A stretch of 64,000 nucleotides of DNA from Victivallis lenta. Lineage in GTDB: Bacteria > Verrucomicrobiota > Lentisphaeria > Victivallales > Victivallaceae. A program made the translations under genes and the position numbers. The stretch is taken from positions 1 through 64,000 of the forward strand of contig NZ_VUNS01000026.1 in NCBI RefSeq assembly GCF_009695545.1, given 5' to 3'. The stretch's first letter is position 1. Each line of letters starts with the position of its first letter. The notes under the pieces were generated by a model. It did not search any database. It worked only from the letters and a program-made list of their open reading frames with translations, and was not told the DNA's origin. Below are positions 1 to 64,000 of this stretch, piece by piece.

Positions 1-495
1 CGAAGCACGAACTTCATCATCATTGAGTTCATCGATCTTCAACTCCTCTGCTACATTTTCCAATGTCAGAAACTCCAGTTCCAGAGCGTTCACGGCTTCC
101 AGAACCAGACCGTTCAGTTCGATCCGGGAGGTATGCCGCCGCTTCAGAACCATACTACCGCCGAACATGAGGTTCGCGCAGACTCGAACATTAAGCCCAG
201 CAGCCAGGCCGACGGCAATCGTCCGGTCGTGGCTGTTGCGGATTCCGATGCAACGACTCCATTCTGTGCTTGAACTCCGGTTGATTCGGATCACCCCGAA
301 CATCCGCTGGCCGTCGCGGGCCAGACCGTATTGTTCGTCGAGAATCTGCCAGTCGTGCGCCTTGACCACGTCGGTTACTGCGTCGATCACCTCACTGTGC
401 GGCACCGGCTTCCAGCTCGCGGTAGCGGTCGGCGTCGGAACCATTGCGATTTCATCGCGCCCGACGAACTTCCCTTCACTCATCATCAGTCCCAT
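1..495 (-). CDS. DUF932 family protein, C-terminus cut by window edge
   Basis: The minus-strand frame is open from an ATG at 495 to base 1, so only the first 165 residues are visible. They include RNSHDRTIAVGLAAGLNVRV followed by CANLMFGG, which resembles the core of DUF932 (phage/plasmid-related) proteins. Their function is unknown, but they are common on plasmids, prophages and integrative elements. The start is set by GGAGGTG about 8 nt upstream. That ribosome site overlaps the TGA of the preceding nuclease gene, leaving a 4-nt gap and implying coupled translation. It is the last visible gene of the operon that starts at the clamp-like gene. The family call rests on motif resemblance only. 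Confidence 0.7.
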   Translation of the reverse strand, partial: MGLMMSEGKFVGRDEIAMVPTPTATASWKPVPHSEVIDAVTDVVKAHDWQILDEQYGLARDGQRMFGVIRINRSSSTEWSRCIGIRNSHDRTIAVGLAAGLNVRVCANLMFGGSMVLKRRHTSRIELNGLVLEAVNALELEFLTLENVAEELKIDELNDDEVRAS

Positions 496-499
496 GATT

Positions 500-1303
500 T
501 CACCTCCATTTCTTTAAATGCCACTGTCTGCAACGGTCCCGATACGGACACTCGTTACAGGCGAATGATGTTTCATTGGGCAGGAACACGCCTTTGTTGA
601 TCGCATACTGCGCTCGGTTCGCCAGCACCTCGAAGCGCCGGAAATCGTGAAATCCGCGACTGGTATAGTGCGATTCACAACCCGGATTCTTCGTCTTGGT
701 GATGACATCGAACCGAAAGAGCGGAACCGTACCGTTCTGTTTTTCGTAGGCGTAGCTGAACAAGGTCGCCTGAAGATCGCGGTCGGCTTTCCCGGCAGGC
801 CAGCGGCTCATCGAGGTTTTCCAATCTACGATACAGGCGTCCCGTCCGTCCTGAACAATGAGGTCAAACTCACCGATCAGGGGCTTGTCCAAACCGGGAA
901 CGTCAATCCTGAACGCCTGCGCAACGCCCTTGACAGTGTAGTAATCCGACCAATTCGCCAGCGCCGCATCCAGCATTTTCGTTGCAAGATCGATCACCGT
1001 GTCGAAGTTCTCGCCCTCCTTGTAGATCAGGTTCGGCGTCGCTTCGGCTTCGATTTTGAACGCCTCTTCAAACCGGTCAACGATTTCATCGCGGGTCAGC
1101 GAGCCGCCCATCATGCACTCCCACGCCTGAGCGGTCAACGCCGAATGAAACGCCTTGCCGAACGGGAAGCAGACCGAAGTCCGTTCGACTTCGGCCTGAT
1201 CCACGTAGCGGTACATGAATTGCGCCTGACAGATGTTGAGGTACGTATTCAGCGCCGAATACGACCAGTGCGGTTCCTGCCGCAGTTCGCCGATGGTCGC
1301 CAT
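500..1303 (-). CDS. PD-(D/E)XK nuclease, Cas4/AddB-like with probable Fe-S cluster
   Basis: This 267-aa protein carries the RecB-family nuclease motifs in order: His53 (GKAFHSAL), Asp147 (GEFDLIV), Asp160 and Lys162 (IVDWKTS), and Gln178 with a tyrosine a few residues later (DLQATLFSYAY). One early cysteine (Cys25) and three late ones (Cys249, Cys252, Cys258 in CNECPYRDRC) give the four-cysteine pattern that holds a 4Fe-4S cluster in AddB and Cas4. It is probably a DNA exonuclease or end-processing enzyme. The ATG at 1303 is preferred over one 36 nt upstream because GGAGGG lies just before it and it overlaps the upstream stop as TAATG. No Cas genes or repeats are nearby, so a role with the clamp-like and DUF932 neighbours is more likely than CRISPR adaptation. 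Confidence 0.85.
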   Translation of the reverse strand: MATIGELRQEPHWSYSALNTYLNICQAQFMYRYVDQAEVERTSVCFPFGKAFHSALTAQAWECMMGGSLTRDEIVDRFEEAFKIEAEATPNLIYKEGENFDTVIDLATKMLDAALANWSDYYTVKGVAQAFRIDVPGLDKPLIGEFDLIVQDGRDACIVDWKTSMSRWPAGKADRDLQATLFSYAYEKQNGTVPLFRFDVITKTKNPGCESHYTSRGFHDFRRFEVLANRAQYAINKGVFLPNETSFACNECPYRDRCRQWHLKKWR

Positions 1304-1734
1304 TACGCCGCCCTCCATTCGTCGATCTGATCCGAACACTGCTGCCGGGTCAGATGCTGGATGTCCGGCACCTGAAACCGGGCCGCGATCTGCTGCGGAG
1401 TGATGCCGCGCTGCCGGGCGAGGTCAAGCAGATATGAGAGCTGTTTCGGACTCGCCGGAGCGTCATTCTGACGGCCCCCTGACCGGTTACCTTGAGGCCC
1501 GTTTTTACTGGGCTTTTCCGACCATTTTCTCCCGTAATTCGCGGGACTTTTTCCGTGTAATTCGGCTTCGACGGAATTCCGTACCAGATCGAACGTTTCG
1601 TGAATCCGGGCCTGAAGAGCCTCGCCGGACAACCCGTCCGGCAGTTCCACTTCGACTGACGCATGATAGCTCTGGCTGGAATATTCCTCTCCGGCCGGAA
1701 CCTTCTTTGAATATGACGCATTGAGTTTCAACAT
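1303..1734 (-). CDS. Hypothetical protein of the clamp/nuclease operon
   Basis: About 143 residues. The N-terminal half (MLKLNASYSKKVP then SYHASVEVELPDGL) looks like a small beta-rich domain. A polar linker (NGPQGNRSGGRQNDAPASP) follows. The C-terminal part (PKQLSYLLDLARQRGI then LTRQQCSDQIDEW) is helical and resembles short SAP- or HeH-like DNA-associated segments seen at the ends of phage proteins. No family is assigned with confidence. The second of two in-frame ATGs is chosen because GGAGGA sits about 7 nt before it, while the ATG at 1740 directly abuts the ribosome site. The stop overlaps the nuclease start as TAATG. A single-strand DNA-binding or accessory role is possible but is inference. 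Confidence 0.75.
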   Translation of the reverse strand: MLKLNASYSKKVPAGEEYSSQSYHASVEVELPDGLSGEALQARIHETFDLVRNSVEAELHGKSPANYGRKWSEKPSKNGPQGNRSGGRQNDAPASPKQLSYLLDLARQRGITPQQIAARFQVPDIQHLTRQQCSDQIDEWRAA

Positions 1735-1752
1735 AATCATTCCTCCATAAAA

Positions 1753-1792
1753 GACGGATAGCCGGGAGCCTCGCAGCTCCCGGCTATCCGTC
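1753..1792 (-). terminator. 17-bp stem-loop, terminator or attenuator
   Basis: A perfect 17-bp inverted repeat with a 6-nt loop separates the clamp-like gene from the next gene. On the transcribed strand it is followed by TTTTA and then immediately by the GGAGGA ribosome site of the downstream gene. Partial termination or mRNA processing between the two genes is the simplest reading. Confidence 0.6.
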
Positions 1793-1817
1793 CGTTTGTA
1801 TTTGTGTTTTTATTTGG

Positions 1818-3101
1818 CTAAATCGCCATCCTGATCCGCTCGATGGCGCGTTTCGCCTGAATGAAATCCCGCTCTTTCTGCTTTTGCGCAAGCTGAACTT
1901 CCTTGACTTTGCGCACCAGCAGGGTTGATTCATCCAGAGCAAGTTTGAGTTTATTCCGGAACGTATCGATGGTATTGCAGAGTTCATCCAGCGGATTGGT
2001 TTCGGGTTCATGGTTCGGGGCGACCGTCTGCACCGGGGCAGACACCACTTTGTTTTCGACGTTTTCCATTTTCGTTTCCTCCTTTTCGGGTTGATGTTTG
2101 GGTAATATGTGAATCGGCATCGCGAGATACCGGCCGCTGCCGCCCTCGGCAATGACCGGTATCCTGCCGTCCGAATGTGCCCGGAGCTTCGTGTAGCCCT
2201 GCTGAAGCATCCGCAGCAGGATATACTTGTTGAGCGCCAGCACAGCACGGGGCTGGGCGCCGATCACCGTAGCCTCCAACCGCAGTTCTATATCCGGGAA
2301 GTTGTTCGGAATCACAGTGACGCCACCCGAAAACACGTTCAGCTCGATCGCGTGAAACGGCGGGCAGTCGGGAACTGTTTTCAAAAACGTGATGAGCCGC
2401 TCCGGTTCATGAATCTCGATCTGATAATCCAACGTCTTGTCGGCTGGAATCACCTGCTTCCAATCGGGGAAGTTGTCCGGCAACGCGTTGCCCTGCCACT
2501 GGAAACCGCCGATTACGATGCGGAACAGCCGCTCGTTCCGGCAGCGCCAGATGTGCAGCGTTCCTGCTCCCTCCGGTCGAGCGGTCAGCAATGCCAGCGG
2601 AAACGGCAACGTCATATCTTCCGGGATTTTCAACGGACACGGCAGGTTGAGCAGTTCTTTACCGTTCGTTGCGGTCACACCGTCACGGGAAAGGTTGATC
2701 CCCCGCAACGCAAGCCGCGCTTCACGCAGATCCACCACCGGGGCCGCCAATGCCAGCAGTTTGCCGAAATCCGGTGGCAACTCGACCGTCACTGCGTCAT
2801 CCGGAACGACCTCCATTTCCGGCCATTCAAGCTGCTTGCCAGTCACTTCGACCTCGCCACCGCGCGTGGAACGGATCAGCTCACGCAACGCCTTATACTC
2901 GACCGTGAACTCCTCCATCTCCCCGGCATCGCTAGCCACTTCGACCGTGACGGATTCCACGCCGTCAGTTGCAGTCAGCCAGACCTGTTCCCCGACACCG
3001 AGGAACCGCACCGACCGCTGTACCTCCACCGGCGAAGTCTGCGACACCACCTTGCCGAGCACCTTCAATACATCCAGTAACACACTCTTTCTGATCTTCA
3101 T
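1818..3101 (-). CDS. DNA polymerase III beta-clamp-like protein with coiled-coil tail
   Basis: About 427 residues. The first 330 resemble a DnaN sliding clamp: an opening helix with a short hydrophobic repeat (LLDVLKVLGKVVSQTSPVE), then VWLTATDGVESVTVEV, and later GINLSRDGVTATNGKELLNL, which matches the clamp pattern 'G-hydrophobic, ATDG, L'. The last ~85 residues are charged and predicted coiled coil (VRKVKEVQLAQKQKERDFIQ), which cellular DnaN lacks. It is therefore more likely an element-encoded clamp paralogue than the housekeeping clamp. The second ATG is chosen because GGAGGT is 6-7 nt before it, while the ATG at 3107 touches the ribosome site. It heads the operon with the small unknown protein, the nuclease and the DUF932 protein. 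The clamp assignment is by motif and needs a profile search. Confidence 0.65.
   Translation of the reverse strand: MKIRKSVLLDVLKVLGKVVSQTSPVEVQRSVRFLGVGEQVWLTATDGVESVTVEVASDAGEMEEFTVEYKALRELIRSTRGGEVEVTGKQLEWPEMEVVPDDAVTVELPPDFGKLLALAAPVVDLREARLALRGINLSRDGVTATNGKELLNLPCPLKIPEDMTLPFPLALLTARPEGAGTLHIWRCRNERLFRIVIGGFQWQGNALPDNFPDWKQVIPADKTLDYQIEIHEPERLITFLKTVPDCPPFHAIELNVFSGGVTVIPNNFPDIELRLEATVIGAQPRAVLALNKYILLRMLQQGYTKLRAHSDGRIPVIAEGGSGRYLAMPIHILPKHQPEKEETKMENVENKVVSAPVQTVAPNHEPETNPLDELCNTIDTFRNKLKLALDESTLLVRKVKEVQLAQKQKERDFIQAKRAIERIRMAI
2067..2082 (-). promoter_or_regulatory. Internal ribosome site and in-frame ATG inside the clamp-like gene
   Basis: Within the clamp-like gene the sequence AAGGAGG occurs 8 nt before an in-frame ATG at 2069. 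Initiation here would give a separate protein of about 83 residues consisting of just the coiled-coil tail (starting MENVENKVVSAP). The Shine-Dalgarno match is better than that of most genes nearby. Confidence 0.5.
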
Positions 3102-3458
3102 TTTCATACCTCCATGATGTTAAAACACAACCGGCCCCGGCAGTTTCACGACCGCCGGAGCCAGTAACGAACAGGATTGTCCTGATTGCACGAAGGTAAT
3201 ATATAAGTGAAAATCCGTTGAAATACATGAAACTGAAGCTGTTCATTCCCGTATATGTGCTATGTTGAAGGAGAATATTGACTGCGTAGTTTGGGTGAAA
3301 ATGGGGGTTTAGCAAAGATTGCCGACAGGCGATTGAGCACCCGATGGCATTTCCCAGTTTCAGAATAATAAGCAGGAACTCATTGACTACTTTTGTTTTT
3401 CTTTTTGGATTAGTGATCAATTTCACGGATTTAGGAGAATAGTTATAGACTTGGAGCC
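3102..3458. other. AT-rich intergenic region between the AraC gene and the clamp operon
   Basis: About 360 bases without a credible gene. Both flanking genes are on the minus strand, so this is the leader of the clamp operon and the tail of the AraC gene. Apart from the leader stem-loop I see no convincing sigma-70 promoter, although the TATATTACC stretch on the minus strand near 3195-3205 is a possible -10 region. The composition changes here from GC-rich to AT-rich, which may mark an element boundary. Confidence 0.5.
3133..3162 (-). terminator. Leader stem-loop upstream of the clamp-like gene
   Basis: A 9-bp GC-rich stem (GGCTCCGGC with GCCGGGGCC on the minus strand) with a 12-nt loop lies 31 nt upstream of the clamp-like start and is followed by GTTTTAAC. 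It could be an attenuator in the mRNA leader, or the terminator of something further upstream. Confidence 0.35.
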
Positions 3459-4274
3459 TCAGCAGCTATAATCGCTTTTGAACGACATATGTGATTTGCG
3501 GAAGCGACTTGGTGAGTTGTGCTGAAGTTTGGCGAATGTCTTGGAAAAACAGTACTGATCGGCAAAACCGAGCTCCTTCGCAATCTCCTTGATGGAAAGA
3601 TTGCTGAAATGCAGAAGATAACAGGCACATTCGATTTTCCGGCGACGAACGAATGCCTGCGGACTCTCTTCCATCGTCGTGGAAAAGAGCCGGACAAACG
3701 CATTGCGCGCCAGGCCGCAATGATTCGCCAGCATATTGTTGTCCAGCTTTTCATTCAAATGCTCTGAAATGTATTTCAACGCGGCATGAATCCGGCGGTT
3801 GATGGGCAGTTCCTTGATCTCCATCTCCTCCGGGCAGCGCAACAGTACATGCCCCAACACCGTATGCGCAATCATTTCGCAGCGGATTCGCTTTTCATGC
3901 TGTTCATACAGCTGAATAAACTCCTTGATATGCTCCACCATGATCGAATCTTCGGCGATCTCGTAAATCTGCGTACCGGTGACTTTCGCAGAATCAATGA
4001 AGTTGAAATGAATGAAAAACTGTTTGAACGGTTTTTCCGCATGCGTTGAAAACTCATAATAAGCCGGAATCAGGTAAAAGCGTTTTTTCTGCATCCGCAA
4101 ACAGCCGTCTGCGCTTTCGATAATTCCCCCTTCCTCCATATTATAGAAAAGGCGCCAGAAGGGAGTATGCAGCTTAAATTGCATCCAAGGATAAATGTTG
4201 GTCATCCAGCCGCAAAACTGAATTTCAAACGGACAAGTTAATGTCCTGATGTCATCTGGCGCTAACAAACTCAT
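3459..4274 (-). CDS. AraC family transcriptional regulator
   Basis: A 271-aa regulator. Residues 1-160 form a sensing domain of cupin type without a sharp signature. Residues ~165-265 hold the paired helix-turn-helix of AraC proteins: NNMLANHCGLARNAFVRLF as the first HTH and SIKEIAKELGFADQYCFSKT as the second, followed by the usual P-x-x-[FY]-R end (SPSRFRKSH). It is divergently transcribed from the hydrolase gene at 4564, which together with the enzymes behind it is the likely target. The sugar sensed cannot be told from sequence. The gene is AT-rich compared with the housekeeping part of the window. Confidence 0.9.
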   Translation of the reverse strand: MSLLAPDDIRTLTCPFEIQFCGWMTNIYPWMQFKLHTPFWRLFYNMEEGGIIESADGCLRMQKKRFYLIPAYYEFSTHAEKPFKQFFIHFNFIDSAKVTGTQIYEIAEDSIMVEHIKEFIQLYEQHEKRIRCEMIAHTVLGHVLLRCPEEMEIKELPINRRIHAALKYISEHLNEKLDNNMLANHCGLARNAFVRLFSTTMEESPQAFVRRRKIECACYLLHFSNLSIKEIAKELGFADQYCFSKTFAKLQHNSPSRFRKSHMSFKSDYSC

Positions 4275-4413
4275 CTCATGTCTACCAATTTATTTTAGTT
4301 TTGTTATAAGAATATAATGTACTGGTAGAATTTTTCAAGACTTCCATAATACCAAAATCTTCATATTGCGAAATGTTATGTTACAATTAGACATCTTTTT
4401 TATCATCAAGCCA

Positions 4414-4442
4414 TTGGAGGAGCTTTTATAATTGTGTATAAT
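4414..4442 (+). promoter_or_regulatory. Putative sigma-70 promoter of the hydrolase locus
   Basis: TTGGAG and TATAAT are separated by 17 nt, about 120 nt upstream of the hydrolase start at 4564. The -35 box is weak, which fits activation by the divergent AraC protein. A 10-bp bulged hairpin (CCTCCCGCAA with TTGCGGTGAGG) near 4488-4509 lies in the resulting leader. Confidence 0.5.
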
Positions 4443-4563
4443 ATAAACAGTGAAGAATATAAATTTATTCTATTGAGAGTGTAATCCTCCCGCAACTTGC
4501 GGTGAGGTAACTTGCCCAGAGTTAAAGTTTAGTTCAACTAGCGTTTGTAAAGGTAATAAAATA

Positions 4564-6510
4564 ATGTCTTTTTTGATTCTACGTCACATGCCGTCGCTGA
4601 ATCATTCGTTAGAGCTTGCACGCAAACTGTTTGAATTTCATGATCGTTATCCCAACTCAATTGACGAAATTTGGTTTGGTTGTGGCGCATTTGACGGCGT
4701 AGAGGAAATTCGCCGTCAGTGCGATGAACTTCTGCCGCTTCGGGAAGAATGTCGCCGCCGAGGAATTGCTTTTTCGCTTCAGCAGGGCGTAACGATCGGT
4801 CACGGTGTTGCCGGACCGATAGCCATCAGAAAAGGAATTTTCATCGATAACGACACACTGGTCGATCAAGAAGGAACATTTCTTTATGGTATGCTCTGCC
4901 CGACTTCGCCAAAAGTCTTCGACTACCTTACAGAACAAACCGCGATTTACCTTACTGAACTTCAACCGGAGTCCTACTGGCCGGATGATGATCTGCGCGT
5001 AGGAACTTTCAAGCCGGTCGGCTGTTTCTGCAACCGCTGTATAGCACTTTTCAATAAAGAGATTTCAGGCTCGTTTACTCGTGAAACGCTCGCGATACGG
5101 CTTTTTAGCGACAAGCCGGAACTCAAACTGCGCCGTACATGGCAACAATTCAATGCTCGAAACATTGCCCATCTTGCGACAGCATTCCGCAAAGGGTGCG
5201 ACAAAACCATGCCGGAGTGTCATCTTGGAATTCAGTCGACCTTTTCAAGTCGTCTTTATGATATGGAAACGCCATATCAGCTGCTTTATGCGCTCTCCGA
5301 CAACGGGCGCGCGAAAGTAGGGATCCGTCCCGGCGCCCTCTTTTACAGCGAAAGTAATCCGCGTGAACTACTCTCCAAAATGCAGGAGACCGCGCGTGAA
5401 GCGGCGCGTTGCCGCAAATACGGTTTCGTTTCGCAAATCTGTTACGAGCTGGAGAATTATCCGCATATTGCGATGCTCAAAACGCCCGAAGCGATGATGA
5501 CCGAGGCGGCGATGGCACTCTTTGCCGGAGCGGATTCGCTTGCACTCTACTATCATGACGTGAACAACCGCGAAACCGATGAAAACTACCGTTACTATTT
5601 CGAAACGGTCGCAAAATACCGCCCGTTTCTCGAAAAGATCCGCGATATCGGCAACCGGAGCGATCTTGCGGGCGGCGCGTTTTACCGCGGCAAAGATGCG
5701 GTTGGTCAGCCGGAGTGGCACAGTTGCTCGTGGACTCCGCCTGAGGAGCGCGATGAACTTCATTTGATGGAAAATGCCGTGCCAATCACCCAGTCTGAAG
5801 CTGTTCCGGAATTCTATATTTTGAACGAACACTGCGTCCGCACGCTTGCTGCGGACGAACTTGGAAAGCTCTTCGCCTCTACGATTCTGATGGATATTAC
5901 GGCATTCAGCCGTTTATGTGAATGTTTCCCTGAATTGCAGGCGACAAAGAAAGTTCGGTTGCATCCCGATGTTCCCGCCGCAGTCGGTGTATCGTGTGAA
6001 TTCTATGAAAAAAATTCCGCAATGGGTATGACTACCCCGATCGAGATTCTGAGCAATGATGTCAGACCGTTCAGTACAGTTTCGATGATGATGGAGGCTG
6101 CTGGAAGCGTCATCATTCCGACGGAGTTCGGCGGCAACATTGTCCTCATCCAGCAGTTTGAAAACTGGACAGGGTTTCGCCGCATGGCGATCCTTGATGT
6201 ACTCGACACGCTCATTCCGGGTAAAATGAGTGTGCGGCTCGATGCGCCGGGATATGCAGTCAACGTCCAGAGTCGGGTTGATTGCGAAAAACGATGCATT
6301 GCGGCAATGTTGCTCAATTTGAGCATTGGCGCAATCCCCCCCGCGGAACTGCGGTTGCGTCGTCCGGCGGCGAAAGAATACGAATTGGTCACAGCGGCAG
6401 GAAGTTCCAGCGCTCCGGTCGTCCGGCAGAGTGCCGACGAGATCGTCATTGCAGTTCCGGCGCTCGCGCCGTGGCAGATTTTATTGATTCAGCAAAAAGC
6501 AACCAACTAG
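4564..6510 (+). CDS. Putative TIM-barrel glycoside hydrolase, family unassigned
   Basis: A 648-aa cytoplasmic protein without signal peptide. The first ~400 residues read as a (beta/alpha)8-barrel, with strand ends such as IDEIWFGCGAFDG, SYWPDDDLRVGTF, VSQICYELENYPH and ADSLALYYHDVN. The remainder resembles the Rossmann-like and small beta domains that follow the barrel in GH42-type enzymes. A C-x2-C pair (CFCNRCIALFNKE) occurs near residue 160. I cannot name a CAZy family. It heads a plus-strand locus with a GH71-like enzyme 8 nt downstream and a GH127 enzyme further on, opposite an AraC regulator. The ribosome site is modest (AAAGG about 10 nt upstream). A role in processing oligosaccharides inside the cell is inferred. 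Confidence 0.6.
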   Translation: MSFLILRHMPSLNHSLELARKLFEFHDRYPNSIDEIWFGCGAFDGVEEIRRQCDELLPLREECRRRGIAFSLQQGVTIGHGVAGPIAIRKGIFIDNDTLVDQEGTFLYGMLCPTSPKVFDYLTEQTAIYLTELQPESYWPDDDLRVGTFKPVGCFCNRCIALFNKEISGSFTRETLAIRLFSDKPELKLRRTWQQFNARNIAHLATAFRKGCDKTMPECHLGIQSTFSSRLYDMETPYQLLYALSDNGRAKVGIRPGALFYSESNPRELLSKMQETAREAARCRKYGFVSQICYELENYPHIAMLKTPEAMMTEAAMALFAGADSLALYYHDVNNRETDENYRYYFETVAKYRPFLEKIRDIGNRSDLAGGAFYRGKDAVGQPEWHSCSWTPPEERDELHLMENAVPITQSEAVPEFYILNEHCVRTLAADELGKLFASTILMDITAFSRLCECFPELQATKKVRLHPDVPAAVGVSCEFYEKNSAMGMTTPIEILSNDVRPFSTVSMMMEAAGSVIIPTEFGGNIVLIQQFENWTGFRRMAILDVLDTLIPGKMSVRLDAPGYAVNVQSRVDCEKRCIAAMLLNLSIGAIPPAELRLRRPAAKEYELVTAAGSSSAPVVRQSADEIVIAVPALAPWQILLIQQKATN

Positions 6511-6518
6511 GAGGGTAT

Positions 6519-9287
6519 ATGAATTTGAGCCTGAAAAAAACGTTTTTGATGATGACAGTGTTCATCGCGTTGCTACCATTCAGTAGTCCAGCTGGCGAAG
6601 TTTCTGATCGACACATGATCTGGGCGCATAATACGCCGTGGTTCAACCCGTCGGATTACTCGGTATACACGCAGGTCTTCTACAACTTCCCCCTGCAGCG
6701 TGCGTTGGAGACCGGAAACAAGTGGGAAGACGGACTTCGCGATGAGATCAAAGTGGCATTGAATTGCGGCATTGAAGGATTTTTTGTCGACTTCGGCGGT
6801 GACCCGAATAAAGGTCCGGCGCACTGGAGCCATACGCTGAAATTTTACCTCAAAGCCGCCGAGGGTACGCCGTTCGAGGTCGCGCTCTGCATGGATACCA
6901 AGATCAGCAAGGAGTATTGGGTCGGCGAACTGAAGCGTCTCTTGAAAGAGAACGGCGGCCATCCGAATTATCCGAAATTCAATGGGAAATATGTTGTTTG
7001 CACCTACCAGTTTCTGCAATGGGAAAATCAACAACCCAACGGCTGGACGATCGGAGAGTGGAAAGAACTCCGCGCCGAGATGAAAAAGGCGGGGTTCGAT
7101 CTTTATATTATCGCCAACTTTGCCCCGCTGCCGAATGAGAAGCTGAATATTGACCGTCTCGAACGTGCCAAAGAAACCTTCGACTGCGTTTATCTATTTG
7201 ATGCTCCGGGACATTGCGATGAAACACCCGAAGTGAACAACAAGAAACTTGTAAAGTTCTGTAAAGAAAACGGTAAACTTTTCATGGGCTGTCTGCATCC
7301 CGGATACTACGGTGCGTGGCTGTGGGGATTCAACGACTTCTATAATCCGTTTCGAGGAACCGATATGCTCCACCGCATGTTCATAGACGCGATGAAGCAC
7401 AAATCGCAGTGGCTTCACGTCACCACGTGGAACGACCTCGTGGAAACAGCGACACTGCCGCGCGTTTTCACCTTCGGTGTCGCGCATACGCTGAAAAACT
7501 ACAATACGTGGATCAAAAATAAGCCGGAATTTTCCGACACGCCCGATCTGACCGCAGCATATCTGCGCGAAGTTCTGCCGGGCGAAGTGCTCCGTCTCGA
7601 ACTGCTCAATCTGCCTTCCAAGGTCAAAACACCGCTGACGGTCACCGGCAAACTCTACGACATGAATGGCAGAGCGGTCTGCAACCTGCCTGCGAAAAAA
7701 CTTGCACCGAATCAGTTTGGTACCCTGGAGTGGGTCGTGCCCACGGCGGAACTCGCCTTTACCCCGACGCTGGTGCCGGAATTCACTGTGGCGACCGAAG
7801 GCTATACCCGTACCGTCCGCACCCCGGCGGTTTATCTGGTCACGCCGTGGTTGCAAAACGCGGTGACGGTCAACGTGCCTCTGTCACAGATGCTTGAAGA
7901 GTTCCCGAATACACTGACGGTCAGTCAGAAGGACTCGATCCTCGAAGCAAAGGTCGATTTTGACGCGCCCGAAGAGATCGCGAACATTCTGCTTTTCCGC
8001 AATGACCGCCCGATCGCGACTTTTTCGCCTGAACTGAAGGATGGCGAGATCCAGCTTGTCACCGCGCTTTCCGGCTGCCCGAAGGCGGTCAGCGTCACCG
8101 TTGAAAACGGGCGCATTTTACGTGCGATCAAAAAAGGTATGCAGAACAATTCGATCTGGCAGGGTGAAGTACTCTTCCGCTGGACGTCGGAAAAACTCGA
8201 GACTAGCAACTCCAACTTCGGCGGGCACGGCGTCACCTTTGCCGGTTCTGAAAATATGAAGATCATCGTCACCAACGCCAAAGGCGAAAAGAGCGAATTT
8301 TCTCCTGTTAAAATCGCAAACAAACGCCGTGTTTCCAATGCCGACGCGCTTTTTACTGCCGAACCGGAAATGACCTGGTTGCTCGATCCTCCGCTCGCGA
8401 TCAAAAAGGGTGAAAAGACGCTCCAACTTTTCATGCGTGCGCCGCAGGAAACGGATAACTTCTATGTCCGCATTGAAACGATGAGCGGAAAAGTCTACTT
8501 CAGCAACCCCATTTATCCGTTTGCCAAGGAGAACAGGATCGAAAAACGCAAGATCCTCGGCACCAATAATACGCTGGAATCGACCTCCGGCGGCAGCGGC
8601 TACGCGTTCCGCAACGAGCCGGAATTTAAAACGCCGCGTCAGAGACTGCCCTATCAGAAGAATCAGCTGTTGACCCGCCCGGTTTCCAGACTCGTTGCGC
8701 GCACCGGCATCTGGCACTTCGACGGCGCGGTCAATGGTGTGGAGATCGATCACTACGGCGACCGCGACCTCAACATCAAGCCGGAGTTCTACGTTGACGG
8801 CGGCTTCGACGGCAAAGGCAAGGCTCTCTCGTTTGACGGCAACCGGACGATCCTCTTCCCGGCGCGTGTCTGGCCGCTCTCCGGATTCGGCACGATGAGT
8901 GTTTATCTGAAGCCGGAAATGATCGGTACGAAGCAGTCGGTGATCTTCAAAGACGGCTGGTATGACGGTCTGCACCTCAACATTCTTGCCGATGGCCGTG
9001 TGGAGATCATGCGCGCCTATCTGCAGGATCTCACCAAGCAGAACCAGCTTTCGTTCGAGTACCTCACCAGCAAGACGAAGCTCAAGGCAGGCGAATGGGT
9101 GAAGGTCGAAGCCAGAGCGGATGCCGAAAAGTTCCAGCTCTACATCAATGACAAACTGGAAGCCACGGAAAAACTGGGCCGCTTCCGTTCGCATGGCAAC
9201 GGGCGCGTCACCCTTGGCGGTAAGAAGCACATCGACTATGTGCCCTACCGCGGTCTCATGGATGAACTGGTGCTCTACGGCTGGTAA
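6519..9287 (+). CDS. Secreted GH71/GH99-like hydrolase with C-terminal LamG domain
   Basis: About 922 residues. The start at 6519 is fixed by GGAGGG just upstream and by the signal peptide (KKTFLMMTVFIALLPFSSPA). The frame continues upstream but lies inside the previous gene. Residues ~28-330 resemble the GH71/GH99-type endo-acting barrel: MIWAHNTPWFNPSDYS, CGIEGFFVDFGGDP and, near the end, WLHVTTWNDLVETATLP. Beta-sandwich regions follow. The last ~200 residues are a concanavalin-like LamG domain (GIWHFDGAVNGVEIDHYGD through LMDELVLYGW). It probably acts on an extracellular or periplasmic glycan. A decayed second copy of the LamG end lies at 11821-11991. The GH71-like call is by pattern only. 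Confidence 0.65.
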   Translation: MNLSLKKTFLMMTVFIALLPFSSPAGEVSDRHMIWAHNTPWFNPSDYSVYTQVFYNFPLQRALETGNKWEDGLRDEIKVALNCGIEGFFVDFGGDPNKGPAHWSHTLKFYLKAAEGTPFEVALCMDTKISKEYWVGELKRLLKENGGHPNYPKFNGKYVVCTYQFLQWENQQPNGWTIGEWKELRAEMKKAGFDLYIIANFAPLPNEKLNIDRLERAKETFDCVYLFDAPGHCDETPEVNNKKLVKFCKENGKLFMGCLHPGYYGAWLWGFNDFYNPFRGTDMLHRMFIDAMKHKSQWLHVTTWNDLVETATLPRVFTFGVAHTLKNYNTWIKNKPEFSDTPDLTAAYLREVLPGEVLRLELLNLPSKVKTPLTVTGKLYDMNGRAVCNLPAKKLAPNQFGTLEWVVPTAELAFTPTLVPEFTVATEGYTRTVRTPAVYLVTPWLQNAVTVNVPLSQMLEEFPNTLTVSQKDSILEAKVDFDAPEEIANILLFRNDRPIATFSPELKDGEIQLVTALSGCPKAVSVTVENGRILRAIKKGMQNNSIWQGEVLFRWTSEKLETSNSNFGGHGVTFAGSENMKIIVTNAKGEKSEFSPVKIANKRRVSNADALFTAEPEMTWLLDPPLAIKKGEKTLQLFMRAPQETDNFYVRIETMSGKVYFSNPIYPFAKENRIEKRKILGTNNTLESTSGGSGYAFRNEPEFKTPRQRLPYQKNQLLTRPVSRLVARTGIWHFDGAVNGVEIDHYGDRDLNIKPEFYVDGGFDGKGKALSFDGNRTILFPARVWPLSGFGTMSVYLKPEMIGTKQSVIFKDGWYDGLHLNILADGRVEIMRAYLQDLTKQNQLSFEYLTSKTKLKAGEWVKVEARADAEKFQLYINDKLEATEKLGRFRSHGNGRVTLGGKKHIDYVPYRGLMDELVLYGW

Positions 9288-9299
9288 GCAATCTGGAAC

Positions 9300-9689
9300 A
9301 TGAAAGAATTTCCACTCTCTCCATTACCCTATGTAGAGGGGCGGGAAGCACAAAAAGGATTTTTGGGTATAGCAGGAGACATTGAGGCAACCAGCCGGCA
9401 TGTTCGTCGTCATATTCTGACTTGCAGCGAAGAGTATTTTTATGAAACCGGCCATAAAAATCTTACTTGTTTTTTCGAGGAGGAAAAGAGTGTAGTTATA
9501 CCATTCGATCTAGGATTTAGCGTTGCCGAATATCGCGGACAGATCGTTCTCGGTGTTCGTCCGGGAGAAAAACCGCAATCATTATGCGTCTACTGCAATA
9601 CGATTCATTGTAAACAGACGGAACAGGGAGTTTTTCCGTGGTTTATTCCGACACATGGAGTTGATTCCGAAGAATTGGAACTGGTGTAA
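9300..9689 (+). CDS. Hypothetical protein, possibly a truncated gene
   Basis: A 129-aa frame 12 nt after the LamG enzyme, with no clear ribosome site. The protein (YVEGREAQKGFLGIAGDIEA near the start, FFEEEKSVVIPFDLGFSVAE in the middle) looks like the beginning of a larger enzyme rather than a complete small domain. It ends in ELELV followed by about 180 bases with no continuation. I do not recognise a family. It may be a remnant left by a deletion in this rearranged carbohydrate locus. Confidence 0.4.
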   Translation: MKEFPLSPLPYVEGREAQKGFLGIAGDIEATSRHVRRHILTCSEEYFYETGHKNLTCFFEEEKSVVIPFDLGFSVAEYRGQIVLGVRPGEKPQSLCVYCNTIHCKQTEQGVFPWFIPTHGVDSEELELV

Positions 9690-9871
9690 TATTCTGCATG
9701 ACCGGATAAACACCTGCGAAATTGCAACAGATGTTCCAATGCACATCCTTTGGATGGAATTAGATTTACGGTAGACCCATTGATAGGCGAAAAAAAGGAG
9801 GCATAGCGCCAATTGTTCACCGTTTATAATTTATAACTTTACAAAAATTCAACATTGGAAAATCGACATCT

Positions 9872-11785
9872 ATGTGGAAAAATCATGCTAAATTATTTCA
9901 TCTGCCGCTGGGCGCAATCACGGCAGAAGGGTGGCTCCGTGAACAACTGCTCCGCAATCGCGAAGGAATGGGCGGTCATCTCGATGAACTTGAACCGATC
10001 ATGCTGCTTGCGCCTTACACCACGAAAGATACTGATGAAAAATGGGGTGATGTCAAAGCGGGCTGGGGTGCAGAAATTTCCGGCAACTACTGGCTCGGTG
10101 TCATCAAACTGGCTTTTACGCTTCAGGATCACGAACTGATCGCAAAAGTGACCGCGTGGGTCGACCGGGTACTCGAAAATGCCGAACCGGAAGGATACCT
10201 CGGCGCCTACCGCCTCGAAGATGACCGGATGGAGGATTTCAACGCCTGGGGGACCTCCGGCGCGATGCGCGGTTTGCTCGATTTTTACGAAGCCACCGGA
10301 CGCAGTGAGGTTTTCAGTGCCGTTTACAACTGCATGCTCTGGTTCACACGCCACTGGGCGGGCGACAAAAAAACACGCTATGCCGGACAGGCGATCATCG
10401 ACCCGATGATGCGCTGTTATTACAAAACTGGCGACAAGCGTCTGCTTGATTTTTGCGTCGATTATTTTGATTTCCTCGACCACAACGATCTTTATCAAAA
10501 TTCGCCAAATGCATTTCTCGCTTCAAAATTGCGCTACAACTCCAACCATACCGCCGGATATTCGCTTCAGGTGCGTCTGCCGTCAATGGTTTACTGCGGC
10601 AACGGAGATCCACGGCTGCTCCGGGCTTCAGTCAACGGTATCGCGAAACTGCGCAAATTTGCGATGCACACCACTGGGGCTCCGGTCTGCAACGATGAAT
10701 ATCTCTCTCCGGTCTCGCTCTATGCAGAGAGCGAATATTGTTCCTTCGCCTACCTCGGAGCCAGCTATGGCGCGATGACGGCGGCAACCGGAGATACGGT
10801 TTACGGCGATTATCTCGAGGAGATTGCCTTCAACGCCGCACAGGGGGCGCGCAAAAAAAATGAACGCGCCATCGAATATAACAGTACGCCCAACCAGCTC
10901 TGTGCCTCGATCCACTCCTCGCACTGTCAGCCGATTCACGGGGCTTACGCGCCGATTCATCCGGTTGCATGCTGTGCGGTCAATTCGATCGTTGTACTGC
11001 CGGAATTCGTTTCCAATCTCGCTTTTGCCGACGCCGAGGGCAATCTTCATATCAATGCTTATGCGCCGTGTTCGATCCGGCACCACGGCATGACACTGAC
11101 AACGGAAACGCTCTACCCTTTCCGCAACACGGTGACATATACCGCGCATACCGATGAACCGCAGACGTTTGCGATCTATCCCAAGCGTCCGCGCTGGAGC
11201 CGGAGTATCCGGATTCTCGTCAATGGCAAACCCGCCGCCGAACTTTACCGGACATGGCGCGATGGCGACACGCTGACCGTTGAATTTCAGGCGAAAGTCG
11301 AAGTCGAACGAGTTCAGGATCTTGCTCACAACGAACCGCTGTCGGTTCGTTACGGCGCTCTAAATTTCTCGCTCCCCGTCCCGGCACGTTGGGAGAACAT
11401 CGGCAACGGCAGTGCCCGCACACCGCTTCCGGCAGGGTGGGCCTGGTACGATGTCTGGGCCGATTTCAAGGATGCCGATGTGTCAAAGTTCGATATCATG
11501 GGGCTCCGCAAAGATCAGATCAGCTGGAATGTCGCTCTCGCCGAACGGGAACTCGAATTCGAGATCGAGGAGCTTCCGAAAACAGGATACGTCTGGGAGA
11601 ATCCGCCGCTGAAACTCCATGTTGCAGGGGCATACAAAGCGCCGTATGCCTACGCGCCCTACCCGATCCGGACCAGTGAAATCTACGAACCGGAACTGGA
11701 AGTCACCGATCCGATGCCGCTCGAACTCGTTCCTTACGGCTGTACAAACCTGCGCATCACCTATTTCCCGCGCGCCGCAAAATAA
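9872..11785 (+). CDS. GH127-family beta-L-arabinofuranosidase-like enzyme
   Basis: A 637-aa protein of the former DUF1680 family. Known GH127 enzymes use a zinc-bound cysteine nucleophile with a Glu/Cys3 site. Here Glu288 and Cys290 (ESEYCSFAYLGASYG) and the adjacent Cys367-Cys368 (HPVACCAVNSIVVLPEF) reproduce that layout and spacing. The N-terminal two thirds is an alpha/alpha barrel (KWGDVKAGWGAEISGNYW, MRGLLDFYEATGRSEVF), and beta-sandwich domains follow. There is no signal peptide, so it works in the cytoplasm on short oligosaccharides. The substrate is probably a beta-linked arabinofuranosyl glycan, but the superfamily includes GH137 and GH146 and exact specificity is unknown. TATAAT at 9825-9830 could be a -10 box. 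No good ribosome site precedes the ATG. Confidence 0.85.
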   Translation: MWKNHAKLFHLPLGAITAEGWLREQLLRNREGMGGHLDELEPIMLLAPYTTKDTDEKWGDVKAGWGAEISGNYWLGVIKLAFTLQDHELIAKVTAWVDRVLENAEPEGYLGAYRLEDDRMEDFNAWGTSGAMRGLLDFYEATGRSEVFSAVYNCMLWFTRHWAGDKKTRYAGQAIIDPMMRCYYKTGDKRLLDFCVDYFDFLDHNDLYQNSPNAFLASKLRYNSNHTAGYSLQVRLPSMVYCGNGDPRLLRASVNGIAKLRKFAMHTTGAPVCNDEYLSPVSLYAESEYCSFAYLGASYGAMTAATGDTVYGDYLEEIAFNAAQGARKKNERAIEYNSTPNQLCASIHSSHCQPIHGAYAPIHPVACCAVNSIVVLPEFVSNLAFADAEGNLHINAYAPCSIRHHGMTLTTETLYPFRNTVTYTAHTDEPQTFAIYPKRPRWSRSIRILVNGKPAAELYRTWRDGDTLTVEFQAKVEVERVQDLAHNEPLSVRYGALNFSLPVPARWENIGNGSARTPLPAGWAWYDVWADFKDADVSKFDIMGLRKDQISWNVALAERELEFEIEELPKTGYVWENPPLKLHVAGAYKAPYAYAPYPIRTSEIYEPELEVTDPMPLELVPYGCTNLRITYFPRAAK

Positions 11786-12126
11786 GAGAGAAAGGAGGTG
11801 TACAAATAATCTCCCCGTTTATAACTCACAAAGTAAAGATTTATCCTCAAAAAGTTGAGGCGTCAGTGAATGGGAGACTGGGGGCGTTCCGCTCGCACAG
11901 CAACGGGCGCGTCAGCATCGGCGGGCGCGAGCATCTGGGATACGTCTCCTACTGCGGTCTGCTCGATGAACTGGTCATTAGGGGGTGGTAACGGCGACGT
12001 CGCCGGGAGGTTTAATCAATGCAGCAAAAAATAAACATGTAACATTCAATCAAATGAAAGGAAGTCATCACATCAGAATTTATTATCGTTTGCAGTTTTA
12101 CAACTCGTAGAATGAAAGGATTCAAG
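11786..12126. other. Intergenic region holding the LamG remnant
   Basis: Besides the remnant, this region starts with AAAGGAGGTG and a CCGTTTATAA segment that recur in similar order before the GH127 gene (9795-9830). A 12-bp perfect palindrome (GGCGACGTCGCC, 11993-12004) follows the remnant's stop codon. No intact gene is seen. The end of the region is the AT-rich leader of the pseudopilin gene. Confidence 0.5.
11821..11991 (+). pseudogene. Remnant of the LamG C-terminus
   Basis: Read in the frame ending at the TAA at 11989-11991, this stretch gives RSHSNGRVSIGGREHLGYVS and then CGLLDELVIRGW. That is clearly related to the end of the secreted enzyme at 6519-9287 (RSHGNGRVTLGGKKHIDYVP, then RGLMDELVLYGW). 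There is no start codon or ribosome site for a full protein, and similarity fades upstream of about 11821. It is the decayed 3' end of a paralogous hydrolase gene, left by deletion or unequal recombination. Confidence 0.75.
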
Positions 12127-12885
12127 ATGATTTATCGTAAATGTTTTACTCTTATTGAGTTGCTTGTTGTTATCGCAATTATCGCAATTTTAGCGGCAAT
12201 GTTGTTGCCGGTATTGAACAAGGCGCGCGCTTCCTCCAAAAGCATCAGTTGTCTGGGAAATATCAAACAATTCGGAGGGGCAGCTGTATTTTATGCGAAT
12301 GATCATAATGATTATTTTTTAACCAGTGATAATTCCTGGGCCGGAGACCGTGCTTTGAACCTCTACTTCAGGTATTTGGGGGGGGATGCTTCCGGTAGTA
12401 ATATTGGCTCTCTAAAAGTTGGCTTCTGCCCAGCCGATTCAAGTGCGAGCAGAAAGATGGGCATACCTTCTTATCGTGCGTTCGACTGCACTTGGAGCGC
12501 TTGGGCTGATAATGAGGGGATTGGTTATTCACCATTCGCTCAGAGCTTGCAATATTGGGCTCTTAATCCAGCCTATCCGGATAGTAGGGCTAATGTTCGT
12601 ACGGAAAAACTCAGCAAGCTGTCAGCATATCCGAACTACGCCAGAGATCTTCGGTTCAAGCTGGCTCTCTTTGCCGACGATCCTGTTTTACCGAATCATT
12701 ATTCCGGCGAATCATCATTCCACATCAACGCTGCTCGAGCTGACGGCAGTGCCAAAAGTTGTCGGATTACTCTCTGGAAACCCAATCCTCTTTCCATAGA
12801 TGATTGGCTGATACGTCTGGAGGGCAGGACAGGCCATTCGTTACAGGCTTTCATGGAAGCCTCCAATCCGCAGCTTAATCCCTGA
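12127..12885 (+). CDS. Pseudopilin-like protein with type IV prepilin N-terminus
   Basis: About 252 residues. A short leader (MIYRKC) is followed by the prepilin segment [20 protein letters not shown], with the usual Glu5 of the mature form and a hydrophobic helix that anchors it in the inner membrane before assembly. The -1 residue is Cys rather than the usual Gly. The C-terminal half is a globular DUF1559/SBP_bac_10-like region with a His...DG-type motif ([13 protein letters not shown]). The ATG at 12127 is preferred because AAAGGA lies 6 nt before it. The ATG at 12112 has no ribosome site. It sits just upstream of the rhamnose-glycan operon. The precise role of these very numerous proteins in Lentisphaerota is unknown. 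Confidence 0.85.
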
Positions 12886-12898
12886 CCAACCAACTCCT

Positions 12899-12926
12899 GG
12901 GAAATGGCGGCAGAGAACCATTTCCC
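12899..12926 (+). terminator. Terminator-like hairpin after the pseudopilin gene
   Basis: A 9-bp perfect stem (GGGAAATGG with CCATTTCCC, 10-nt loop) is followed by a T-rich stretch (CGGTATTTTGTATT). It ends 17 nt before the next start, so it may partly separate the pseudopilin from the rhamnose operon. Confidence 0.5.
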
Positions 12927-12943
12927 CGGTATTTTGTATTATC

Positions 12944-15190
12944 ATGTCTATTGCAACCCTAACTCCTGGAATCTTCTGGTATTGGAATTCTGATCCTTCC
13001 CCTGCGGGCATCAGAAAACAGCTTGCCCATATGCGTGACGTCGGTTATCGTTGCGTTTACCTGCACCCGATGCCCGACAACTATCACAAGTATTTTTTCT
13101 ACAAGGGCATGAAAATCGCCTATCTAGGGAAACGGTACTTTGAATTGGCCCGCGTGATGCGGGATGAATGCCGGAAACTCGGCTTGACCATGATGCTGTA
13201 TGATGAAGGCGGCTGGCCCAGCGGCGGCGTAGTCGATACGCTGGTCGTGAAATATCCCCGGGCCCGGGTATGCGCTTTGCGCAAAAAGCAGGATGGCTCT
13301 TTGGAAGAATTCCGGCTCGATGTCCCCGACCTGACCGATCCCGCCGTCACCGATCGTTTCATCGAAATGACCTATCAACGGTATTACGAAGAACTGGGAG
13401 AATCTTTCGGAAAGGAGATCAGGGGAATCTTCACCGATGAGCCTTTCTGGGAGTGTTATCTGCCCAAAGCTTACGTCGCCATTCCGGCCGGACTTGAGGC
13501 CGAACTGGTCAAATGCTACGGTATTCGGCTCCCGGACATTCTGCCGCTGCTCTTTGACGATGCCGCAGACACTCCCGAAACCAGGCGGGCCAGACAACAG
13601 TATGTGGACTGCTGTACGGCGCTTTTCGCCCGTAATTACACCGGAAGGCTGGCGGCCTGGTGCCGAAAACATGGTCTGGAATTCGAAGGGCATTTCCTTT
13701 TTGAAGACCTCTATTTCCGTACCGGATTTTTCTATGATTTTCCGCGAATCCTCGACGCGATGGATGTACCCGGCGTTGATGCGATCTTCCGCATGGTATA
13801 TCCGCACGGCGGACGCGGCAATTTCGCCCGTTTCGCGCAGTGTGCCGCTATCCGGAACAAACGCCCGGAAGCGCTGGCGGAATGTTTCAACGTCTACGGC
13901 TACGCGATGAGCACCCCGGCCATGGCGTATGTGGCCAATCTTCTGCTGACCAAGGGAATCAACCGCATATTGACGATGCCGTATCTGTACAGCGACCGCG
14001 GCTTGTGCAAGGTGAGCTGTTCCACCGATTATTCACCGCGCACCCCGATCTGGCGTCATCTGGCGGCACTGAACCGTCATCTGGAGTTCGCCGGGCAATA
14101 TCACGCGGGCATGCTCGAACCGGTAATCCGGGTGCTTGGCGTCACCAACTGCTTCGGCGGCAGCGACTATCAGAAACCGACGCCGGAAGCGGAGGCTTTT
14201 GCGGAAAAGGTCGAGCAAATGCAGGAAAACTTGGACGATGCTCTGGTCTTCTGGCGTATCTGTTCGGTCGACGAACTGAAGTCGGATGAAAACCGCCCTG
14301 AAGTTCTGATCGTGCCGGGTGAATTGGAAATTCCGGAGATCAAAGCCGCGGTGGAACACTGGCGGCAGGCCGGTACGCAGGTTATAGACGGCTTTCTGCA
14401 GCGGGATTTCCATTCTCTGAGCTATCTTGCGACGGATACAGCTTACCGGGATGTCCGGATTCTGCCTTGTCTCCGCGAAGAAGGCATGAGTCTGCTGGTC
14501 TTCAACGCCGGCGACAAGGATATCACATTCTCTTTCGCCGCCGCCGGAAAACACTACCGCGAATTGCCGCCGCCGGACGGAACGCTGGCGGTGTTTGCGC
14601 CGCTCCGTTTTGAAAACGGCCGCTATCATCTCCCGCTGCCGGCCTGGAACATGCGTATCCTGACCGTTGCGGACACCGCGCCGGCGGCACAACCGGCACC
14701 GCGCGAGTTCCGGAAAATCCGTCTTGACTGGAAACTGAAAAAGGTCGAGCGTCTGCGTTACAGCAAAGACGGCATCACAAAATATGAGAAAATCACCGAA
14801 AAACGGCCGCTTCCGTCAAGCGGCATGTACACAGAACTTGAACCGGAGTTTTCCGGTTCGATCGAGCTTGCGGCTTCATTTGAATCCCCCCTGGCCTTTT
14901 CCGGCTTTTTGAAATTCGACGATATCTGTTCCGGCGGTGAACTGTTCTTCAATGGCGTCAGCGCCGGAATGCGCGCCCAGCCGCCGTGGCTCTGGCGCGT
15001 CGAAGTCAGGAGGGGAACCAACCGGATTGTTTTGAACATCAATTCCACCGCGGGCAATGAATGGAAACGCTGCTTTCGTGAGGAACTTGAACCGGCCGGA
15101 TACTATAATGATTATATCAAGGAAATCAGAACCTATGAAAACGATTTTGCCGAATGCGGAGCGGCCCCCCGCCTCACACTCTATTGCTGA
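12944..15190 (+). CDS. GH106-like alpha-L-rhamnosidase family protein
   Basis: A 748-aa protein without signal peptide. It opens with FWYWNSDPSPAGIRKQLAHM, then YLHPMP, MMLYDEGGWPSGG and IRGIFTDEPFWE, the strand-end pattern of the GH106-like barrel in which acidic residues act in catalysis. A Rossmann-like segment (EVLIVPGELEIPEIKAAVEH) and a jelly-roll end (FSGFLKFDDICSGGELFFNG) follow. It is the first gene of an operon with a GH78 enzyme and L-rhamnose isomerase, which supports release of rhamnose. No strong ribosome site precedes the ATG. The family is diverse, so the exact linkage is open. Confidence 0.75.
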   Translation: MSIATLTPGIFWYWNSDPSPAGIRKQLAHMRDVGYRCVYLHPMPDNYHKYFFYKGMKIAYLGKRYFELARVMRDECRKLGLTMMLYDEGGWPSGGVVDTLVVKYPRARVCALRKKQDGSLEEFRLDVPDLTDPAVTDRFIEMTYQRYYEELGESFGKEIRGIFTDEPFWECYLPKAYVAIPAGLEAELVKCYGIRLPDILPLLFDDAADTPETRRARQQYVDCCTALFARNYTGRLAAWCRKHGLEFEGHFLFEDLYFRTGFFYDFPRILDAMDVPGVDAIFRMVYPHGGRGNFARFAQCAAIRNKRPEALAECFNVYGYAMSTPAMAYVANLLLTKGINRILTMPYLYSDRGLCKVSCSTDYSPRTPIWRHLAALNRHLEFAGQYHAGMLEPVIRVLGVTNCFGGSDYQKPTPEAEAFAEKVEQMQENLDDALVFWRICSVDELKSDENRPEVLIVPGELEIPEIKAAVEHWRQAGTQVIDGFLQRDFHSLSYLATDTAYRDVRILPCLREEGMSLLVFNAGDKDITFSFAAAGKHYRELPPPDGTLAVFAPLRFENGRYHLPLPAWNMRILTVADTAPAAQPAPREFRKIRLDWKLKKVERLRYSKDGITKYEKITEKRPLPSSGMYTELEPEFSGSIELAASFESPLAFSGFLKFDDICSGGELFFNGVSAGMRAQPPWLWRVEVRRGTNRIVLNINSTAGNEWKRCFREELEPAGYYNDYIKEIRTYENDFAECGAAPRLTLYC

Positions 15191-17543
15191 AGCCGCCCCG
15201 CTGATCATCGAAAAGGAAAAATTACCATTTTTCGCAGCCTGGATCACCCACCCGGAAGTAGCGAAACGGTGGCAGAAAGAGCAGACCTGCGAGGAAAACT
15301 TCTTTTGTGAATTTTACAGGGAATTCAACTGCGACCAGCTCCCGGAATCCATTCTTCTGCGGATTACGGCGGACAGTTGTTACCGCTTGTCGATCAACGG
15401 GAAAGAAGCCGGTTTCGGCCCGATCCGGGGAAGCGCCGCGCTGCAATATTTCGACACCAGGGAAATCGCCGGACTTCTGCGGCGCGGACGCAATGAGATA
15501 AAAGTCCTCGTCCACTCTCCCGTCCGGGAGAATTTTACTGCCGTAACCCGTTTCCCCGCACTGCTGGCGGAAGCGCCCGGATTATTCAGAACCGACGAAA
15601 CCTGGCAGGTTTCCCTGTGCCCGGAATTCCGGCGCGACGTGCCGGTTTATACGATGCAGATCGGTTTTATGGAGATGTGCGATCTGCGTAAACGCCGCGA
15701 ACGGGAATATCTGCCGGCTGCTGCCCTCCCGGAACCGCTCCCCTTCGGCGCACTGACGCCGCGCGACATACCGGCACCGGAAATCACGGAATGCCGTCCG
15801 GAAAAACTCACCGCCATGGCCGCGCTTCCGGCAGGCGACGCCCCGGAACTTTCCCGCCTTGCGGAATTTCTGAACCATGAACAATGGACTGCGCTGAATC
15901 CTGAAGATTTTAACGGAAAAATCCTCCCCTCCGGCAACAGTACGGCACTGGTCTGGGATTTCGGCAAGGTACTGAACGGCAGAATACAACTGGAAGTCAA
16001 CGCTCCCGCTGGAACCGTCGTCGACGTGGTTTACGGTGAAACCCCGTATCGGAAAGACGGGCGGTTGCGGGCGGCATTCCCCGGCGAATTTTACCGCTTT
16101 ACTGACCGCTATATTCTCGATGCCGGATGCAACCGGATCGGCACGACTCTTTTTGAGCGCGGTTTCAAGTTTGCAGAGTTCATCTTCCGCAATGCCGTCG
16201 ATACGATTGAAGTGGTCGACGTCCGGGCGGAAAACAGAGTTTATCCGTTCCGGCAGAAATGCTTCTTCCGGTGCAGCGATGAACGGCTGAACTGCATTTA
16301 TCAACAGTGTGTGGAAACACTGCGTGCATGTACGACCGATGTTTTCACGGATTGCCCGTGGCGGGAACGGGCGTTCTGGATCAATGACCTGCTTGTGGAA
16401 AATCGCACCTCACTCGTTCTTTTCGGCGCAACACCGGTACATGCCAGAGCGCTCAGACTGGCGTTTTCCCAGCAGCGCCCCGACGGGAGTGTCCCGAGTC
16501 TTTGCCCGATGCCGAAACATGAGAATTTCGTATTCCCGGCAACCGAACTTTTTCTTGTGTTGATGCTTATGGATTATTACCGTTACGGCGGCGATCCTGA
16601 AACGGTCGGAGAACTTCTGCCCAAAGCGGAACGTCTGCTGGAGCACTTCAATACTCTGCTGGATGATGAAGGATTGATCGGAATTACGCCGGGAATCTGG
16701 AATTTTATCGACTGGAGTTTTGAGTTGAATGGTTATTCTTTCAACGATTGCCGGGAATCCATGGTCAATTCACTTTACGTTCTGGCATTGCGGACGATTG
16801 TTGCGCTGGCGAAACAAAGCGGTTGTCGATTAAAGCGGAACCCCGAATTCTATCTGGTGCAGAGTGAACGCACGGCAGAGGCGATTGCCGGAAGGTTTTA
16901 TTCTTCTGGAAAAGGTTTCCTGACCGATGACGTGCTGTTTCATTCGGAAAAAAAGCAGCTTTCGAGCCTGATCGCGCAGGCTTTGGCATTGCTCGCCGGA
17001 ATCGGCGATGCTACAGTACGGGAAAAATTGAAAATTTCTCTGGCCGATGAATCACTGCTGAAACCGGAACTCTATTTATATTCATTTGTTCTGCAGGCGA
17101 TGGCACGGCATGGCATGATCCGTGAAGCGTTGGCAGTCATCCGCCGTTATTGGGGGAAAATTCTTGACAGCGGTTATCCCACCGTCTTTGAAGCGGGCGT
17201 TCACCAGTTCGGCAAGGATGCTTTCGGCGGCGCCGGAAGCATGTGCCATGGCTTTGCAACCGCTCCGGCGGCGTTTCTGCCGGAAAACATACTGGGCCTC
17301 ACTCCGGGCGTCGAAGGTAATGGAAAAAAATTTGCATTTCACCCCGCTCCAGGAGATCTGGAATGGGCGGAAGGGGAATTGCTCCTCTCCGAAAATACGT
17401 CCGTACAAGTCAGATTGACCCGGGAAGAAATCCGGCTTACCCTGCCGGAAGAACACTCGGCTGAACTGCCGGACGGCCGCATACTCGAAGCCGGAACACA
17501 TCTACTCAAATGGGAAAACATAAACGGAGGACTTATATCATGA
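15135..17543 (+). CDS. GH78 alpha-L-rhamnosidase
   Basis: About 802 residues if started at the ATG at 15135, which has AAGGA 11 nt upstream and overlaps the previous gene by 56 nt. The frame extends to 15057. The N-terminal half is made of beta-sandwich domains (DSCYRLSINGKEAGFGPIRG, LVWDFGKVLNGRIQLEV). The catalytic alpha/alpha-barrel follows with the hallmark DCPWRERAFWIND near residue 405, which contains the family's acidic residues. A small C-terminal beta domain (EGELLLSENTSVQVRL) closes the protein. It hydrolyses alpha-L-rhamnosides and lacks a signal peptide, so the substrate is probably imported. It overlaps the next gene as ATGA. Confidence 0.9.
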   Translation: MKTILPNAERPPASHSIAEAAPLIIEKEKLPFFAAWITHPEVAKRWQKEQTCEENFFCEFYREFNCDQLPESILLRITADSCYRLSINGKEAGFGPIRGSAALQYFDTREIAGLLRRGRNEIKVLVHSPVRENFTAVTRFPALLAEAPGLFRTDETWQVSLCPEFRRDVPVYTMQIGFMEMCDLRKRREREYLPAAALPEPLPFGALTPRDIPAPEITECRPEKLTAMAALPAGDAPELSRLAEFLNHEQWTALNPEDFNGKILPSGNSTALVWDFGKVLNGRIQLEVNAPAGTVVDVVYGETPYRKDGRLRAAFPGEFYRFTDRYILDAGCNRIGTTLFERGFKFAEFIFRNAVDTIEVVDVRAENRVYPFRQKCFFRCSDERLNCIYQQCVETLRACTTDVFTDCPWRERAFWINDLLVENRTSLVLFGATPVHARALRLAFSQQRPDGSVPSLCPMPKHENFVFPATELFLVLMLMDYYRYGGDPETVGELLPKAERLLEHFNTLLDDEGLIGITPGIWNFIDWSFELNGYSFNDCRESMVNSLYVLALRTIVALAKQSGCRLKRNPEFYLVQSERTAEAIAGRFYSSGKGFLTDDVLFHSEKKQLSSLIAQALALLAGIGDATVREKLKISLADESLLKPELYLYSFVLQAMARHGMIREALAVIRRYWGKILDSGYPTVFEAGVHQFGKDAFGGAGSMCHGFATAPAAFLPENILGLTPGVEGNGKKFAFHPAPGDLEWAEGELLLSENTSVQVRLTREEIRLTLPEEHSAELPDGRILEAGTHLLKWENINGGLIS

Positions 17544-18742
17544 AAAAACTGAAATTCGGAATCATTGGGACCTGCTGTCGCGGCGAATTAGGAGATTACG
17601 CCCATCAGGCGGCAAACGGAGTGGAGATCGTCGCCGGTGCGGATATTTATGAAGAACAACGCCGGAGCTTTGCCGAACGCATGAAGGCAAAGCAGGCCGT
17701 CGTCAATATTTATGCCGACTATCGGGAGATGATCGAAAAAGAAAAACTGGACGGCGTATTCATCACTTCGCCCGATTTCTGCCACGAGGAACAGGCATGT
17801 TTTGCCTTGCGGCGCAAAACCGCGGTTTATCTGGAAAAACCGATCGCCATCTCCATCGAAGGCGCCGACCGGATTCTGCGGACGGCCAAAGAGAACAGAA
17901 CCCATCTGATGCTCGGCCACAATATGCGCTACATGGAATTTACGAATCGGATGCGAGAAATCATTCTGTCCGGCATGATCGGTGAAGTCAAGGCGATCTG
18001 GTGCCGGCATTTCGTGAGCTATGGCGGCGATGCCTATTTCCGTGACTGGCATGCCGACCGCAGGAACACCTGTTCGCTGCTGCTGCAGAAAGGCGCACAT
18101 GACATCGATATCATCCACTGGCTGGCGAATTCCCGCTCCGTCAAGGTGAACGGCATCGGTTCCCTGAGTGTTTACGGCAGCATCCCCCGGCGTCCGGCCG
18201 GATGCGAGCGGCTTGACACTTTGACGGTTCAAGGCGTCTGGTCCAATTCCCACTGGCCGCCGGAGGCGCAGAAAGATTATTACCCCGAGGTCAATAACGA
18301 GGATCTCAATATGATCAATCTGCAGCTTGCCAACGGCGTGCAGGCATGTTATCTGCAGTGCCATTTCACCCCGGACACCTGCCGCAATTATACGGTGATC
18401 GGTACGCGCGGCAGGCTGGAAAACTATGGCGATTACGGCAAAGACTGTTCCATTCAGGTGTGGACAAGACGCACGGACCGTTTTCAGCTCGAAGGCGATA
18501 TGACTTACCGTATGGCTTCCCCGGAAGATCAGCCCCACGGCGGCGCCGATCCGAAAATCGTTCAGGGCTTCATCGATCTCCTGCGTCATGGGACCCCGCC
18601 GGAATCGACTCCGCAGGGAGCCCGTTATGCCGTTGCCGCCGGTGTCAGAGGGGCGGAATCCATCCGCAGCGGCGGCATGATGCTGGATATTCCGGCATTG
18701 CCGGATGATCTGGAGAATTATGATTTCGCCGCGTTGCAATAA
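17540..18742 (+). CDS. Gfo/Idh/MocA family oxidoreductase
   Basis: A 400-aa NAD(P)-dependent sugar oxidoreductase. The N-terminal Rossmann fold starts KKLKFGIIGTCCRGELGDYA and contains the EKP motif at residues 99-101 (VYLEKPIAIS). The catalytic His occurs in LLLQKGAHDIDIIHWLA of the C-terminal alpha/beta domain. The start is fixed by GGAGG and an ATGA overlap with the GH78 gene. In this operon it may oxidise or epimerise a sugar released with rhamnose. The substrate cannot be read from sequence. Confidence 0.9.
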   Translation: MKKLKFGIIGTCCRGELGDYAHQAANGVEIVAGADIYEEQRRSFAERMKAKQAVVNIYADYREMIEKEKLDGVFITSPDFCHEEQACFALRRKTAVYLEKPIAISIEGADRILRTAKENRTHLMLGHNMRYMEFTNRMREIILSGMIGEVKAIWCRHFVSYGGDAYFRDWHADRRNTCSLLLQKGAHDIDIIHWLANSRSVKVNGIGSLSVYGSIPRRPAGCERLDTLTVQGVWSNSHWPPEAQKDYYPEVNNEDLNMINLQLANGVQACYLQCHFTPDTCRNYTVIGTRGRLENYGDYGKDCSIQVWTRRTDRFQLEGDMTYRMASPEDQPHGGADPKIVQGFIDLLRHGTPPESTPQGARYAVAAGVRGAESIRSGGMMLDIPALPDDLENYDFAALQ

Positions 18743-18777
18743 TGGATGGAACCGTTTTATCTATAAAGGATTGAAAA

Positions 18778-20037
18778 ATGGCCCGAATTGAGAAATGTTA
18801 TGAATTGGCGCGTGAGATTTACGCGGAGCATCAGGTGGATGTCGACGCCGCGGTGGCGCGGCTTGAAAAAGTGCCGGTATCCATTCATGCCTGGCAGGGG
18901 GATGATGTCACCGGTTTTGAAAACACCAGTCATGCGCTGACCGGCGGCTGCCAGGTCACCGGCAGTTATCCGGGACGCGCCCGCACAGCCGATGAACTGC
19001 GTGACGACCTTGATGCCGCTTTAAAGCTGATTCCGGGACGCCACCGGGTCAATTTGCAGGGGCATCAGGTGGATAAAATGCTTCCGGGCGTTGATCGTGA
19101 CGGCTTTACTCTTGAGAATTTTTCCGGGTGGCTGGACTGGGCCGCAGCACGGAATTTGACGGGGCTTGACCTCGCTCCGGCGTTTTATTCTCATCCGAAT
19201 CTGAAAGACGGGCTTTCGCTTTCGCATCCTGACGCAGGCATCCGCCGCTTCTGGATCGACCACGGCAGGGCCTGCCGGAAAATCGGCGCCGATTTTGCGA
19301 AAAAGCTGGGTTCTGCCTGCATCTGCAATTTCTGGGCCCCGGATGGTTTCAAAGACACCCCTTCGGATCGCCTGGCGCCGCGGCGGCGGCTGCTGGCCTC
19401 GCTGGATGAATGCTTTGCCGAAAAAATCTCCGGTGATCTGGTACGCGACGCCATTGAGTCAAAACTTTTCGGCATCGGGGCGGAATCCTGTACCGTTGGT
19501 TCGCATGAATTCTGCATGCTTTATGCCATGCGCAAAAAGAAAATGCTTTGTTTTGATTCGGGGCACTTCCATCCGACGGAATCGATCGCCGACAAACTGT
19601 CCGCCATTTTCTGCATGATGGATGAAATCCTGCTGCATGTCAGCCGGGGCGTCCACTGGGACAGCGATCATGTGACCGTGCTCAACGACGAACTGCTCTC
19701 CATCGCCCGCGAAGCAGCGGTTTACGGTTATCTGGATAAGGTTCATCTGGCGCTTGATTACTTTGATGCCAGCATCAACCGGATCGCCGCCTGGGTCATC
19801 GGCTGCCGCGACCTGCAGAAGGCGCTGCTGATTGCATTTCTGGAACCTCCCCGCGCCTGTCAGTTGGAAAAGCAGGGAGACTTTACCGGACGGCTTGCGG
19901 CACAGGAAGATGCCAAATCGCTGCCCTGGGGAGCCGTCTGGGATTATTTCTGTTACAGACATGACTTGCCTGCCGGCATGGGGTTCATGGACGAGATCAG
20001 AGCTTATGAGAAAAAAATAATGGAAATACGCAAATGA
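18778..20037 (+). CDS. rhaA: L-rhamnose isomerase
   Basis: A 419-aa enzyme, the usual RhaA length, converting L-rhamnose to L-rhamnulose (EC 5.3.1.14). Family landmarks run along the protein: VSIHAWQGDDVTGFE and GGCQVTGSYPGRAR near the N-terminus, LDLAPAFYSHPN, CICNFWAPDGFKD, CFDSGHFHPTESIADKLSA with metal-binding acidic and histidine residues, and VSRGVHWDSDHVTVLNDEL. AAAGGA precedes the ATG. No rhamnulokinase (rhaB) or aldolase (rhaD) is in the window, so the rest of the pathway must be elsewhere. The start of the next gene overlaps its stop as ATGA. Confidence 0.95.
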   Translation: MARIEKCYELAREIYAEHQVDVDAAVARLEKVPVSIHAWQGDDVTGFENTSHALTGGCQVTGSYPGRARTADELRDDLDAALKLIPGRHRVNLQGHQVDKMLPGVDRDGFTLENFSGWLDWAAARNLTGLDLAPAFYSHPNLKDGLSLSHPDAGIRRFWIDHGRACRKIGADFAKKLGSACICNFWAPDGFKDTPSDRLAPRRRLLASLDECFAEKISGDLVRDAIESKLFGIGAESCTVGSHEFCMLYAMRKKKMLCFDSGHFHPTESIADKLSAIFCMMDEILLHVSRGVHWDSDHVTVLNDELLSIAREAAVYGYLDKVHLALDYFDASINRIAAWVIGCRDLQKALLIAFLEPPRACQLEKQGDFTGRLAAQEDAKSLPWGAVWDYFCYRHDLPAGMGFMDEIRAYEKKIMEIRK

Positions 20038-21026
20038 CTTTTATCAAAGGAGAAACCGTGCTGTTCGCCGCTTCGGCCGATGCTTCACTGGCATTCCCGC
20101 CATTGAAAATACGGCGAATGTACAACTCGGCAGCCGGAATCGATTTTCAGATTGGCAGAGATATCGAGTGGACGCCCGGCAGTCTCCGGCTGACGCGCCC
20201 CGCAGGGTCGGCGGTGCCGTATCTGACGCATGATGATTTGTATCCTCCTGCCGATCAAGCCGTATTTTATCCCGCGCAAGGAGCGAACGCGGTTTCCGGT
20301 GGCCCGAATGGTGCGGCCATTCGCTTCGACAGTCGTGATTTTTTCGCCCGGCATCAGCTTGAGGTCGATTACTGGACGGAAGCCCCCATTCCGCCCCTGA
20401 CGGTGTTGACCGGAAAATTACCCCGTTTCCGCAGCAACCCGGCTCTGAAGCTCGCATTCGTCGGCGACAGTATCACCGAAGGTGCAAATGCATCGAAATT
20501 TGTCGGTGTTCCTCCCTTCCAGCCATCCTATGCGGAATTGACTGCCGCAAACCTGCATGCGGCGGAAACGCGTAACTTTGCAGTGGGAGGGACCGGCTGT
20601 CTGCATGGAATCATGCATCTGGAGTCATGGCTGAACGATTTTCTTCCTGACCTGATGTTCGTTGCTTACGGCATGAATGATCTCACCGGAATGACTCCTG
20701 CAAAATTCCGGTCGTCGATCATGGAACTTATTTTGATTGCCCGCAGGTACAACCCGGTTATGGAATTCGTGCTGATCGGTTCCATGCCGGGCAATGCGGA
20801 GTGGAAGTGCACGCCGCCCGCCGCGACACGGGCTTTTGCGGGGGAACTTGACGCGCTGGCAAAGACAGATGCCGGAATCGCCTTCATCGATATCGGAGGA
20901 TATTGGGAGAAATATTTTGCCAATAAAAAATTCCGGGATCTGACAGGCAACGGCGTCAACCATCCGAATGATTTCGGGCATCGTTTTTATGCAGAGACGA
21001 TTGCCGATGCCCTTGCTTTGAATTAA
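20034..21026 (+). CDS. SGNH/GDSL-family hydrolase, probable carbohydrate esterase
   Basis: A 330-aa protein. An N-terminal beta domain (~1-130) precedes an SGNH hydrolase domain. The nucleophile Ser146 is in FVGDSITEG, the oxyanion Gly in NFAVGGTGC, the Asn in VAYGMNDLTGM, and the Asp/His pair in NGVNHPNDFGHRF near the C-terminus. All four blocks are intact. Such enzymes remove acetyl or other acyl groups from sugars. Its place as last gene of the rhamnose operon, overlapping rhaA by 4 nt, suggests deacetylation of rhamnose-containing glycans. No signal peptide is present. Confidence 0.85.
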   Translation: MTFIKGETVLFAASADASLAFPPLKIRRMYNSAAGIDFQIGRDIEWTPGSLRLTRPAGSAVPYLTHDDLYPPADQAVFYPAQGANAVSGGPNGAAIRFDSRDFFARHQLEVDYWTEAPIPPLTVLTGKLPRFRSNPALKLAFVGDSITEGANASKFVGVPPFQPSYAELTAANLHAAETRNFAVGGTGCLHGIMHLESWLNDFLPDLMFVAYGMNDLTGMTPAKFRSSIMELILIARRYNPVMEFVLIGSMPGNAEWKCTPPAATRAFAGELDALAKTDAGIAFIDIGGYWEKYFANKKFRDLTGNGVNHPNDFGHRFYAETIADALALN

Positions 21027-21391
21027 AACCGGCTACTCTTCCCGCCATTCCCGACAGGAGTCACTGGGAATGGAGTGGCACCATTTCGGCTTCCTAGAAC
21101 TCAAATCAGGAGATAACGTAATGGAACGGGAAAGGCATGGTCGTGATACTGGCGAGAACAGTTGTCGGAATATTAGGATGACGGTTTAACGATCCAGAAA
21201 TATTGTGAGCTGAAAGATTTGCTGTATGAGAATGTACGTTGCTGGATAGGAGAACATGAAGGGAAATCATCCCTCCGTGCTAGAAGAAAAATATGAGAAA
21301 ACAAAAAAGGAATGCAGAGTTTGCTGACTTCTGGTAAAAGTATGGTCCATGATTATTTATAATAAAGTCACAACATCTAGGAGGTATGACA
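21027..21391. other. Intergenic region with a 22-codon frame and an IS-like fragment
   Basis: About 365 bases. A 22-codon reading frame at 21121-21189 has AGGAG 8 nt upstream and could be a leader peptide. In another frame, ~21177-21298 encodes LTIQKYCELKDLLYENVRCW ending at TGA, which resembles the small DNA-binding orf of IS66- or IS3-type elements but has no start. Composition shifts from GC-rich to AT-rich here, marking the left side of the accessory island. Confidence 0.35.
21045..21073 (+). terminator. Stem-loop at the end of the rhamnose operon
   Basis: An 8-bp perfect stem (CCATTCCC with GGGAATGG, 13-nt loop) lies 18 nt after the esterase stop. There is no T-run, so it may stabilise the mRNA end rather than act as a classical terminator. 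Confidence 0.35.
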
Positions 21392-22612
21392 ATGGCACAG
21401 AAGACGCCAGGAGCTTCTATCCCCATTACAAATTACAGGCGAAATATTTGCCCGTCAGAGAAGATGCTCTTTGCGAAGGTTGCAGAAGATTTTTCAAAAC
21501 AGAAGTTGACCTTGTTAAACTGCGACTGGAAACAATCGGCAAAAATTATTCAAATGTCGCGTGTGAACGAGCGTCTTTCGAATCAGCTATATCAACAAAA
21601 TACAAATCCACTATCGGAACCAACTTGCTTAGAAAATTATAATGTTTCTATCAGCGATGTTCCCCAGGCGTTAACAGTACTTTGCCATTTTCCATTTACC
21701 TATAGCTTTAGCGAAAACCTGATGATATCACAGGTCGATCAAGGTGGAAATTATTTGGCAGTAACTCTTCCACGCTTGCTGCATACTCCTTTTTATTTTT
21801 TGCGTTTATTTGTTCATGACAAGACAATAACAGAATATAGTTATGACGAATACGGATTTCAAAAGTCAGAATATCTGATGGCTGAAAAACTTGCATCCGA
21901 GTATGGATATGCAGGAAGTTGGGGAGGGGATTATCCCGAAATTATGGCAGGAGGCTTCCTGGCTTCGCCTTATTTGTTGGCTGAACATAGCGAATATGGT
22001 CGCCTGTTTTATATTTATGATTGCAGGGATAAGATAAGTTGTTTATTTGAAATGATTCCTGTGGGGAAAGATGTATTAGTCTTGCCGTGCAGTTATCGAA
22101 ACCGAAATGGTTTATCAGGACTTTCCAAGGTATATTTTCAACAAAGTGCCAATGTTTTCATTTGGGGCATGGATAAAATCTGTACTCCTGCGACTGGGCA
22201 TGTGATCCTCTATCATAACCCCGGCATTATGCGTTTGAAATTTCCGAATGATTCAGTAGCAACAGGATGTATTCTCGGTGGACTTGATTCGATTCCCTAT
22301 GTATCCTGTGAAGGGCTGCATAAAAAACAAAATCATATTTTGATTTCTGAAAATACATTTGATCTTGCTTTTGCTTTGAACCTTGCAGTTACCATGAAAA
22401 GACAAGGCGTTCCTGTGGTTCGCTTTATGAAAATTGAATCTGCCAACCGGAACGAAACAGATTATAACTGGGACGGGATAATGTATCCGGCAACGCAGTT
22501 AAGCGATATGCAAATTCAAAAAATCACTCCTGCGGAATTGCGGTTACTGGCTGAATCCAATGGAGTTCAAATTCCGGAAAATTTTGTAAATTACTTTGAG
22601 CAGGTTTACTGA
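21392..22612 (+). CDS. Unknown protein paired with a RepA-like ATPase
   Basis: A 406-aa protein of unknown family, AT-rich compared with its surroundings. The second ATG is chosen because AGGAGGT lies 6 nt before it. The ATG at 21386 abuts that ribosome site. The N-terminal ~80 residues are basic and helical (KVAEDFSKQKLTLLNCDW). The middle is a beta-rich domain (TLPRLLHTPFYFLRLFVHD, FYIYDCRDKISCLFEMIPVG). The last third alternates hydrophobic strands and helices (NHILISENTFDLAFALNLAV) in a way that recalls TOPRIM-like or nucleotide-binding folds, though no catalytic motif is certain. It overlaps the ATPase gene as TGATG, so the two are translationally coupled and probably work together. Confidence 0.8.
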   Translation: MAQKTPGASIPITNYRRNICPSEKMLFAKVAEDFSKQKLTLLNCDWKQSAKIIQMSRVNERLSNQLYQQNTNPLSEPTCLENYNVSISDVPQALTVLCHFPFTYSFSENLMISQVDQGGNYLAVTLPRLLHTPFYFLRLFVHDKTITEYSYDEYGFQKSEYLMAEKLASEYGYAGSWGGDYPEIMAGGFLASPYLLAEHSEYGRLFYIYDCRDKISCLFEMIPVGKDVLVLPCSYRNRNGLSGLSKVYFQQSANVFIWGMDKICTPATGHVILYHNPGIMRLKFPNDSVATGCILGGLDSIPYVSCEGLHKKQNHILISENTFDLAFALNLAVTMKRQGVPVVRFMKIESANRNETDYNWDGIMYPATQLSDMQIQKITPAELRLLAESNGVQIPENFVNYFEQVY

Positions 22613-25047
22613 TGGATACACAAAATGGACTGAAAGAGTTCTTTGTAAATTTTTTTGTGCCGATTGACAATATTCCGGAGGATACAGCCTGGCGTAATTC
22701 TATCAGCATGGAAGCACGTGCTTCCATGCTGATAGATAATGCTTCTCTGGAGGATTTGTCTTCGCTTTTCAATGTATGCATCAATGAAAATGTTCTTACT
22801 CTTAAATTGCCTGCCCCACTGTCGGTTCAAGTTACTGCACCGACGACTTTTCCCGCACCCACGACAGTCGGATACACCTACGTAAATGTATGTTATTCTT
22901 GGAATTTTTCCAGTTACTGCATAACGAGAACAGAAACAACAACTGACTACTTCCAGATTAGTGGACGCTGGCATATAAAAGATTCATTGTTTGAGAGAAG
23001 TAAATGCGAAAATCTCTTGACGCTAAATTTACACAATGCAAAACCCTCTTTTTACTGGAATGACTCCGGAGCTGTAAATATTTTGCATGATTGTTCAGGT
23101 AAACTTCAAGAGGAGTTGAAAAAGCATTTTGCTGAGCATTCGACTTTCCAGTTGGCAGAATCATTAACTTCCTATAATACTCCGGGGAAAATCTGCCGTT
23201 TCTTTCGTAAGGAAGCATTGCCGCTATCACCGATTTCTTTGTCTCATCATCTCTCACAGCTTGAAGAGGGTGTTTCGACAATACCATTCGAGCCTGTCAT
23301 TTCTGGACAAAGTGAAGCTGAAAGTGTTCACGATTCCTTAAAAAGCATGTTCTCGGCAAAGCGATTGCCAAGTCCATTATTAGAATATCAACCCAAAGTG
23401 TATGAGAAATCGCAACAGTTTCTTTTTCCGTTCAAGGATGAAGATAACTATACGGTTATGACTGTATTGAAATGTTATGATGATACTTTTCAGCGGAAAA
23501 ATTTCCTGCCTGTGACACGCTGGCGGGTCAAGCATACTCTTCAACGATATTGTATGGCTGTTCCGGGGGAAAAGAAATTATCCTTATTCAATTTGCAGGA
23601 GCTGGCTGCTTATCCGGAGGCCCCTGTCATATTGACCGACAGCCTTGAAATAGCCGCCCTTAATCAAGCAAAGATAGAGCCGGAGAAATTGATTTTCACC
23701 AGTTTTATGTGTGATGATGGACATTATGATCAGGTGGATTGGAAGCCGTTAAAAGGTCGTCTGCCTTATCTGCTTGTCACGAATCATTCAGGCAGAACAT
23801 TCGAAGAAGCCTGTTTGAAAACCGGTAAGCTGGCAGATTATTTGAAGGAATCTCAAGCAATAGAACTTCAGTTCGTTCGCGTTCCTGTCTGGTATCGTCC
23901 TCTTCCTGTTCTGCATAGTATTCAAGAGTTGATCTCGGCATATAAAGCAGCTCCCCCGCTGCCTTATAAAGAAGATATACGGATATTGACGTCGGAAGAG
24001 TTTGAAACGATTCGAGAAACGGCAGAGCAGAGGATTGACATACCGCCGGAAGCATGGTGGAAAACAGAACGGGAGCGGCTTGCCTTATCGCCACAAGCTT
24101 CAACAGATATTCTTGAAGTGACAAATATGAATCGGTTGGACTACATTCTCTGGCCTTTTCTTGTCCGCGGTAAAGGAACTCTGCTGTATGCGAGCAAGGG
24201 GATCGGTAAAAGTGCGTTAGCTCACAGCATTGCTGCTTGCTTGAGCAGTCGGCAAAAGAGACGGTTGTTTATAGAAAACAGCTGGGGAGCAAGCAAGGGA
24301 AACTTTGACTCTTATAAAGTTCTGTATCTTGATTTTGAAAATCAGCCTAATGAACATCAGGATTTTTTAAAACGGATGTGCCGAAAGTATTGGCATACTG
24401 AAAAAAACGAAACAGAGAAAGATGCAAAGAACTTTCTTTGGAAAAACATGCCTGAAATAGGGTTGTCAGGAATCAATTTTACTCTTCCCGAAAATCATCA
24501 GAAGTTATTGGATTTGCTTGATAAAGCTCAGAATGAAGGAGAATCAAATCATCCGGTGGATGTACTCATTATCGACACTTACCATGAATTTACGAGTTTG
24601 AGTGATGAGGTAAACACTCATCGCGGTTTGCGGGCGCTTTTGCGGATACTCAATGAGCGTAATTTAGCCACTTTGATTTTAAACCATGCCAAAGCGTCAG
24701 ACTCGCAAAAAATGTCGGGTTACAATATCATCAAAGAATCTTTTGCATATGTGATGAAACTCAGGCGGGAAGGTGAACAATCCCGACCTCTTTCGGAACC
24801 GATAACAGTCAGCTTCGACGCTGTCCGAACAGGCTGGCTGGGACGGGAACAAACGGTGTTTAAAATATATCAGCCGGAGTCACCGGGCAGATGGCATCTC
24901 TACTCGCCCGGATGTTCTGCAACGGAAGAACGGAATCGGATAAGAGACTACTACATCAAGGTAGAAAAGTTTGGAAAAGAGGAAATGGCAAAACTACTCG
25001 GAACATCTCCAGCTTCGTTATATCGTGATGTAAAAGATGCTGATTGA
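22612..25047 (+). CDS. RepA/AAA_25-like ATPase, plasmid- or phage-type helicase
   Basis: An 811-aa protein. Residues ~1-500 do not match a family I know, but VILTDSLEIAALNQAKI and the strand-helix pattern after it resemble a TOPRIM-like segment as in primases. Residues ~520-720 form a RecA-type ATPase: Walker A ASKGIGKSALA near 526-536 and Walker B VDVLIIDTYHEF near 648, followed by TLILNHAKASDSQKMSGYN, as in RepA/Gp4-type hexameric helicases. The C-terminal ~25 residues are a helix-turn-helix (EEMAKLLGTSPASLYRDVKD). This layout fits a primase-helicase of a mobile element. GTGCC repeats downstream could be its origin or operator. Low GC suggests transfer. No integrase is seen. Confidence 0.75.
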   Translation: MDTQNGLKEFFVNFFVPIDNIPEDTAWRNSISMEARASMLIDNASLEDLSSLFNVCINENVLTLKLPAPLSVQVTAPTTFPAPTTVGYTYVNVCYSWNFSSYCITRTETTTDYFQISGRWHIKDSLFERSKCENLLTLNLHNAKPSFYWNDSGAVNILHDCSGKLQEELKKHFAEHSTFQLAESLTSYNTPGKICRFFRKEALPLSPISLSHHLSQLEEGVSTIPFEPVISGQSEAESVHDSLKSMFSAKRLPSPLLEYQPKVYEKSQQFLFPFKDEDNYTVMTVLKCYDDTFQRKNFLPVTRWRVKHTLQRYCMAVPGEKKLSLFNLQELAAYPEAPVILTDSLEIAALNQAKIEPEKLIFTSFMCDDGHYDQVDWKPLKGRLPYLLVTNHSGRTFEEACLKTGKLADYLKESQAIELQFVRVPVWYRPLPVLHSIQELISAYKAAPPLPYKEDIRILTSEEFETIRETAEQRIDIPPEAWWKTERERLALSPQASTDILEVTNMNRLDYILWPFLVRGKGTLLYASKGIGKSALAHSIAACLSSRQKRRLFIENSWGASKGNFDSYKVLYLDFENQPNEHQDFLKRMCRKYWHTEKNETEKDAKNFLWKNMPEIGLSGINFTLPENHQKLLDLLDKAQNEGESNHPVDVLIIDTYHEFTSLSDEVNTHRGLRALLRILNERNLATLILNHAKASDSQKMSGYNIIKESFAYVMKLRREGEQSRPLSEPITVSFDAVRTGWLGREQTVFKIYQPESPGRWHLYSPGCSATEERNRIRDYYIKVEKFGKEEMAKLLGTSPASLYRDVKDAD
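22699..22736. repeat. 38-bp perfect palindrome inside the ATPase gene
   Basis: Two 19-bp arms with no spacer are exact reverse complements, centred between 22717 and 22718 and lying about 90 nt into the coding region. Translation crosses it as SISMEARASMLI, and the same residues are encoded on the opposite strand. It could extrude a cruciform, bind a dimeric protein or form a strong mRNA hairpin near the start. Confidence 0.9.
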
Positions 25048-25444
25048 TCCGATTGCATTTTTTTGTTGAGATGATATAGTATTTATAGTTGTTTGATTTC
25101 AGGATTGGAGCCGGGGTACCACTCTTTTTAAAGGGTGCCATCGGGTGCCGTTTACAAGGGAAAAAGTGCCGAAAAGTGCCGTTTTTACGATCTTGGAAGC
25201 CTTGCAAAACCATCAGGTCAGAACGATAGTTTTTCGTTTCAGACCAATGGGTTGTAACTTATTTTGAGCTCAAGCTGCGGGTAGTTGGCTCTACACTTTG
25301 GGTGTACCACCTTTGTGCAAGCTTTGTGTAACTTCCGATCTTTATTGTCTCTCTGCGTGCGACTAACGTAAGGACAGCGGCCGTTTTTGTGCAGGTACGG
25401 CAATTTCTGCTGCGAGGGCTGCCGGGGCGCGCCGGTTTCGCGGT
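25048..25444. other. Intergenic region with repeats, right side of the AT-rich island
   Basis: About 400 bases with no credible gene. The first part is AT-rich and holds the GTGCC repeats. A second cluster of short repeats (CTTTG at 25296, 25311 and 25322) lies in 25290-25335. GC content rises sharply from about 25375. This is the likely right boundary of the island. No tRNA or obvious attachment repeat was found. Confidence 0.45.
25133..25181. repeat. Phased GTGCC repeats, iteron-like
   Basis: GTGCC occurs at 25135, 25145, 25166 and 25176, with spacings of 10, 21 and 10 bp. The pairs therefore lie on one face of the helix, and the block is an imperfect 31-bp direct repeat (each pair is followed by GTTT..AC). 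It lies about 90 bp after the ATPase gene. Iterons of this kind are typical of plasmid origins or operators. Confidence 0.6.
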
Positions 25445-26362
25445 TCAGGCACGGGGGGCGGCCGGAGGGAGCGCGTTGGAATTGTGCCGGTATTCGCGCG
25501 GGGAAAGTCCGTATTTCTGCCGGAACACCCGGGAGAAGTAGGCGAGGTTGGAGAAACCGCAGCGGAATGCGGTTTCCGTGATGGAGCACTCCGGGCTTTT
25601 CAGCAGCTCCGCGGCGTGTTCCAGCCGTAGCCCGGAGAGGTAGGCGGCCGGAGAAACGCCGGTGTATTTCCTGAACAGCCGTTCCATGGTCTTGAGCGTC
25701 ATATTGTTCTCCGCCGCGATCCCGGAGATCTGCAGCCGCGGATCGGGGTAGTTCGTTTTCAGAAAGCCGATCAACCGGTTCAGCCGCGGTTCTCCGGCCG
25801 GCCGCGCCGGTTTCGAACCGAGAACGGCACGGGAGAGATTCAGCAGCAGCTGCAGGAAATTCGCATTCATCGCCAGCTCGAAATCGCTCTTTTTCTCCAG
25901 CCGTTCCCGCTTCATCGCCAGAAGGAGCGGCCGGATTGTGTCGAAGGCCCCGGCATTCAGGCAGGGGGGAGCCCCGGGAGCGGAGCTTCCGTCTGGGGAG
26001 GGGACGGAGTCGAGCAGCCGGCTGATCCCCGGGTCCGCCTCCGCTTTTTCCCAGGAGAACAGCAGCAGTTCCGGAAAGAAGAGCACATTGACCAGTTCAA
26101 AATTCCGGCAATCCGCATAACCGTGCGGACTTCCGGGGCGGACCACGAAGAAGTTTCCCTTGCCGAGCGGACATGAGCCGCCCGGATAAAGATGGCGTCC
26201 CGTTCCCTCCCGCACGATGACCAGCTCGTGAAAATCATGATAGTGCATCAGCTCCGAATCCGGGTTCCCCGGGTAACGGATCGATGAAATGGAGACGCCG
26301 CACCGGCCGTAGAAGTGCCAATGCGTCTCAACTTTCATGCAGGATGGGCTTTTACTTATCAT
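25445..26362 (-). CDS. AraC family regulator with cupin sensing domain
   Basis: A 305-aa regulator. The N-terminal cupin is clear (MHYHDFHELVIVREGTGRHL, then GNFFVVRPGSPHGYADC), as in sugar-sensing RhaS/RhaR-type proteins. The C-terminal ~100 residues carry both helix-turn-helices (LQISGIAAENNMTLKTMERL and SITETAFRCGFSNLAYFSRV) and end in SPREYR. The ATG at 26362 is used. One at 26338 is also possible and neither has a good ribosome site. It is divergent from the GH42-like gene at 26583, and the 26-bp tandem repeats between them could be its binding sites. It also lies close to the rhamnose operon, though separated from it by the AT-rich island. Confidence 0.9.
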   Translation of the reverse strand: MISKSPSCMKVETHWHFYGRCGVSISSIRYPGNPDSELMHYHDFHELVIVREGTGRHLYPGGSCPLGKGNFFVVRPGSPHGYADCRNFELVNVLFFPELLLFSWEKAEADPGISRLLDSVPSPDGSSAPGAPPCLNAGAFDTIRPLLLAMKRERLEKKSDFELAMNANFLQLLLNLSRAVLGSKPARPAGEPRLNRLIGFLKTNYPDPRLQISGIAAENNMTLKTMERLFRKYTGVSPAAYLSGLRLEHAAELLKSPECSITETAFRCGFSNLAYFSRVFRQKYGLSPREYRHNSNALPPAAPRA

Positions 26363-26423
26363 GAATTGTCTGAAAAATCCAAAAGTATGGCTGAAAAAGT
26401 AAAGATTTTTGTTTTTACTCTAG

Positions 26424-26429
26424 TATAAT
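26424..26429 (+). promoter_or_regulatory. Candidate -10 box of the GH42-like gene
   Basis: A perfect TATAAT lies about 155 nt upstream of the gene. No recognisable -35 box is at the right distance, which is common for promoters that depend on an AraC-type activator such as the divergent one here. Confidence 0.35.
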
Positions 26430-26433
26430 ATAT

Positions 26434-26485
26434 AATAACGCCGGTATGAATTAAAAGCAAATAACGCCGGTATGAATTAAAAGCA
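26434..26485. repeat. Two tandem 26-bp direct repeats
   Basis: Two identical copies in direct contact (26434-26459 and 26460-26485), each containing AACGCCGGTATGAATTAAAA. They lie between a divergent AraC regulator and a hydrolase gene, just downstream of a TATAAT. AraC proteins often bind direct repeats, so they are candidate operators. A recent slippage duplication is the alternative. Confidence 0.85.
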
Positions 26486-26582
26486 AATCTTTATGGAGAC
26501 ATTCCAGCAGGGACAATTAGGGCGTTCAGTATAATAACGACTGTTGTTTTATAGACCTTTACCATAGGATGATTTGATTGCT

Positions 26583-28352
26583 ATGAATCCATTCTCTATT
26601 CGCAATTACCGAGGCGCTCCGACTTTCTTCAAAAATAATACCCCCATTTTCCCATTACTTTTTTGGCAGACAGAAATCGAAGAAGAGGATGCAAGGGCGT
26701 TTTCTGCGGCAGGAATTGAACTCTTTAGCTTTTTTCGTTCTATTCCGCATTATGACCATCCATACTGGATTGGAGAGAATCAATACGATTACTCCAGAAT
26801 TGACACAGCTTTGCGCCGCTTCCATCAATTACTTCCAAAGGCATACTGTATTCCACGTATATACGTTTCTGCCCCTGATTGGTGGTTGCAAGAACATCCG
26901 GAGGAGCGTTGTCGTTTTTTCAAAGAGGCGCCGGATTCCCGTTACGAAGGCCTTTTGCAAGGGACGTTGCATGAATCTTTTGCTTCAGAACGTTGGAAAA
27001 AAGAAATGGGAGAAGCGTTTAGACTTCTTATTCGCCATATTGCAGAAGCTGATTATGCCAGCTGTGTAATTGGAATTCATATCTGCAATGGCATTACCGG
27101 GGAATGGCATTGCTGGTCTCCGCAATTGCGGCCAGATACATCTCTTGCAATGGAACGTTATTATGGGCATCCCATTCCTCCGCCGGAAATGCGTGATCCG
27201 CAATATTATCGTATCCAGCAGAATACTGCCGTAGATGCGATTGATCATTTCTGCCAGATAGTCAAACAGGAAAGTGATTTTTTGACCGTTGTTTTTTACG
27301 GTTATATGCCAGATATGCCCAATTCAGCACAGTGGGGTATTGAAGGAGATCATCGCGCAGTATCCCGGTTGCTCAACCTGAAAAGTGTTGATATCCTTAG
27401 TGCACCACATTCTTATGAACGACGCGCGGTGGGTCAAGATGGGTATTTTCGCCATTATCCTGCAAGTGTGGCGCTCCATAACAAGCTTTTCATCGATGAG
27501 GGCGATGATCGTACTTGGCTTGACGGAAGAGTGAATAATGGTGTCGAATATGTTCCGGCGAAGGGTAGTCCTGTTGATTGTGAGGAGTCGCTGGCCATTC
27601 TCCGCCGTGAATTCGGAAACATGCTTACACATAATATCGGAATGTGGTTTATGGATCTGAATGGCGGTAATTTCCATGATAAAAAATTGATGGAGGAGAT
27701 TGCCAGATTGAAGCGTTGGGGCGATTACAGTATGCGTCTCCCTCGGAAGCGTATCGCGGAGGTTGCAGTAATTATTTCTCCCGAAAGTGAATTCAATCTT
27801 CCGCCACGTGGTTGCGAAGGTAACCTTCTTTCTGAACAACTTTATAATATGCAGATCGGAGAACTTTGCCGCAGTGGAGTACCCTTTGATCTTTACCTGA
27901 CCAGCGATCTTACTTCATTAGAATTAAAGAAGTACAAAATCATCGTTGGTTTGGATGTTCGTTTTCTATCTTCACAGGAGAATGCTCAGCTTACACGCCT
28001 GCTGAATTCTAACCAGTGCACATTTTTTTACTTCCGCCCTCCCGAAAATCCTCAGGAGGCATTCGTTTCTCTGCCGCCGGGCACAGAATTGATTCCGACA
28101 ATTTCTGCGCGTGAGTTACGTACGCGGTTCGCCGAGGCAGGAGCTCACGTTTATCTCTCCTGCGATGATGTATTTTCCGTCTCGGAAAGCGCTATCATGA
28201 TCCATGCAGTTACCACTGGAGATAAATGCCTGACTCTTCCGAGAAAACGACGACTCATTGATCTGATTTCGAATGAAGTGCAAATCGTAGATCGTCTTAT
28301 GTTTCACATGCAACACGGCGAAACCAAGTTATTTTTACTGGAGAATCCATAG
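26583..28352 (+). CDS. GH42-like glycoside hydrolase
   Basis: About 589 residues, no signal peptide. The barrel begins with PIFPLLFWQTEIEEEDARAF and AGIELFSFFRSIPHYDHPYW, continues through CIPRIYVSAPDWWLQEHPEE and VIGIHICNGITGEWHCWSPQ, and includes LSAPHSYERRAVGQDG and IGMWFMDLNGGNFHD. This is the layout of GH42-type beta-galactosidase relatives. A class I glutamine-amidotransferase-like trimerisation domain follows (KIIVGLDVRFLSSQENAQL). The start is uncertain: the ATG at 26583 has AGGA 13 nt upstream, while a TTG at 26574 has it 4 nt upstream. The gene is less GC-rich than the backbone and is probably controlled by the divergent AraC regulator. Confidence 0.7.
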   Translation: MNPFSIRNYRGAPTFFKNNTPIFPLLFWQTEIEEEDARAFSAAGIELFSFFRSIPHYDHPYWIGENQYDYSRIDTALRRFHQLLPKAYCIPRIYVSAPDWWLQEHPEERCRFFKEAPDSRYEGLLQGTLHESFASERWKKEMGEAFRLLIRHIAEADYASCVIGIHICNGITGEWHCWSPQLRPDTSLAMERYYGHPIPPPEMRDPQYYRIQQNTAVDAIDHFCQIVKQESDFLTVVFYGYMPDMPNSAQWGIEGDHRAVSRLLNLKSVDILSAPHSYERRAVGQDGYFRHYPASVALHNKLFIDEGDDRTWLDGRVNNGVEYVPAKGSPVDCEESLAILRREFGNMLTHNIGMWFMDLNGGNFHDKKLMEEIARLKRWGDYSMRLPRKRIAEVAVIISPESEFNLPPRGCEGNLLSEQLYNMQIGELCRSGVPFDLYLTSDLTSLELKKYKIIVGLDVRFLSSQENAQLTRLLNSNQCTFFYFRPPENPQEAFVSLPPGTELIPTISARELRTRFAEAGAHVYLSCDDVFSVSESAIMIHAVTTGDKCLTLPRKRRLIDLISNEVQIVDRLMFHMQHGETKLFLLENP

Positions 28353-28570
28353 TGAGTCGTGACCGCGCAAGTAAAATGATCGGAATACGAGCATGACGAT
28401 GGGTGGACAACAAAAAAACTCCTTACTGTAACGATTCACCAATACCGGAGCATGGAGGGACTACTGACAAAACATATGGAAATTATCAGTAACGTCGTTA
28501 TCGGCGTTGGAAATTACAAATGTGTCTCACAACCTTTGGGACAATAACCAATTTTAAGGAGGAATACGAA

Positions 28571-29344
28571 ATGTATCAGGTAAATAGAAAAGAATCCGTA
28601 TGCTTCAGATCATCGGCGTTTCGTTTTTTTTACATTTTCTCCGCCGGGCGGGGAGGCGGCGGACACGCCCCCGCATACTGTCGTATAAGGCAGTTTACTC
28701 TTATTGAGCTGCTCGTTGTCATAGCGATCATCGCGATTCTGGCGGCGATGCTGCTGCCGGCGTTGAATAAAGCGCGGGAGAACGCCCGTACCACACAGTG
28801 CGTCAGCAATGTCAGGCAGCTCGGCACGGGCGTAACCATGTATGCGAACGACAACCGTGAACAGCTGCCCAAAACCGGTAAAAATTCCGACGGCGGCGCG
28901 ACGCCGTGGAGTCTTTACGCCAGTGAAACCATCGGCCTGGGGCGCGTCAGTTCCTATGTCGGCGGGCCGCAGATCTGCGACGGAACGGACTCGCGTCCGC
29001 GGCCGCTGATCTTTCGCTGTCCTTCCGGCAACGGCGATCCCGAAGCGTGGATGCACAGCAGCAGACGCCGCACCGATTACCTGTTTCTCCGCGACAGCCA
29101 GACGGGCAATGTCTGCACCAGCTGGAGCTTCACGGGGCTGGGCAGGCCGTTGAACAAGCTCTCCCGCGAGATGCTGATCATCTGCTCGGCCGGAACCACG
29201 CTGTTGTGGCGCGATGCGTATATCTCCCACTCCAATCGGGAGGCGCCGCTCTTTCGCGCCAACGGCTCCGTGCGGAAAATCCGCGCAGCGGAGTACCAGA
29301 ACGGCACCGGCAACGGCGGCATGGCCAAAATCGACGAACTCTGA
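28571..29344 (+). CDS. Pseudopilin-like protein with long leader
   Basis: A 257-aa protein. The ATG at 28571 has AAGGAGG 8 nt upstream. The prepilin segment [20 protein letters not shown] begins only at about residue 42, after a long leader with a glycine run ([12 protein letters not shown]), and the -1 residue is Gln. A downstream start would give a shorter leader but has no ribosome site. The body is DUF1559-like ([20 protein letters not shown]) and ends in a degenerate His...GS motif ([18 protein letters not shown]). The hydrolase gene follows after 14 nt, so the two are an operon. Its role is unknown, possibly surface display or secretion with the partner enzyme. Confidence 0.85.
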
Positions 29345-29358
29345 GAAAAGGTGTTTCC

Positions 29359-32300
29359 ATGCAAAAATTCTTCTGTCTTTTTATTCTTCTTCTGGCCGGA
29401 GCGCTTTCGGCTGCCGGGACGGCTCCGCGGCTCAATGAATTCGGCGCCCTGGAACTGGACGGCACTTCCTGGCTCGTCACTTTCGTCAACAAAAGCTGGA
29501 CTGCGTTCTCCTACGACGGCCGCTGGCGCGATGCCGTTTTTCACCGCCGGGAGGGCGGAACTGATTCCGCCGCCTTCCGGGTCACGATCCCGGATTTTCC
29601 GGCCGGAGAACTCAAACTGGCGCTGACGCCGGAAGGGGAGAGTTTCCGTTACCGGGCCGATGTCTCCTTTACCGAACCGGCGGAACTCGCTTCGCTCAGC
29701 CTCGAAACACGGCTGCCGGTAAAAGAATACGCCGGGAACACCCTGAAAATCGATGGAAAGCCTTTCATGCTGCCCCGGGAGGAGCAGAAAGGGCTTATTG
29801 TTCACCGGCGGGCGGCGATGCTGGAAATTCCGGCCCGGAACGGCTGGATTTCGCTTCGCGGTGACTTTGAACTGCATATTCAGGACAACCGGGCCTACAA
29901 GCTGCCGAGCTATACCGTGCGGATTCGACTGACGCCCGGTTTCGGCAGAATCACTGCCGCTTCGCTGGCGCTGACGGTCCGATGCGGCGAGGGGAAAGGC
30001 ATTCCCCTCGACCTGCGCAGGGTGGTGAATGCCGGATTTGCCGACGACGTTGCCGGTGACGGCAAAGGCGGCTGGACCGATCAGGGGCCGGAGAATGATC
30101 TGCGGATGCTGACGCCCGGCAGGCAGGTCATGAAGGGGATTACGTTTGACGTCATCGACCCGGCAAAAAACGGCGGCAGAAGCTGCATCATGCTCGCCGG
30201 CAAAGCGCGCCCGAAGTTCCCGGATGCCGCCGCATGCGAGGTGCCGGAGAACGTTTCCGGTACAACGCTTTATCTGCTCCACGCGATCGCCTGGCCGGGA
30301 CCGCAGGTCGGCAGCGTGAAGGTGACTTACCGGGACGGCTCCGCCGACACGTTCGAGGTGCGCGGCGGCCGCGAGGTCGGCAACTGGTGGGGGCCGGCGC
30401 AGTATCCCAATGGGGAGGTGGTCTGGACGGCGGAGAATGCTGTCGCATACGTCGGGCTTTTCCGCTCCCGTTTCGCACTTCGTCCGCTCCCGGTCGCCCG
30501 GGTGGAGTTCCGTTCCGCGAAAGAAGCTGTCTGGGGGATCGTCGGCGCCACGGTGAGCGACTGGGAGGCGCCGCGCTCGGAGGTGGCGCCGTACTTCATC
30601 ATCGCCGGTGACGAATGGCGCGAAATCCCATTTTACAAGGAGATCGAAAAAGGGTCGATCCTGGACTTCTCCGACACGCTCGACGCACCGGCCGGCAAGT
30701 ACGGTCCGCTGGTCCGCCGCGGCGACAAGCTGGTGTTCCGCGATCGTCCGGAGACGCCGGTCCGCTTCTACGGCACCAACATCAGCGGGACCTCTTTTTA
30801 TCTGGACAAGGCGCAGGCGGACCGCTTCGCCGACCGGATGGCGGCCTGCGGATTCAACCAGATCCGGATTCACCATCACGATGAGCCGCTGACCGATACG
30901 GTGAGCACCCGCCTCCAGCCGGAGCGGATGGACCAGTCGGAGTACCTGATCGCGGCGCTGAAGAAGCGCGGCATCTATGTCTCTACCGACCTCTATGTCT
31001 CCCGGGTCCCCGGCCGGGGAGAGATTCCGGAGTTTCCCGACCGGGTGATCGCATACGGCGAATACAAGGGGTTGTTCTGGATCATGGACTCGGTGTTCGA
31101 GAACTGGAAGGAGTACTGCCGGGCGTTCCTGAACCATGTGAACCCTTACACCGGGCTGGCGCTGAAGGATGACCCGGTGCTGATTTCGATTAATATCATC
31201 AACGAAGGCAATATCGACAAGACGGCCGAAGCTTCGCCGCTGGTGAGGGAGCATTACCGGAAAGCGTACCTCGAATGGCTCGCCGCAAAGAAACTCCGGG
31301 AGCCGGACGACAGAGACGGGCGGCAGCGGCTTTTCAGCGCCTTTCTGCTCGAAACCTACCGCCGCCGTTCCCGGCAGATGGTCGAGTTCGTCCGCGAACA
31401 GGGAGTGACCTGCATTCTGGCCGATTCGAACATGCTTACCGGGCCGATGCTTTCGGTGATGCGCAGCGGATACGATTTCGTGGACAACCATGTCTACTGG
31501 GCGGGGCCTTCCGGTACTTACGATGTACCATCAGCGTGCAGCCAGCGTTCGGCGGTCAGCCACGGCACATCGCCCGATGAAATCTTCCTGACGCGACTTT
31601 TCGGCAAACCGTTCAGCGTCTCGGAATTCGATTTCTGCAAACCGAATGTCTTCCGGGCCGAGGGGCCGCTGATGATGGCCTCTTATGCCGGACTTCAGGG
31701 GTGGGACATGCTCTGCCAGTTCGCCTGGTCGCATTGGAATGGAGACATCACGAAAGATCTTGTCGCCAACCACTTCAATATCGCCAACGACTGCGTCAAG
31801 GCTTTGTCGAACCAGCTGGGGGCGGCGCTGTTCCGCTCCGGTTCCGTCCGTCCGGCTCCGGCGGCGCTTGTCACGGTGATCGGCAGTGCGGATGGCCTGA
31901 TCGCCGGACAGGAGTATTCGATGTCGCTGAGCCGTCTCGGCCGGGTGGTGCGGCTGGGAGGCATCGTCGGAAACGGTACGGACGATCCCATGAAAAGTCT
32001 GCCCCCCGATACGGTTGCGCTGATCGACACCGGCGACAACTTCCCCGAATATCGCGGAAAACTGCCGGTTCTGGATGCGCGGCGGAAAGGGAACGATTTC
32101 CTCGCGAAACTGAAGGCGCTTCGTGTGGTGCCGGACGATCTGATCGATTTGGAGTCGGGGCGGCTGGACGGGGCAAACGGTCAGATTTTCTCCAATACCC
32201 GGAAACAGACTTTTTCCGTGCTGACGCCGGAGTGCGAGGCGTTCATTCTGCCATCCGGAGAGAACTGCTCCGGTAAATTCTGGCAGGTAAGAAACCTGAA

Positions 32301-32646
32301 AGGGAGAGGCGTTTTCGCCGCGCTCTCCCGCGACGGCCGGCCGCTGGCGGAGTCCCGGCGGATTCTCCTTTTCCACCTGACCGACACGCAGGCGTTCAAG
32401 GCGAAATTCTCTTCGCCGGAGATGACCCTCATCGAACGCTGGGGGCAGCTGCCCCACATGGCGGCGGCCGGAACGGCGGAGGTCTCTTTCCCGGCCGGGG
32501 AGGGGGCGGAGCTTTATGCGCTGGATACGGCGGGGCGACGGCTGGCTCCGGTTCCCCTCACGCTGCGCGAGGGGCGCGCTTCCGCCCGGTTGAATGTCTT
32601 CAATCCGTTCGGCCAGACCATGCTTTACGAACTGGTCCGGAAATAA
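29359..32646 (+). CDS. Secreted GH5-like clan A glycoside hydrolase
   Basis: About 1095 residues. The ATG at 29359 follows AAAAGGTG and starts a signal peptide (QKFFCLFILLLAGALSAAG). The N-terminal ~450 residues are beta-sandwich domains. The clan A barrel starts near FYGTNISGTSFYLDKAQADR with NQIRIHHHDEPLTD. The acid/base Glu is probably in ISINIINEGNI and the nucleophile Glu in PFSVSEFDFCKP. A C-terminal beta domain follows. Pseudopilin and enzyme share an operon. The substrate cannot be deduced. It ends at a stem-loop shared with the convergent gpmI. Confidence 0.75.
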   Translation: MQKFFCLFILLLAGALSAAGTAPRLNEFGALELDGTSWLVTFVNKSWTAFSYDGRWRDAVFHRREGGTDSAAFRVTIPDFPAGELKLALTPEGESFRYRADVSFTEPAELASLSLETRLPVKEYAGNTLKIDGKPFMLPREEQKGLIVHRRAAMLEIPARNGWISLRGDFELHIQDNRAYKLPSYTVRIRLTPGFGRITAASLALTVRCGEGKGIPLDLRRVVNAGFADDVAGDGKGGWTDQGPENDLRMLTPGRQVMKGITFDVIDPAKNGGRSCIMLAGKARPKFPDAAACEVPENVSGTTLYLLHAIAWPGPQVGSVKVTYRDGSADTFEVRGGREVGNWWGPAQYPNGEVVWTAENAVAYVGLFRSRFALRPLPVARVEFRSAKEAVWGIVGATVSDWEAPRSEVAPYFIIAGDEWREIPFYKEIEKGSILDFSDTLDAPAGKYGPLVRRGDKLVFRDRPETPVRFYGTNISGTSFYLDKAQADRFADRMAACGFNQIRIHHHDEPLTDTVSTRLQPERMDQSEYLIAALKKRGIYVSTDLYVSRVPGRGEIPEFPDRVIAYGEYKGLFWIMDSVFENWKEYCRAFLNHVNPYTGLALKDDPVLISINIINEGNIDKTAEASPLVREHYRKAYLEWLAAKKLREPDDRDGRQRLFSAFLLETYRRRSRQMVEFVREQGVTCILADSNMLTGPMLSVMRSGYDFVDNHVYWAGPSGTYDVPSACSQRSAVSHGTSPDEIFLTRLFGKPFSVSEFDFCKPNVFRAEGPLMMASYAGLQGWDMLCQFAWSHWNGDITKDLVANHFNIANDCVKALSNQLGAALFRSGSVRPAPAALVTVIGSADGLIAGQEYSMSLSRLGRVVRLGGIVGNGTDDPMKSLPPDTVALIDTGDNFPEYRGKLPVLDARRKGNDFLAKLKALRVVPDDLIDLESGRLDGANGQIFSNTRKQTFSVLTPECEAFILPSGENCSGKFWQVRNLKGRGVFAALSRDGRPLAESRRILLFHLTDTQAFKAKFSSPEMTLIERWGQLPHMAAAGTAEVSFPAGEGAELYALDTAGRRLAPVPLTLREGRASARLNVFNPFGQTMLYELVRK

Positions 32647-32649
32647 ACG

Positions 32650-32691
32650 GCCCGGCGGCGTGTCGAACATCAGATTGACACTCCGCCGGGC
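32650..32691. terminator. Stem-loop between convergent genes
   Basis: A 15-bp stem with one mismatch (GCCCGGCGG...GTGTC paired with GACAC...CCGCCGGGC, 12-nt loop) lies between the hydrolase and gpmI. It lacks a clear T-run on either side, but its position suits a bidirectional terminator. Confidence 0.55.
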
Positions 32692-32714
32692 GCAGCGCTG
32701 ACGCGCCTTGACGG

Positions 32715-34367
<1,653 letters not shown>

Positions 34368-34408
34368 GGTTCAACTCCTCAAAAATGGTAAATGGTTGTC
34401 TATGGTGA

Positions 34409-35209
34409 TCAGCTGCGGTGCCCCTCGACCTGGGCCGAGATGACGCCTTTTTTGCTCGTTTCGCAGAAATGGATGAATTCACGCACCTCCGGGATCTGCG
34501 GCAATTCGGTCCGGATCCGTTCGAGCGCGTTGGTCGGGATGAGCCCGCTGCGGTAGTAGATCCGGAAAATCTGCTTGATGACCGAGATCGTCTCGGTCGA
34601 AAATCCGGCGCGCTGCAACCCGACCTTGTTGATCATCTTCACGCCGCCGTTGCGCCCTTCGGCCATCATGAAGGGCGGAATGTCCTTCGAAAAGACCGAG
34701 CCGCCCGAGATGATCGCGAACCGCCCGACCCGGCAGAACTGGTGGATGCCGACCAGGCCGGAGATCAGGACGTTGTCGAAGATTTCACAGTATCCGGCGG
34801 TGCCGGCATAGCCGACGTAGATCACGTCGTTGCCGACGATGCAGTTGTGGGCGACGTGGGTTGCGTTCATGAACATGTTGCGGCTGCCGATCCGGGTTTC
34901 GCTTCCGGGCTTTGTGCCGGTATGGATCGTGCAGCCTTCGCGGAAGATGTTGTTGTCGCCGATGTTCAGGTAGGTCGCTTCGCCTTCGACGACCGCATGG
35001 TCCTGGGCCGGCTGGCCGAGCGCCGCGAACGGGTGGATCACGTTGTTCCGCCCGAGCGTCGTATGCCCGTCGATGTTGCAGTGACCGATCAGGCGCGAAC
35101 CGGCGCCGATCCTGACGTTCGGACCGACAAAGCAGAACGGACCGACTTCGACGCTGTCGTCGAGCTCGGCGCCGTCGGAAACGATGGCGGAGGGATGAAT
35201 TTTCGGCAT
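34409..35209 (-). CDS. lpxA: UDP-N-acetylglucosamine O-acyltransferase, lipid A synthesis
   Basis: About 266 residues, the usual LpxA length. It starts the lipid A pathway by transferring a hydroxyacyl chain from ACP to UDP-GlcNAc. The left-handed beta-helix hexapeptides are visible (IHPSAIVSDGAELDDSVEVG, VGPNVRIGAGSRLIGHCNID). The catalytic His lies in MNATHVAHNCIVGND, and the C-terminal helical part is typical (VGLQRAGFSTETISVIKQIF). The frame extends to 35287, but the ATG at 35209 has GAGG 8-9 nt upstream and matches the family start. It shows an outer membrane with lipid A. Confidence 0.95.
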   Translation of the reverse strand: MPKIHPSAIVSDGAELDDSVEVGPFCFVGPNVRIGAGSRLIGHCNIDGHTTLGRNNVIHPFAALGQPAQDHAVVEGEATYLNIGDNNIFREGCTIHTGTKPGSETRIGSRNMFMNATHVAHNCIVGNDVIYVGYAGTAGYCEIFDNVLISGLVGIHQFCRVGRFAIISGGSVFSKDIPPFMMAEGRNGGVKMINKVGLQRAGFSTETISVIKQIFRIYYRSGLIPTNALERIRTELPQIPEVREFIHFCETSKKGVISAQVEGHRS

Positions 35210-35401
35210 ACGCAAGACCTCACATTTCAAGGGCTGATGATTGATATGATGTTTATTTAATATACCATCAAAATCCCCGAGTATCAAACCCGGCTGCTTG
35301 CAAAACCGGACAAAAGCGTTATTTTAACAGGCGGGGCGACCGCAAATCCGGTTTTTCGGAGCATTTTCACGCACTCTCCCCGGATAAAGGATTTTACGGG
35401 A

Positions 35402-35872
35402 ATGAAAATCTGCCTGATTCTCGACCGGCTGCGCAGTGCGCACAATACCGGCAACATATTCCGCATCGCGGAGGCGCTCGGCGCCGAAATCATCGCCTGC
35501 GGCTACACCCCGGCGCCGCCGCACCCGAAGCTGGCCAAAACCGCGATGGGGGCGGACCGGATGGTGCGCTGCCGCACGATGCCGGACGCGGCCGGCGCCG
35601 TCCGTCTCCTGCGGACGGAGGGATATGCGATGATTCTCGCGGCCGAACCCGGGCCGGAGAGCGTATTCGCATGGAACATGCAGTATGAATTCCCGCTCGG
35701 CCTCGTGTTCGGCAACGAAGCGCTCGGCGTTTCTCCCGAGGCGCTGGCCGAGGTCGACGGCCTGGTCGGGCTGCCGATGCTCGGGGAAAAAGCGTCGATC
35801 AATGTCGGCAACGCGGCGGCGGCCATTCTTTATGCGGTCGCCGCCACGGCCCAATACGGAGTGAAATTATGA
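35402..35872 (+). CDS. SpoU-family RNA 2'-O-methyltransferase
   Basis: A 156-aa single-domain SPOUT methyltransferase. The three motifs are present: RSAHNTGNIFRIAEALGA at residues ~11-28, FGNEALGVSPEAL, and LPMLGEKASINVGNAAAAIL forming the knotted SAM site. It lacks an RNA-binding extension, as in TrmL-type enzymes that methylate the tRNA wobble base, but rRNA or other tRNA targets are possible. AAGGA precedes the start. It overlaps the NAD kinase gene by 4 nt (ATGA). Confidence 0.9.
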   Translation: MKICLILDRLRSAHNTGNIFRIAEALGAEIIACGYTPAPPHPKLAKTAMGADRMVRCRTMPDAAGAVRLLRTEGYAMILAAEPGPESVFAWNMQYEFPLGLVFGNEALGVSPEALAEVDGLVGLPMLGEKASINVGNAAAAILYAVAATAQYGVKL

Positions 35873-36624
35873 AGATCAGACTGGTCGGCAAAAACCTCGA
35901 AGACATCCGTCCGCTGCTGGCTCTCGCGGATTTCGCCGAAGCCGGGGAGGGGGAGACGCCGGAGCTCGTCGTCACGCACGGCGGCGACGGCGCGCTGCTC
36001 GGCGCGGCGCGCGATTACCCGCAGCTGCCGATCCTGCCGGTCCGCGATGCGCGCACGGCGCCGCTCTGCCCGCGCCACGAGTGCCGCATCCAGCTCGAAG
36101 CGTTCCGGGCGGGCCGGACCCGGCTGCTGCCGCTGCCGATGATCTCCGGCGCGGTGCGCGATGTGACGCTCCATGCGCTGAACGACGTTTTTCTTCATAA
36201 CATGGACCGTTCGAGCGCGCTGCGTTACCGGGTCCGCATCAACGGCGAACTTTATGCGAACGAGGTGGTCGGCGACGGCGTCGGGCTGGCGAGCGTCCAC
36301 GGCAGCACGGCTTATTACAAGAGCATTACGCACAGCATATTCCGGGTCGGCATCGGGCTGGCGTTCAGCAATTCGACCGAGGAGGTCAGCCACCTCGTGC
36401 TCTCGGAGAGCTCGGTCATTGAAATCGAAGTCGTGCGCGGTCCCGGCATTCTGATCGCCGACAATTCGCCGGTGCGGCCGGTCGTGAACGAGGGGGAGAT
36501 CGTGACGCTGCGGCAGTCGGACCGGACGGCCCGGATTTACGGGCTCGACAACTTCATGTGTCCGGCCTGCCGCGCGCTGCGCCATCCCGGGGCCAACCCG
36601 CGGCCGGTCGGCTGGACGTTCTGA
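35869..36624 (+). CDS. nadK: NAD kinase
   Basis: A 251-aa protein that phosphorylates NAD to NADP. The GGDG motif is at residues 38-41 (VVTHGGDGALLGAAR), followed by LNDVFLHNMDRSS and GDGVGLASVHGSTAYYKSI, the conserved NAD-binding blocks of the ATP-NAD kinase family. It is slightly shorter than the bacterial average. It lies between the methyltransferase and a small membrane protein in one plus-strand operon. Confidence 0.9.
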   Translation: MKIRLVGKNLEDIRPLLALADFAEAGEGETPELVVTHGGDGALLGAARDYPQLPILPVRDARTAPLCPRHECRIQLEAFRAGRTRLLPLPMISGAVRDVTLHALNDVFLHNMDRSSALRYRVRINGELYANEVVGDGVGLASVHGSTAYYKSITHSIFRVGIGLAFSNSTEEVSHLVLSESSVIEIEVVRGPGILIADNSPVRPVVNEGEIVTLRQSDRTARIYGLDNFMCPACRALRHPGANPRPVGWTF

Positions 36625-36626
36625 CC

Positions 36627-37004
36627 ATGCGGGAGAGGAGTGCGGCAAAACTGCTGCTCTGGGGCGCGGCCGGAGTCGCCGCGGCGGGGGCGGCGGTGCT
36701 GCTTTACTTCGTCGATCCGGCCGAAAGCGCCTGGCTGCCGGGCTGCCCGCTCCGCACGCTGACCGGGCTCAACTGCGCCGGCTGCGGCGGCACGCGTGGA
36801 ATCCACGCGCTGCTGCACGGCGATGTCGCCGGGTGTTTCCGGATGAACGCGCTGCTGCTTCCGCTGCTGGCGCTGGCCGGGCTGCTGGCGTGGAAGCCGC
36901 GCCTGGCGGCGAAGCCGTCCGTCGCGCTCTGCGTCGCTGCCGTGATCATTCTCTATTCGGTTGCCCGGAATCTGCCCTGCTTCCCATTCCTCGCTCCGCA
37001 CTGA
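36627..37004 (+). CDS. DUF2752 membrane protein
   Basis: A 125-aa protein with three probable membrane segments (LLLWGAAGVAAAGAAVLLYF, LLLPLLALAGLLAW, VALCVAAVIILYSV). The DUF2752 signature is clear: CPLRTLTGLNCAGCGGTRGI followed by LLHGDVAGCFRMN. Its function is unknown. The ATG at 36627 is 2 nt after the NAD kinase stop, so translation is likely coupled. Confidence 0.9.
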   Translation: MRERSAAKLLLWGAAGVAAAGAAVLLYFVDPAESAWLPGCPLRTLTGLNCAGCGGTRGIHALLHGDVAGCFRMNALLLPLLALAGLLAWKPRLAAKPSVALCVAAVIILYSVARNLPCFPFLAPH

Positions 37005-37023
37005 CCCGGCGGGACGGTGCGGA

Positions 37024-37590
37024 TCAGTAGATGACGCCGCCGAGCTTGCGGTAGAGTTCGAACGGTTTGCGGGCGGCCTCCCCGAGCAGCGGCCCGCATA
37101 CGCGGATTCCGCGGAATTCGAGCGAGTTGTGCCAGTCCGGAACTTTGTCGCCCTCATCGAAGCCGGTTTCCGCGGCCATCCGGCCGGGAGCGCCGTACAG
37201 GAGAGCTGAGACGCCGCTCCAGAGGATTCCGCCGAAGCACATGACGCACGGCTCGCAGCTCGATACGAGTTCGAAGCCGGCCAGGTCGATCCGCCCGGTT
37301 TTCCGCTGGGCGGCGGCGATGGCGGTCATCTCCGCATGGGCGAAAGACTGCCCGGAACTCAGCACGACGTTGATTCCGATCGAGTGGAGCCGGCGGTTTT
37401 CGCAGTCGAAGAGGGCGGCGGCGAACGGGCCGCCCGTACCGCGCCGGACATTTTCCGCCGCGAGCTCCACGGTCAGGCGGACCCGCTCTTCAGGGGAGGG
37501 GAGCGGCTGGCCGTAAAGTTTTTCCGCATAAGTTTCGAGCCACTCCGGGATCCGGATTTCCGGGACGAAACACTCCATCTTTTCTTTCAT
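37024..37590 (-). CDS. CDA-family deaminase, guanine deaminase-like
   Basis: About 188 residues. The zinc site of the cytidine/deoxycytidylate deaminase superfamily is intact: His85 and Glu87 (FAHAEMTAI) with Cys115 and Cys118 (PCVMC, preceded by SSCE). The region RGTGGPFAAALFDCENRRLH and SGVSALLYGAPGRMAAETGF resemble bacterial guanine deaminases and related purine/nucleoside deaminases more than tRNA adenosine deaminase. GGAGAGGAG precedes the ATG at 37590. The frame extends to 37647 without support. It is divergent from the Ni-SOD gene. Confidence 0.85.
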   Translation of the reverse strand: MKEKMECFVPEIRIPEWLETYAEKLYGQPLPSPEERVRLTVELAAENVRRGTGGPFAAALFDCENRRLHSIGINVVLSSGQSFAHAEMTAIAAAQRKTGRIDLAGFELVSSCEPCVMCFGGILWSGVSALLYGAPGRMAAETGFDEGDKVPDWHNSLEFRGIRVCGPLLGEAARKPFELYRKLGGVIY

Positions 37591-37736
37591 GCTTTTCTCC
37601 TCTCCTGGCTGACGGAGAAATATAGCATGCGCCGGGCCGCCTGTCAATGTTGCATTCCGCCCCGGTACGTGCTATTGTAAGCCGGGCGCCGGAGAAGAGA
37701 CGGTTTCCCGGCGGAAAAACAGAGGAGGAGGAACGG

Positions 37737-38210
37737 ATGAAACTGAAGAAAAGTCTGGTCGTGCTGGCGGTTCTCGGAGTCATGGCGGCGGCCGGGTTCC
37801 GGATTTACGCGCATTGCGAGATCCCGTGCGGCATTTATGACGACCCGATGCGGATGAAGATGATTCACGAACATATCCGCACCATCGGCAAAAGCATTCA
37901 TGAGATCGGCCATCTTGGGGCGGCGGAGAAGCCGGACGCAAACCAGCTGACCCGCTGGATCATCAACAAGGACGATCATGCGGACCAGCTCCGGGACATC
38001 GTGACTCAGTACTTCATGACCCAGCGGCTGAAACCGCTTGCTCCAGGCGATCCGGGGTATGAGAAATACATCCGGGAGCTCACGCTGCTGCATGCGCTGC
38101 TGGTCGAGGCGATGAAATCGAAGCAGGGTGTGGACCCCGCGACGGCGGAGAAGATGTCGGTGCTGGCGGCGGAGTTCGAAAAGAGCTACTTCGGTGAAGG
38201 CGGCAGGTAG
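37737..38210 (+). CDS. sodN: Exported nickel superoxide dismutase
   Basis: A 157-aa precursor. A signal peptide (KKSLVVLAVLGVMAAAG) would be cut after Ala25 so that the mature protein starts HCEIPCGIYDD. That is the nickel hook of Ni-SOD (HCDLPCGVYDP in Streptomyces): His1, Cys2 and Cys6 as ligands, Pro5 and Tyr9 also kept, with Asp3 changed to Glu. The rest is four-helix-bundle-like, with a helix of the family type (ELTLLHALLVEAMKSKQGVD). It converts superoxide to peroxide and oxygen, here outside the cytoplasm. Usual Ni-SODs need the SodX protease for the N-terminus, and no sodX is nearby. GGAGGAGGAACGG precedes the ATG. Confidence 0.9.
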   Translation: MKLKKSLVVLAVLGVMAAAGFRIYAHCEIPCGIYDDPMRMKMIHEHIRTIGKSIHEIGHLGAAEKPDANQLTRWIINKDDHADQLRDIVTQYFMTQRLKPLAPGDPGYEKYIRELTLLHALLVEAMKSKQGVDPATAEKMSVLAAEFEKSYFGEGGR

Positions 38211-38330
38211 GCGGCAGCCCTCCGGCGGCGTCTCCGTGAACTGCGGCGTGCATTTTGCGGAGATTTTTTTCATTCCGGGCTGGAATTTGCCGAATCCGGG
38301 ATTATACTTTTTAAAACCCCGGAGAAAATC

Positions 38331-41057
38331 ATGAAATTCTATTATTTCAACTCGACCCATTGGGACCGCGAATGGTACCAGCCGTATCAGGAATTCCGCA
38401 AGTATCTGGTGGACGCGGCGCGTGAGCTGCTGCGGATTTTCGACACCGAGCCGGAGTTCCGCCGTTTCACCTTCGACGGGCAGACGATCGTGCTCGAAGA
38501 CATCACGGAGATCCGGCCGGACTGGAGACCGAAGCTTGAGGAGCTGATCCGGAGCGGCCGGCTCAGCGTCGGCCCGTGGTACGTGATGCCGGACGAGTTT
38601 CTGGTTTCCGGTGAAGCGATGATCCGGAATCTGCAGGTCGGCCGCCGGATTGCGGCGGAATACGGCGCCCGGGCGTGGCCGGTCGGCTATGCCTGCGATA
38701 TCTTCGGACACATCGCCCAGCTGCCGCAGATCTTTGCGGGATTCGGCTTCGAGGGCGCCGTGGTCTGGCGCGGAACGCGCGGTGAAGACGGCGGCCATTT
38801 CGTCCTGTGGGAAAGCCCGGACGGGACGCGGCTGAAAACGCTGAATTTGTCGAGATGGTCCGGTTATTCGGATTTTACGCTGAATGTGCGCGGCATGCTG
38901 CCGGTGCCTCTCGACGAGGCGGCGTTCAAGGAGAAGTTCAGGAAGTTCGTCGAGGAGGATACCGAAAACTGGGGCGATGTCTTCGTCCTCTCCGACGCAT
39001 TCGACCACGCGACGCCGTTTGGAGAGACGGAGAAGATGTTCCGCTGCATCCGGGAGCTCTATCCGGAGGCGGAGATCATCCATACCGATTACACGGAGCT
39101 CTTCGACCGCGAATTCGGTGCGGAGGCGCTGCCGGTGATCGTCGGCGAGCAGATCTACCCGGCCGACGGGATACGCAACGGCGGCGGGCAGATCAGCTCG
39201 ACGTTGAGCTCCCGCTGCGACCTCAAGCGGGCGAATGATTTGTGTCAGAATGAGCTGGAACTCTCCGTCGAACCGGAAATGGCGATCCGGACGGCGGCGG
39301 GGGATGTGGAGTCGCTGCCGCTGCTGCGTTACACCTGGAAGCATTTTCTGCAGAATCATGCGCACGACTCGATCTGCGGCTGTTCGGTCGATCAGGTTCA
39401 CCGCACGATGCTCTGCCGCTACGACGAAGTGCGGAATCTGGACCGGATGCTGGACGAAGAGTTCCGGCTCATCGACCGCGCCCGCATCACTGGGAAGCAT
39501 ATTTATGCGAGCATCCGGCAGAATTTCAAGGACGACAAGGAGTGCGAGGCGGTCGCCGCGGACGGCTGCTACACGCTGCGGCTGTTCAACCCGCTGCCGC
39601 GTCCGGTCCGGCGGACGATGGAGCTTGAGCTGCCGTTCCCGGCCCATGCGTCCTATCCGTATCCGAAGCGCCGGGGGGAGCTGTTCGGGTATGAGTTTCT
39701 GAATTGCTTCCGGCTTTACGATGCTGCCGGGAATGAAATCCAGTATCAGCTCAAATCGGTGCGCAGCAATCAGCTGCGTGCATTCTACCGGCAGGACAGC
39801 CGCCGGTACGACATCTATACGGTCATCTGCGCGCCGGAACTGCCGCCGTGCGGCTGGTGCGGCATCGAGGTGCGGCCCACCGACGCATTCATGCGGAGCT
39901 TCGACACGCTGACCGTGACGCCGCTCTCAGCCTCGAACGGATTGATCCGGCTCGATGTCAACCCGGACGGCACCTTCGACCTGACCGACCTGCGGAGCAA
40001 ACGCAGTTATCGGAGGATGAACGACTTCCGCATCGATCGCGAGATCGGTGACGGCTGGAATCATGTCCGGCCCGTCGGCAACCGCCGCGTGTGCGGGGCC
40101 GGGAACGCGCAAGTCGTTCTGACCCAGGATGGTCCGATCCGTGCCGAGTTCGAGATCACCCGCCGCTATGACGTTCCGCGCGCGCTTCGCTGCGAAGGGA
40201 CGAACCGGGAGGCGTATGCCGGACTTGCGGAGAGCGACGAAATCGTTACGCTTGAAATCGTCACCACAATCTCCATCGACCGCGGCAGCGAAGTGGCGAA
40301 CTGCCGGACCGTGGTTCGGAACAATCTTTGCGATTACCGGCTCCAGCTGCTGGTTCCGACCGGGATTTCCGGCGACTATTTCCTGAGCCAGAGTTTTGCG
40401 CACTTGGAGCGTCCGGCCGGACGGACGGAAGGCAAGTGGTCGGAGTCGTTCGGAGAGCCGGAGATGATCGAAAAGAACTTCGACGGCGTTCTCGGCAAGC
40501 GCGACGAGAAGGGCGGGATCGCGTTCCTGTCGCGCGGCGGCATCCATGAGGGCGGCGCCCTGACCGATGAAAACGGGTCGCTGGTCATCACGCTGCTCCG
40601 CGCCTTCGGGCGCACCGTCCAGACCAACGGGGAGACGGAAGGGCAGGTGCAGGGCGACCGCTGTTTCGAATATGCGCTCGACTGCTTCGGGCCGGAGAGC
40701 TGCTTTACGGAGCTCTTTTCGCGCATGCAGGAGCTGCGCGCGCCGGTGTCGAACTATATGCTCAAAACGGAAGAGATCGCCGGGCGGAATGAAGAGAGCT
40801 TCATCACCGTCTCCGGCGGGCTCGCCTTCACCAGCCTGAAGCCGGCGGAGGACGGTGCGCCGGGCGCGGTGATCCTGCGTCTGGTCAATTTCGAGCGCGG
40901 GATGCGTTCGGCGGCGGTTTCGACGGCGCGCCCTGTGAGCCGCGCGGTACTCTGCCGCCTCGACGAAACGGAGGTGAGCGAGCTCGGCGGCGGCGAGTTC
41001 GCCGTGACCGCGAAACCGGGCGAGATCGTCACGCTGAAGCTCGAATTCGGGCAGTGA
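38331..41057 (+). CDS. GH38 alpha-mannosidase
   Basis: A 908-aa enzyme. It starts directly with the barrel: STHWDREWYQPY at residues 8-19 gives the zinc-binding His and Asp. Asp123 in ACDIFGHIAQLPQI is the expected nucleophile. FLQNHAHDSICGCSVDQVH contains further zinc and helical-bundle residues. The C-terminal half is a large beta-sandwich region. It removes alpha-mannosyl residues and has no signal peptide, so it acts in the cytoplasm. GGAG precedes the ATG. It follows the Ni-SOD gene by 120 nt. Confidence 0.95.
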   Translation: MKFYYFNSTHWDREWYQPYQEFRKYLVDAARELLRIFDTEPEFRRFTFDGQTIVLEDITEIRPDWRPKLEELIRSGRLSVGPWYVMPDEFLVSGEAMIRNLQVGRRIAAEYGARAWPVGYACDIFGHIAQLPQIFAGFGFEGAVVWRGTRGEDGGHFVLWESPDGTRLKTLNLSRWSGYSDFTLNVRGMLPVPLDEAAFKEKFRKFVEEDTENWGDVFVLSDAFDHATPFGETEKMFRCIRELYPEAEIIHTDYTELFDREFGAEALPVIVGEQIYPADGIRNGGGQISSTLSSRCDLKRANDLCQNELELSVEPEMAIRTAAGDVESLPLLRYTWKHFLQNHAHDSICGCSVDQVHRTMLCRYDEVRNLDRMLDEEFRLIDRARITGKHIYASIRQNFKDDKECEAVAADGCYTLRLFNPLPRPVRRTMELELPFPAHASYPYPKRRGELFGYEFLNCFRLYDAAGNEIQYQLKSVRSNQLRAFYRQDSRRYDIYTVICAPELPPCGWCGIEVRPTDAFMRSFDTLTVTPLSASNGLIRLDVNPDGTFDLTDLRSKRSYRRMNDFRIDREIGDGWNHVRPVGNRRVCGAGNAQVVLTQDGPIRAEFEITRRYDVPRALRCEGTNREAYAGLAESDEIVTLEIVTTISIDRGSEVANCRTVVRNNLCDYRLQLLVPTGISGDYFLSQSFAHLERPAGRTEGKWSESFGEPEMIEKNFDGVLGKRDEKGGIAFLSRGGIHEGGALTDENGSLVITLLRAFGRTVQTNGETEGQVQGDRCFEYALDCFGPESCFTELFSRMQELRAPVSNYMLKTEEIAGRNEESFITVSGGLAFTSLKPAEDGAPGAVILRLVNFERGMRSAAVSTARPVSRAVLCRLDETEVSELGGGEFAVTAKPGEIVTLKLEFGQ

Positions 41058-41174
41058 CGCGTTGGCCGGAAAGAGCCTCCCGCGCGCCGGCGGCTTGATT
41101 TTGCCTGTTTCGTTGCGGGAGCGGGGCTTTATCATCCGGACCCGGTTGCTCCCGTCTGCGGTTTCCCGCCGCAT

Positions 41175-44100
41175 TCAGGAAAGGGCCGAGACGCCGGGGC
41201 CGGTGATCCGGCTCCGGCCGCTTCTTTCTGCCGGAGCGAGCCTGATCTGAAGCGGCACAAAGGTCTCGATGTTCGGAACATGCGTGATGATGCCGATCAG
41301 CTTCCCTTCGCTTTGCAGCGACTGGATCTGTGCGAGGACGTGCGACAGCGTTTCCTCATCCAGTGTGCCGAAGCCTTCGTCGAGGAAGAGCGTGTCGATC
41401 CGCAGCTTTTCGCCGGCCGTCTGCGACAGCGCCAGCGCCAGCGACATGCTGACCAGAAAACTTTCGCCGCCGGAGAGGTTCCGCACCGAACGGATCTCGT
41501 CGCACTGATAATGATCGATGACGTTGAAATCGAGCGGTGAATCCTCGATGCTGACCAGCCGGTAGCGGTCAGTGAATTTCCGCAGCGAGCGGTTCGCCAG
41601 CGCGATCAGCTGTTCGAAGATCAGCGACTGCGCGAACTGCTGGAACTTGCCGCCGTCCTGTTTGCCGATCAGTTCGTTGAGCAGCCGCCAGCGCTCGACT
41701 TCGCTGCGGAAGGCGCCGATTTTCGCCTCTTCGGCCTGCCGCCGCCCCCTCGCTTCACGGTCGGATTCGAGTTTCTGCCCGAGCGCGCCGGCCTCCTCGT
41801 CGAGCCTGCGCGCTTTCTCCCGGAGTCCGGCGGCTTCGGCGCTTTTTTCCTCCGGGAGCCGCGAATCGGCCGGGAGCGCGGCCAGCTCGGCTTCGGCTGC
41901 GGTCAGCCGGCGTGTCGTTTCCTCGAAACGGGTTCGGAGGACGGTGTGGAGCTCGCGTTTCCGCTGAAGCCCCGCCTCGGCCTCTTCGAAGGCGCGGCGC
42001 GCGGCGGCGACGGCGGTTTCGTGCTGCCGCTCGGCCCGGTCCGCCGGGAGCCCGTCGAGCATCGCGGCGCGTTCCTGGCGCAATGCAAGAAGCTCCGTTT
42101 CCTTTTTCTCGTGCTCCGCCGCCGTTTCGGCGAGGCGCCTGATCCGCTCTTCGCGGAAGCCGGAACGCAGCTGAAATTCATTCTGTTCTTCGCGCAGGCG
42201 GCTCGCCGCCCCGGATGCCCGTTCCTGCATGTCGCGGCTGCGGCGGAACATCTCCTCCACGGCTGCGACAGCATCCGGGAGCTGCGACAGGTCGTTCCAT
42301 GAAAGGTGGAAACGGGTGAATTCGGCGCGCAGTTCATCCAGCGACTCCTTCTGCCGGCGCCGGGTCTCTTCAAATTGGCGGCGGAGCGCGGCCAGCTGCT
42401 GCTCCGCCAGCGCCGTTTCGTGTTCGGTGGCGATGAGTTCGTCCCGGTTCTTCTGTTTTTCAATTTCCAGTTTCCGGAAGGCGTTTTCGAGGCGGGTCCG
42501 CTCGTTTTGAAGGCGCTGCGCGGCTTCGAGTTCGTCCGCGCAGCGTTGGAGCTGTTCCGACAGCTTTCCGGCGAATTCCGCGGGATCGGAAGAACCGCAT
42601 TCGGTTCGGAGGCGTTCCGCCGCCGCTGCTGCTGCGATCCGCAGCCGGACCGTTTGCTCGTCGAGCGAACGCAGTTCGCCGGAGATCGCCGCGAGCCGGA
42701 TCTGCTGCTCCTGCAGGTTCGTCCGGATCGCTTCCGCACGGGCGCGGGATGCGGTCGGCGCCGGTATTCCGGCATGCGGATGATGGGTGGCGCCGCAGAG
42801 CGGGCAGGGGGAACCCTCCCGCAGCGCGGCGCGTTCGGCCGCGAGGTTCGGGATGCGGTTTTCGGCGTCGAGCCCGGCCAGCTCCGTTTCGAGTGCGGCG
42901 CGGGCGGGGGCGATCTGTTCCTGTTCCGCCGCAAGCTCGTTTTTCCGCCGCGCCGCTTCATCGAGCTGCCGGAGGCGCTCCGCCTGCTCCGCCGCGAGGC
43001 GGGAGAGCTCTTCGAGCTTGAGTTTGCGGACGGTCAGCTGCAGAACCGTCCCGGCACCGGCGTCGGCGTTGCCGCCAAGCTGCTCCCGTTCCGCCCGGAG
43101 CTGCTCAAGCCCGGCCTCCGTTTGGGCAAGCCGCTTCTGCAGCGGATCGCGGCGCTGAGCAAGCCCGGCCAGCGCCGTTTCGGCCTCCCGGACCTGCCGA
43201 AGCTCTTTTCGGAGGAGCGACTGATTGTTTTCGGACGCTTTCAGGCGGTCGAGCCAGACCGGGTAACGTTCGAGGCGGAGATTCTCTTCCGGGCGGGCTT
43301 CGAAGTAGGCAGTGACGGTGGCGAGCTCGCTTTCCGTTCCGGAGATTTTCTGCCGGAGGAGCTCGAGTTCCCGGTCCGCCTCCCGTTTCGCCGTTTCCCC
43401 GGCGCGGCGGGCGTCGGCCAGCTTCCGGAGTTCCTCTTCGCCGCGCAGCAGGGCGGCGTCGAGCAGCCGCGCCGCGGCGATGGCGGGACGCGCGGCCGCC
43501 TGCCGTCCGGCGGCGTCGTCGTAATGCTTTTTGGCTTCCACGGCTGCGGCTGCGGCTGTTTCGAGCTCCGGATCCGCCGCTTCGAGTTCGGCTGCGAGCT
43601 TCGAACGCTCCGTCCGGAGTCCGGCGAGGCGGCCTGCGAGGTCGACGGCGCGCTCCAGTTCCCCGGCGCGCGCGGCGAGGCCGGCGGCCTCTTTGCTCAG
43701 CCCGGCGCGTTGCGCGGCGAGGGCGTCGCGCTCTTCGTCCGGCAGCAGCCGGATCGCCTCCGCTCCGGCTGTCAGGCGATCGAGCTCCTCCTGCATCAGA
43801 TGATATTTCGCATAGGCTTCGGCCGATATCTGCTTGTAGACCGTGCTGCCGGTGATCTGTTCGAGAATGTCGGAGCGCTCTGCCGGAGGGGTCTTGAGAA
43901 AAATCGCGAATTCCCCCTGCGGCAGCAGCATGGCCCGCGAGAAGTGTTCGAAGTCCATGCCGATGAGGGCGCGGATCGCTTTTTCGGTCTCTTTGCGCCG
44001 CTCGGCGAGGAGTTCGAGCGAGCCGTCCGGTTTCATGCGCTCGAGCGTGTGGCGGTCGGGCTGAAGCCGCCCGTCGGCCCTGCCGCGCGAACGGGTCTGG

Positions 44101-44387
44101 TGCCAGGTCGCCACATAACGGCCGCCGGGGATGCTGAACTGAATCCGCGCCATGCATTCGGCTGTGCCGCGGGTCATGATCTCGTTTTCCCCGGCGAAGC
44201 TGTCGAGCCGGTTCGTGCGGCGGAAGAGCGCGAGGCGGATCGCATCGAAGATCGTGGTCTTTCCGGCACCGGTCGCGCCGGTGATTGCGAAAATACCGTT
44301 GCGGGAGTAGGCCGGGCCGGTCAGGTCGAGTTCCCACTCCCCTTCGAGGGATGCGAGGTTTTTCAGGCGGATTTTTTCGACTTTCAC
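41175..44387 (-). CDS. sbcC: Exonuclease SbcCD ATPase subunit
   Basis: A 1070-aa Rad50/SMC-type protein. Walker A is GATGAGKTT at residues 37-45. The long central coiled coil carries a zinc hook (GSPCPLCGATHHPH near residue 530). The signature LSGGESFLVSMSLALALSQ is near 970 and Walker B DTLFLDEGFGTLDEETL near 1000. With SbcD it forms a nuclease that opens hairpins and trims blocked double-strand ends. Its start overlaps sbcD as ATGA. It is the last gene of the long glycerophosphodiester operon, though it probably also has its own promoter. Confidence 0.95.
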   Translation of the reverse strand: MKVEKIRLKNLASLEGEWELDLTGPAYSRNGIFAITGATGAGKTTIFDAIRLALFRRTNRLDSFAGENEIMTRGTAECMARIQFSIPGGRYVATWHQTRSRGRADGRLQPDRHTLERMKPDGSLELLAERRKETEKAIRALIGMDFEHFSRAMLLPQGEFAIFLKTPPAERSDILEQITGSTVYKQISAEAYAKYHLMQEELDRLTAGAEAIRLLPDEERDALAAQRAGLSKEAAGLAARAGELERAVDLAGRLAGLRTERSKLAAELEAADPELETAAAAAVEAKKHYDDAAGRQAAARPAIAAARLLDAALLRGEEELRKLADARRAGETAKREADRELELLRQKISGTESELATVTAYFEARPEENLRLERYPVWLDRLKASENNQSLLRKELRQVREAETALAGLAQRRDPLQKRLAQTEAGLEQLRAEREQLGGNADAGAGTVLQLTVRKLKLEELSRLAAEQAERLRQLDEAARRKNELAAEQEQIAPARAALETELAGLDAENRIPNLAAERAALREGSPCPLCGATHHPHAGIPAPTASRARAEAIRTNLQEQQIRLAAISGELRSLDEQTVRLRIAAAAAAERLRTECGSSDPAEFAGKLSEQLQRCADELEAAQRLQNERTRLENAFRKLEIEKQKNRDELIATEHETALAEQQLAALRRQFEETRRRQKESLDELRAEFTRFHLSWNDLSQLPDAVAAVEEMFRRSRDMQERASGAASRLREEQNEFQLRSGFREERIRRLAETAAEHEKKETELLALRQERAAMLDGLPADRAERQHETAVAAARRAFEEAEAGLQRKRELHTVLRTRFEETTRRLTAAEAELAALPADSRLPEEKSAEAAGLREKARRLDEEAGALGQKLESDREARGRRQAEEAKIGAFRSEVERWRLLNELIGKQDGGKFQQFAQSLIFEQLIALANRSLRKFTDRYRLVSIEDSPLDFNVIDHYQCDEIRSVRNLSGGESFLVSMSLALALSQTAGEKLRIDTLFLDEGFGTLDEETLSHVLAQIQSLQSEGKLIGIITHVPNIETFVPLQIRLAPAERSGRSRITGPGVSALS

Positions 44388-45607
44388 GGCTGTTTCTCCC
44401 GTTCCCTCATTTCGGCCAGCAGTGTCCGGAAGGCGTCGATGAGCTGTCTGCGTTCGGTTTCGCCGGTGATGCCGCGCCGGTCGAGCAGCAGCCGGAACAC
44501 CTCGGTTTCGGTCATGGTCCGCAGCTCTTCCACACTCCGGACTTCGCGCTCCGTTTCGTGCGGCGCGACGAGGGAGCGGGCGACCAGCGGGTAGTTGTGC
44601 CGCCTGTCGGCGAACATGTTGCCGAGCGCCGCGGCGAGCGCGTGCGGCGGAAGATCGGCGGCCAGTACCCGGCAGAACACTTCGTCGGGCCGTTCCCGGA
44701 GCGCTTCGAGTTCGGGGGCGATCTGTTCCCAGTTTCCCCGCAGCGTCAGGATCTCCCGGGTTTGCGGCACCGGAACCGGCGTCACTTCGGCCTGCCGCCC
44801 GTCGAAATCCACCAGCAGGAGCTCCCGCGGCTTTGTGTCGGCGAAGCTCATGCGCAGCGGCGATCCGCAGTAGCGGATATGCTCTTTTCCGCCGATGCGC
44901 TGCGACTGGTGGATGTGTCCGAGCGCGATATAGTCGGCCGACGGCGGCAGGTCGCTTTCGTCCGCCTGCCGCAGCCCGCCGACGAACTCCCGCACGCCGT
45001 CTCCCTCGAAAACCGGAGCGCCCGCCGCCGCGAAGTGTCCGGTCAGCACGAACGGAATCGGCCTCCCGGCGCGGAGCCGTTCGGCCGCTTCGGCGACCCG
45101 GGCGTAATGTGCGCGGAATCCCCGGCGCCGGGCGGCGTCTCCTTCGGCCGGACTCTCCTCCCAGTTCGAGATATGCAGATCTGCGTCCCGCAGGTACGGC
45201 ACGGCGCCGATGATCAGCGCCGGAACCCCCGCATCGTCAGGCACCGGAACAACTTCATCGGCAGGATCTTCCGCCGCTTCACCGAACACCTTGATGTCGA
45301 ATGCCGCGTCGAGCAGCCCGCGCGGCGCATTCAGGAATGAGGGGGAATCGTGGTTGCCGCCGGTGATGACGACCCGGCGGCAGCCGCTTTCGCGGCGAAC
45401 CCGGGTCAGGAAGTCGTAGTACATTCCGGCGCAGGCGTTTCCGGGAGTGTTCGTGTCGAAGAGATCCCCCGCGATCAGCAGCACGTCGACCGATTCCCGG
45501 GCGATCAGCTCCAGGAGCCAGGCGAGGAAGTCGCGGAACTCCCCGTCCCGGCGCCGGCCGCAGAACAGGTGGCCGAGATGCCAGTCGGACGTGTGCAGCA
45601 GTCTCAT
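44384..45607 (-). CDS. sbcD: Exonuclease SbcCD nuclease subunit
   Basis: A 407-aa Mre11-type phosphoesterase. All metal motifs are present: TSDWHLGH, IAGDLFDTNTPG, VITGGNHDSPS, VLTGHFAAAG and IALGHIHQSQRIG. Partner of SbcC in double-strand break and hairpin processing. It starts 1 nt after the stop of the upstream GDPD gene, an unusual link between DNA repair and phosphodiester catabolism that may reflect simple read-through. The full Mre11 length and capping domain are retained. Confidence 0.95.
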   Translation of the reverse strand: MRLLHTSDWHLGHLFCGRRRDGEFRDFLAWLLELIARESVDVLLIAGDLFDTNTPGNACAGMYYDFLTRVRRESGCRRVVITGGNHDSPSFLNAPRGLLDAAFDIKVFGEAAEDPADEVVPVPDDAGVPALIIGAVPYLRDADLHISNWEESPAEGDAARRRGFRAHYARVAEAAERLRAGRPIPFVLTGHFAAAGAPVFEGDGVREFVGGLRQADESDLPPSADYIALGHIHQSQRIGGKEHIRYCGSPLRMSFADTKPRELLLVDFDGRQAEVTPVPVPQTREILTLRGNWEQIAPELEALRERPDEVFCRVLAADLPPHALAAALGNMFADRRHNYPLVARSLVAPHETEREVRSVEELRTMTETEVFRLLLDRRGITGETERRQLIDAFRTLLAEMREREKQP

Positions 45608-45608
45608 A

Positions 45609-46367
45609 TCAGATCAGTTGAAGCTCCGTTGCGATGACCTTCGCGCGGTTGGTCGTGATCGAGTCGACGCCGATTTCGACCATGCGCTTCGCCTGAGCGG
45701 GATCGTCCACGGTCCAGACGTGGAAACCGAGGTTTGCGGCGTGCAGCGCATCGCCGTACTCGCGGGTCAGGAAATCCGTCGCGCAGATGTCGACGCCGTC
45801 GACGCCGAGCTCCTGAAGCTTGGCAGCCAGTTCTTTCGGAGAAAGTTCCGCCTCTCCGTGATTCTGCCAGTCGCCGGTCCAGTTGCAGGTCAGCCAGTAG
45901 GCTTTATGGGCCGGGAACAGTTTTTTGACCTCGCAGATGGTCGCTTCGTCGAAGGCGATGAAGGTCAGCTGTTCCGGCCGCCACGGGCCGGAGGCGAAAA
46001 CCGCTTTCAGGGCGTCGACGATCGGTCCGACGCTTTTCAGTTCGATATAGATTTCGCCGTATTCCGGCATGGTTTCGAGCACCTCGCGGAGCGTCGGGAC
46101 CCGGGTGTATTTCCAGACTTCGTCTTTCCTGACGCCGGCGTCGAGCGCCTTGATTTCCGCGAGCGTCATCGCCGAGACCGGGCGGTCCACGCCGCAGGTG
46201 CGCAGCGGATTGTCGTCGTGCATGCAGATGATTTCGCCATCCTTCGAGAGGTGGAAATCGCCTTCGATGCAGACGGCGCCGCGCGCCCAGGCCAGCGTGA
46301 AGGACTCCAGCGTGTTTTCCGGCGCGATCAGCGATTCGCCGCGGTGCGCCACGATTCTGACAGCCAT
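45609..46367 (-). CDS. Glycerophosphodiester phosphodiesterase
   Basis: A 252-aa GDPD of the PI-PLC-like barrel. Landmarks: RIVAHRGESLIAPENTLESF with the first catalytic His, CIEGDFHLSKDGEIICMHDD with the metal-binding Glu and Asp and the second His, and later IYIELKSVG. It cleaves glycerophosphodiesters to glycerol-3-phosphate and an alcohol. No signal peptide. It is the second GDPD of the operon, and the two differ strongly, so they probably act on different diesters. Confidence 0.95.
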   Translation of the reverse strand: MAVRIVAHRGESLIAPENTLESFTLAWARGAVCIEGDFHLSKDGEIICMHDDNPLRTCGVDRPVSAMTLAEIKALDAGVRKDEVWKYTRVPTLREVLETMPEYGEIYIELKSVGPIVDALKAVFASGPWRPEQLTFIAFDEATICEVKKLFPAHKAYWLTCNWTGDWQNHGEAELSPKELAAKLQELGVDGVDICATDFLTREYGDALHAANLGFHVWTVDDPAQAKRMVEIGVDSITTNRAKVIATELQLI

Positions 46368-46388
46368 GATCGGTCAAAGCTCCCTTGG

Positions 46389-46751
46389 TTATTTCAGACA
46401 ATCACAGGAAAATATAACATCGATTCCGCTGTTTTCCACGTTGCGGATCAGGACTTCGCCCTTTTTGACCGGAATTTCGACTTTGAGCCGGTAGAGCCGG
46501 TTCAGCAGAGCGTCGATATGCCGTTTCGGCAACGCCTCGCTCGTCCGCACCGGGATGCGCGGCATGAGCGTCGAATTGCCGGACACCGTCGCGGTCACGA
46601 CCCGGCGCGGATCGGTGAGTTCGTTCTGCGCATAGACTCTGCCGCGCGGGCAGCGGTTGCCGGAAACGCTCCATTCGCCGGAACCCTCTTCCCGGACCGC
46701 CGTGAGACGGCAGCCGATCGGGCAGCTGATGCAGATCAGTTTCTTTGCCAT
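46389..46751 (-). CDS. DUF1667 protein, redox partner of the FAD enzymes
   Basis: A 120-aa protein with the DUF1667 cysteines: CISCPIGCRL at the N-terminus and NRCPRG further on, followed by RRVVTATV. Four cysteines could hold an iron-sulfur cluster or zinc. In other bacteria this family sits next to a GlpA-like dehydrogenase and a FAD oxidoreductase, as here (4-nt gap), and probably forms part of that electron-transfer complex. GGAGGAGG precedes the start. Confidence 0.9.
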   Translation of the reverse strand: MAKKLICISCPIGCRLTAVREEGSGEWSVSGNRCPRGRVYAQNELTDPRRVVTATVSGNSTLMPRIPVRTSEALPKRHIDALLNRLYRLKVEIPVKKGEVLIRNVENSGIDVIFSCDCLK

Positions 46752-46755
46752 ACTC

Positions 46756-48012
46756 TTACGCCTCCTCCTTCAGCCGGAACACGAGCGTTCCGGGTTCGTT
46801 CAGCTGCTCGGCGGAGAGGTCGATCTTCAGCATCTCCGCCGGCTTGATGTACGTGAATTTGCGTTTCCAGATCGGCCGGCCGTTCAGCTCTGCTTCGAGT
46901 GTGGCGGCGTCGCTGACGATGAGCGGCCGGAACGAGAAGGTGCACTTTTCGCCGTGGTTGAACCGGTTCGGAATCACATATTTCAAATTCGACTCGACCG
47001 CGGCGCGGTTCTCCTCGCTTCTGAGTTCGCCGGCGAGGTACTTCACGATCGACCGCCCGGCTTCGGCGGACTCCTCGGAGACGAAGTCGACAAGGTCGTG
47101 CACGTGCAGCACATTGCCGCCGGCGAAGACGCCGGGCACGCTGGTCTGCAGATTCGCGTCGACCACCGCTCCGCCGGTCGCCGGGTTGAGTTCGACACCG
47201 AGCCGGACCGAAAGCTCGTTCTCGGGGATCAGCCCGACCGAGAAGAGCACGGTGTCGCAGCCGATGCGGAACTGCCGGTCAAGCTGCGGGATGCCGTTGT
47301 CGAGCGGGGCGACGTCCACATGCTGAATTCGTTCCCTTCCGGCGATGTTGACTACGGCATGCTCGAGGTACAGCGGAATTCCGAAGTCATTCAGGCACTG
47401 GACCACATTGCGGGTCAGGCCGGACGGATACGGCATGATCTCGATGACGGCTTTGACCTCGACGCCGCTCCAGCGCAGCCGTCGCGCCATGATGAGCCCG
47501 ATATCGCCCGAACCGACGATGACCGCGCTCCGGCCGGGCAGCATTCCTTCCGTATTCAGCAGCTTCTGGGCCGCCCCGGCCGTGAAAACTCCCGCCGGAC
47601 GGCTGCCCGGAATCGCAAGGTTGCCGCGGTTTCGCTCGCGGCAGCCCATGGCGAGGAAAACTGCCCGGGCCTTCAGGTACGTCACTCCGTCGGCCGCCGA
47701 CAGCGTCATGAGTTCGAAGCTGCTGTCGGGCAGCCGCCTGATCTCCGTCACAGTGCATCCGGTCCGGAACGCGACATTCGGTTTCGAAGCCAGCTCCACG
47801 ACCCGGTCGGCATATTCCGGCCCGGTCAGCTCCTCCCTGAAGTAGCGCAGCCCGAAACCGTTGTGGATGCACTGGCGCAGGATGCCGCCGAGCTGCTCCT
47901 CGCGGTCGAGGACGACGGTCCGGTACGGATGTTTCGCAATCTCGGCCGCGGCGGCGAGTCCGGCTGCGCCGGCTCCGACCACGGCGACGTCGCAGGTTTC
48001 CTGCTGGATCAT
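46756..48012 (-). CDS. FAD/NAD(P)-dependent oxidoreductase
   Basis: A 418-aa two-dinucleotide-binding flavoprotein. The FAD motif is CDVAVVGAGAAGLAAAAEIA at the N-terminus. LAMGCRERNRGNLAIPGSRP and RSAVIVGSGDIGLIMARRL mark the second nucleotide site, and TSVPGVFAGGNVLHVHD the FAD-binding end. It resembles the partner enzymes (HcnB/NoxA-like) that pass electrons from a GlpA-like dehydrogenase to NAD(P) or another carrier. Both neighbours are in the same operon, with an ATGA overlap upstream and a 4-nt gap downstream. Confidence 0.9.
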   Translation of the reverse strand: MIQQETCDVAVVGAGAAGLAAAAEIAKHPYRTVVLDREEQLGGILRQCIHNGFGLRYFREELTGPEYADRVVELASKPNVAFRTGCTVTEIRRLPDSSFELMTLSAADGVTYLKARAVFLAMGCRERNRGNLAIPGSRPAGVFTAGAAQKLLNTEGMLPGRSAVIVGSGDIGLIMARRLRWSGVEVKAVIEIMPYPSGLTRNVVQCLNDFGIPLYLEHAVVNIAGRERIQHVDVAPLDNGIPQLDRQFRIGCDTVLFSVGLIPENELSVRLGVELNPATGGAVVDANLQTSVPGVFAGGNVLHVHDLVDFVSEESAEAGRSIVKYLAGELRSEENRAAVESNLKYVIPNRFNHGEKCTFSFRPLIVSDAATLEAELNGRPIWKRKFTYIKPAEMLKIDLSAEQLNEPGTLVFRLKEEA

Positions 48013-49478
48013 TCTGCCTTCTCCTTTTCACTGGTGTCGACGGTGATTTCACCGAGCCTGCCGCCGAGGAGGCGGCTGTTGCCGCCCTTCTTGGTCAGCT
48101 CCTCCATCGGTATGCCGCTTTCGCGGCTGATGATCTTCATGATTCTGGCCGAACAGAAACCGCCCTGGCAGCGGCCCATCCCGGCCCGCGTGTAGAACTT
48201 GACGCCGTCGAGCGTCGTGTGCCCCTTGCGGACCGCTTCGACGATTTCAGCCTCGGAGATTTTTTCGCAGCGGCAGACCATGTGGGTCCAGGCCGGATCG
48301 GCGTCATGGAGCCGGTCGAGCGCCTCGGGTGTCTCGTTGCGGAGCTCGTGGCGCGGCGGATTCCGGTACTCGATCCGCTCCTTTTCGACCAGTTCGAGGC
48401 CGTCCTGCTTGAGCAGGTCCTTCACATACTCCCCGATGGCGGGGGAGGCCGTGAGCCCCGGCGACTGAATTCCGGCAACCTGCACGAAATGAGGAACTTT
48501 TTTCGACAGGTCGATATAGAAGTCCTCGCTGTCGAGCACCGGGCGCAGCCCGGCGAACGAGGTGATCACGTCGCGGGTCGAAATGCCGTTGACCATCCGG
48601 CTCACGAGCGAAACGATCCGCTGCATATGGTCCGCGCTCGTCGTCGTGTCGAGCTTGTCTTCGGCCGGATCGGCGGTCGGGCCGATCATCGTGGTGCCTT
48701 CGGCGGTCGGAATCACGAGGATTCCTTTCGACTCCCGGCTCGGAACCGGGAACACCACCCGCTGCGGACGCGCCTTCGAGTTGCGGTCGAGCAGATACTC
48801 TTCGCCCTTGCGGGCGTGGATCTTGAACTCCTCCGCGCCGCAGATGTGCGAAACATTGTCGGCGAACAGCCCGGCCGCATTGACGACGTAACGCGCCTTG
48901 ACCGTCCGTCCGTCCGCGGCGGTCAGCGTCCAGTGGTTGTTTCTGTATTCGCCGGAGACGGCTTCGAAATTGCAGAAGAGCTCCACGCCGTTCCGCTTCG
49001 CGGCTTCGACCAGGCTGAACACATAGCGGTACGGTTCGATCGTACCGCCGTTCGGCGCGTAAAAGCCGCCGACGACCTCGGGATTCAGCTTCGGTTCGAG
49101 CTCGAGCAGGCGGTCGCGGCCGCACATTTCGAGATTCCGCACGCCGTTGTCGAGTCCCTGCAGATAGAGCTTGCGGACGGTCGGCATCTGCTCCTCCGAA
49201 AAGGCGACGACGAGAATTCCGTTGCGGTGGAACGGAAAATCCAGCTCGTACTGAAGCTTGTCGAACATCAGGTTGCCGAGAATTTCGAGTTTCGCCTTCA
49301 GCGTCTTCTGCGCCGAGTGGTGGAAACCGCCGTGGATGATCCCCGAATTCGCCTTCGAGACGCCGAAGCCGACGTCGGCCCACCGTTCGACCAGCGCGAC
49401 CTTCAGGTCATAGCGCGACAGCTGCCACGCGGTCGACGCGCCGGAGACTCCGGCGCCGACAATGACTGCATCATACAT
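48009..49478 (-). CDS. GlpA-like glycerol-3-phosphate dehydrogenase with BFD-like domain
   Basis: A 489-aa flavoprotein. It starts at the FAD motif MYDAVIVGAGVSGASTAWQL, and the ATG at 49478 has AAGGA upstream. The DAO-type fold continues to about residue 370 with NAAGLFADNVSHICGAEEF. The C-terminal ~90 residues are a BFD-like [2Fe-2S] domain with cysteines in MVCRCEKISE and GRCQGGFCSARIM. It probably oxidises glycerol-3-phosphate to dihydroxyacetone phosphate and hands electrons to the next flavoprotein. The start overlaps the HAD gene by 8 nt. A related 2-hydroxyacid such as 2-hydroxyglutarate is a less likely substrate. Confidence 0.85.
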   Translation of the reverse strand: MYDAVIVGAGVSGASTAWQLSRYDLKVALVERWADVGFGVSKANSGIIHGGFHHSAQKTLKAKLEILGNLMFDKLQYELDFPFHRNGILVVAFSEEQMPTVRKLYLQGLDNGVRNLEMCGRDRLLELEPKLNPEVVGGFYAPNGGTIEPYRYVFSLVEAAKRNGVELFCNFEAVSGEYRNNHWTLTAADGRTVKARYVVNAAGLFADNVSHICGAEEFKIHARKGEEYLLDRNSKARPQRVVFPVPSRESKGILVIPTAEGTTMIGPTADPAEDKLDTTTSADHMQRIVSLVSRMVNGISTRDVITSFAGLRPVLDSEDFYIDLSKKVPHFVQVAGIQSPGLTASPAIGEYVKDLLKQDGLELVEKERIEYRNPPRHELRNETPEALDRLHDADPAWTHMVCRCEKISEAEIVEAVRKGHTTLDGVKFYTRAGMGRCQGGFCSARIMKIISRESGIPMEELTKKGGNSRLLGGRLGEITVDTSEKEKAE

Positions 49479-50262
49479 GTTCCCAGATCCTTTTGAGTTC
49501 ACCGAGGTTATTTACCTGATAATCGGGGCGGATTCCCTCCGGCACAACGAGATCCGCGCCCGGGGCGAGAATGTGGCAGGTCAGCGCTCCGGCGTTGACG
49601 CCGAGCGCGATGTCGGTTGCCAGCCGGTCGCCGGCCATCAGGCACTCGCCGGTTCCGACGCCGCGGCGGGCCGCCGCTTCGACGAGCATGCCGGGATCGG
49701 GCTTGCCGAGCACTTTGAGTTTCACATTCGTCGAAGCTTCGAGACATTTCGTGACCGCGCCGCAGTCCGGCAGCCAGGTCGGGAGGTCGGTCGGGCAGAA
49801 GACGTCCGGATGGGTCGCATAGCCCGGCACCCCCTGCCGCAGAAACCAGGCCGCCCGGCAGAGATCGCGGTAGTGGAAGTCGCGGTGGAACGCGACCACG
49901 ACCGCCTGCGGCTCCGTGTCGGTCAGTTCGAAGCCGGCCGCTTCGAATTCGGGCCGGATGCAGGGCATTCCGAAGAGGTGGAGTTTCCTGATTTCCGGAC
50001 ACTTGCGTTTCAAATAGTCGATCGTGTAGCAGGTCGAGGTGTAGAAATTCTCCGGCCCGCTTTCGATGCCCATCCCGCGGAGCTTTTCGACATACTCCGC
50101 CGTGCTGAACGAGGAGTTGTTGGAGAGGAACGCATAGCCGATTCCGCGCTCCTTCAGGAAATCGAGAAACGGGATCGTGGTCGGGAACAGCGTCTCGCCG
50201 TGGTAGATGGTTCCGTCCATGTCGAGAAAGACCTGGCGGACCTGTTTCAGCCGTCCGGGCAT
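49471..50262 (-). CDS. HAD-IIA family phosphatase (NagD/AraL-like)
   Basis: A 263-aa HAD hydrolase. Motif I is VFLDMDGTIYHGETL (Asp14 and Asp16), motif II AFLSNNSSFSTAEY, and motifs III/IV LKVLGKPDPGMLVEAAA with CLMAGDRLATDIALGV. The C2B cap lies between them. Such enzymes dephosphorylate small sugar and glycerol phosphates. Its place between a GDPD and a glycerol-3-phosphate dehydrogenase suggests control of glycerol phosphate or phosphoglycolate levels. GGAGGG lies before the ATG, 1 nt after the GDPD stop. Confidence 0.9.
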   Translation of the reverse strand: MPGRLKQVRQVFLDMDGTIYHGETLFPTTIPFLDFLKERGIGYAFLSNNSSFSTAEYVEKLRGMGIESGPENFYTSTCYTIDYLKRKCPEIRKLHLFGMPCIRPEFEAAGFELTDTEPQAVVVAFHRDFHYRDLCRAAWFLRQGVPGYATHPDVFCPTDLPTWLPDCGAVTKCLEASTNVKLKVLGKPDPGMLVEAAARRGVGTGECLMAGDRLATDIALGVNAGALTCHILAPGADLVVPEGIRPDYQVNNLGELKRIWEHV

Positions 50263-50263
50263 T

Positions 50264-50989
50264 TCAGCGGCCCTCCTTCAGCTTCAGCAGCCGCGCGGGG
50301 CAGTCCGTGTAGAAGCGGTAGACGCCCATGTCGAGAAAGCGGCGCATGGCGGTTTCGTCGTTCACCGTCCAGACGCCGGGCTCAAGCCCTGCTTCGGCGA
50401 TCGCCGCAACCCGTTCGCGGTTCAGGCTGTCCTGATGGGCCACGAGGCCGTAAAAGCCGGCGGCAACCGCTTTCCCGATGCCGGATTCAAGTTGTTCGAC
50501 ATCCCGGGTATCGTAGAAAATCAGCGCTTCCGGCAACCGCTCCTTCGCCTCCATAAGCAGCTCGAAGTTCCCGTCGTTGAAGGCGATGCGGCCGGCGAGC
50601 CCGGCGCGCTCCACCGCTGCGCAGATCGCACCGACCGCCGGGCATTTCGGCTGGAGCGAAAGCCGGATGTGCGGATTGGCCGCGACGAGCGCGAGCAGCT
50701 CACCGAGCGTCGGAATCGGCGCGAAACGCTCCGACGGGAACGAATGGGCGGCATTGAGCTTCCTCAGCTCGGCCGCTTCCGTTTCTGCGATTGCGAGGTC
50801 GGTGCCGCAGGTGCGCCCGGTCGTGGCGTCGTGGCAGAGGAAGAGCACGCCGTCCGCGCTTTCGTGCACATCGGTCTCCAGGAAATCGACCCCGAGCGCA
50901 ATCGCGCTTGCGAAGCCGGCCAGCGTGTTTTCCGGCGCCGCTTCGGGATTTCCGCGGTGGCCGGTCACTCCATTGTTCAGAACAGTCAC
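50264..50989 (-). CDS. Glycerophosphodiester phosphodiesterase, first operon gene
   Basis: About 241 residues from a GTG at 50989, supported by GGAG 7 nt upstream. An ATG at 51052 lies before the promoter's -10 box and is unlikely. The GDPD motifs are VTGHRGNPEAAPENTLAGF and FLETDVHESADGVLFLCHD, with later IRLSLQPKC in the place of the usual 'E-x-K' strand. It opens the eight-gene operon and probably yields glycerol-3-phosphate. No signal peptide, so the diester must be imported. Confidence 0.9.
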   Translation of the reverse strand: MTVLNNGVTGHRGNPEAAPENTLAGFASAIALGVDFLETDVHESADGVLFLCHDATTGRTCGTDLAIAETEAAELRKLNAAHSFPSERFAPIPTLGELLALVAANPHIRLSLQPKCPAVGAICAAVERAGLAGRIAFNDGNFELLMEAKERLPEALIFYDTRDVEQLESGIGKAVAAGFYGLVAHQDSLNRERVAAIAEAGLEPGVWTVNDETAMRRFLDMGVYRFYTDCPARLLKLKEGR

Positions 50990-51013
50990 GTCGATACTCC
51001 GTTGTTTACATTG

Positions 51014-51034
51014 AAGTTTACTCAATATAAACTT
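51014..51034. promoter_or_regulatory. Palindromic operator over the -10 box
   Basis: AAGTTTA and TAAACTT arms of 7 bp separated by 7 nt cover the -10 element of the GDPD operon promoter. A dimeric repressor bound here would block transcription. No regulator gene is adjacent. Confidence 0.5.
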
Positions 51035-51052
51035 TGTTGTGAAGCATGTCAA
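51024..51052 (-). promoter_or_regulatory. Sigma-70 promoter of the GDPD operon
   Basis: On the minus strand TTGACA and TATATT are separated by exactly 17 nt, ending about 35 nt before the GTG start of the first GDPD gene. It is the best promoter match in the window. Confidence 0.75.
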
Positions 51053-51223
51053 TGCCGGTTCCGGAAAAAAGCGCGAAAACTTTGCGGATAACTTCTGGCC
51101 GCAGTTCGGCTGACCAGGCTCGAATAGATAACGACTGCCGGTTCCGTCCGTCTTGAAGGCGCGCCGGCGCTGCGCCCGGTTTGGTCGGCAGTCCTGGTCT
51201 CGATTTCCGGGTTGCCGGGGGAT

Positions 51224-51270
51224 AAAAAAGCGCCGTTTCCAGGCCGCATTGCCGCGGCCGGAAACAGCGC
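51224..51270 (-). terminator. Rho-independent terminator of the heparinase-like gene
   Basis: On the minus strand an ~18-bp GC-rich stem with two mismatches (GGCGCTGTTTCC paired with GGAAACGGCGC, plus GGCCGC/GCGGCC inside) is followed by TTTTTTA, about 20 nt after the stop codon. Confidence 0.85.
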
Positions 51271-51290
51271 CTGCCGTTCTCCCGCTTCCG

Positions 51291-53159
51291 TCAGGAGCGG
51301 ACGGGGGAGAACAGAAGCTTCCACTCCGGCTGCTTTCCGGTGAGGACGAGTTTGTAGAGCCGGCTGCCCCACGAATGGATCAGCCGTGAATCGGTCAGCT
51401 CGATGACTTCGACCGATTCGACGGCGATCCCTTCGGTCCGGAGCTCGACGGAACCGAGGCGGCAGCTGCCGTCGGGCCGTTTCACGGGTTCGACGGCGGA
51501 GTAGAGCGGCAGGCGGACCGTTCCGGCGATTCCTGCCGGGCGGAGCGTGTCGGTGATCGTCGCGGCGCCGTCCGGGCAGAGCTCGGCTTTGCGGATCAGG
51601 CTTGCGATGCGGGAGCCGGCCGGATAGGCGTCGCAGAGTTCGAGTTCGACGCATCCCGGCTCCGCCGCGAGAACCGTTGCCTTGTACTCACCGCCGTCAA
51701 GCTGGACCACTCCGTTGATCTGCGGCAGGTTGTGTCCCTCGGCGTTGTAGCACCAGCGCTCGTAACGCCGTTCGTTGAAGGTGAAGCGGTCGTAGCACAT
51801 GGTGCCGGTGTCGACGATGACCGGCGCGCCGTCGCGGAACAGCTCGAACTGGCCGACGTCGATGTGGTTGTGCCCTTCCGCGTTATGGCCGCCCTTCAAA
51901 GTCAGGATGGTTCCCCGGAACTCATTCTCCGGCTGCTCGCGGAGTACGAAAAGCTGAAGGTCGGGCAGCGCGCCGAGCGCCGGATAACGGACCTTCCGCC
52001 GGGCGTCTCCCGCCGGAGCCCAGCAGAAGTTGCGGATGGCGTCGTTCAGCTTGAGGGGACTCTTCTCTGCTCCGCACGGAAGCGGCTCCCGGCGCGGCCC
52101 GAATCCGTAAAGCGCTTCCCGCGCATAGGAGGCAAGCAGTTCGCTGCCGGAGAGTTCCGCATAGCGGGCGAGCAGCCCGGCGTTGGCGTTCGGCGTCATC
52201 TTCGCCGTCGAGTCGGAGGGACTCAGGAACCAGGGGCCGGTCAGGTGCGCTTTGACGATATATTCGCCCATGTTCCGCAGCTTCGGCTGCCGCATGACGT
52301 CGAGATAAGCATTGTCGGTGCGGCGGTTCAGTTCGTCGAGGAACTGCATGAGGCAGAGCGCCGAAACCTGGAAATAGCCGGGGCCTTCGTCGCAGCCGCC
52401 GTCCTCCGGGTAGTTCGCGATGAACCGGTCGTTGGGGCCGAGCAGCATTTCGATGATCTGCGCCTGCCTGACGGGCTCTCCGTTCAGGAAGGTGAAGGCG
52501 GCGTCGAGCACGTTCGCCGAACACCACGGAGTCCAGTTGTTCGCCCCGCCGAACCACCACGGTTCGAATTTCAAAGGGTCGATGACCCGTTCGATCACGG
52601 TTGCCCGGAGCCAGTTGACCAGCTCGGGGGACTCCTCGGCCAGTTTGCCGCCGAGCAGGTTGACGAGGTCCGCGAGGATCGCGCCGGTCTCCGCCGCGAA
52701 CAGGTCGGCGGCGGGCTTGTCGCGCCGCGGCATCGGATCGCCCGGCAGGTAGCTGCAGTGGGCCGGCAGCGCCCAGTAGAGTTCGCCGAGAAGCTGCCAG
52801 ATCCCCTCGATGATTTCCGGAAGAAATTCCCCGCTCCAGGAGATGCACTCGGCCATCGTGAACAGCGAAAGGCGCGACCGGCGCAGGAAATAGCCCGCTT
52901 CGTAATCGACCCGGTTGCCGTTGCGGATGAAGGCGAGCGCGTCGGCCGCGCTGAGCTGCGGGTAGAGCGGTTCGCCGCCGTGCCGGTCCTTCAGCTGCCG
53001 GGCGGCGCGGAGATACTCTTCGGCCCACGCCCTGCGGACCGGCGAATCGAGCAGCCGCGCCCAGCGCGCCCGGTCGGAGCCGGGCGGATAGCAGCGCGGG
53101 TGTTCGGGAGCGTTGAGCCGTTCGATCAATTCCGTGCGAGACAAGATTTCCTTCAGCAT
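51291..53159 (-). CDS. Heparinase II/III-like polysaccharide lyase family protein
   Basis: A 622-aa protein without signal peptide. The N-terminal ~370 residues are an alpha/alpha barrel (WWFGGANNWTPWCSANVLDA, FIANYPEDGGCDEGPGYFQV). The C-terminal anti-parallel beta part has the heparinase II/III signature GGHNAEGHNHIDVGQFELF near residue 430, followed by APVIVDTGTMCYD. Members cleave uronic-acid polysaccharides such as heparan, alginate or chondroitin chains, or act as hydrolases. The substrate is unknown. GAGGG lies before the ATG. It is a single-gene unit with its own terminator. Confidence 0.85.
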   Translation of the reverse strand: MLKEILSRTELIERLNAPEHPRCYPPGSDRARWARLLDSPVRRAWAEEYLRAARQLKDRHGGEPLYPQLSAADALAFIRNGNRVDYEAGYFLRRSRLSLFTMAECISWSGEFLPEIIEGIWQLLGELYWALPAHCSYLPGDPMPRRDKPAADLFAAETGAILADLVNLLGGKLAEESPELVNWLRATVIERVIDPLKFEPWWFGGANNWTPWCSANVLDAAFTFLNGEPVRQAQIIEMLLGPNDRFIANYPEDGGCDEGPGYFQVSALCLMQFLDELNRRTDNAYLDVMRQPKLRNMGEYIVKAHLTGPWFLSPSDSTAKMTPNANAGLLARYAELSGSELLASYAREALYGFGPRREPLPCGAEKSPLKLNDAIRNFCWAPAGDARRKVRYPALGALPDLQLFVLREQPENEFRGTILTLKGGHNAEGHNHIDVGQFELFRDGAPVIVDTGTMCYDRFTFNERRYERWCYNAEGHNLPQINGVVQLDGGEYKATVLAAEPGCVELELCDAYPAGSRIASLIRKAELCPDGAATITDTLRPAGIAGTVRLPLYSAVEPVKRPDGSCRLGSVELRTEGIAVESVEVIELTDSRLIHSWGSRLYKLVLTGKQPEWKLLFSPVRS

Positions 53160-53254
53160 CGTATTCCCTCATCGGTCAGGTTGTCGGTTGCCGGTTGCCG
53201 GAGAATACTATAGCACGGTCCGGAGGAATTGCCACGGCGCATCCGGCTGCCCGG

Positions 53255-53283
53255 TTGATTTTTCCGGGCGGAGAATGTATATT
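53255..53283 (+). promoter_or_regulatory. Promoter of the peptidase/ABC/NTP_transf_5 operon
   Basis: TTGATT and TATATT are separated by 17 nt and end 38 nt before the TTG start of the peptidase gene. Confidence 0.6.
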
Positions 53284-53321
53284 GTTTTCATCGGGCAGGG
53301 CCGGGTCAGGAGGATATCGAT

Positions 53322-53927
53322 TTGAAAACTGGGATCAACGGCGGTTTTTATTACCGGGGCGGCAGCATGCTCCGGGTATTTCGCGCCGGGGACCGGCTGC
53401 TGCCGGTACCGAAGCCGTTCCGCTCCTTGAAGCGCGGCGACGTGATCTGTTTTCTGCCGCCGGGCTCCCGCACCCGCGTGGTGCACCGCATCGTCGGCTG
53501 CGGGGAAAACTCTTTCCGCACGCAGGGGGACAACAACGCCCGGCCGGACCGGCTGCCGGTCACGCCGGAGCAGATGCCGATGCTGGTTGCGGCCAGAGTC
53601 CGTCGCGGGCGGCGCAGTCGGGTGCACGGCGGTGCAGTCGGCCGGATCGTTTTCCGCATCAATCGGTTCCGCCGTTTTTGCCGTGGCGTCGTTTCCGCGC
53701 TCGGCGGACGGCTGCGCCCGCTTCTGCGGCCGTTCCGGCCCGGCCTCCGGCTGGTTTCGCGCGCCGGGCGCGGGCTGCTGTATGCCGGGGATACGGTTGC
53801 GGCGGTGCGCCGGGCGGACGGCGAAGGCTGGCGGCTCCGGCGCGGCTGGCGTTTTTTCTATTCGGCGGATGAACTGAACCGGCTCTATCCGGTTCCGGGA
53901 GACGGGGCGGAGCATGGACGGCAATAA
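53322..53927 (+). CDS. S24/S26-family peptidase, SipW-like Ser-His type
   Basis: A 201-aa protein starting at TTG, with GGAGG 8 nt upstream. Ser15 is in YRGGSMLRVFRAGDRL and His55 in TRVVHRIVG, followed by FRTQGDNN (Asp70). This is the Ser-His arrangement of SipW and eukaryotic signal peptidases rather than Ser-Lys. There is no N-terminal membrane anchor, and the C-terminal half is very Arg-rich. Similar soluble peptidases occur in peptide-export clusters with an ABC exporter and NTP_transf_5 proteins, as here. It may cleave a leader from a small peptide. The 3' end overlaps the ABC gene by 14 nt. Confidence 0.75.
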   Translation: MKTGINGGFYYRGGSMLRVFRAGDRLLPVPKPFRSLKRGDVICFLPPGSRTRVVHRIVGCGENSFRTQGDNNARPDRLPVTPEQMPMLVAARVRRGRRSRVHGGAVGRIVFRINRFRRFCRGVVSALGGRLRPLLRPFRPGLRLVSRAGRGLLYAGDTVAAVRRADGEGWRLRRGWRFFYSADELNRLYPVPGDGAEHGRQ

Positions 53928-55614
53928 GAATTCCGGACTGCCGGAGCCGCCGCCGCCCGCCGCCGGCGAACTTTTCACCTTTCTGAAACCGTATCTGCGG
54001 CCGCATGCATGGCGGATCGCCGGAATCGGCGCCCTGCTGCTGTTCGGCGCGTCGTTCGCTTATCTGGAACCTCTCGTGCAGCGGCAGTTCATCAATACGC
54101 TCACCGCGCTCGAGCGTCCGCAGGTCTGGTTCTGGGGAATTCTGACCGTTCTGACCGGGGCGCTGCTCCGGCTCTGCACCGCCGGGGAGTCGATCGGGGA
54201 GAATTCGATCGGCGCCCGGATCACCATGACGCTCAAAACCCGGCTGAGCCGCCGCCTTCTGGATCTGCCCGTTTCGTTTTTCCATCGCCACGGCAGCGGC
54301 TATCTGGCCGGGCGTCTGACCCGCGATATCGACGAAATGCAGTTTCTGTATTCGGCGGGCATGACCGGCATTCTGTCGTCGGCGCTGCGGCTGCTGGGCG
54401 GGCTGGCGCTGCTGTTCGTGCTTGACTGGCGGGTCGGCGCCGTTGTCGTCCTGATTCTGCCGCTGTATCTTCTCGCCTACCGGAAATTCCGCGGCGATCA
54501 CTATCGGGTCGGCCTGGCGGTCAGCGAGGCGAATGCCGCGAACTCCCGCACGCTGCAGTCGACCTTCTCGGGAATCCGGCTGCTGAAGAGCAGCGCGGCC
54601 GAGGAGAAGCGCGGAGAGCGGCTCGGCCGGGAGTTCGAACAGCAGATGATATTGCGGATCAGGCGGTTCCGTCTCGGCTGCCGGTTCCGGGTTCTGCTCC
54701 GGGTGATTCCGGGCGGCTGCCGCGGCGCGCTGCTGCTGGCCGGCGTCTGGATGATCCTCGAAGGGCGGTGGACGCTCGGCGGGCTCTGGGCGCTCCTGCG
54801 GGCGCTCGACTATGTGTTCACGCCGTCGCAGCTGCTGTGCGGCGGATTGATCCAGTTCCATTCGGTCTCCGCGGCCGCTGCCCGGGTCATGCAGCTTGAC
54901 CGCCTGCTGCCCGAGGAGAACCTTGAAAACGGCGTTGAACCCGGAAAGCTCGAAGGGCGCATCGAATTCCGGCACGTCAGCTTCGGCTACCTGCCCGGAG
55001 TTCCGGTGCTGCGGGACCTTTCGTTTGAGCTGCGTCCGGGGGAGGTTGTCGCGCTCTGCGGCCCGAGCGGCGGCGGAAAAAGTACGATTGCGGGGCTGCT
55101 GCTGCGCTTCTTCCGGCCGGAATCGGGCGAAATCCTGATCGACGGCCGTCCGGCCGGGGAGTACCGGCTGCGGGCTTTGCGCCGGCGGATCGGCTATATC
55201 GGTCAGACCGGCGAGTTTCTGACCGGCACGCTCGCCGCGAATCTGCTGCTCGGAGTAGACAGGCCGGTTCCGGAAACGCGCCTGCGGGAGGTGATCGGCC
55301 TTGTCGGCCTCGGGGCGAGGCTGAATGCGCCGGAGTGCGACCGGGATGCCCCGCTGGAGGAGAACGGCGTCAACTTTTCGGTCGGGGAGCGGATCCGGCT
55401 CGCGGTCGCGCGCGAAATCCTGCGCGATCCCGATATCCTGATTCTGGATGAGACGACGGCCAGCCTCGACGGCGAAACGGAGGAGAAACTGATGGATTTT
55501 CTGCTGGAGCTGCTTGCCGGCCGCACCGTGCTGGTCATATCGCACCGTGAGTCGACGCTCCGCCGGGCGCAGCGCCGTCTTGAGCTGAAGGAAGGACGGA
55601 TTTATGAGAAATGA
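53914..55614 (+). CDS. ABC exporter, fused membrane and ATPase domains
   Basis: A 566-aa half-transporter. Residues ~20-310 contain the membrane segments (IAGIGALLLFGASFAYLEPL, LLGGLALLFVLDWRVGAVVV) and the helical cytoplasmic part. The ATPase has Walker A GPSGGGKST near 385, Walker B DILILDETTASLD near 507 and the H-loop SHRES. The signature reads FSVGERIRLAVA instead of LSGGQ, a mild departure. No C39 peptidase domain is present, so processing would rely on the S26 peptidase next to it. Probably exports a peptide or lipid. Overlaps both neighbours (14 and 11 nt). Confidence 0.9.
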   Translation: MDGNKNSGLPEPPPPAAGELFTFLKPYLRPHAWRIAGIGALLLFGASFAYLEPLVQRQFINTLTALERPQVWFWGILTVLTGALLRLCTAGESIGENSIGARITMTLKTRLSRRLLDLPVSFFHRHGSGYLAGRLTRDIDEMQFLYSAGMTGILSSALRLLGGLALLFVLDWRVGAVVVLILPLYLLAYRKFRGDHYRVGLAVSEANAANSRTLQSTFSGIRLLKSSAAEEKRGERLGREFEQQMILRIRRFRLGCRFRVLLRVIPGGCRGALLLAGVWMILEGRWTLGGLWALLRALDYVFTPSQLLCGGLIQFHSVSAAAARVMQLDRLLPEENLENGVEPGKLEGRIEFRHVSFGYLPGVPVLRDLSFELRPGEVVALCGPSGGGKSTIAGLLLRFFRPESGEILIDGRPAGEYRLRALRRRIGYIGQTGEFLTGTLAANLLLGVDRPVPETRLREVIGLVGLGARLNAPECDRDAPLEENGVNFSVGERIRLAVAREILRDPDILILDETTASLDGETEEKLMDFLLELLAGRTVLVISHRESTLRRAQRRLELKEGRIYEK

Positions 55615-56794
55615 TTGTGACGGATTTTTCGCCGCACTCGGCTGGATGGCGTTCGCCCCGGACCCCGCCGCCCGTTTCGAACGGCTTTCCGCCGAAGAGA
55701 AGCGGAGGCTCTGCCGGGAGGCCGGGGCGCATCGGCTCTCGCACTGTTTTTACTATTTTTTCCGCAACGCGCTGCCGTCGGAGTTCCGGGAGGAGTTCGG
55801 GCGCTCCTATCATGCCGTTTCGGCCTGGGAGCTCGGCTACGGCGTCGCGCTGAACCGGCTGCGGAAGAGGATTGCGGAGCTCGGCGGCCGCCCGGTGGCG
55901 CTCAAGGGGGCGTATCTCGCCTACCATGCGTACCCGTCACCGGTGCTGCGGGCGAAGGGGGATTACGATCTCTGGCTGCCGGAGGGCGTGCGGGAGATTC
56001 ACGCGGCGCTGCAGGCGGAGGGAGAGTGGAGAACCATGCCGGGGATTGCGCCGGACCACCATCTGCCGGCGCTGTACAACAGGGACGGCCGCATGGCCGA
56101 GATTCATCTGAACCCGTTTCATCCGTACCGGAACCGGCCGGAGCCTCCGGCCTTCGGAAAGTTCGTCCGCGAATTGCCGGACGGGTCCGCGAGTTTTGAA
56201 CCGGAGCTGCATTGGCTGATTCTGCTTGAACATTGTCGTCATGACGGCTGGCTGGGGCTTCCGAGGCGGCTGCTCGATCTCGGGTTTCTGCAGAAGAAAC
56301 ACCGCCTTTCGGCCGGGCGCATCTCGGAGCTGCGCCGGGAGCTGCGGCTGCCGACCGACCCGGCGCTGATTTTCGAGGCGTTCCCGGATTTTTTCCCGGA
56401 AGGGGAGCGGCTGTTCCGGGGAACGTTTCCGCGGCAGCTCCTCGACGATCTGCGGCAGCTGGGCGGCAGCTCCTTTTCCGCCCTTTCGTCGAAACGGCAG
56501 CTGAGGCTTGAGCTGACGTTCCGGCCGCTCGGCGCGTGGGGGAAGATTCGTTTCCTGGCGCGCCGGAGTTTGATTACTCCCGCCTTTCTGCGGGAAAAGT
56601 ACGGATTGCCGGACCATGTTTCGCGCCGGGAGCTTCTCCGCTGCTACCGGCGCGATGTCGGCGAAAAGCTGCTGCTGCTCTGCCGCTTTTTCGGAACCGT
56701 CCCCCCGGAGGCCGTACGCGAGGCGGGACGGATCCGGCGCCGCCTCGCCCGCCGTCTTGACGGGTACGGTCAGTCGGGGAACTCCGACAGATAG
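55604..56794 (+). CDS. Uncharacterised nucleotidyltransferase-family protein (NTP_transf_5-like)
   Basis: A 396-aa protein. The signature is RPVALKGAYLAYHAYPSPVL followed by KGDYDLWL near residues 97-125, matching the LKG...YP.P..R..D.DL pattern of the NTP_transf_5 family. A His-containing segment (HWLILLEHCRHDGWLGLPRR) follows. Family members are found with S26 peptidases, PqqD-like proteins and ABC exporters in peptide gene clusters, and their reaction is unknown. The start overlaps the ABC gene by 11 nt. The 3' end overlaps the convergent hydrolase gene by 25 nt. Confidence 0.8.
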   Translation: MRNDCDGFFAALGWMAFAPDPAARFERLSAEEKRRLCREAGAHRLSHCFYYFFRNALPSEFREEFGRSYHAVSAWELGYGVALNRLRKRIAELGGRPVALKGAYLAYHAYPSPVLRAKGDYDLWLPEGVREIHAALQAEGEWRTMPGIAPDHHLPALYNRDGRMAEIHLNPFHPYRNRPEPPAFGKFVRELPDGSASFEPELHWLILLEHCRHDGWLGLPRRLLDLGFLQKKHRLSAGRISELRRELRLPTDPALIFEAFPDFFPEGERLFRGTFPRQLLDDLRQLGGSSFSALSSKRQLRLELTFRPLGAWGKIRFLARRSLITPAFLREKYGLPDHVSRRELLRCYRRDVGEKLLLLCRFFGTVPPEAVREAGRIRRRLARRLDGYGQSGNSDR

Positions 56795-59700
56795 CGCAGG
56801 AAATCGTCGGCGCGGTTTACGGGCGGTTTGTCCGGCGTCCGGCTGACGATGGTCAGGTTTCCGGCCCGGAGCGCCCAGGCTTTGCCGTTTTCCGCCGCGA
56901 GGATGACGGCACCCGGCAGCGGTTTCAGGACCTGGGCGGTTGAGCCGTCCGCGAACCGGATCGTCTCTTCGGTGAAGAAGCGGTCGAGCCGGGGAATCGT
57001 TCCGAGGTCGGAACGGCTCCCGACGTAGCTGACCGGCCTGCCGCTTTCGAGCGCCCGCCCGATCTCCTCCGCGTAATAACGCGAGAAGGGCGGATTCGGG
57101 CAGTTGATGATGACCGCGTCGAACTCTTCCGGCAGGGTGTTGGTGGAGCTGTACCATTCGAGCGGTTTCGCCGCGAGGCGCGCCGACTGCGGAATCAGAT
57201 TCTGTTCCCGGCCGTGGAACGCCATGTGGCGCGTGATCCACCACCACCAGGTGCTGCCGCCGGGAAACACGTAATTCCGCGGCGTCGCGGCGACCGGCTT
57301 CCGGCCGGGCGCGGCGAATTCCCGGTCGATCCGGGCGGCCCAGGCGAGTCCTTCCGGGAAATCGTGGTAGTTGTGGTTGCTCCAGAGGTTTCCGGGTTTC
57401 AGGTCGAATCCGAAGAAATAAAAGCCGCTGACGCCGAGCCGCGCGAGATTTTCGGCCATGCCGCGCAGTTCCGCTTCGTCTCTGAAGAATTTCGTTCCGT
57501 CGTTGCCGACCGCCGCGCTGTGGCCGATTTCAGTACCGACCTTCCACATCGTATGTTCCGAGGCTTCGGCTTCGGCGCGCGATGCGCCGCCGCCGGTTTC
57601 GCCCGGGATTCCCTGGTTCAGGTAGCATTCGAAGCCGACGCCGTCGTAGCCGAGGTAGCGGCGGCTGACGTTCATCTTCTCCCCGATGACCCCGACGCTT
57701 TTGAAGACGACCGGCACGTTCACCAGCGATTTCAGATAGGCGGCGATTTCGTCGGCGAGCGCGGCATAGGTGATGCGGATCATCTCCTGATAGTCGATCC
57801 AGGCGAAGGTCCGGTCTGGGTCTCCCTCGAGAATCCTGCCGGTTTCGGGGTCGATCCAGAAGCAGCGCCGGTCCGTGCGCAGCGGAATCAGCCGGGCGGC
57901 CTCCTCGAAGGAACCGGCCGGGATGTGCCACTCCTGCCGCAGCTTGCCGACGGTCCGGTAGCGTTTCTTCAGGTACTCCGCGAAGGCGCGGTTGATTGCC
58001 GGCGTGTACTGCCGCAGATTTTCGGTGCCGTTGACCATGTCGGTCTCGTTCCTGATCGGGTCGACGAAGAAACGCAGCTTTCCGCCCCAGCTGATCCTGC
58101 CGATCCAGGAGAGACGTTTTTTCAGCGCGGCGAACTCTTCCGCGTCCCAGAGGTTCTCATGGTGCATTTTCGATTCCAGCAGCGGGATGAGAATGACTTC
58201 GCTGTTGTCGGGCGAATCGAGTTCGATCGGAAAGGTGATTTCGCGCAGCTTGTCGAAATCCTGTTCGGTTTCGAGATCGATGATGCCGTGGCGCAGGTCT
58301 TTGCCGACCTTGTCGGTGAAGGCCGCGAATTTCGCGCCGTTCTGCGGCCGGGCCGGATCGACGACGAGCAGGCCCGCAAGCTTCTGTTCGGCCGGGAAGC
58401 GGCCGGTTATTCTGCCGGAGGCGTAGGTGCCGCGCGTGAGTCCGCGGTAATTGCCCGGGGCGTCAGGCCGGTCGCGCGTGATGAAAAAGCTCGGGATGGC
58501 GCTTCCGCCGCCTGCCGTCAACTGGTAGCCGTAGTGAATGCCTTCGCGTTCGAGCATGTCGATGAAGAGCTGGCGGACCCGGAGCGGCGCCTGGGTCGAA
58601 AGATTCAGATAAACGTCGTCGAGGCCGCCCTGCCTGATCGCGCGAAGGGTGGCAAGGTCCTTTTCAAGCCGGGCGGCGATTCCGGCCGGATCGTTGTCCG
58701 GGCTGATGAGAGTGTCCGGGCACCACATGCCGCCGACCGGGAAATAGCGTTCTCCATCGAAGATATATTCGAATTCGCGGTTCATGTACCAGGTGTGCAG
58801 CACTCCGTCGCGGTCCGTGAATCCGCCGTAGTTGACCGGCTTCGGCAGCTTCCGGGCCGGTCCGGGCAGTGCCAGCCGGCATGAAACGAGGTTTCCGTCC
58901 GCGGCCGGAAGGGGACGGAACCGGACTTCGATCTTCCGGCCGCGGGCGAGTTCCGTCAATGCTTCGGGGAGGTCGCCCGCGGCGGCATCAAGGCGGAATG
59001 CGCCGTACAGTTTGCCGTCCTCCGCAAAGGCCATGGCGAGGACCGGGGCGGTCCGCCCCTCTTCGAATTTCAGCGCATACCGGCAGCCGTCGAGTTCGGC
59101 CGATGCGAGCCGGGCAGGCGGAGGCACGGGCGGCCGCGGCAGTTCGGCCCCGGTTCCGGCGAGTGCCGTGCCGGGAGCGTCGAGAGGGACGAGTTCGAAG
59201 CGGTAACGGCCGGGCGGAAGCTGTTCCGGCAGGTCGATCCGGAAACGGTTTTCCCCATTCCGGCTCATGACGCCGAGGGAGACGGCCGGCTCCCCCGCGA
59301 AGGTCAGGCGCAGTTCCGCCGGGAATGCTTCTCCGGCCTGCCGATAGGTGACGACGGCTGTCGTTCCGGGGGTGATGTCGGCGGGAGCGCGGAAGCCGTC
59401 GATGGAGGCGTTTTTCCAGACTCCTTTCCGGAAGCCGGCGATGCCGTCGCACATGAAGCTCCAGCTGCCGAGCTGCGCGCGGCGGGTGATGCGGAAAGAG
59501 AGCGTATGCTTTCCGGCCTTGAGCTTCCGGCTGCCGAGCGGAGTCCAGGTGACGGCGTTCGATACGCCCCATGCGGGCGCGCCGGGGGGAGTGGCCGGCG
59601 CTTCACGCCAGCCGTCGCCGTCGAAGCGGAATTCGACCGGGGAGGAGTGCGGACGTTTTTGTGCGATCAGGGCCGCGAAAAAGTCATATTCACCGGTTCG

Positions 59701-59958
59701 GGAGACCTGAAACTCGTAGACGGCGGAGAATTCTCCGGTTTCCGGCAGCCGGTCCAGCTTGCGCAGGATCGTCCCGGAGAACGAATCGGCGACCCGTTCC
59801 CGGCCCATATCGGTTTTGACCGGAGAACCGCCGTTGATCCAGAGATCGGCCTGTTGCGGGAAGTCCGGCGCAGTTTTCGGAGCGGCGGCGGGAGTCCCGG
59901 CGCCCGGGAGCAGCAGGGCGGCGGCGAACGCCGCGGCGCAGAGCAGGATTTTGTTCAT
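56770..59958 (-). CDS. Large secreted hydrolase, GH42-like TIM barrel with N-terminal beta domains
   Basis: A 1062-aa protein with signal peptide (KILLCAAAFAAALLLPGAGT). Residues ~35-380 form beta-sandwich domains (DLWINGGSPVKTDMGRE and EYDFFAALIAQKRPHS recall carbohydrate-binding modules). The barrel follows (FPVGGMWCPDTLI, IHYGYQLTAGGGSAIPSFF, LGYDGVGFECYLNQGIPGET). The end resembles the Rossmann-like trimerisation domain of GH42-type enzymes (FDAVIINCPNPPFSRYYAEE). No family is certain. It is 24 nt downstream of a pseudopilin gene on the same strand. The 3' end overlaps the convergent NTP_transf_5 gene by 25 nt. Confidence 0.65.
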   Translation of the reverse strand: MNKILLCAAAFAAALLLPGAGTPAAAPKTAPDFPQQADLWINGGSPVKTDMGRERVADSFSGTILRKLDRLPETGEFSAVYEFQVSRTGEYDFFAALIAQKRPHSSPVEFRFDGDGWREAPATPPGAPAWGVSNAVTWTPLGSRKLKAGKHTLSFRITRRAQLGSWSFMCDGIAGFRKGVWKNASIDGFRAPADITPGTTAVVTYRQAGEAFPAELRLTFAGEPAVSLGVMSRNGENRFRIDLPEQLPPGRYRFELVPLDAPGTALAGTGAELPRPPVPPPARLASAELDGCRYALKFEEGRTAPVLAMAFAEDGKLYGAFRLDAAAGDLPEALTELARGRKIEVRFRPLPAADGNLVSCRLALPGPARKLPKPVNYGGFTDRDGVLHTWYMNREFEYIFDGERYFPVGGMWCPDTLISPDNDPAGIAARLEKDLATLRAIRQGGLDDVYLNLSTQAPLRVRQLFIDMLEREGIHYGYQLTAGGGSAIPSFFITRDRPDAPGNYRGLTRGTYASGRITGRFPAEQKLAGLLVVDPARPQNGAKFAAFTDKVGKDLRHGIIDLETEQDFDKLREITFPIELDSPDNSEVILIPLLESKMHHENLWDAEEFAALKKRLSWIGRISWGGKLRFFVDPIRNETDMVNGTENLRQYTPAINRAFAEYLKKRYRTVGKLRQEWHIPAGSFEEAARLIPLRTDRRCFWIDPETGRILEGDPDRTFAWIDYQEMIRITYAALADEIAAYLKSLVNVPVVFKSVGVIGEKMNVSRRYLGYDGVGFECYLNQGIPGETGGGASRAEAEASEHTMWKVGTEIGHSAAVGNDGTKFFRDEAELRGMAENLARLGVSGFYFFGFDLKPGNLWSNHNYHDFPEGLAWAARIDREFAAPGRKPVAATPRNYVFPGGSTWWWWITRHMAFHGREQNLIPQSARLAAKPLEWYSSTNTLPEEFDAVIINCPNPPFSRYYAEEIGRALESGRPVSYVGSRSDLGTIPRLDRFFTEETIRFADGSTAQVLKPLPGAVILAAENGKAWALRAGNLTIVSRTPDKPPVNRADDFLRYLSEFPD

Positions 59959-59982
59959 GGTGAATCGACTCGCAGTGAAGGG

Positions 59983-60690
59983 TTATTTGTTGTTGCGGAA
60001 ATCCCAGCGGTTCGGGCTGGTGGTGGAAACGGTGCCGTTGAAGAAAAAGTTTCCAAGCCGTTCATCGTTGTAGAGGATCGATTTGGTGGGGGCCCGGACG
60101 GTATCGACATTGCCGGCGAAATTGAGGATGTTGCAGCCGCCGGAGTGGCGCGGGTCGGCTCCCTCGTTGTCGCGGTTGGAGTGGATGACGTAATATCCGC
60201 GGTCGGAATTCGTTGCGATCGAGTCCGTCAGCAGAATCAGCCGGGAAGGAGTCCGCTTGATCTTGCCGGTGTTGACCGGGCCGAACCAGCGGTTGTAGAT
60301 TCTCCACGGAAACCCGTAGCTGATGTAGCCCGTCTGCATTTCCGTCACGGCGGAGTCTCCGGTTCCATATGCCATATTTTTTGCATCCTTCTTGCAGAAC
60401 AGCAGATTGCGGTTGGCGGCGTTTTCGGGTTTGAAGCCGATCATCCTGAACCAGACGGGTTGTCCCGCGTTGATGTTGCCTTCGTTGTCGGCGACGTAGG
60501 GAACGCAATCCTGATTTTCGCCGAAATACATTTGGAAACCGATTCCGAGCTGCTTGAGATTGCTGATGCAGCTTGTGCTGTAAGCCCGCTCCCGCGCCTG
60601 CTGCAGTGCGGGCAGCAGCATGGAGGCGAGAATTGCGATGATGGCGATAACGACCAGAAGTTCGATCAGGGTGAAGCTTTTTCTCTGCAT
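59983..60690 (-). CDS. Pseudopilin-like protein with type IV prepilin N-terminus
   Basis: A 235-aa protein. The short leader MQRKS leads into [20 protein letters not shown], with Ser at the -1 site instead of Gly. The ATG at 60690 is chosen because GGAG lies about 7 nt upstream. The frame runs on to 60966 without support. The body is DUF1559-like ([20 protein letters not shown]) and ends with a His...G motif ([20 protein letters not shown]). It precedes the large secreted hydrolase by 24 nt and is probably co-transcribed with it, like the pair at 28571-32646. Confidence 0.9.
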
Positions 60691-61032
60691 AATTGTACTC
60701 CGTCCGATAATAGTTAATAAGTGAAGCGGAATACAGGGGAAAATGTATTGCGGCGTGGCAGTCCCGGCCAAAAGTACGGGCGGAGGCTGCTGCATGATGA
60801 CATGCCCGCCGCATGAGTGTAAGAAACGGAATGCGGGGAAGATATTCCCTGTGGAGCTTCGGACAAAGCGTGCGGAGCCTGCGAACTGAATGCAGCCGGA
60901 ACATTGCAGCCGCCGGAGGCCGAAAAAACAGGAGAGCCGCCCGCACCCGGATTTGCCGAAAGACAATAACTATTTAAACAGGAGGATATTAAAGAAAAAA
61001 TACACCTGCTCGGCTATATAACATACTAACTA
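60691..61032. other. Intergenic region upstream of the pseudopilin gene
   Basis: About 340 bases. The part next to the GntR-type gene (61000-61032) is AT-rich with several TATA-like stretches on the minus strand and may hold the promoter and operator of the pseudopilin-hydrolase pair, but no box pair stands out. The rest shows no gene. Confidence 0.4.
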
Positions 61033-62121
61033 TTATACGTCAGATTGTGCCGGATTCCGCACGGAGCCGTTGACGACCATGGCCGGTTTGAAGTATTCGA
61101 ACGGGTTGTTGTCCGGCGCGTACCGGTCGGGACGGCTCAGGATTTCGAGGATCGCGTCGATCTGCCCTTCGAGGTTGACGTCCACGCAATCGAGCGGAGG
61201 ATGATGGATTTCCGCAGACTGTCCCGGTTCGATGTTGACGACGCTGAGTTCTTCGGGAATCCGGATTCCGGCGTTGTGGCAGGCGTTGACCGCTCCGCTG
61301 AGGGAGTCGGCGATGCCGATCAGCCCGGTGAAATCGATTCCTCGCTTCAGCACTCCGGCGAAGTGGCGATAGGTTTTGTCCGGCGCGTAATCGCCGGAAC
61401 GGACGCCGCAATCGAGCACTTTGCACTTCATGCCGTGAAGCTCGGCGTAGGTCAGGACTCCGTTCAGGCGTTCGCGGATCACGCCGTTGGGCGGTTCGGA
61501 AACCAGTACGGCGATGCTGCGGTGCCCGTATTGAAACAGATGATCCGCGGCGAGGCTTCCGGCAAACGTGTCGTTGACACCCACCGACAGCAGCCTGGTG
61601 TCGCCCCGGTGGCGGTTCATGATGACCAGCGGAACGCGCGAGGCGTATTCCTCGAGTTTCCGCAGTGCGGCGGAGTCCCACGAATCCGCGCTGGTGAGCA
61701 TGGCGACTCCGGCCACGTTCTCCTCCTCGAGCGGCAGGCGGGCCGGAACGCGTTCGCTGTAATCGTAAGAGTGGACGAGAATCCGGGTCGGCAGGTATTT
61801 CTCCCGCACGGCTGCGAGATGCCGTTCCATCAGAGTCAGGTCCGAAGAGTTCCAGCGCGGGACCGCGAAGAGGAAGGTTGAAGGAATTTCCGTATTCAGG
61901 CGCCCGACTTCCTCGGTGACGAACGTCCCGCGCCCCGGTACGACGCGCAGCAGGCCGGCCGTGCGGAATTTCACGACGGTGCGGTCCACGATGAGCTGGC
62001 TGACGTTGAAGCGCTTCATGATTTCGCGGCTGGTGATGAACTTGTCGCCCGGAGCGTATTTCGAAAGCTCCCGGCGCAGCTGGTCGTAGAGAATGTCGGT
62101 TTTCAGAATCGCCTGTTCCAT
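61033..62121 (-). CDS. GntR/LacI-type transcriptional regulator with sugar-binding domain
   Basis: A 362-aa regulator. Residues 1-75 are a GntR-type winged helix (KFITSREIMKRFNVSQLIVD then GLLRVVPGRGTFVTEEVG). The rest is a periplasmic-binding-protein-like domain of LacI type (VPLVIMNRHRGDTRLLSVGV, FTGLIGIADSLSGAVNACHN, ELSVVNIEPGQSAEIHHPPL). This fusion is the AraR layout, sensing a sugar or its phosphate. The likely targets are the pseudopilin and hydrolase genes immediately downstream. Confidence 0.9.
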   Translation of the reverse strand: MEQAILKTDILYDQLRRELSKYAPGDKFITSREIMKRFNVSQLIVDRTVVKFRTAGLLRVVPGRGTFVTEEVGRLNTEIPSTFLFAVPRWNSSDLTLMERHLAAVREKYLPTRILVHSYDYSERVPARLPLEEENVAGVAMLTSADSWDSAALRKLEEYASRVPLVIMNRHRGDTRLLSVGVNDTFAGSLAADHLFQYGHRSIAVLVSEPPNGVIRERLNGVLTYAELHGMKCKVLDCGVRSGDYAPDKTYRHFAGVLKRGIDFTGLIGIADSLSGAVNACHNAGIRIPEELSVVNIEPGQSAEIHHPPLDCVDVNLEGQIDAILEILSRPDRYAPDNNPFEYFKPAMVVNGSVRNPAQSDV

Positions 62122-62150
62122 GCGGTTTCCTTTTGTGTGCTTCTATGTAT

Positions 62151-62179
62151 ATTATAGTGTATTTTTCACAATAATGCAA
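62151..62179 (-). promoter_or_regulatory. Promoter of the GntR-type regulator
   Basis: On the minus strand TTGCAT and a perfect TATAAT are separated by 17 nt, about 30 nt upstream of the start codon. The surrounding AT-rich sequence could also hold an autoregulatory site. Confidence 0.6.
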
Positions 62180-62385
62180 TAGTGATACGGAAAAAATCCG
62201 CTTTTTTTGCCGGGCCGGAGAGAAACGTGTGTGACAGCCGGGGGGACATTTTGTCGCGGTATTGTGTCGAATTGTTCCGATCTGCTTGTCCGGCAGGGAT
62301 ATGGCATGGGGATGAAACGACTTGGCATGCCTTGTGCTGATACGGAAGCATCGACATGGGGAGTCGAACGTAAGGAGGTATTGAT

Positions 62386-62850
62386 ATGAATATTATGACG
62401 AGATGGAATGGGAACGACGGCCTGCTGCCGGCGACGCTGGGCGGTCTGAACGAGCTGTTTCGTTCCGTATTCGACCAAGTTGCCGATTTCGGTCCCGAGT
62501 GGATGTCCGACCGGATCGGCGGAAGGATGCTTGACGTGGAGGTCGGCGAGAAGGAGGTGAAGGTTACGCTTCCGCTTCCGGGCTGCCGCGGCGACGAAAT
62601 TGAAGTCGAAATGCTCGGCGACGTTCTGACCGTGCGTGCCGAACGCAGCGAAGAGCGCGGCGACGGCGGTGAGGAGAAGCATTATCTGCGCCGCGAACGC
62701 TCGACCATGAGCTACGAAGAGTCCGTGAAGCTCCCGGTGAAGGTGCTGGGGCAGAAGGCGAGCGCGACTTACGACGACGGTGTGCTGACCGTGGTGCTTC
62801 CGCGGGAAGAGGAGGCCGTCGACAAGGCTCATGTGGTCAAGGTTCAGTAA
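62386..62850 (+). CDS. Hsp20/alpha-crystallin small heat shock protein
   Basis: A 154-aa chaperone that keeps unfolded proteins soluble. The alpha-crystallin domain covers ~45-154: MLDVEVGEKEVKVTLPLPGC, DVLTVRAERSEERG, then YEESVKLPVKV and ASATYDDGVLTVVLPR, with the typical G-V-L motif. AAGGAGG precedes the ATG. It is followed by a second Hsp20 gene after 16 nt. No CIRCE element or sigma-32 promoter was recognised upstream. Confidence 0.95.
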   Translation: MNIMTRWNGNDGLLPATLGGLNELFRSVFDQVADFGPEWMSDRIGGRMLDVEVGEKEVKVTLPLPGCRGDEIEVEMLGDVLTVRAERSEERGDGGEEKHYLRRERSTMSYEESVKLPVKVLGQKASATYDDGVLTVVLPREEEAVDKAHVVKVQ

Positions 62851-62866
62851 GCAGGAGGTGAGGATT

Positions 62867-63223
62867 ATGGATACCGCAAATGTCAGGGAAAACGAAAAGG
62901 ATGAAGTTCAGGTCATGCCGGAGCCGGTGACGCTGGTTCCGCTGGTGGATATCCTGGAAGGGGAGAACGGGGTTACGGTCCAGTTCGAGGTCCCCGGGGC
63001 GAATTCCGGAACGGTCGACATCGAGGTTCTGAACGGTGTTCTCACCATGACTGCGAAGAGTTCGCTCAAGCGGAACGGCCGCCCGGTCGTCTTCAAGCGC
63101 AACTTCCGGATTTCGGAGGACGTTGACGTCCAGAAGATTTCCGCGAAGTCGAGGGACGGCGTCCTGACGCTTGAGATTCCGAAGGCCGAACGCGCCAGAG
63201 TGCACCGCATCAAGGTGCAGTGA
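62867..63223 (+). CDS. Second Hsp20 small heat shock protein
   Basis: A 118-aa protein with a short N-terminal arm and an alpha-crystallin domain (VDILEGENGVTVQFEVPGAN, DIEVLNGVLTMTAKSSLK, SAKSRDGVLTLEIPKAER). The ATG at 62867 has GGAGG about 8 nt upstream. The frame continues into the previous gene. It is much shorter at the N-terminus than its partner, so the two may form mixed oligomers. Transcription ends at the hairpin after the gene. Confidence 0.95.
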   Translation: MDTANVRENEKDEVQVMPEPVTLVPLVDILEGENGVTVQFEVPGANSGTVDIEVLNGVLTMTAKSSLKRNGRPVVFKRNFRISEDVDVQKISAKSRDGVLTLEIPKAERARVHRIKVQ

Positions 63224-63268
63224 CGGATGCCATCCGGGTCGCGGACCCGGGTCAGTGAGGATGGAGAA

Positions 63269-63300
63269 CCCGGCAGGCAGCCCCTGCCGGGCGTTTTTTT
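63269..63300 (+). terminator. Rho-independent terminator of the hsp20 pair
   Basis: A 9-bp stem (CCCGGCAGG with CCTGCCGGG) with a 5-nt loop is followed by CG and seven T residues. Confidence 0.9.
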
Positions 63301-63323
63301 GCTCCGGCTGCCGAGCCGGCGCC

Positions 63324-63360
63324 CGAAAAAAATACCGCGGCGGGAAAGCGCCGCGGTATT
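63324..63360 (-). terminator. Rho-independent terminator of the lipoprotein gene
   Basis: A perfect 12-bp stem (AATACCGCGGCG with its complement, 6-nt loop) is followed on the minus strand by a run of seven T residues counting from the stem end, 20 nt after the lipoprotein stop. Confidence 0.9.
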
Positions 63361-63380
63361 TTCATACGGAACGGGTCCGG

Positions 63381-63827
63381 TTACTTGACCGCTTTGATTC
63401 CGGTTTCGACGCCGGGATACCCGGAGACTTTGCAGTTGATCATCTTGAAGACGAAGTAGTCGGTGGTGTTGATTTCATACTTCGCATTCAGGAGCACGTC
63501 GCAGTTGTTCTTCTTGCAGGCGTCGAAGGTGGCGGCCTGCTTGACCAGCGCGTACGGATTCGGGAAGAGCCCGATGCCGTTGTCGCTGCTTTCGAAGCTG
63601 CGGTCCGCGAATTCGCTGACGCCCCAGGAAAAGACCGAGAAAAGCACGTTGAGCTGGGCTTCGCCGCTGACCTTGGTATCCTTGTGAGTGATGACCGATT
63701 CGAATTTGGCCGGAACCATGACGGCCTTGAAGTCATTGGCCGCGTCGTTGTTGTTGACGGTCGTGCAGCCGGTCATGACCATGACGGCGGAAACGGCGGC
63801 CAGAGCCGAAAGATACAGTTTTTTCAT
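63381..63827 (-). CDS. Small predicted lipoprotein
   Basis: A 148-aa protein with a lipoprotein signal (KKLYLSALAAVSAVMVMTGC), Cys21 being the lipidated residue. The mature part has alternating strands (FKAVMVPAKFESVITHKDTK, CDVLLNAKYEINTTDYF) and two conserved-looking cysteine-containing turns (ACKKNNCDVLL), similar to small outer-membrane lipoproteins of unknown function. GAAGGGAAAA precedes the ATG. It is a single-gene unit with promoter and terminator. Confidence 0.85.
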   Translation of the reverse strand: MKKLYLSALAAVSAVMVMTGCTTVNNNDAANDFKAVMVPAKFESVITHKDTKVSGEAQLNVLFSVFSWGVSEFADRSFESSDNGIGLFPNPYALVKQAATFDACKKNNCDVLLNAKYEINTTDYFVFKMINCKVSGYPGVETGIKAVK

Positions 63828-63894
63828 TTTTCCCTTCCCTCTTTGTTAGGATTCTCTTCCGCCGCATCGGCGGGACGCGGCGGTTCTGTCTGCT

Positions 63895-63922
63895 AATGTA
63901 GCGGACCTGCGGGAAAATGCAA
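63895..63922 (-). promoter_or_regulatory. Putative promoter of the lipoprotein gene
   Basis: On the minus strand TTGCAT and TACATT are separated by 16 nt, about 70 nt before the start codon. The remaining 80 bases to the window end are AT-rich with no gene. Confidence 0.45.
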
Positions 63923-64000
63923 ACGGGGAAGCGCATTTTTAACGGAATTTGATGAAAATATATTTGATTTTATGGATTTTGATGAATTATCCTTTTGTTG

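Follow-up and report, generated by a model that had tools for sequence, protein, structure and literature searches.

A gene pair of Victivallis lenta as a putative integrase-less copy of a small integrative element of Lentisphaerota

The segment from about 21080 to 25317 of the 64,000-nucleotide stretch of Victivallis lenta DNA analysed here (the window) probably represents a small site-specific integrative element, spread through Lentisphaerota, in a copy that carries no integrase, a reading to which we give a probability of about 0.68. Comparison with related loci makes it likely that the element is integrated and mobile by nature, and we lean, somewhat more cautiously, to the view that one of its two genes encodes the element's replication ATPase. 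In our judgement the window copy is either non-autonomous or decayed and belongs to a family of integrative elements specific to this lineage; it has lost its integrase or never had one.

Two genes lie here on the forward strand: gene A (21386-22612, 408 aa), which belongs to no database family, and gene B (22612-25047, 811 aa), which encodes a RepA-like ATPase. The TGA of A overlaps the ATG of B. An earlier note on this DNA had described a coupled pair of lower GC, one product being of no known family, set between a rhamnose operon and an AraC regulator, and all of this holds. Between 21 and 25 kb GC drops to 0.40-0.44, from 0.53-0.57 upstream, and it is back at 0.56 at 25-26 kb; GC3 is 0.36 in A and 0.40 in B, as compared with 0.63 for the rhamnose isomerase gene rhaA and 0.58 for a GDSL gene, both upstream, and 0.75 for the AraC regulator downstream. 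These are the lowest GC3 values among the 40 long ORFs of the window, that of B being tied by an unrelated 592-aa gene at 26574 (also 0.40), and the codon use of the pair differs from that of the flanking genes; the host-like codon use that the note had named as a refutation is not seen. As had also been noted, no integrase, capsid or relaxase gene is found within the island; in relatives, integrases do stand alongside. The lack of an integrase in the window copy, and of any tRNA gene in the window, counts against the element reading. No RNA families were found in the corresponding test.

The protein encoded by B comprises an uncharacterised N-terminal region, an alpha/beta region at about residues 325-430, a RecA-type ATPase of the RepA/AAA_25 kind at about 505-720, and predicted helices at 770-810. 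The RecA-type core that had been read from the sequence is recovered as Pfam AAA_25 (E=1.5e-11), and the label "RepA-like" proves correct by profile search, the B family profile matching RSF1010 RepA (1g8y) with E=1.1e-7. AAA_25 was matched in all 13 family members, and the ATPase motifs are conserved, G532-K533 of the Walker A motif being invariant across the family and S534 nearly so. It is the ATPase core of B that matches RSF1010 RepA, a hexameric replicative helicase (PDB 1g8y/1nlf/1olo) of 279 aa in the deposited chain. B is longer by about 490 residues at its N-terminus and by a helical end at its C-terminus, and its neighbourhood showed no plasmid genes of the RSF1010 type. In the AlphaFold model of B (pLDDT 65, usable for the alpha/beta and ATPase regions alone), the stretch 325-430 comes out, at good confidence, as strands alternating with helices, in an order that fits TOPRIM. 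Residues D343, S344, E346, D376 and H392 are invariant in the close B family, and at the positions of the TOPRIM motifs (conserved glutamate, DxD) B reads TDSxE and NHSG; the region has no Pfam or PDB match. Judged by eye, it looks TOPRIM-like, of a non-canonical kind without the usual acidic motif.

A C-terminal domain of A (residues ~227-352) aligns with B 292-425 at a probability of 81%, unrelated control proteins giving at most 0.5%, except one at 18%; the two domains are probably distant paralogues. The single-sequence AlphaFold model of A (pLDDT 32) is unusable. The N-terminal half of B and the whole of A represent protein families without any named relative. The coupled two-gene layout, the variable middle of A and the island position would fit an anti-phage defence pair, with A as sensor and B as ATPase, and a defence module had indeed been suggested. 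In PADLOC, however, A has no match and B only a weak one to an ATPase (E=0.02), no effector-type domain was found, the dN/dS of A, taken over its full length, gives no sign of diversifying selection (0.24-0.36 among the copies in this genome, with 0.20-0.27 for B), and B relatives that lack A adjoin integrases and replication genes. We regard a defence role as highly improbable.

Returning to the element reading, the window belongs to contig C26 of a 5.5-Mb genome in 78 contigs, and the same genome holds two further full-length B genes, on C37 (93% identity) and C42 (80%). A accompanies B on C26, C37 and C42 only, with 76-77% identity between its copies, giving three A-B copies on three contigs; three more B relatives, on C9, C8 and C11, are partial or divergent. 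A search for the same pair in other genomes, as had been proposed, gave relatives of A in G046, G034 and G006, in no case beside B in the loci examined, so that A and B are not an obligate pair. DNA identity extends over 21381-25337 to C37 and from about 21120 to C42. Over its first 480 residues B is close to the C42 copy, and in the ATPase half synonymous changes have reached saturation, from which it follows that the copies are mosaics whose B halves have been exchanged near residue 480. The C42 unit ends within a GDSL gene, of which an intact, 99% identical copy is present on C5. Near the A-B pair of C42 (L102, L009) there are also genes for a sliding-clamp-like protein, a PD-(D/E)XK nuclease, a DUF932 protein and a DUF3990-type toxin, a cluster that is partly repeated on C11.

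The perfect palindrome that had been reported is real; it spans 38 nt (22699-22736) and sits within the coding sequence of B, in the stretch encoding SISMEARASMLID. We considered it as an attachment site or origin and, as a feature of the family, rejected it: it is identical in the three A-B copies, and the corresponding sequence of more distant B relatives is not palindromic. Since the three copies carry no synonymous changes in that stretch, its identity reflects homogenisation. Probably it arose when a quasi-palindrome became perfect, gene conversion then carrying it to the other copies; it may still have a role in the three A-B copies.

The defined end of the element is the right one. A conserved terminus of 230 bp (25087-25317, forward strand), ending in ...CTTTGGGTGTACCA, recurs on C37, C42 and C11 and in the genomes G144, G061, G009, G016 and G132, with unrelated DNA next to it at other loci. 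At nine loci, the window included, similarity stops at GGGTGTACCA (as in the window) or CCGGGTACCA (GGGTGCCA in G016) and different DNA follows, weak similarity running slightly past the end in G009 and C42. A defined terminus abutting different host DNA is thus found for the right end only. Within it are five GTACC/GTGCC boxes (25116-25181, forward strand), probably among the repeats that the earlier note had in mind, and we propose them as recombinase arm sites or iterons; the other copies hold four or five. In the 711 kb of loci, apart from the termini, clusters of at least four boxes occur only just upstream of an integrase on C42 and in a pair of related short segments from genus g17. Random sequence of that length would yield about 0.9 cluster, a comparison to be read with the reservation that the observed clusters are not independent, most being homologous to each other. 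The C42 integrase is a tyrosine integrase of the DUF6538 type (L009 2220-3992); it adjoins the C42 terminus, and a direct-repeat array of GTGTACCA (4019-4060) lies directly upstream of its start. It is tempting to propose that the right terminus is a recombinase site. The terminus has no match in IMG/VR or in phage records. As for the g17 segments, they are stand-alone short GTGCC arrays (L165 8882-8923, L167 7844-7885), one of them near a transposase-like ORF and the other between two genes.

The terminus precedes a hipBA module in C42, C11 and G009. In G009 (its own C37, L163 9702-11660), the hipBA bounded by this terminus adjoins restriction-type genes; beside the terminus there is what appears, by eye, to be a remnant of the B C-terminus, and no intact B. 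Since it accompanies hipBA there, the terminus serves more than one cargo and is not specific to A-B, which counts against the element reading. Past the terminus of the window copy, the stretch 25318-25337 (forward strand) is still identical on the C37 of V. lenta, and therefore one of the two may have carried some flanking DNA; past the point where similarity stops at the nine loci, C26 and C37 have about 28 bp more in common.

The left end is imprecise. The sister genome G009, of the same genus, is 94.8% identical over 12944-21079 and then continues into other DNA, and no A or B was found in it by search; the left flank of the insertion covers 21080-21380 (forward strand). Within it, 21120-21305 is a frame-broken HTH remnant that is present in the C42 copy and absent from the C37 copy. 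It resembles the beginning of a tnpA gene of the IS66 type, the HTH assignment itself being weak (E=0.032 against PF01527, below the cutoff). The comparison for empty sites that had been recommended gave one side, the left flank of G009, which lacks the pair; a clean two-sided empty site for the window copy was not found, which counts against the element reading. Among six other genomes of the genus, a B search gave G144 only, as the end of B and the terminus at a contig end, and in G061 the contig starts just at the B end. By these comparisons the pair is not fixed at this site, and the fixation in all relatives that the note had named as a refutation is not seen.

Counting the window's own, 12 of the phylum's 289 genomes carry relatives of B. 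A species-level collection holds 17 such loci, titled Lentisphaeria, Lentisphaerae or Victivallales apart from a single bin under the label Clostridia. The family appears to occur almost only in Lentisphaerota, chiefly in Victivallales. No B was found in PLSDB, INPHARED or IMG/VR; the well-known plasmid family that would have disposed of the pair is not in evidence, no plasmid record matching it. The description of the pair as an undescribed system stands in that no family name, phage record or plasmid record matches, and falls for the ATPase core of B, which is known. Under the terms tried, we found no paper on mobile elements of Lentisphaerota.

At no fewer than nine distinct loci, B adjoins a tyrosine integrase, usually convergently and with little or nothing between. 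In six distinct loci the integrase is preceded, at a distance of 34-250 bp, by the end of a tRNA-Ala, tRNA-Ser, tRNA-Met or tmRNA gene. An AlpA-like HTH_17 gene, a YagK/G2P-type Rep and a Pif1-like helicase are further components of larger relatives. With the integrase directly behind a tRNA or tmRNA gene, these six relatives resemble tRNA-targeting integrative elements and islands; they differ in that B-family units are very small (often just an integrase and B) and show no conjugation genes, and no tRNA adjoins the window copy. Neither a search for direct repeats around the integrase-B units nor a comparison of the tmRNA site, by its flanking gene, in 11 relatives gave a second boundary. In the tRNA-associated relatives the distal end showed no duplicate of the tRNA end, which leaves their second boundary undefined and counts against the element reading.

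The minimal replicating or satellite element that had been suggested is largely upheld by the RepA homology, the several genomic copies, the common terminus and the integrase and tRNA/tmRNA context of relatives. A strict phage satellite, replicated on induction of a helper phage and packaged in helper capsids like P4 or PICMI, would be a further step. In its favour are the compact layout of relatives, with an integrase, in some an AlpA-type HTH gene, and a replication ATPase at tRNA/tmRNA sites, and their toxin-antitoxin cargo. PICMIs are defined by an integrase, AlpA and a DUF3987/DUF5906 primase, beside fis (PMC10803314), and P4-like satellites by homologues of psu, delta, sid, alpA, epsilon and alpha together with an integrase (PMC8628076). 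Like the PICMIs of Vibrionaceae, the present elements are small and combine an integrase with one replication protein; unlike them, they have AAA_25 in B, are not inserted beside fis and belong to another phylum, and the window copy has neither integrase nor AlpA. Many relatives share with P4-like elements an integrase and a replication ATPase near the two ends, as well as toxin-antitoxin cargo, whereas A and B match none of the P4-like marker genes just listed, and sites and phylum differ. The element family would thus work like the P4/PICMI core of integrase and replication ATPase and has neither defining gene set. Since, moreover, B carries no DUF3987/DUF5906 or P4-alpha primase domain, the proteins, like the terminus, are without match in IMG/VR and phage records, and no helper is known, we consider a strict satellite quite unlikely. 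Nothing tested supports a defence system, a plasmid or a phage.

A more serious alternative, which we hold to be a real possibility at somewhat less than even odds, is that A-B is the now immobile remnant of a larger integrative element that decayed by deletion and once carried integrase, HipBA, DUF932, PD-(D/E)XK nuclease, sliding-clamp-like and toxin-antitoxin genes. It shares its origin with the reading preferred here and differs from it on present mobility. C42 and C11 bear these modules around B, toxin modules of the HipBA or DUF3990 type stand close to B or to relatives of it on C42, C11, C9 and C8, and decay is common, the B of C8 being decayed and that of C9 lacking the RecA domain. 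Against present immobility, A and B are intact and under purifying selection in three copies, and the right ends of C26 and C37 are nearly identical, which suggests recent movement or conversion.

If the window copy is indeed an integrative element, a tyrosine recombinase acting in trans (such as the DUF6538 integrase of C42), or formerly in cis, would bind the GTGCC/GTGTACCA boxes of the terminus and there insert or excise it. B would be a RepA-like helicase working at the element's origin, its N-terminal half and C-terminal helices serving in DNA or partner recognition. A, probably translated in a coupled manner with B, would stem from the same N-terminal module and play an accessory part, possibly as initiator or regulator, and the toxin-antitoxin cargo of relatives (HipBA, DUF3990 type) would stabilise the element. 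Because the tRNA-adjacent integrase family differs from the terminus-adjacent DUF6538 one, two mobility modules may be mixed here. A bolder proposal, which we put forward tentatively and consider rather unlikely, is that DUF6538 tyrosine integrases act in trans to move a family of non-autonomous cassettes peculiar to Lentisphaerota (A-B, hipBA and mixtures), all sharing one recombinase-recognised terminus, a GTGCC array ending GTACCA, and that B is a new type of replication protein joining a RepA ATPase to a non-canonical TOPRIM-like module. If true, such cassettes would be a distinct class of hitch-hiking elements. Should the terminus prove to be a site at which recombination takes place in trans, it would show how toxin-antitoxin cargo spreads in Lentisphaerota. 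The recurring unit of integrase and B behind tRNA/tmRNA genes, for its part, would mark islands in this phylum.

Two minor observations may be added. A perfect 26-bp tandem repeat of 2.1 copies (26434-26488) lies in the window between the genes for AraC and for the 592-aa protein. The B relative on C9 (L010 6431-7966), which is without the ATPase half, starts about 10 bp past the stop of a transporter gene, and in L092 the B gene follows a transporter end that looks similar to that in L010.
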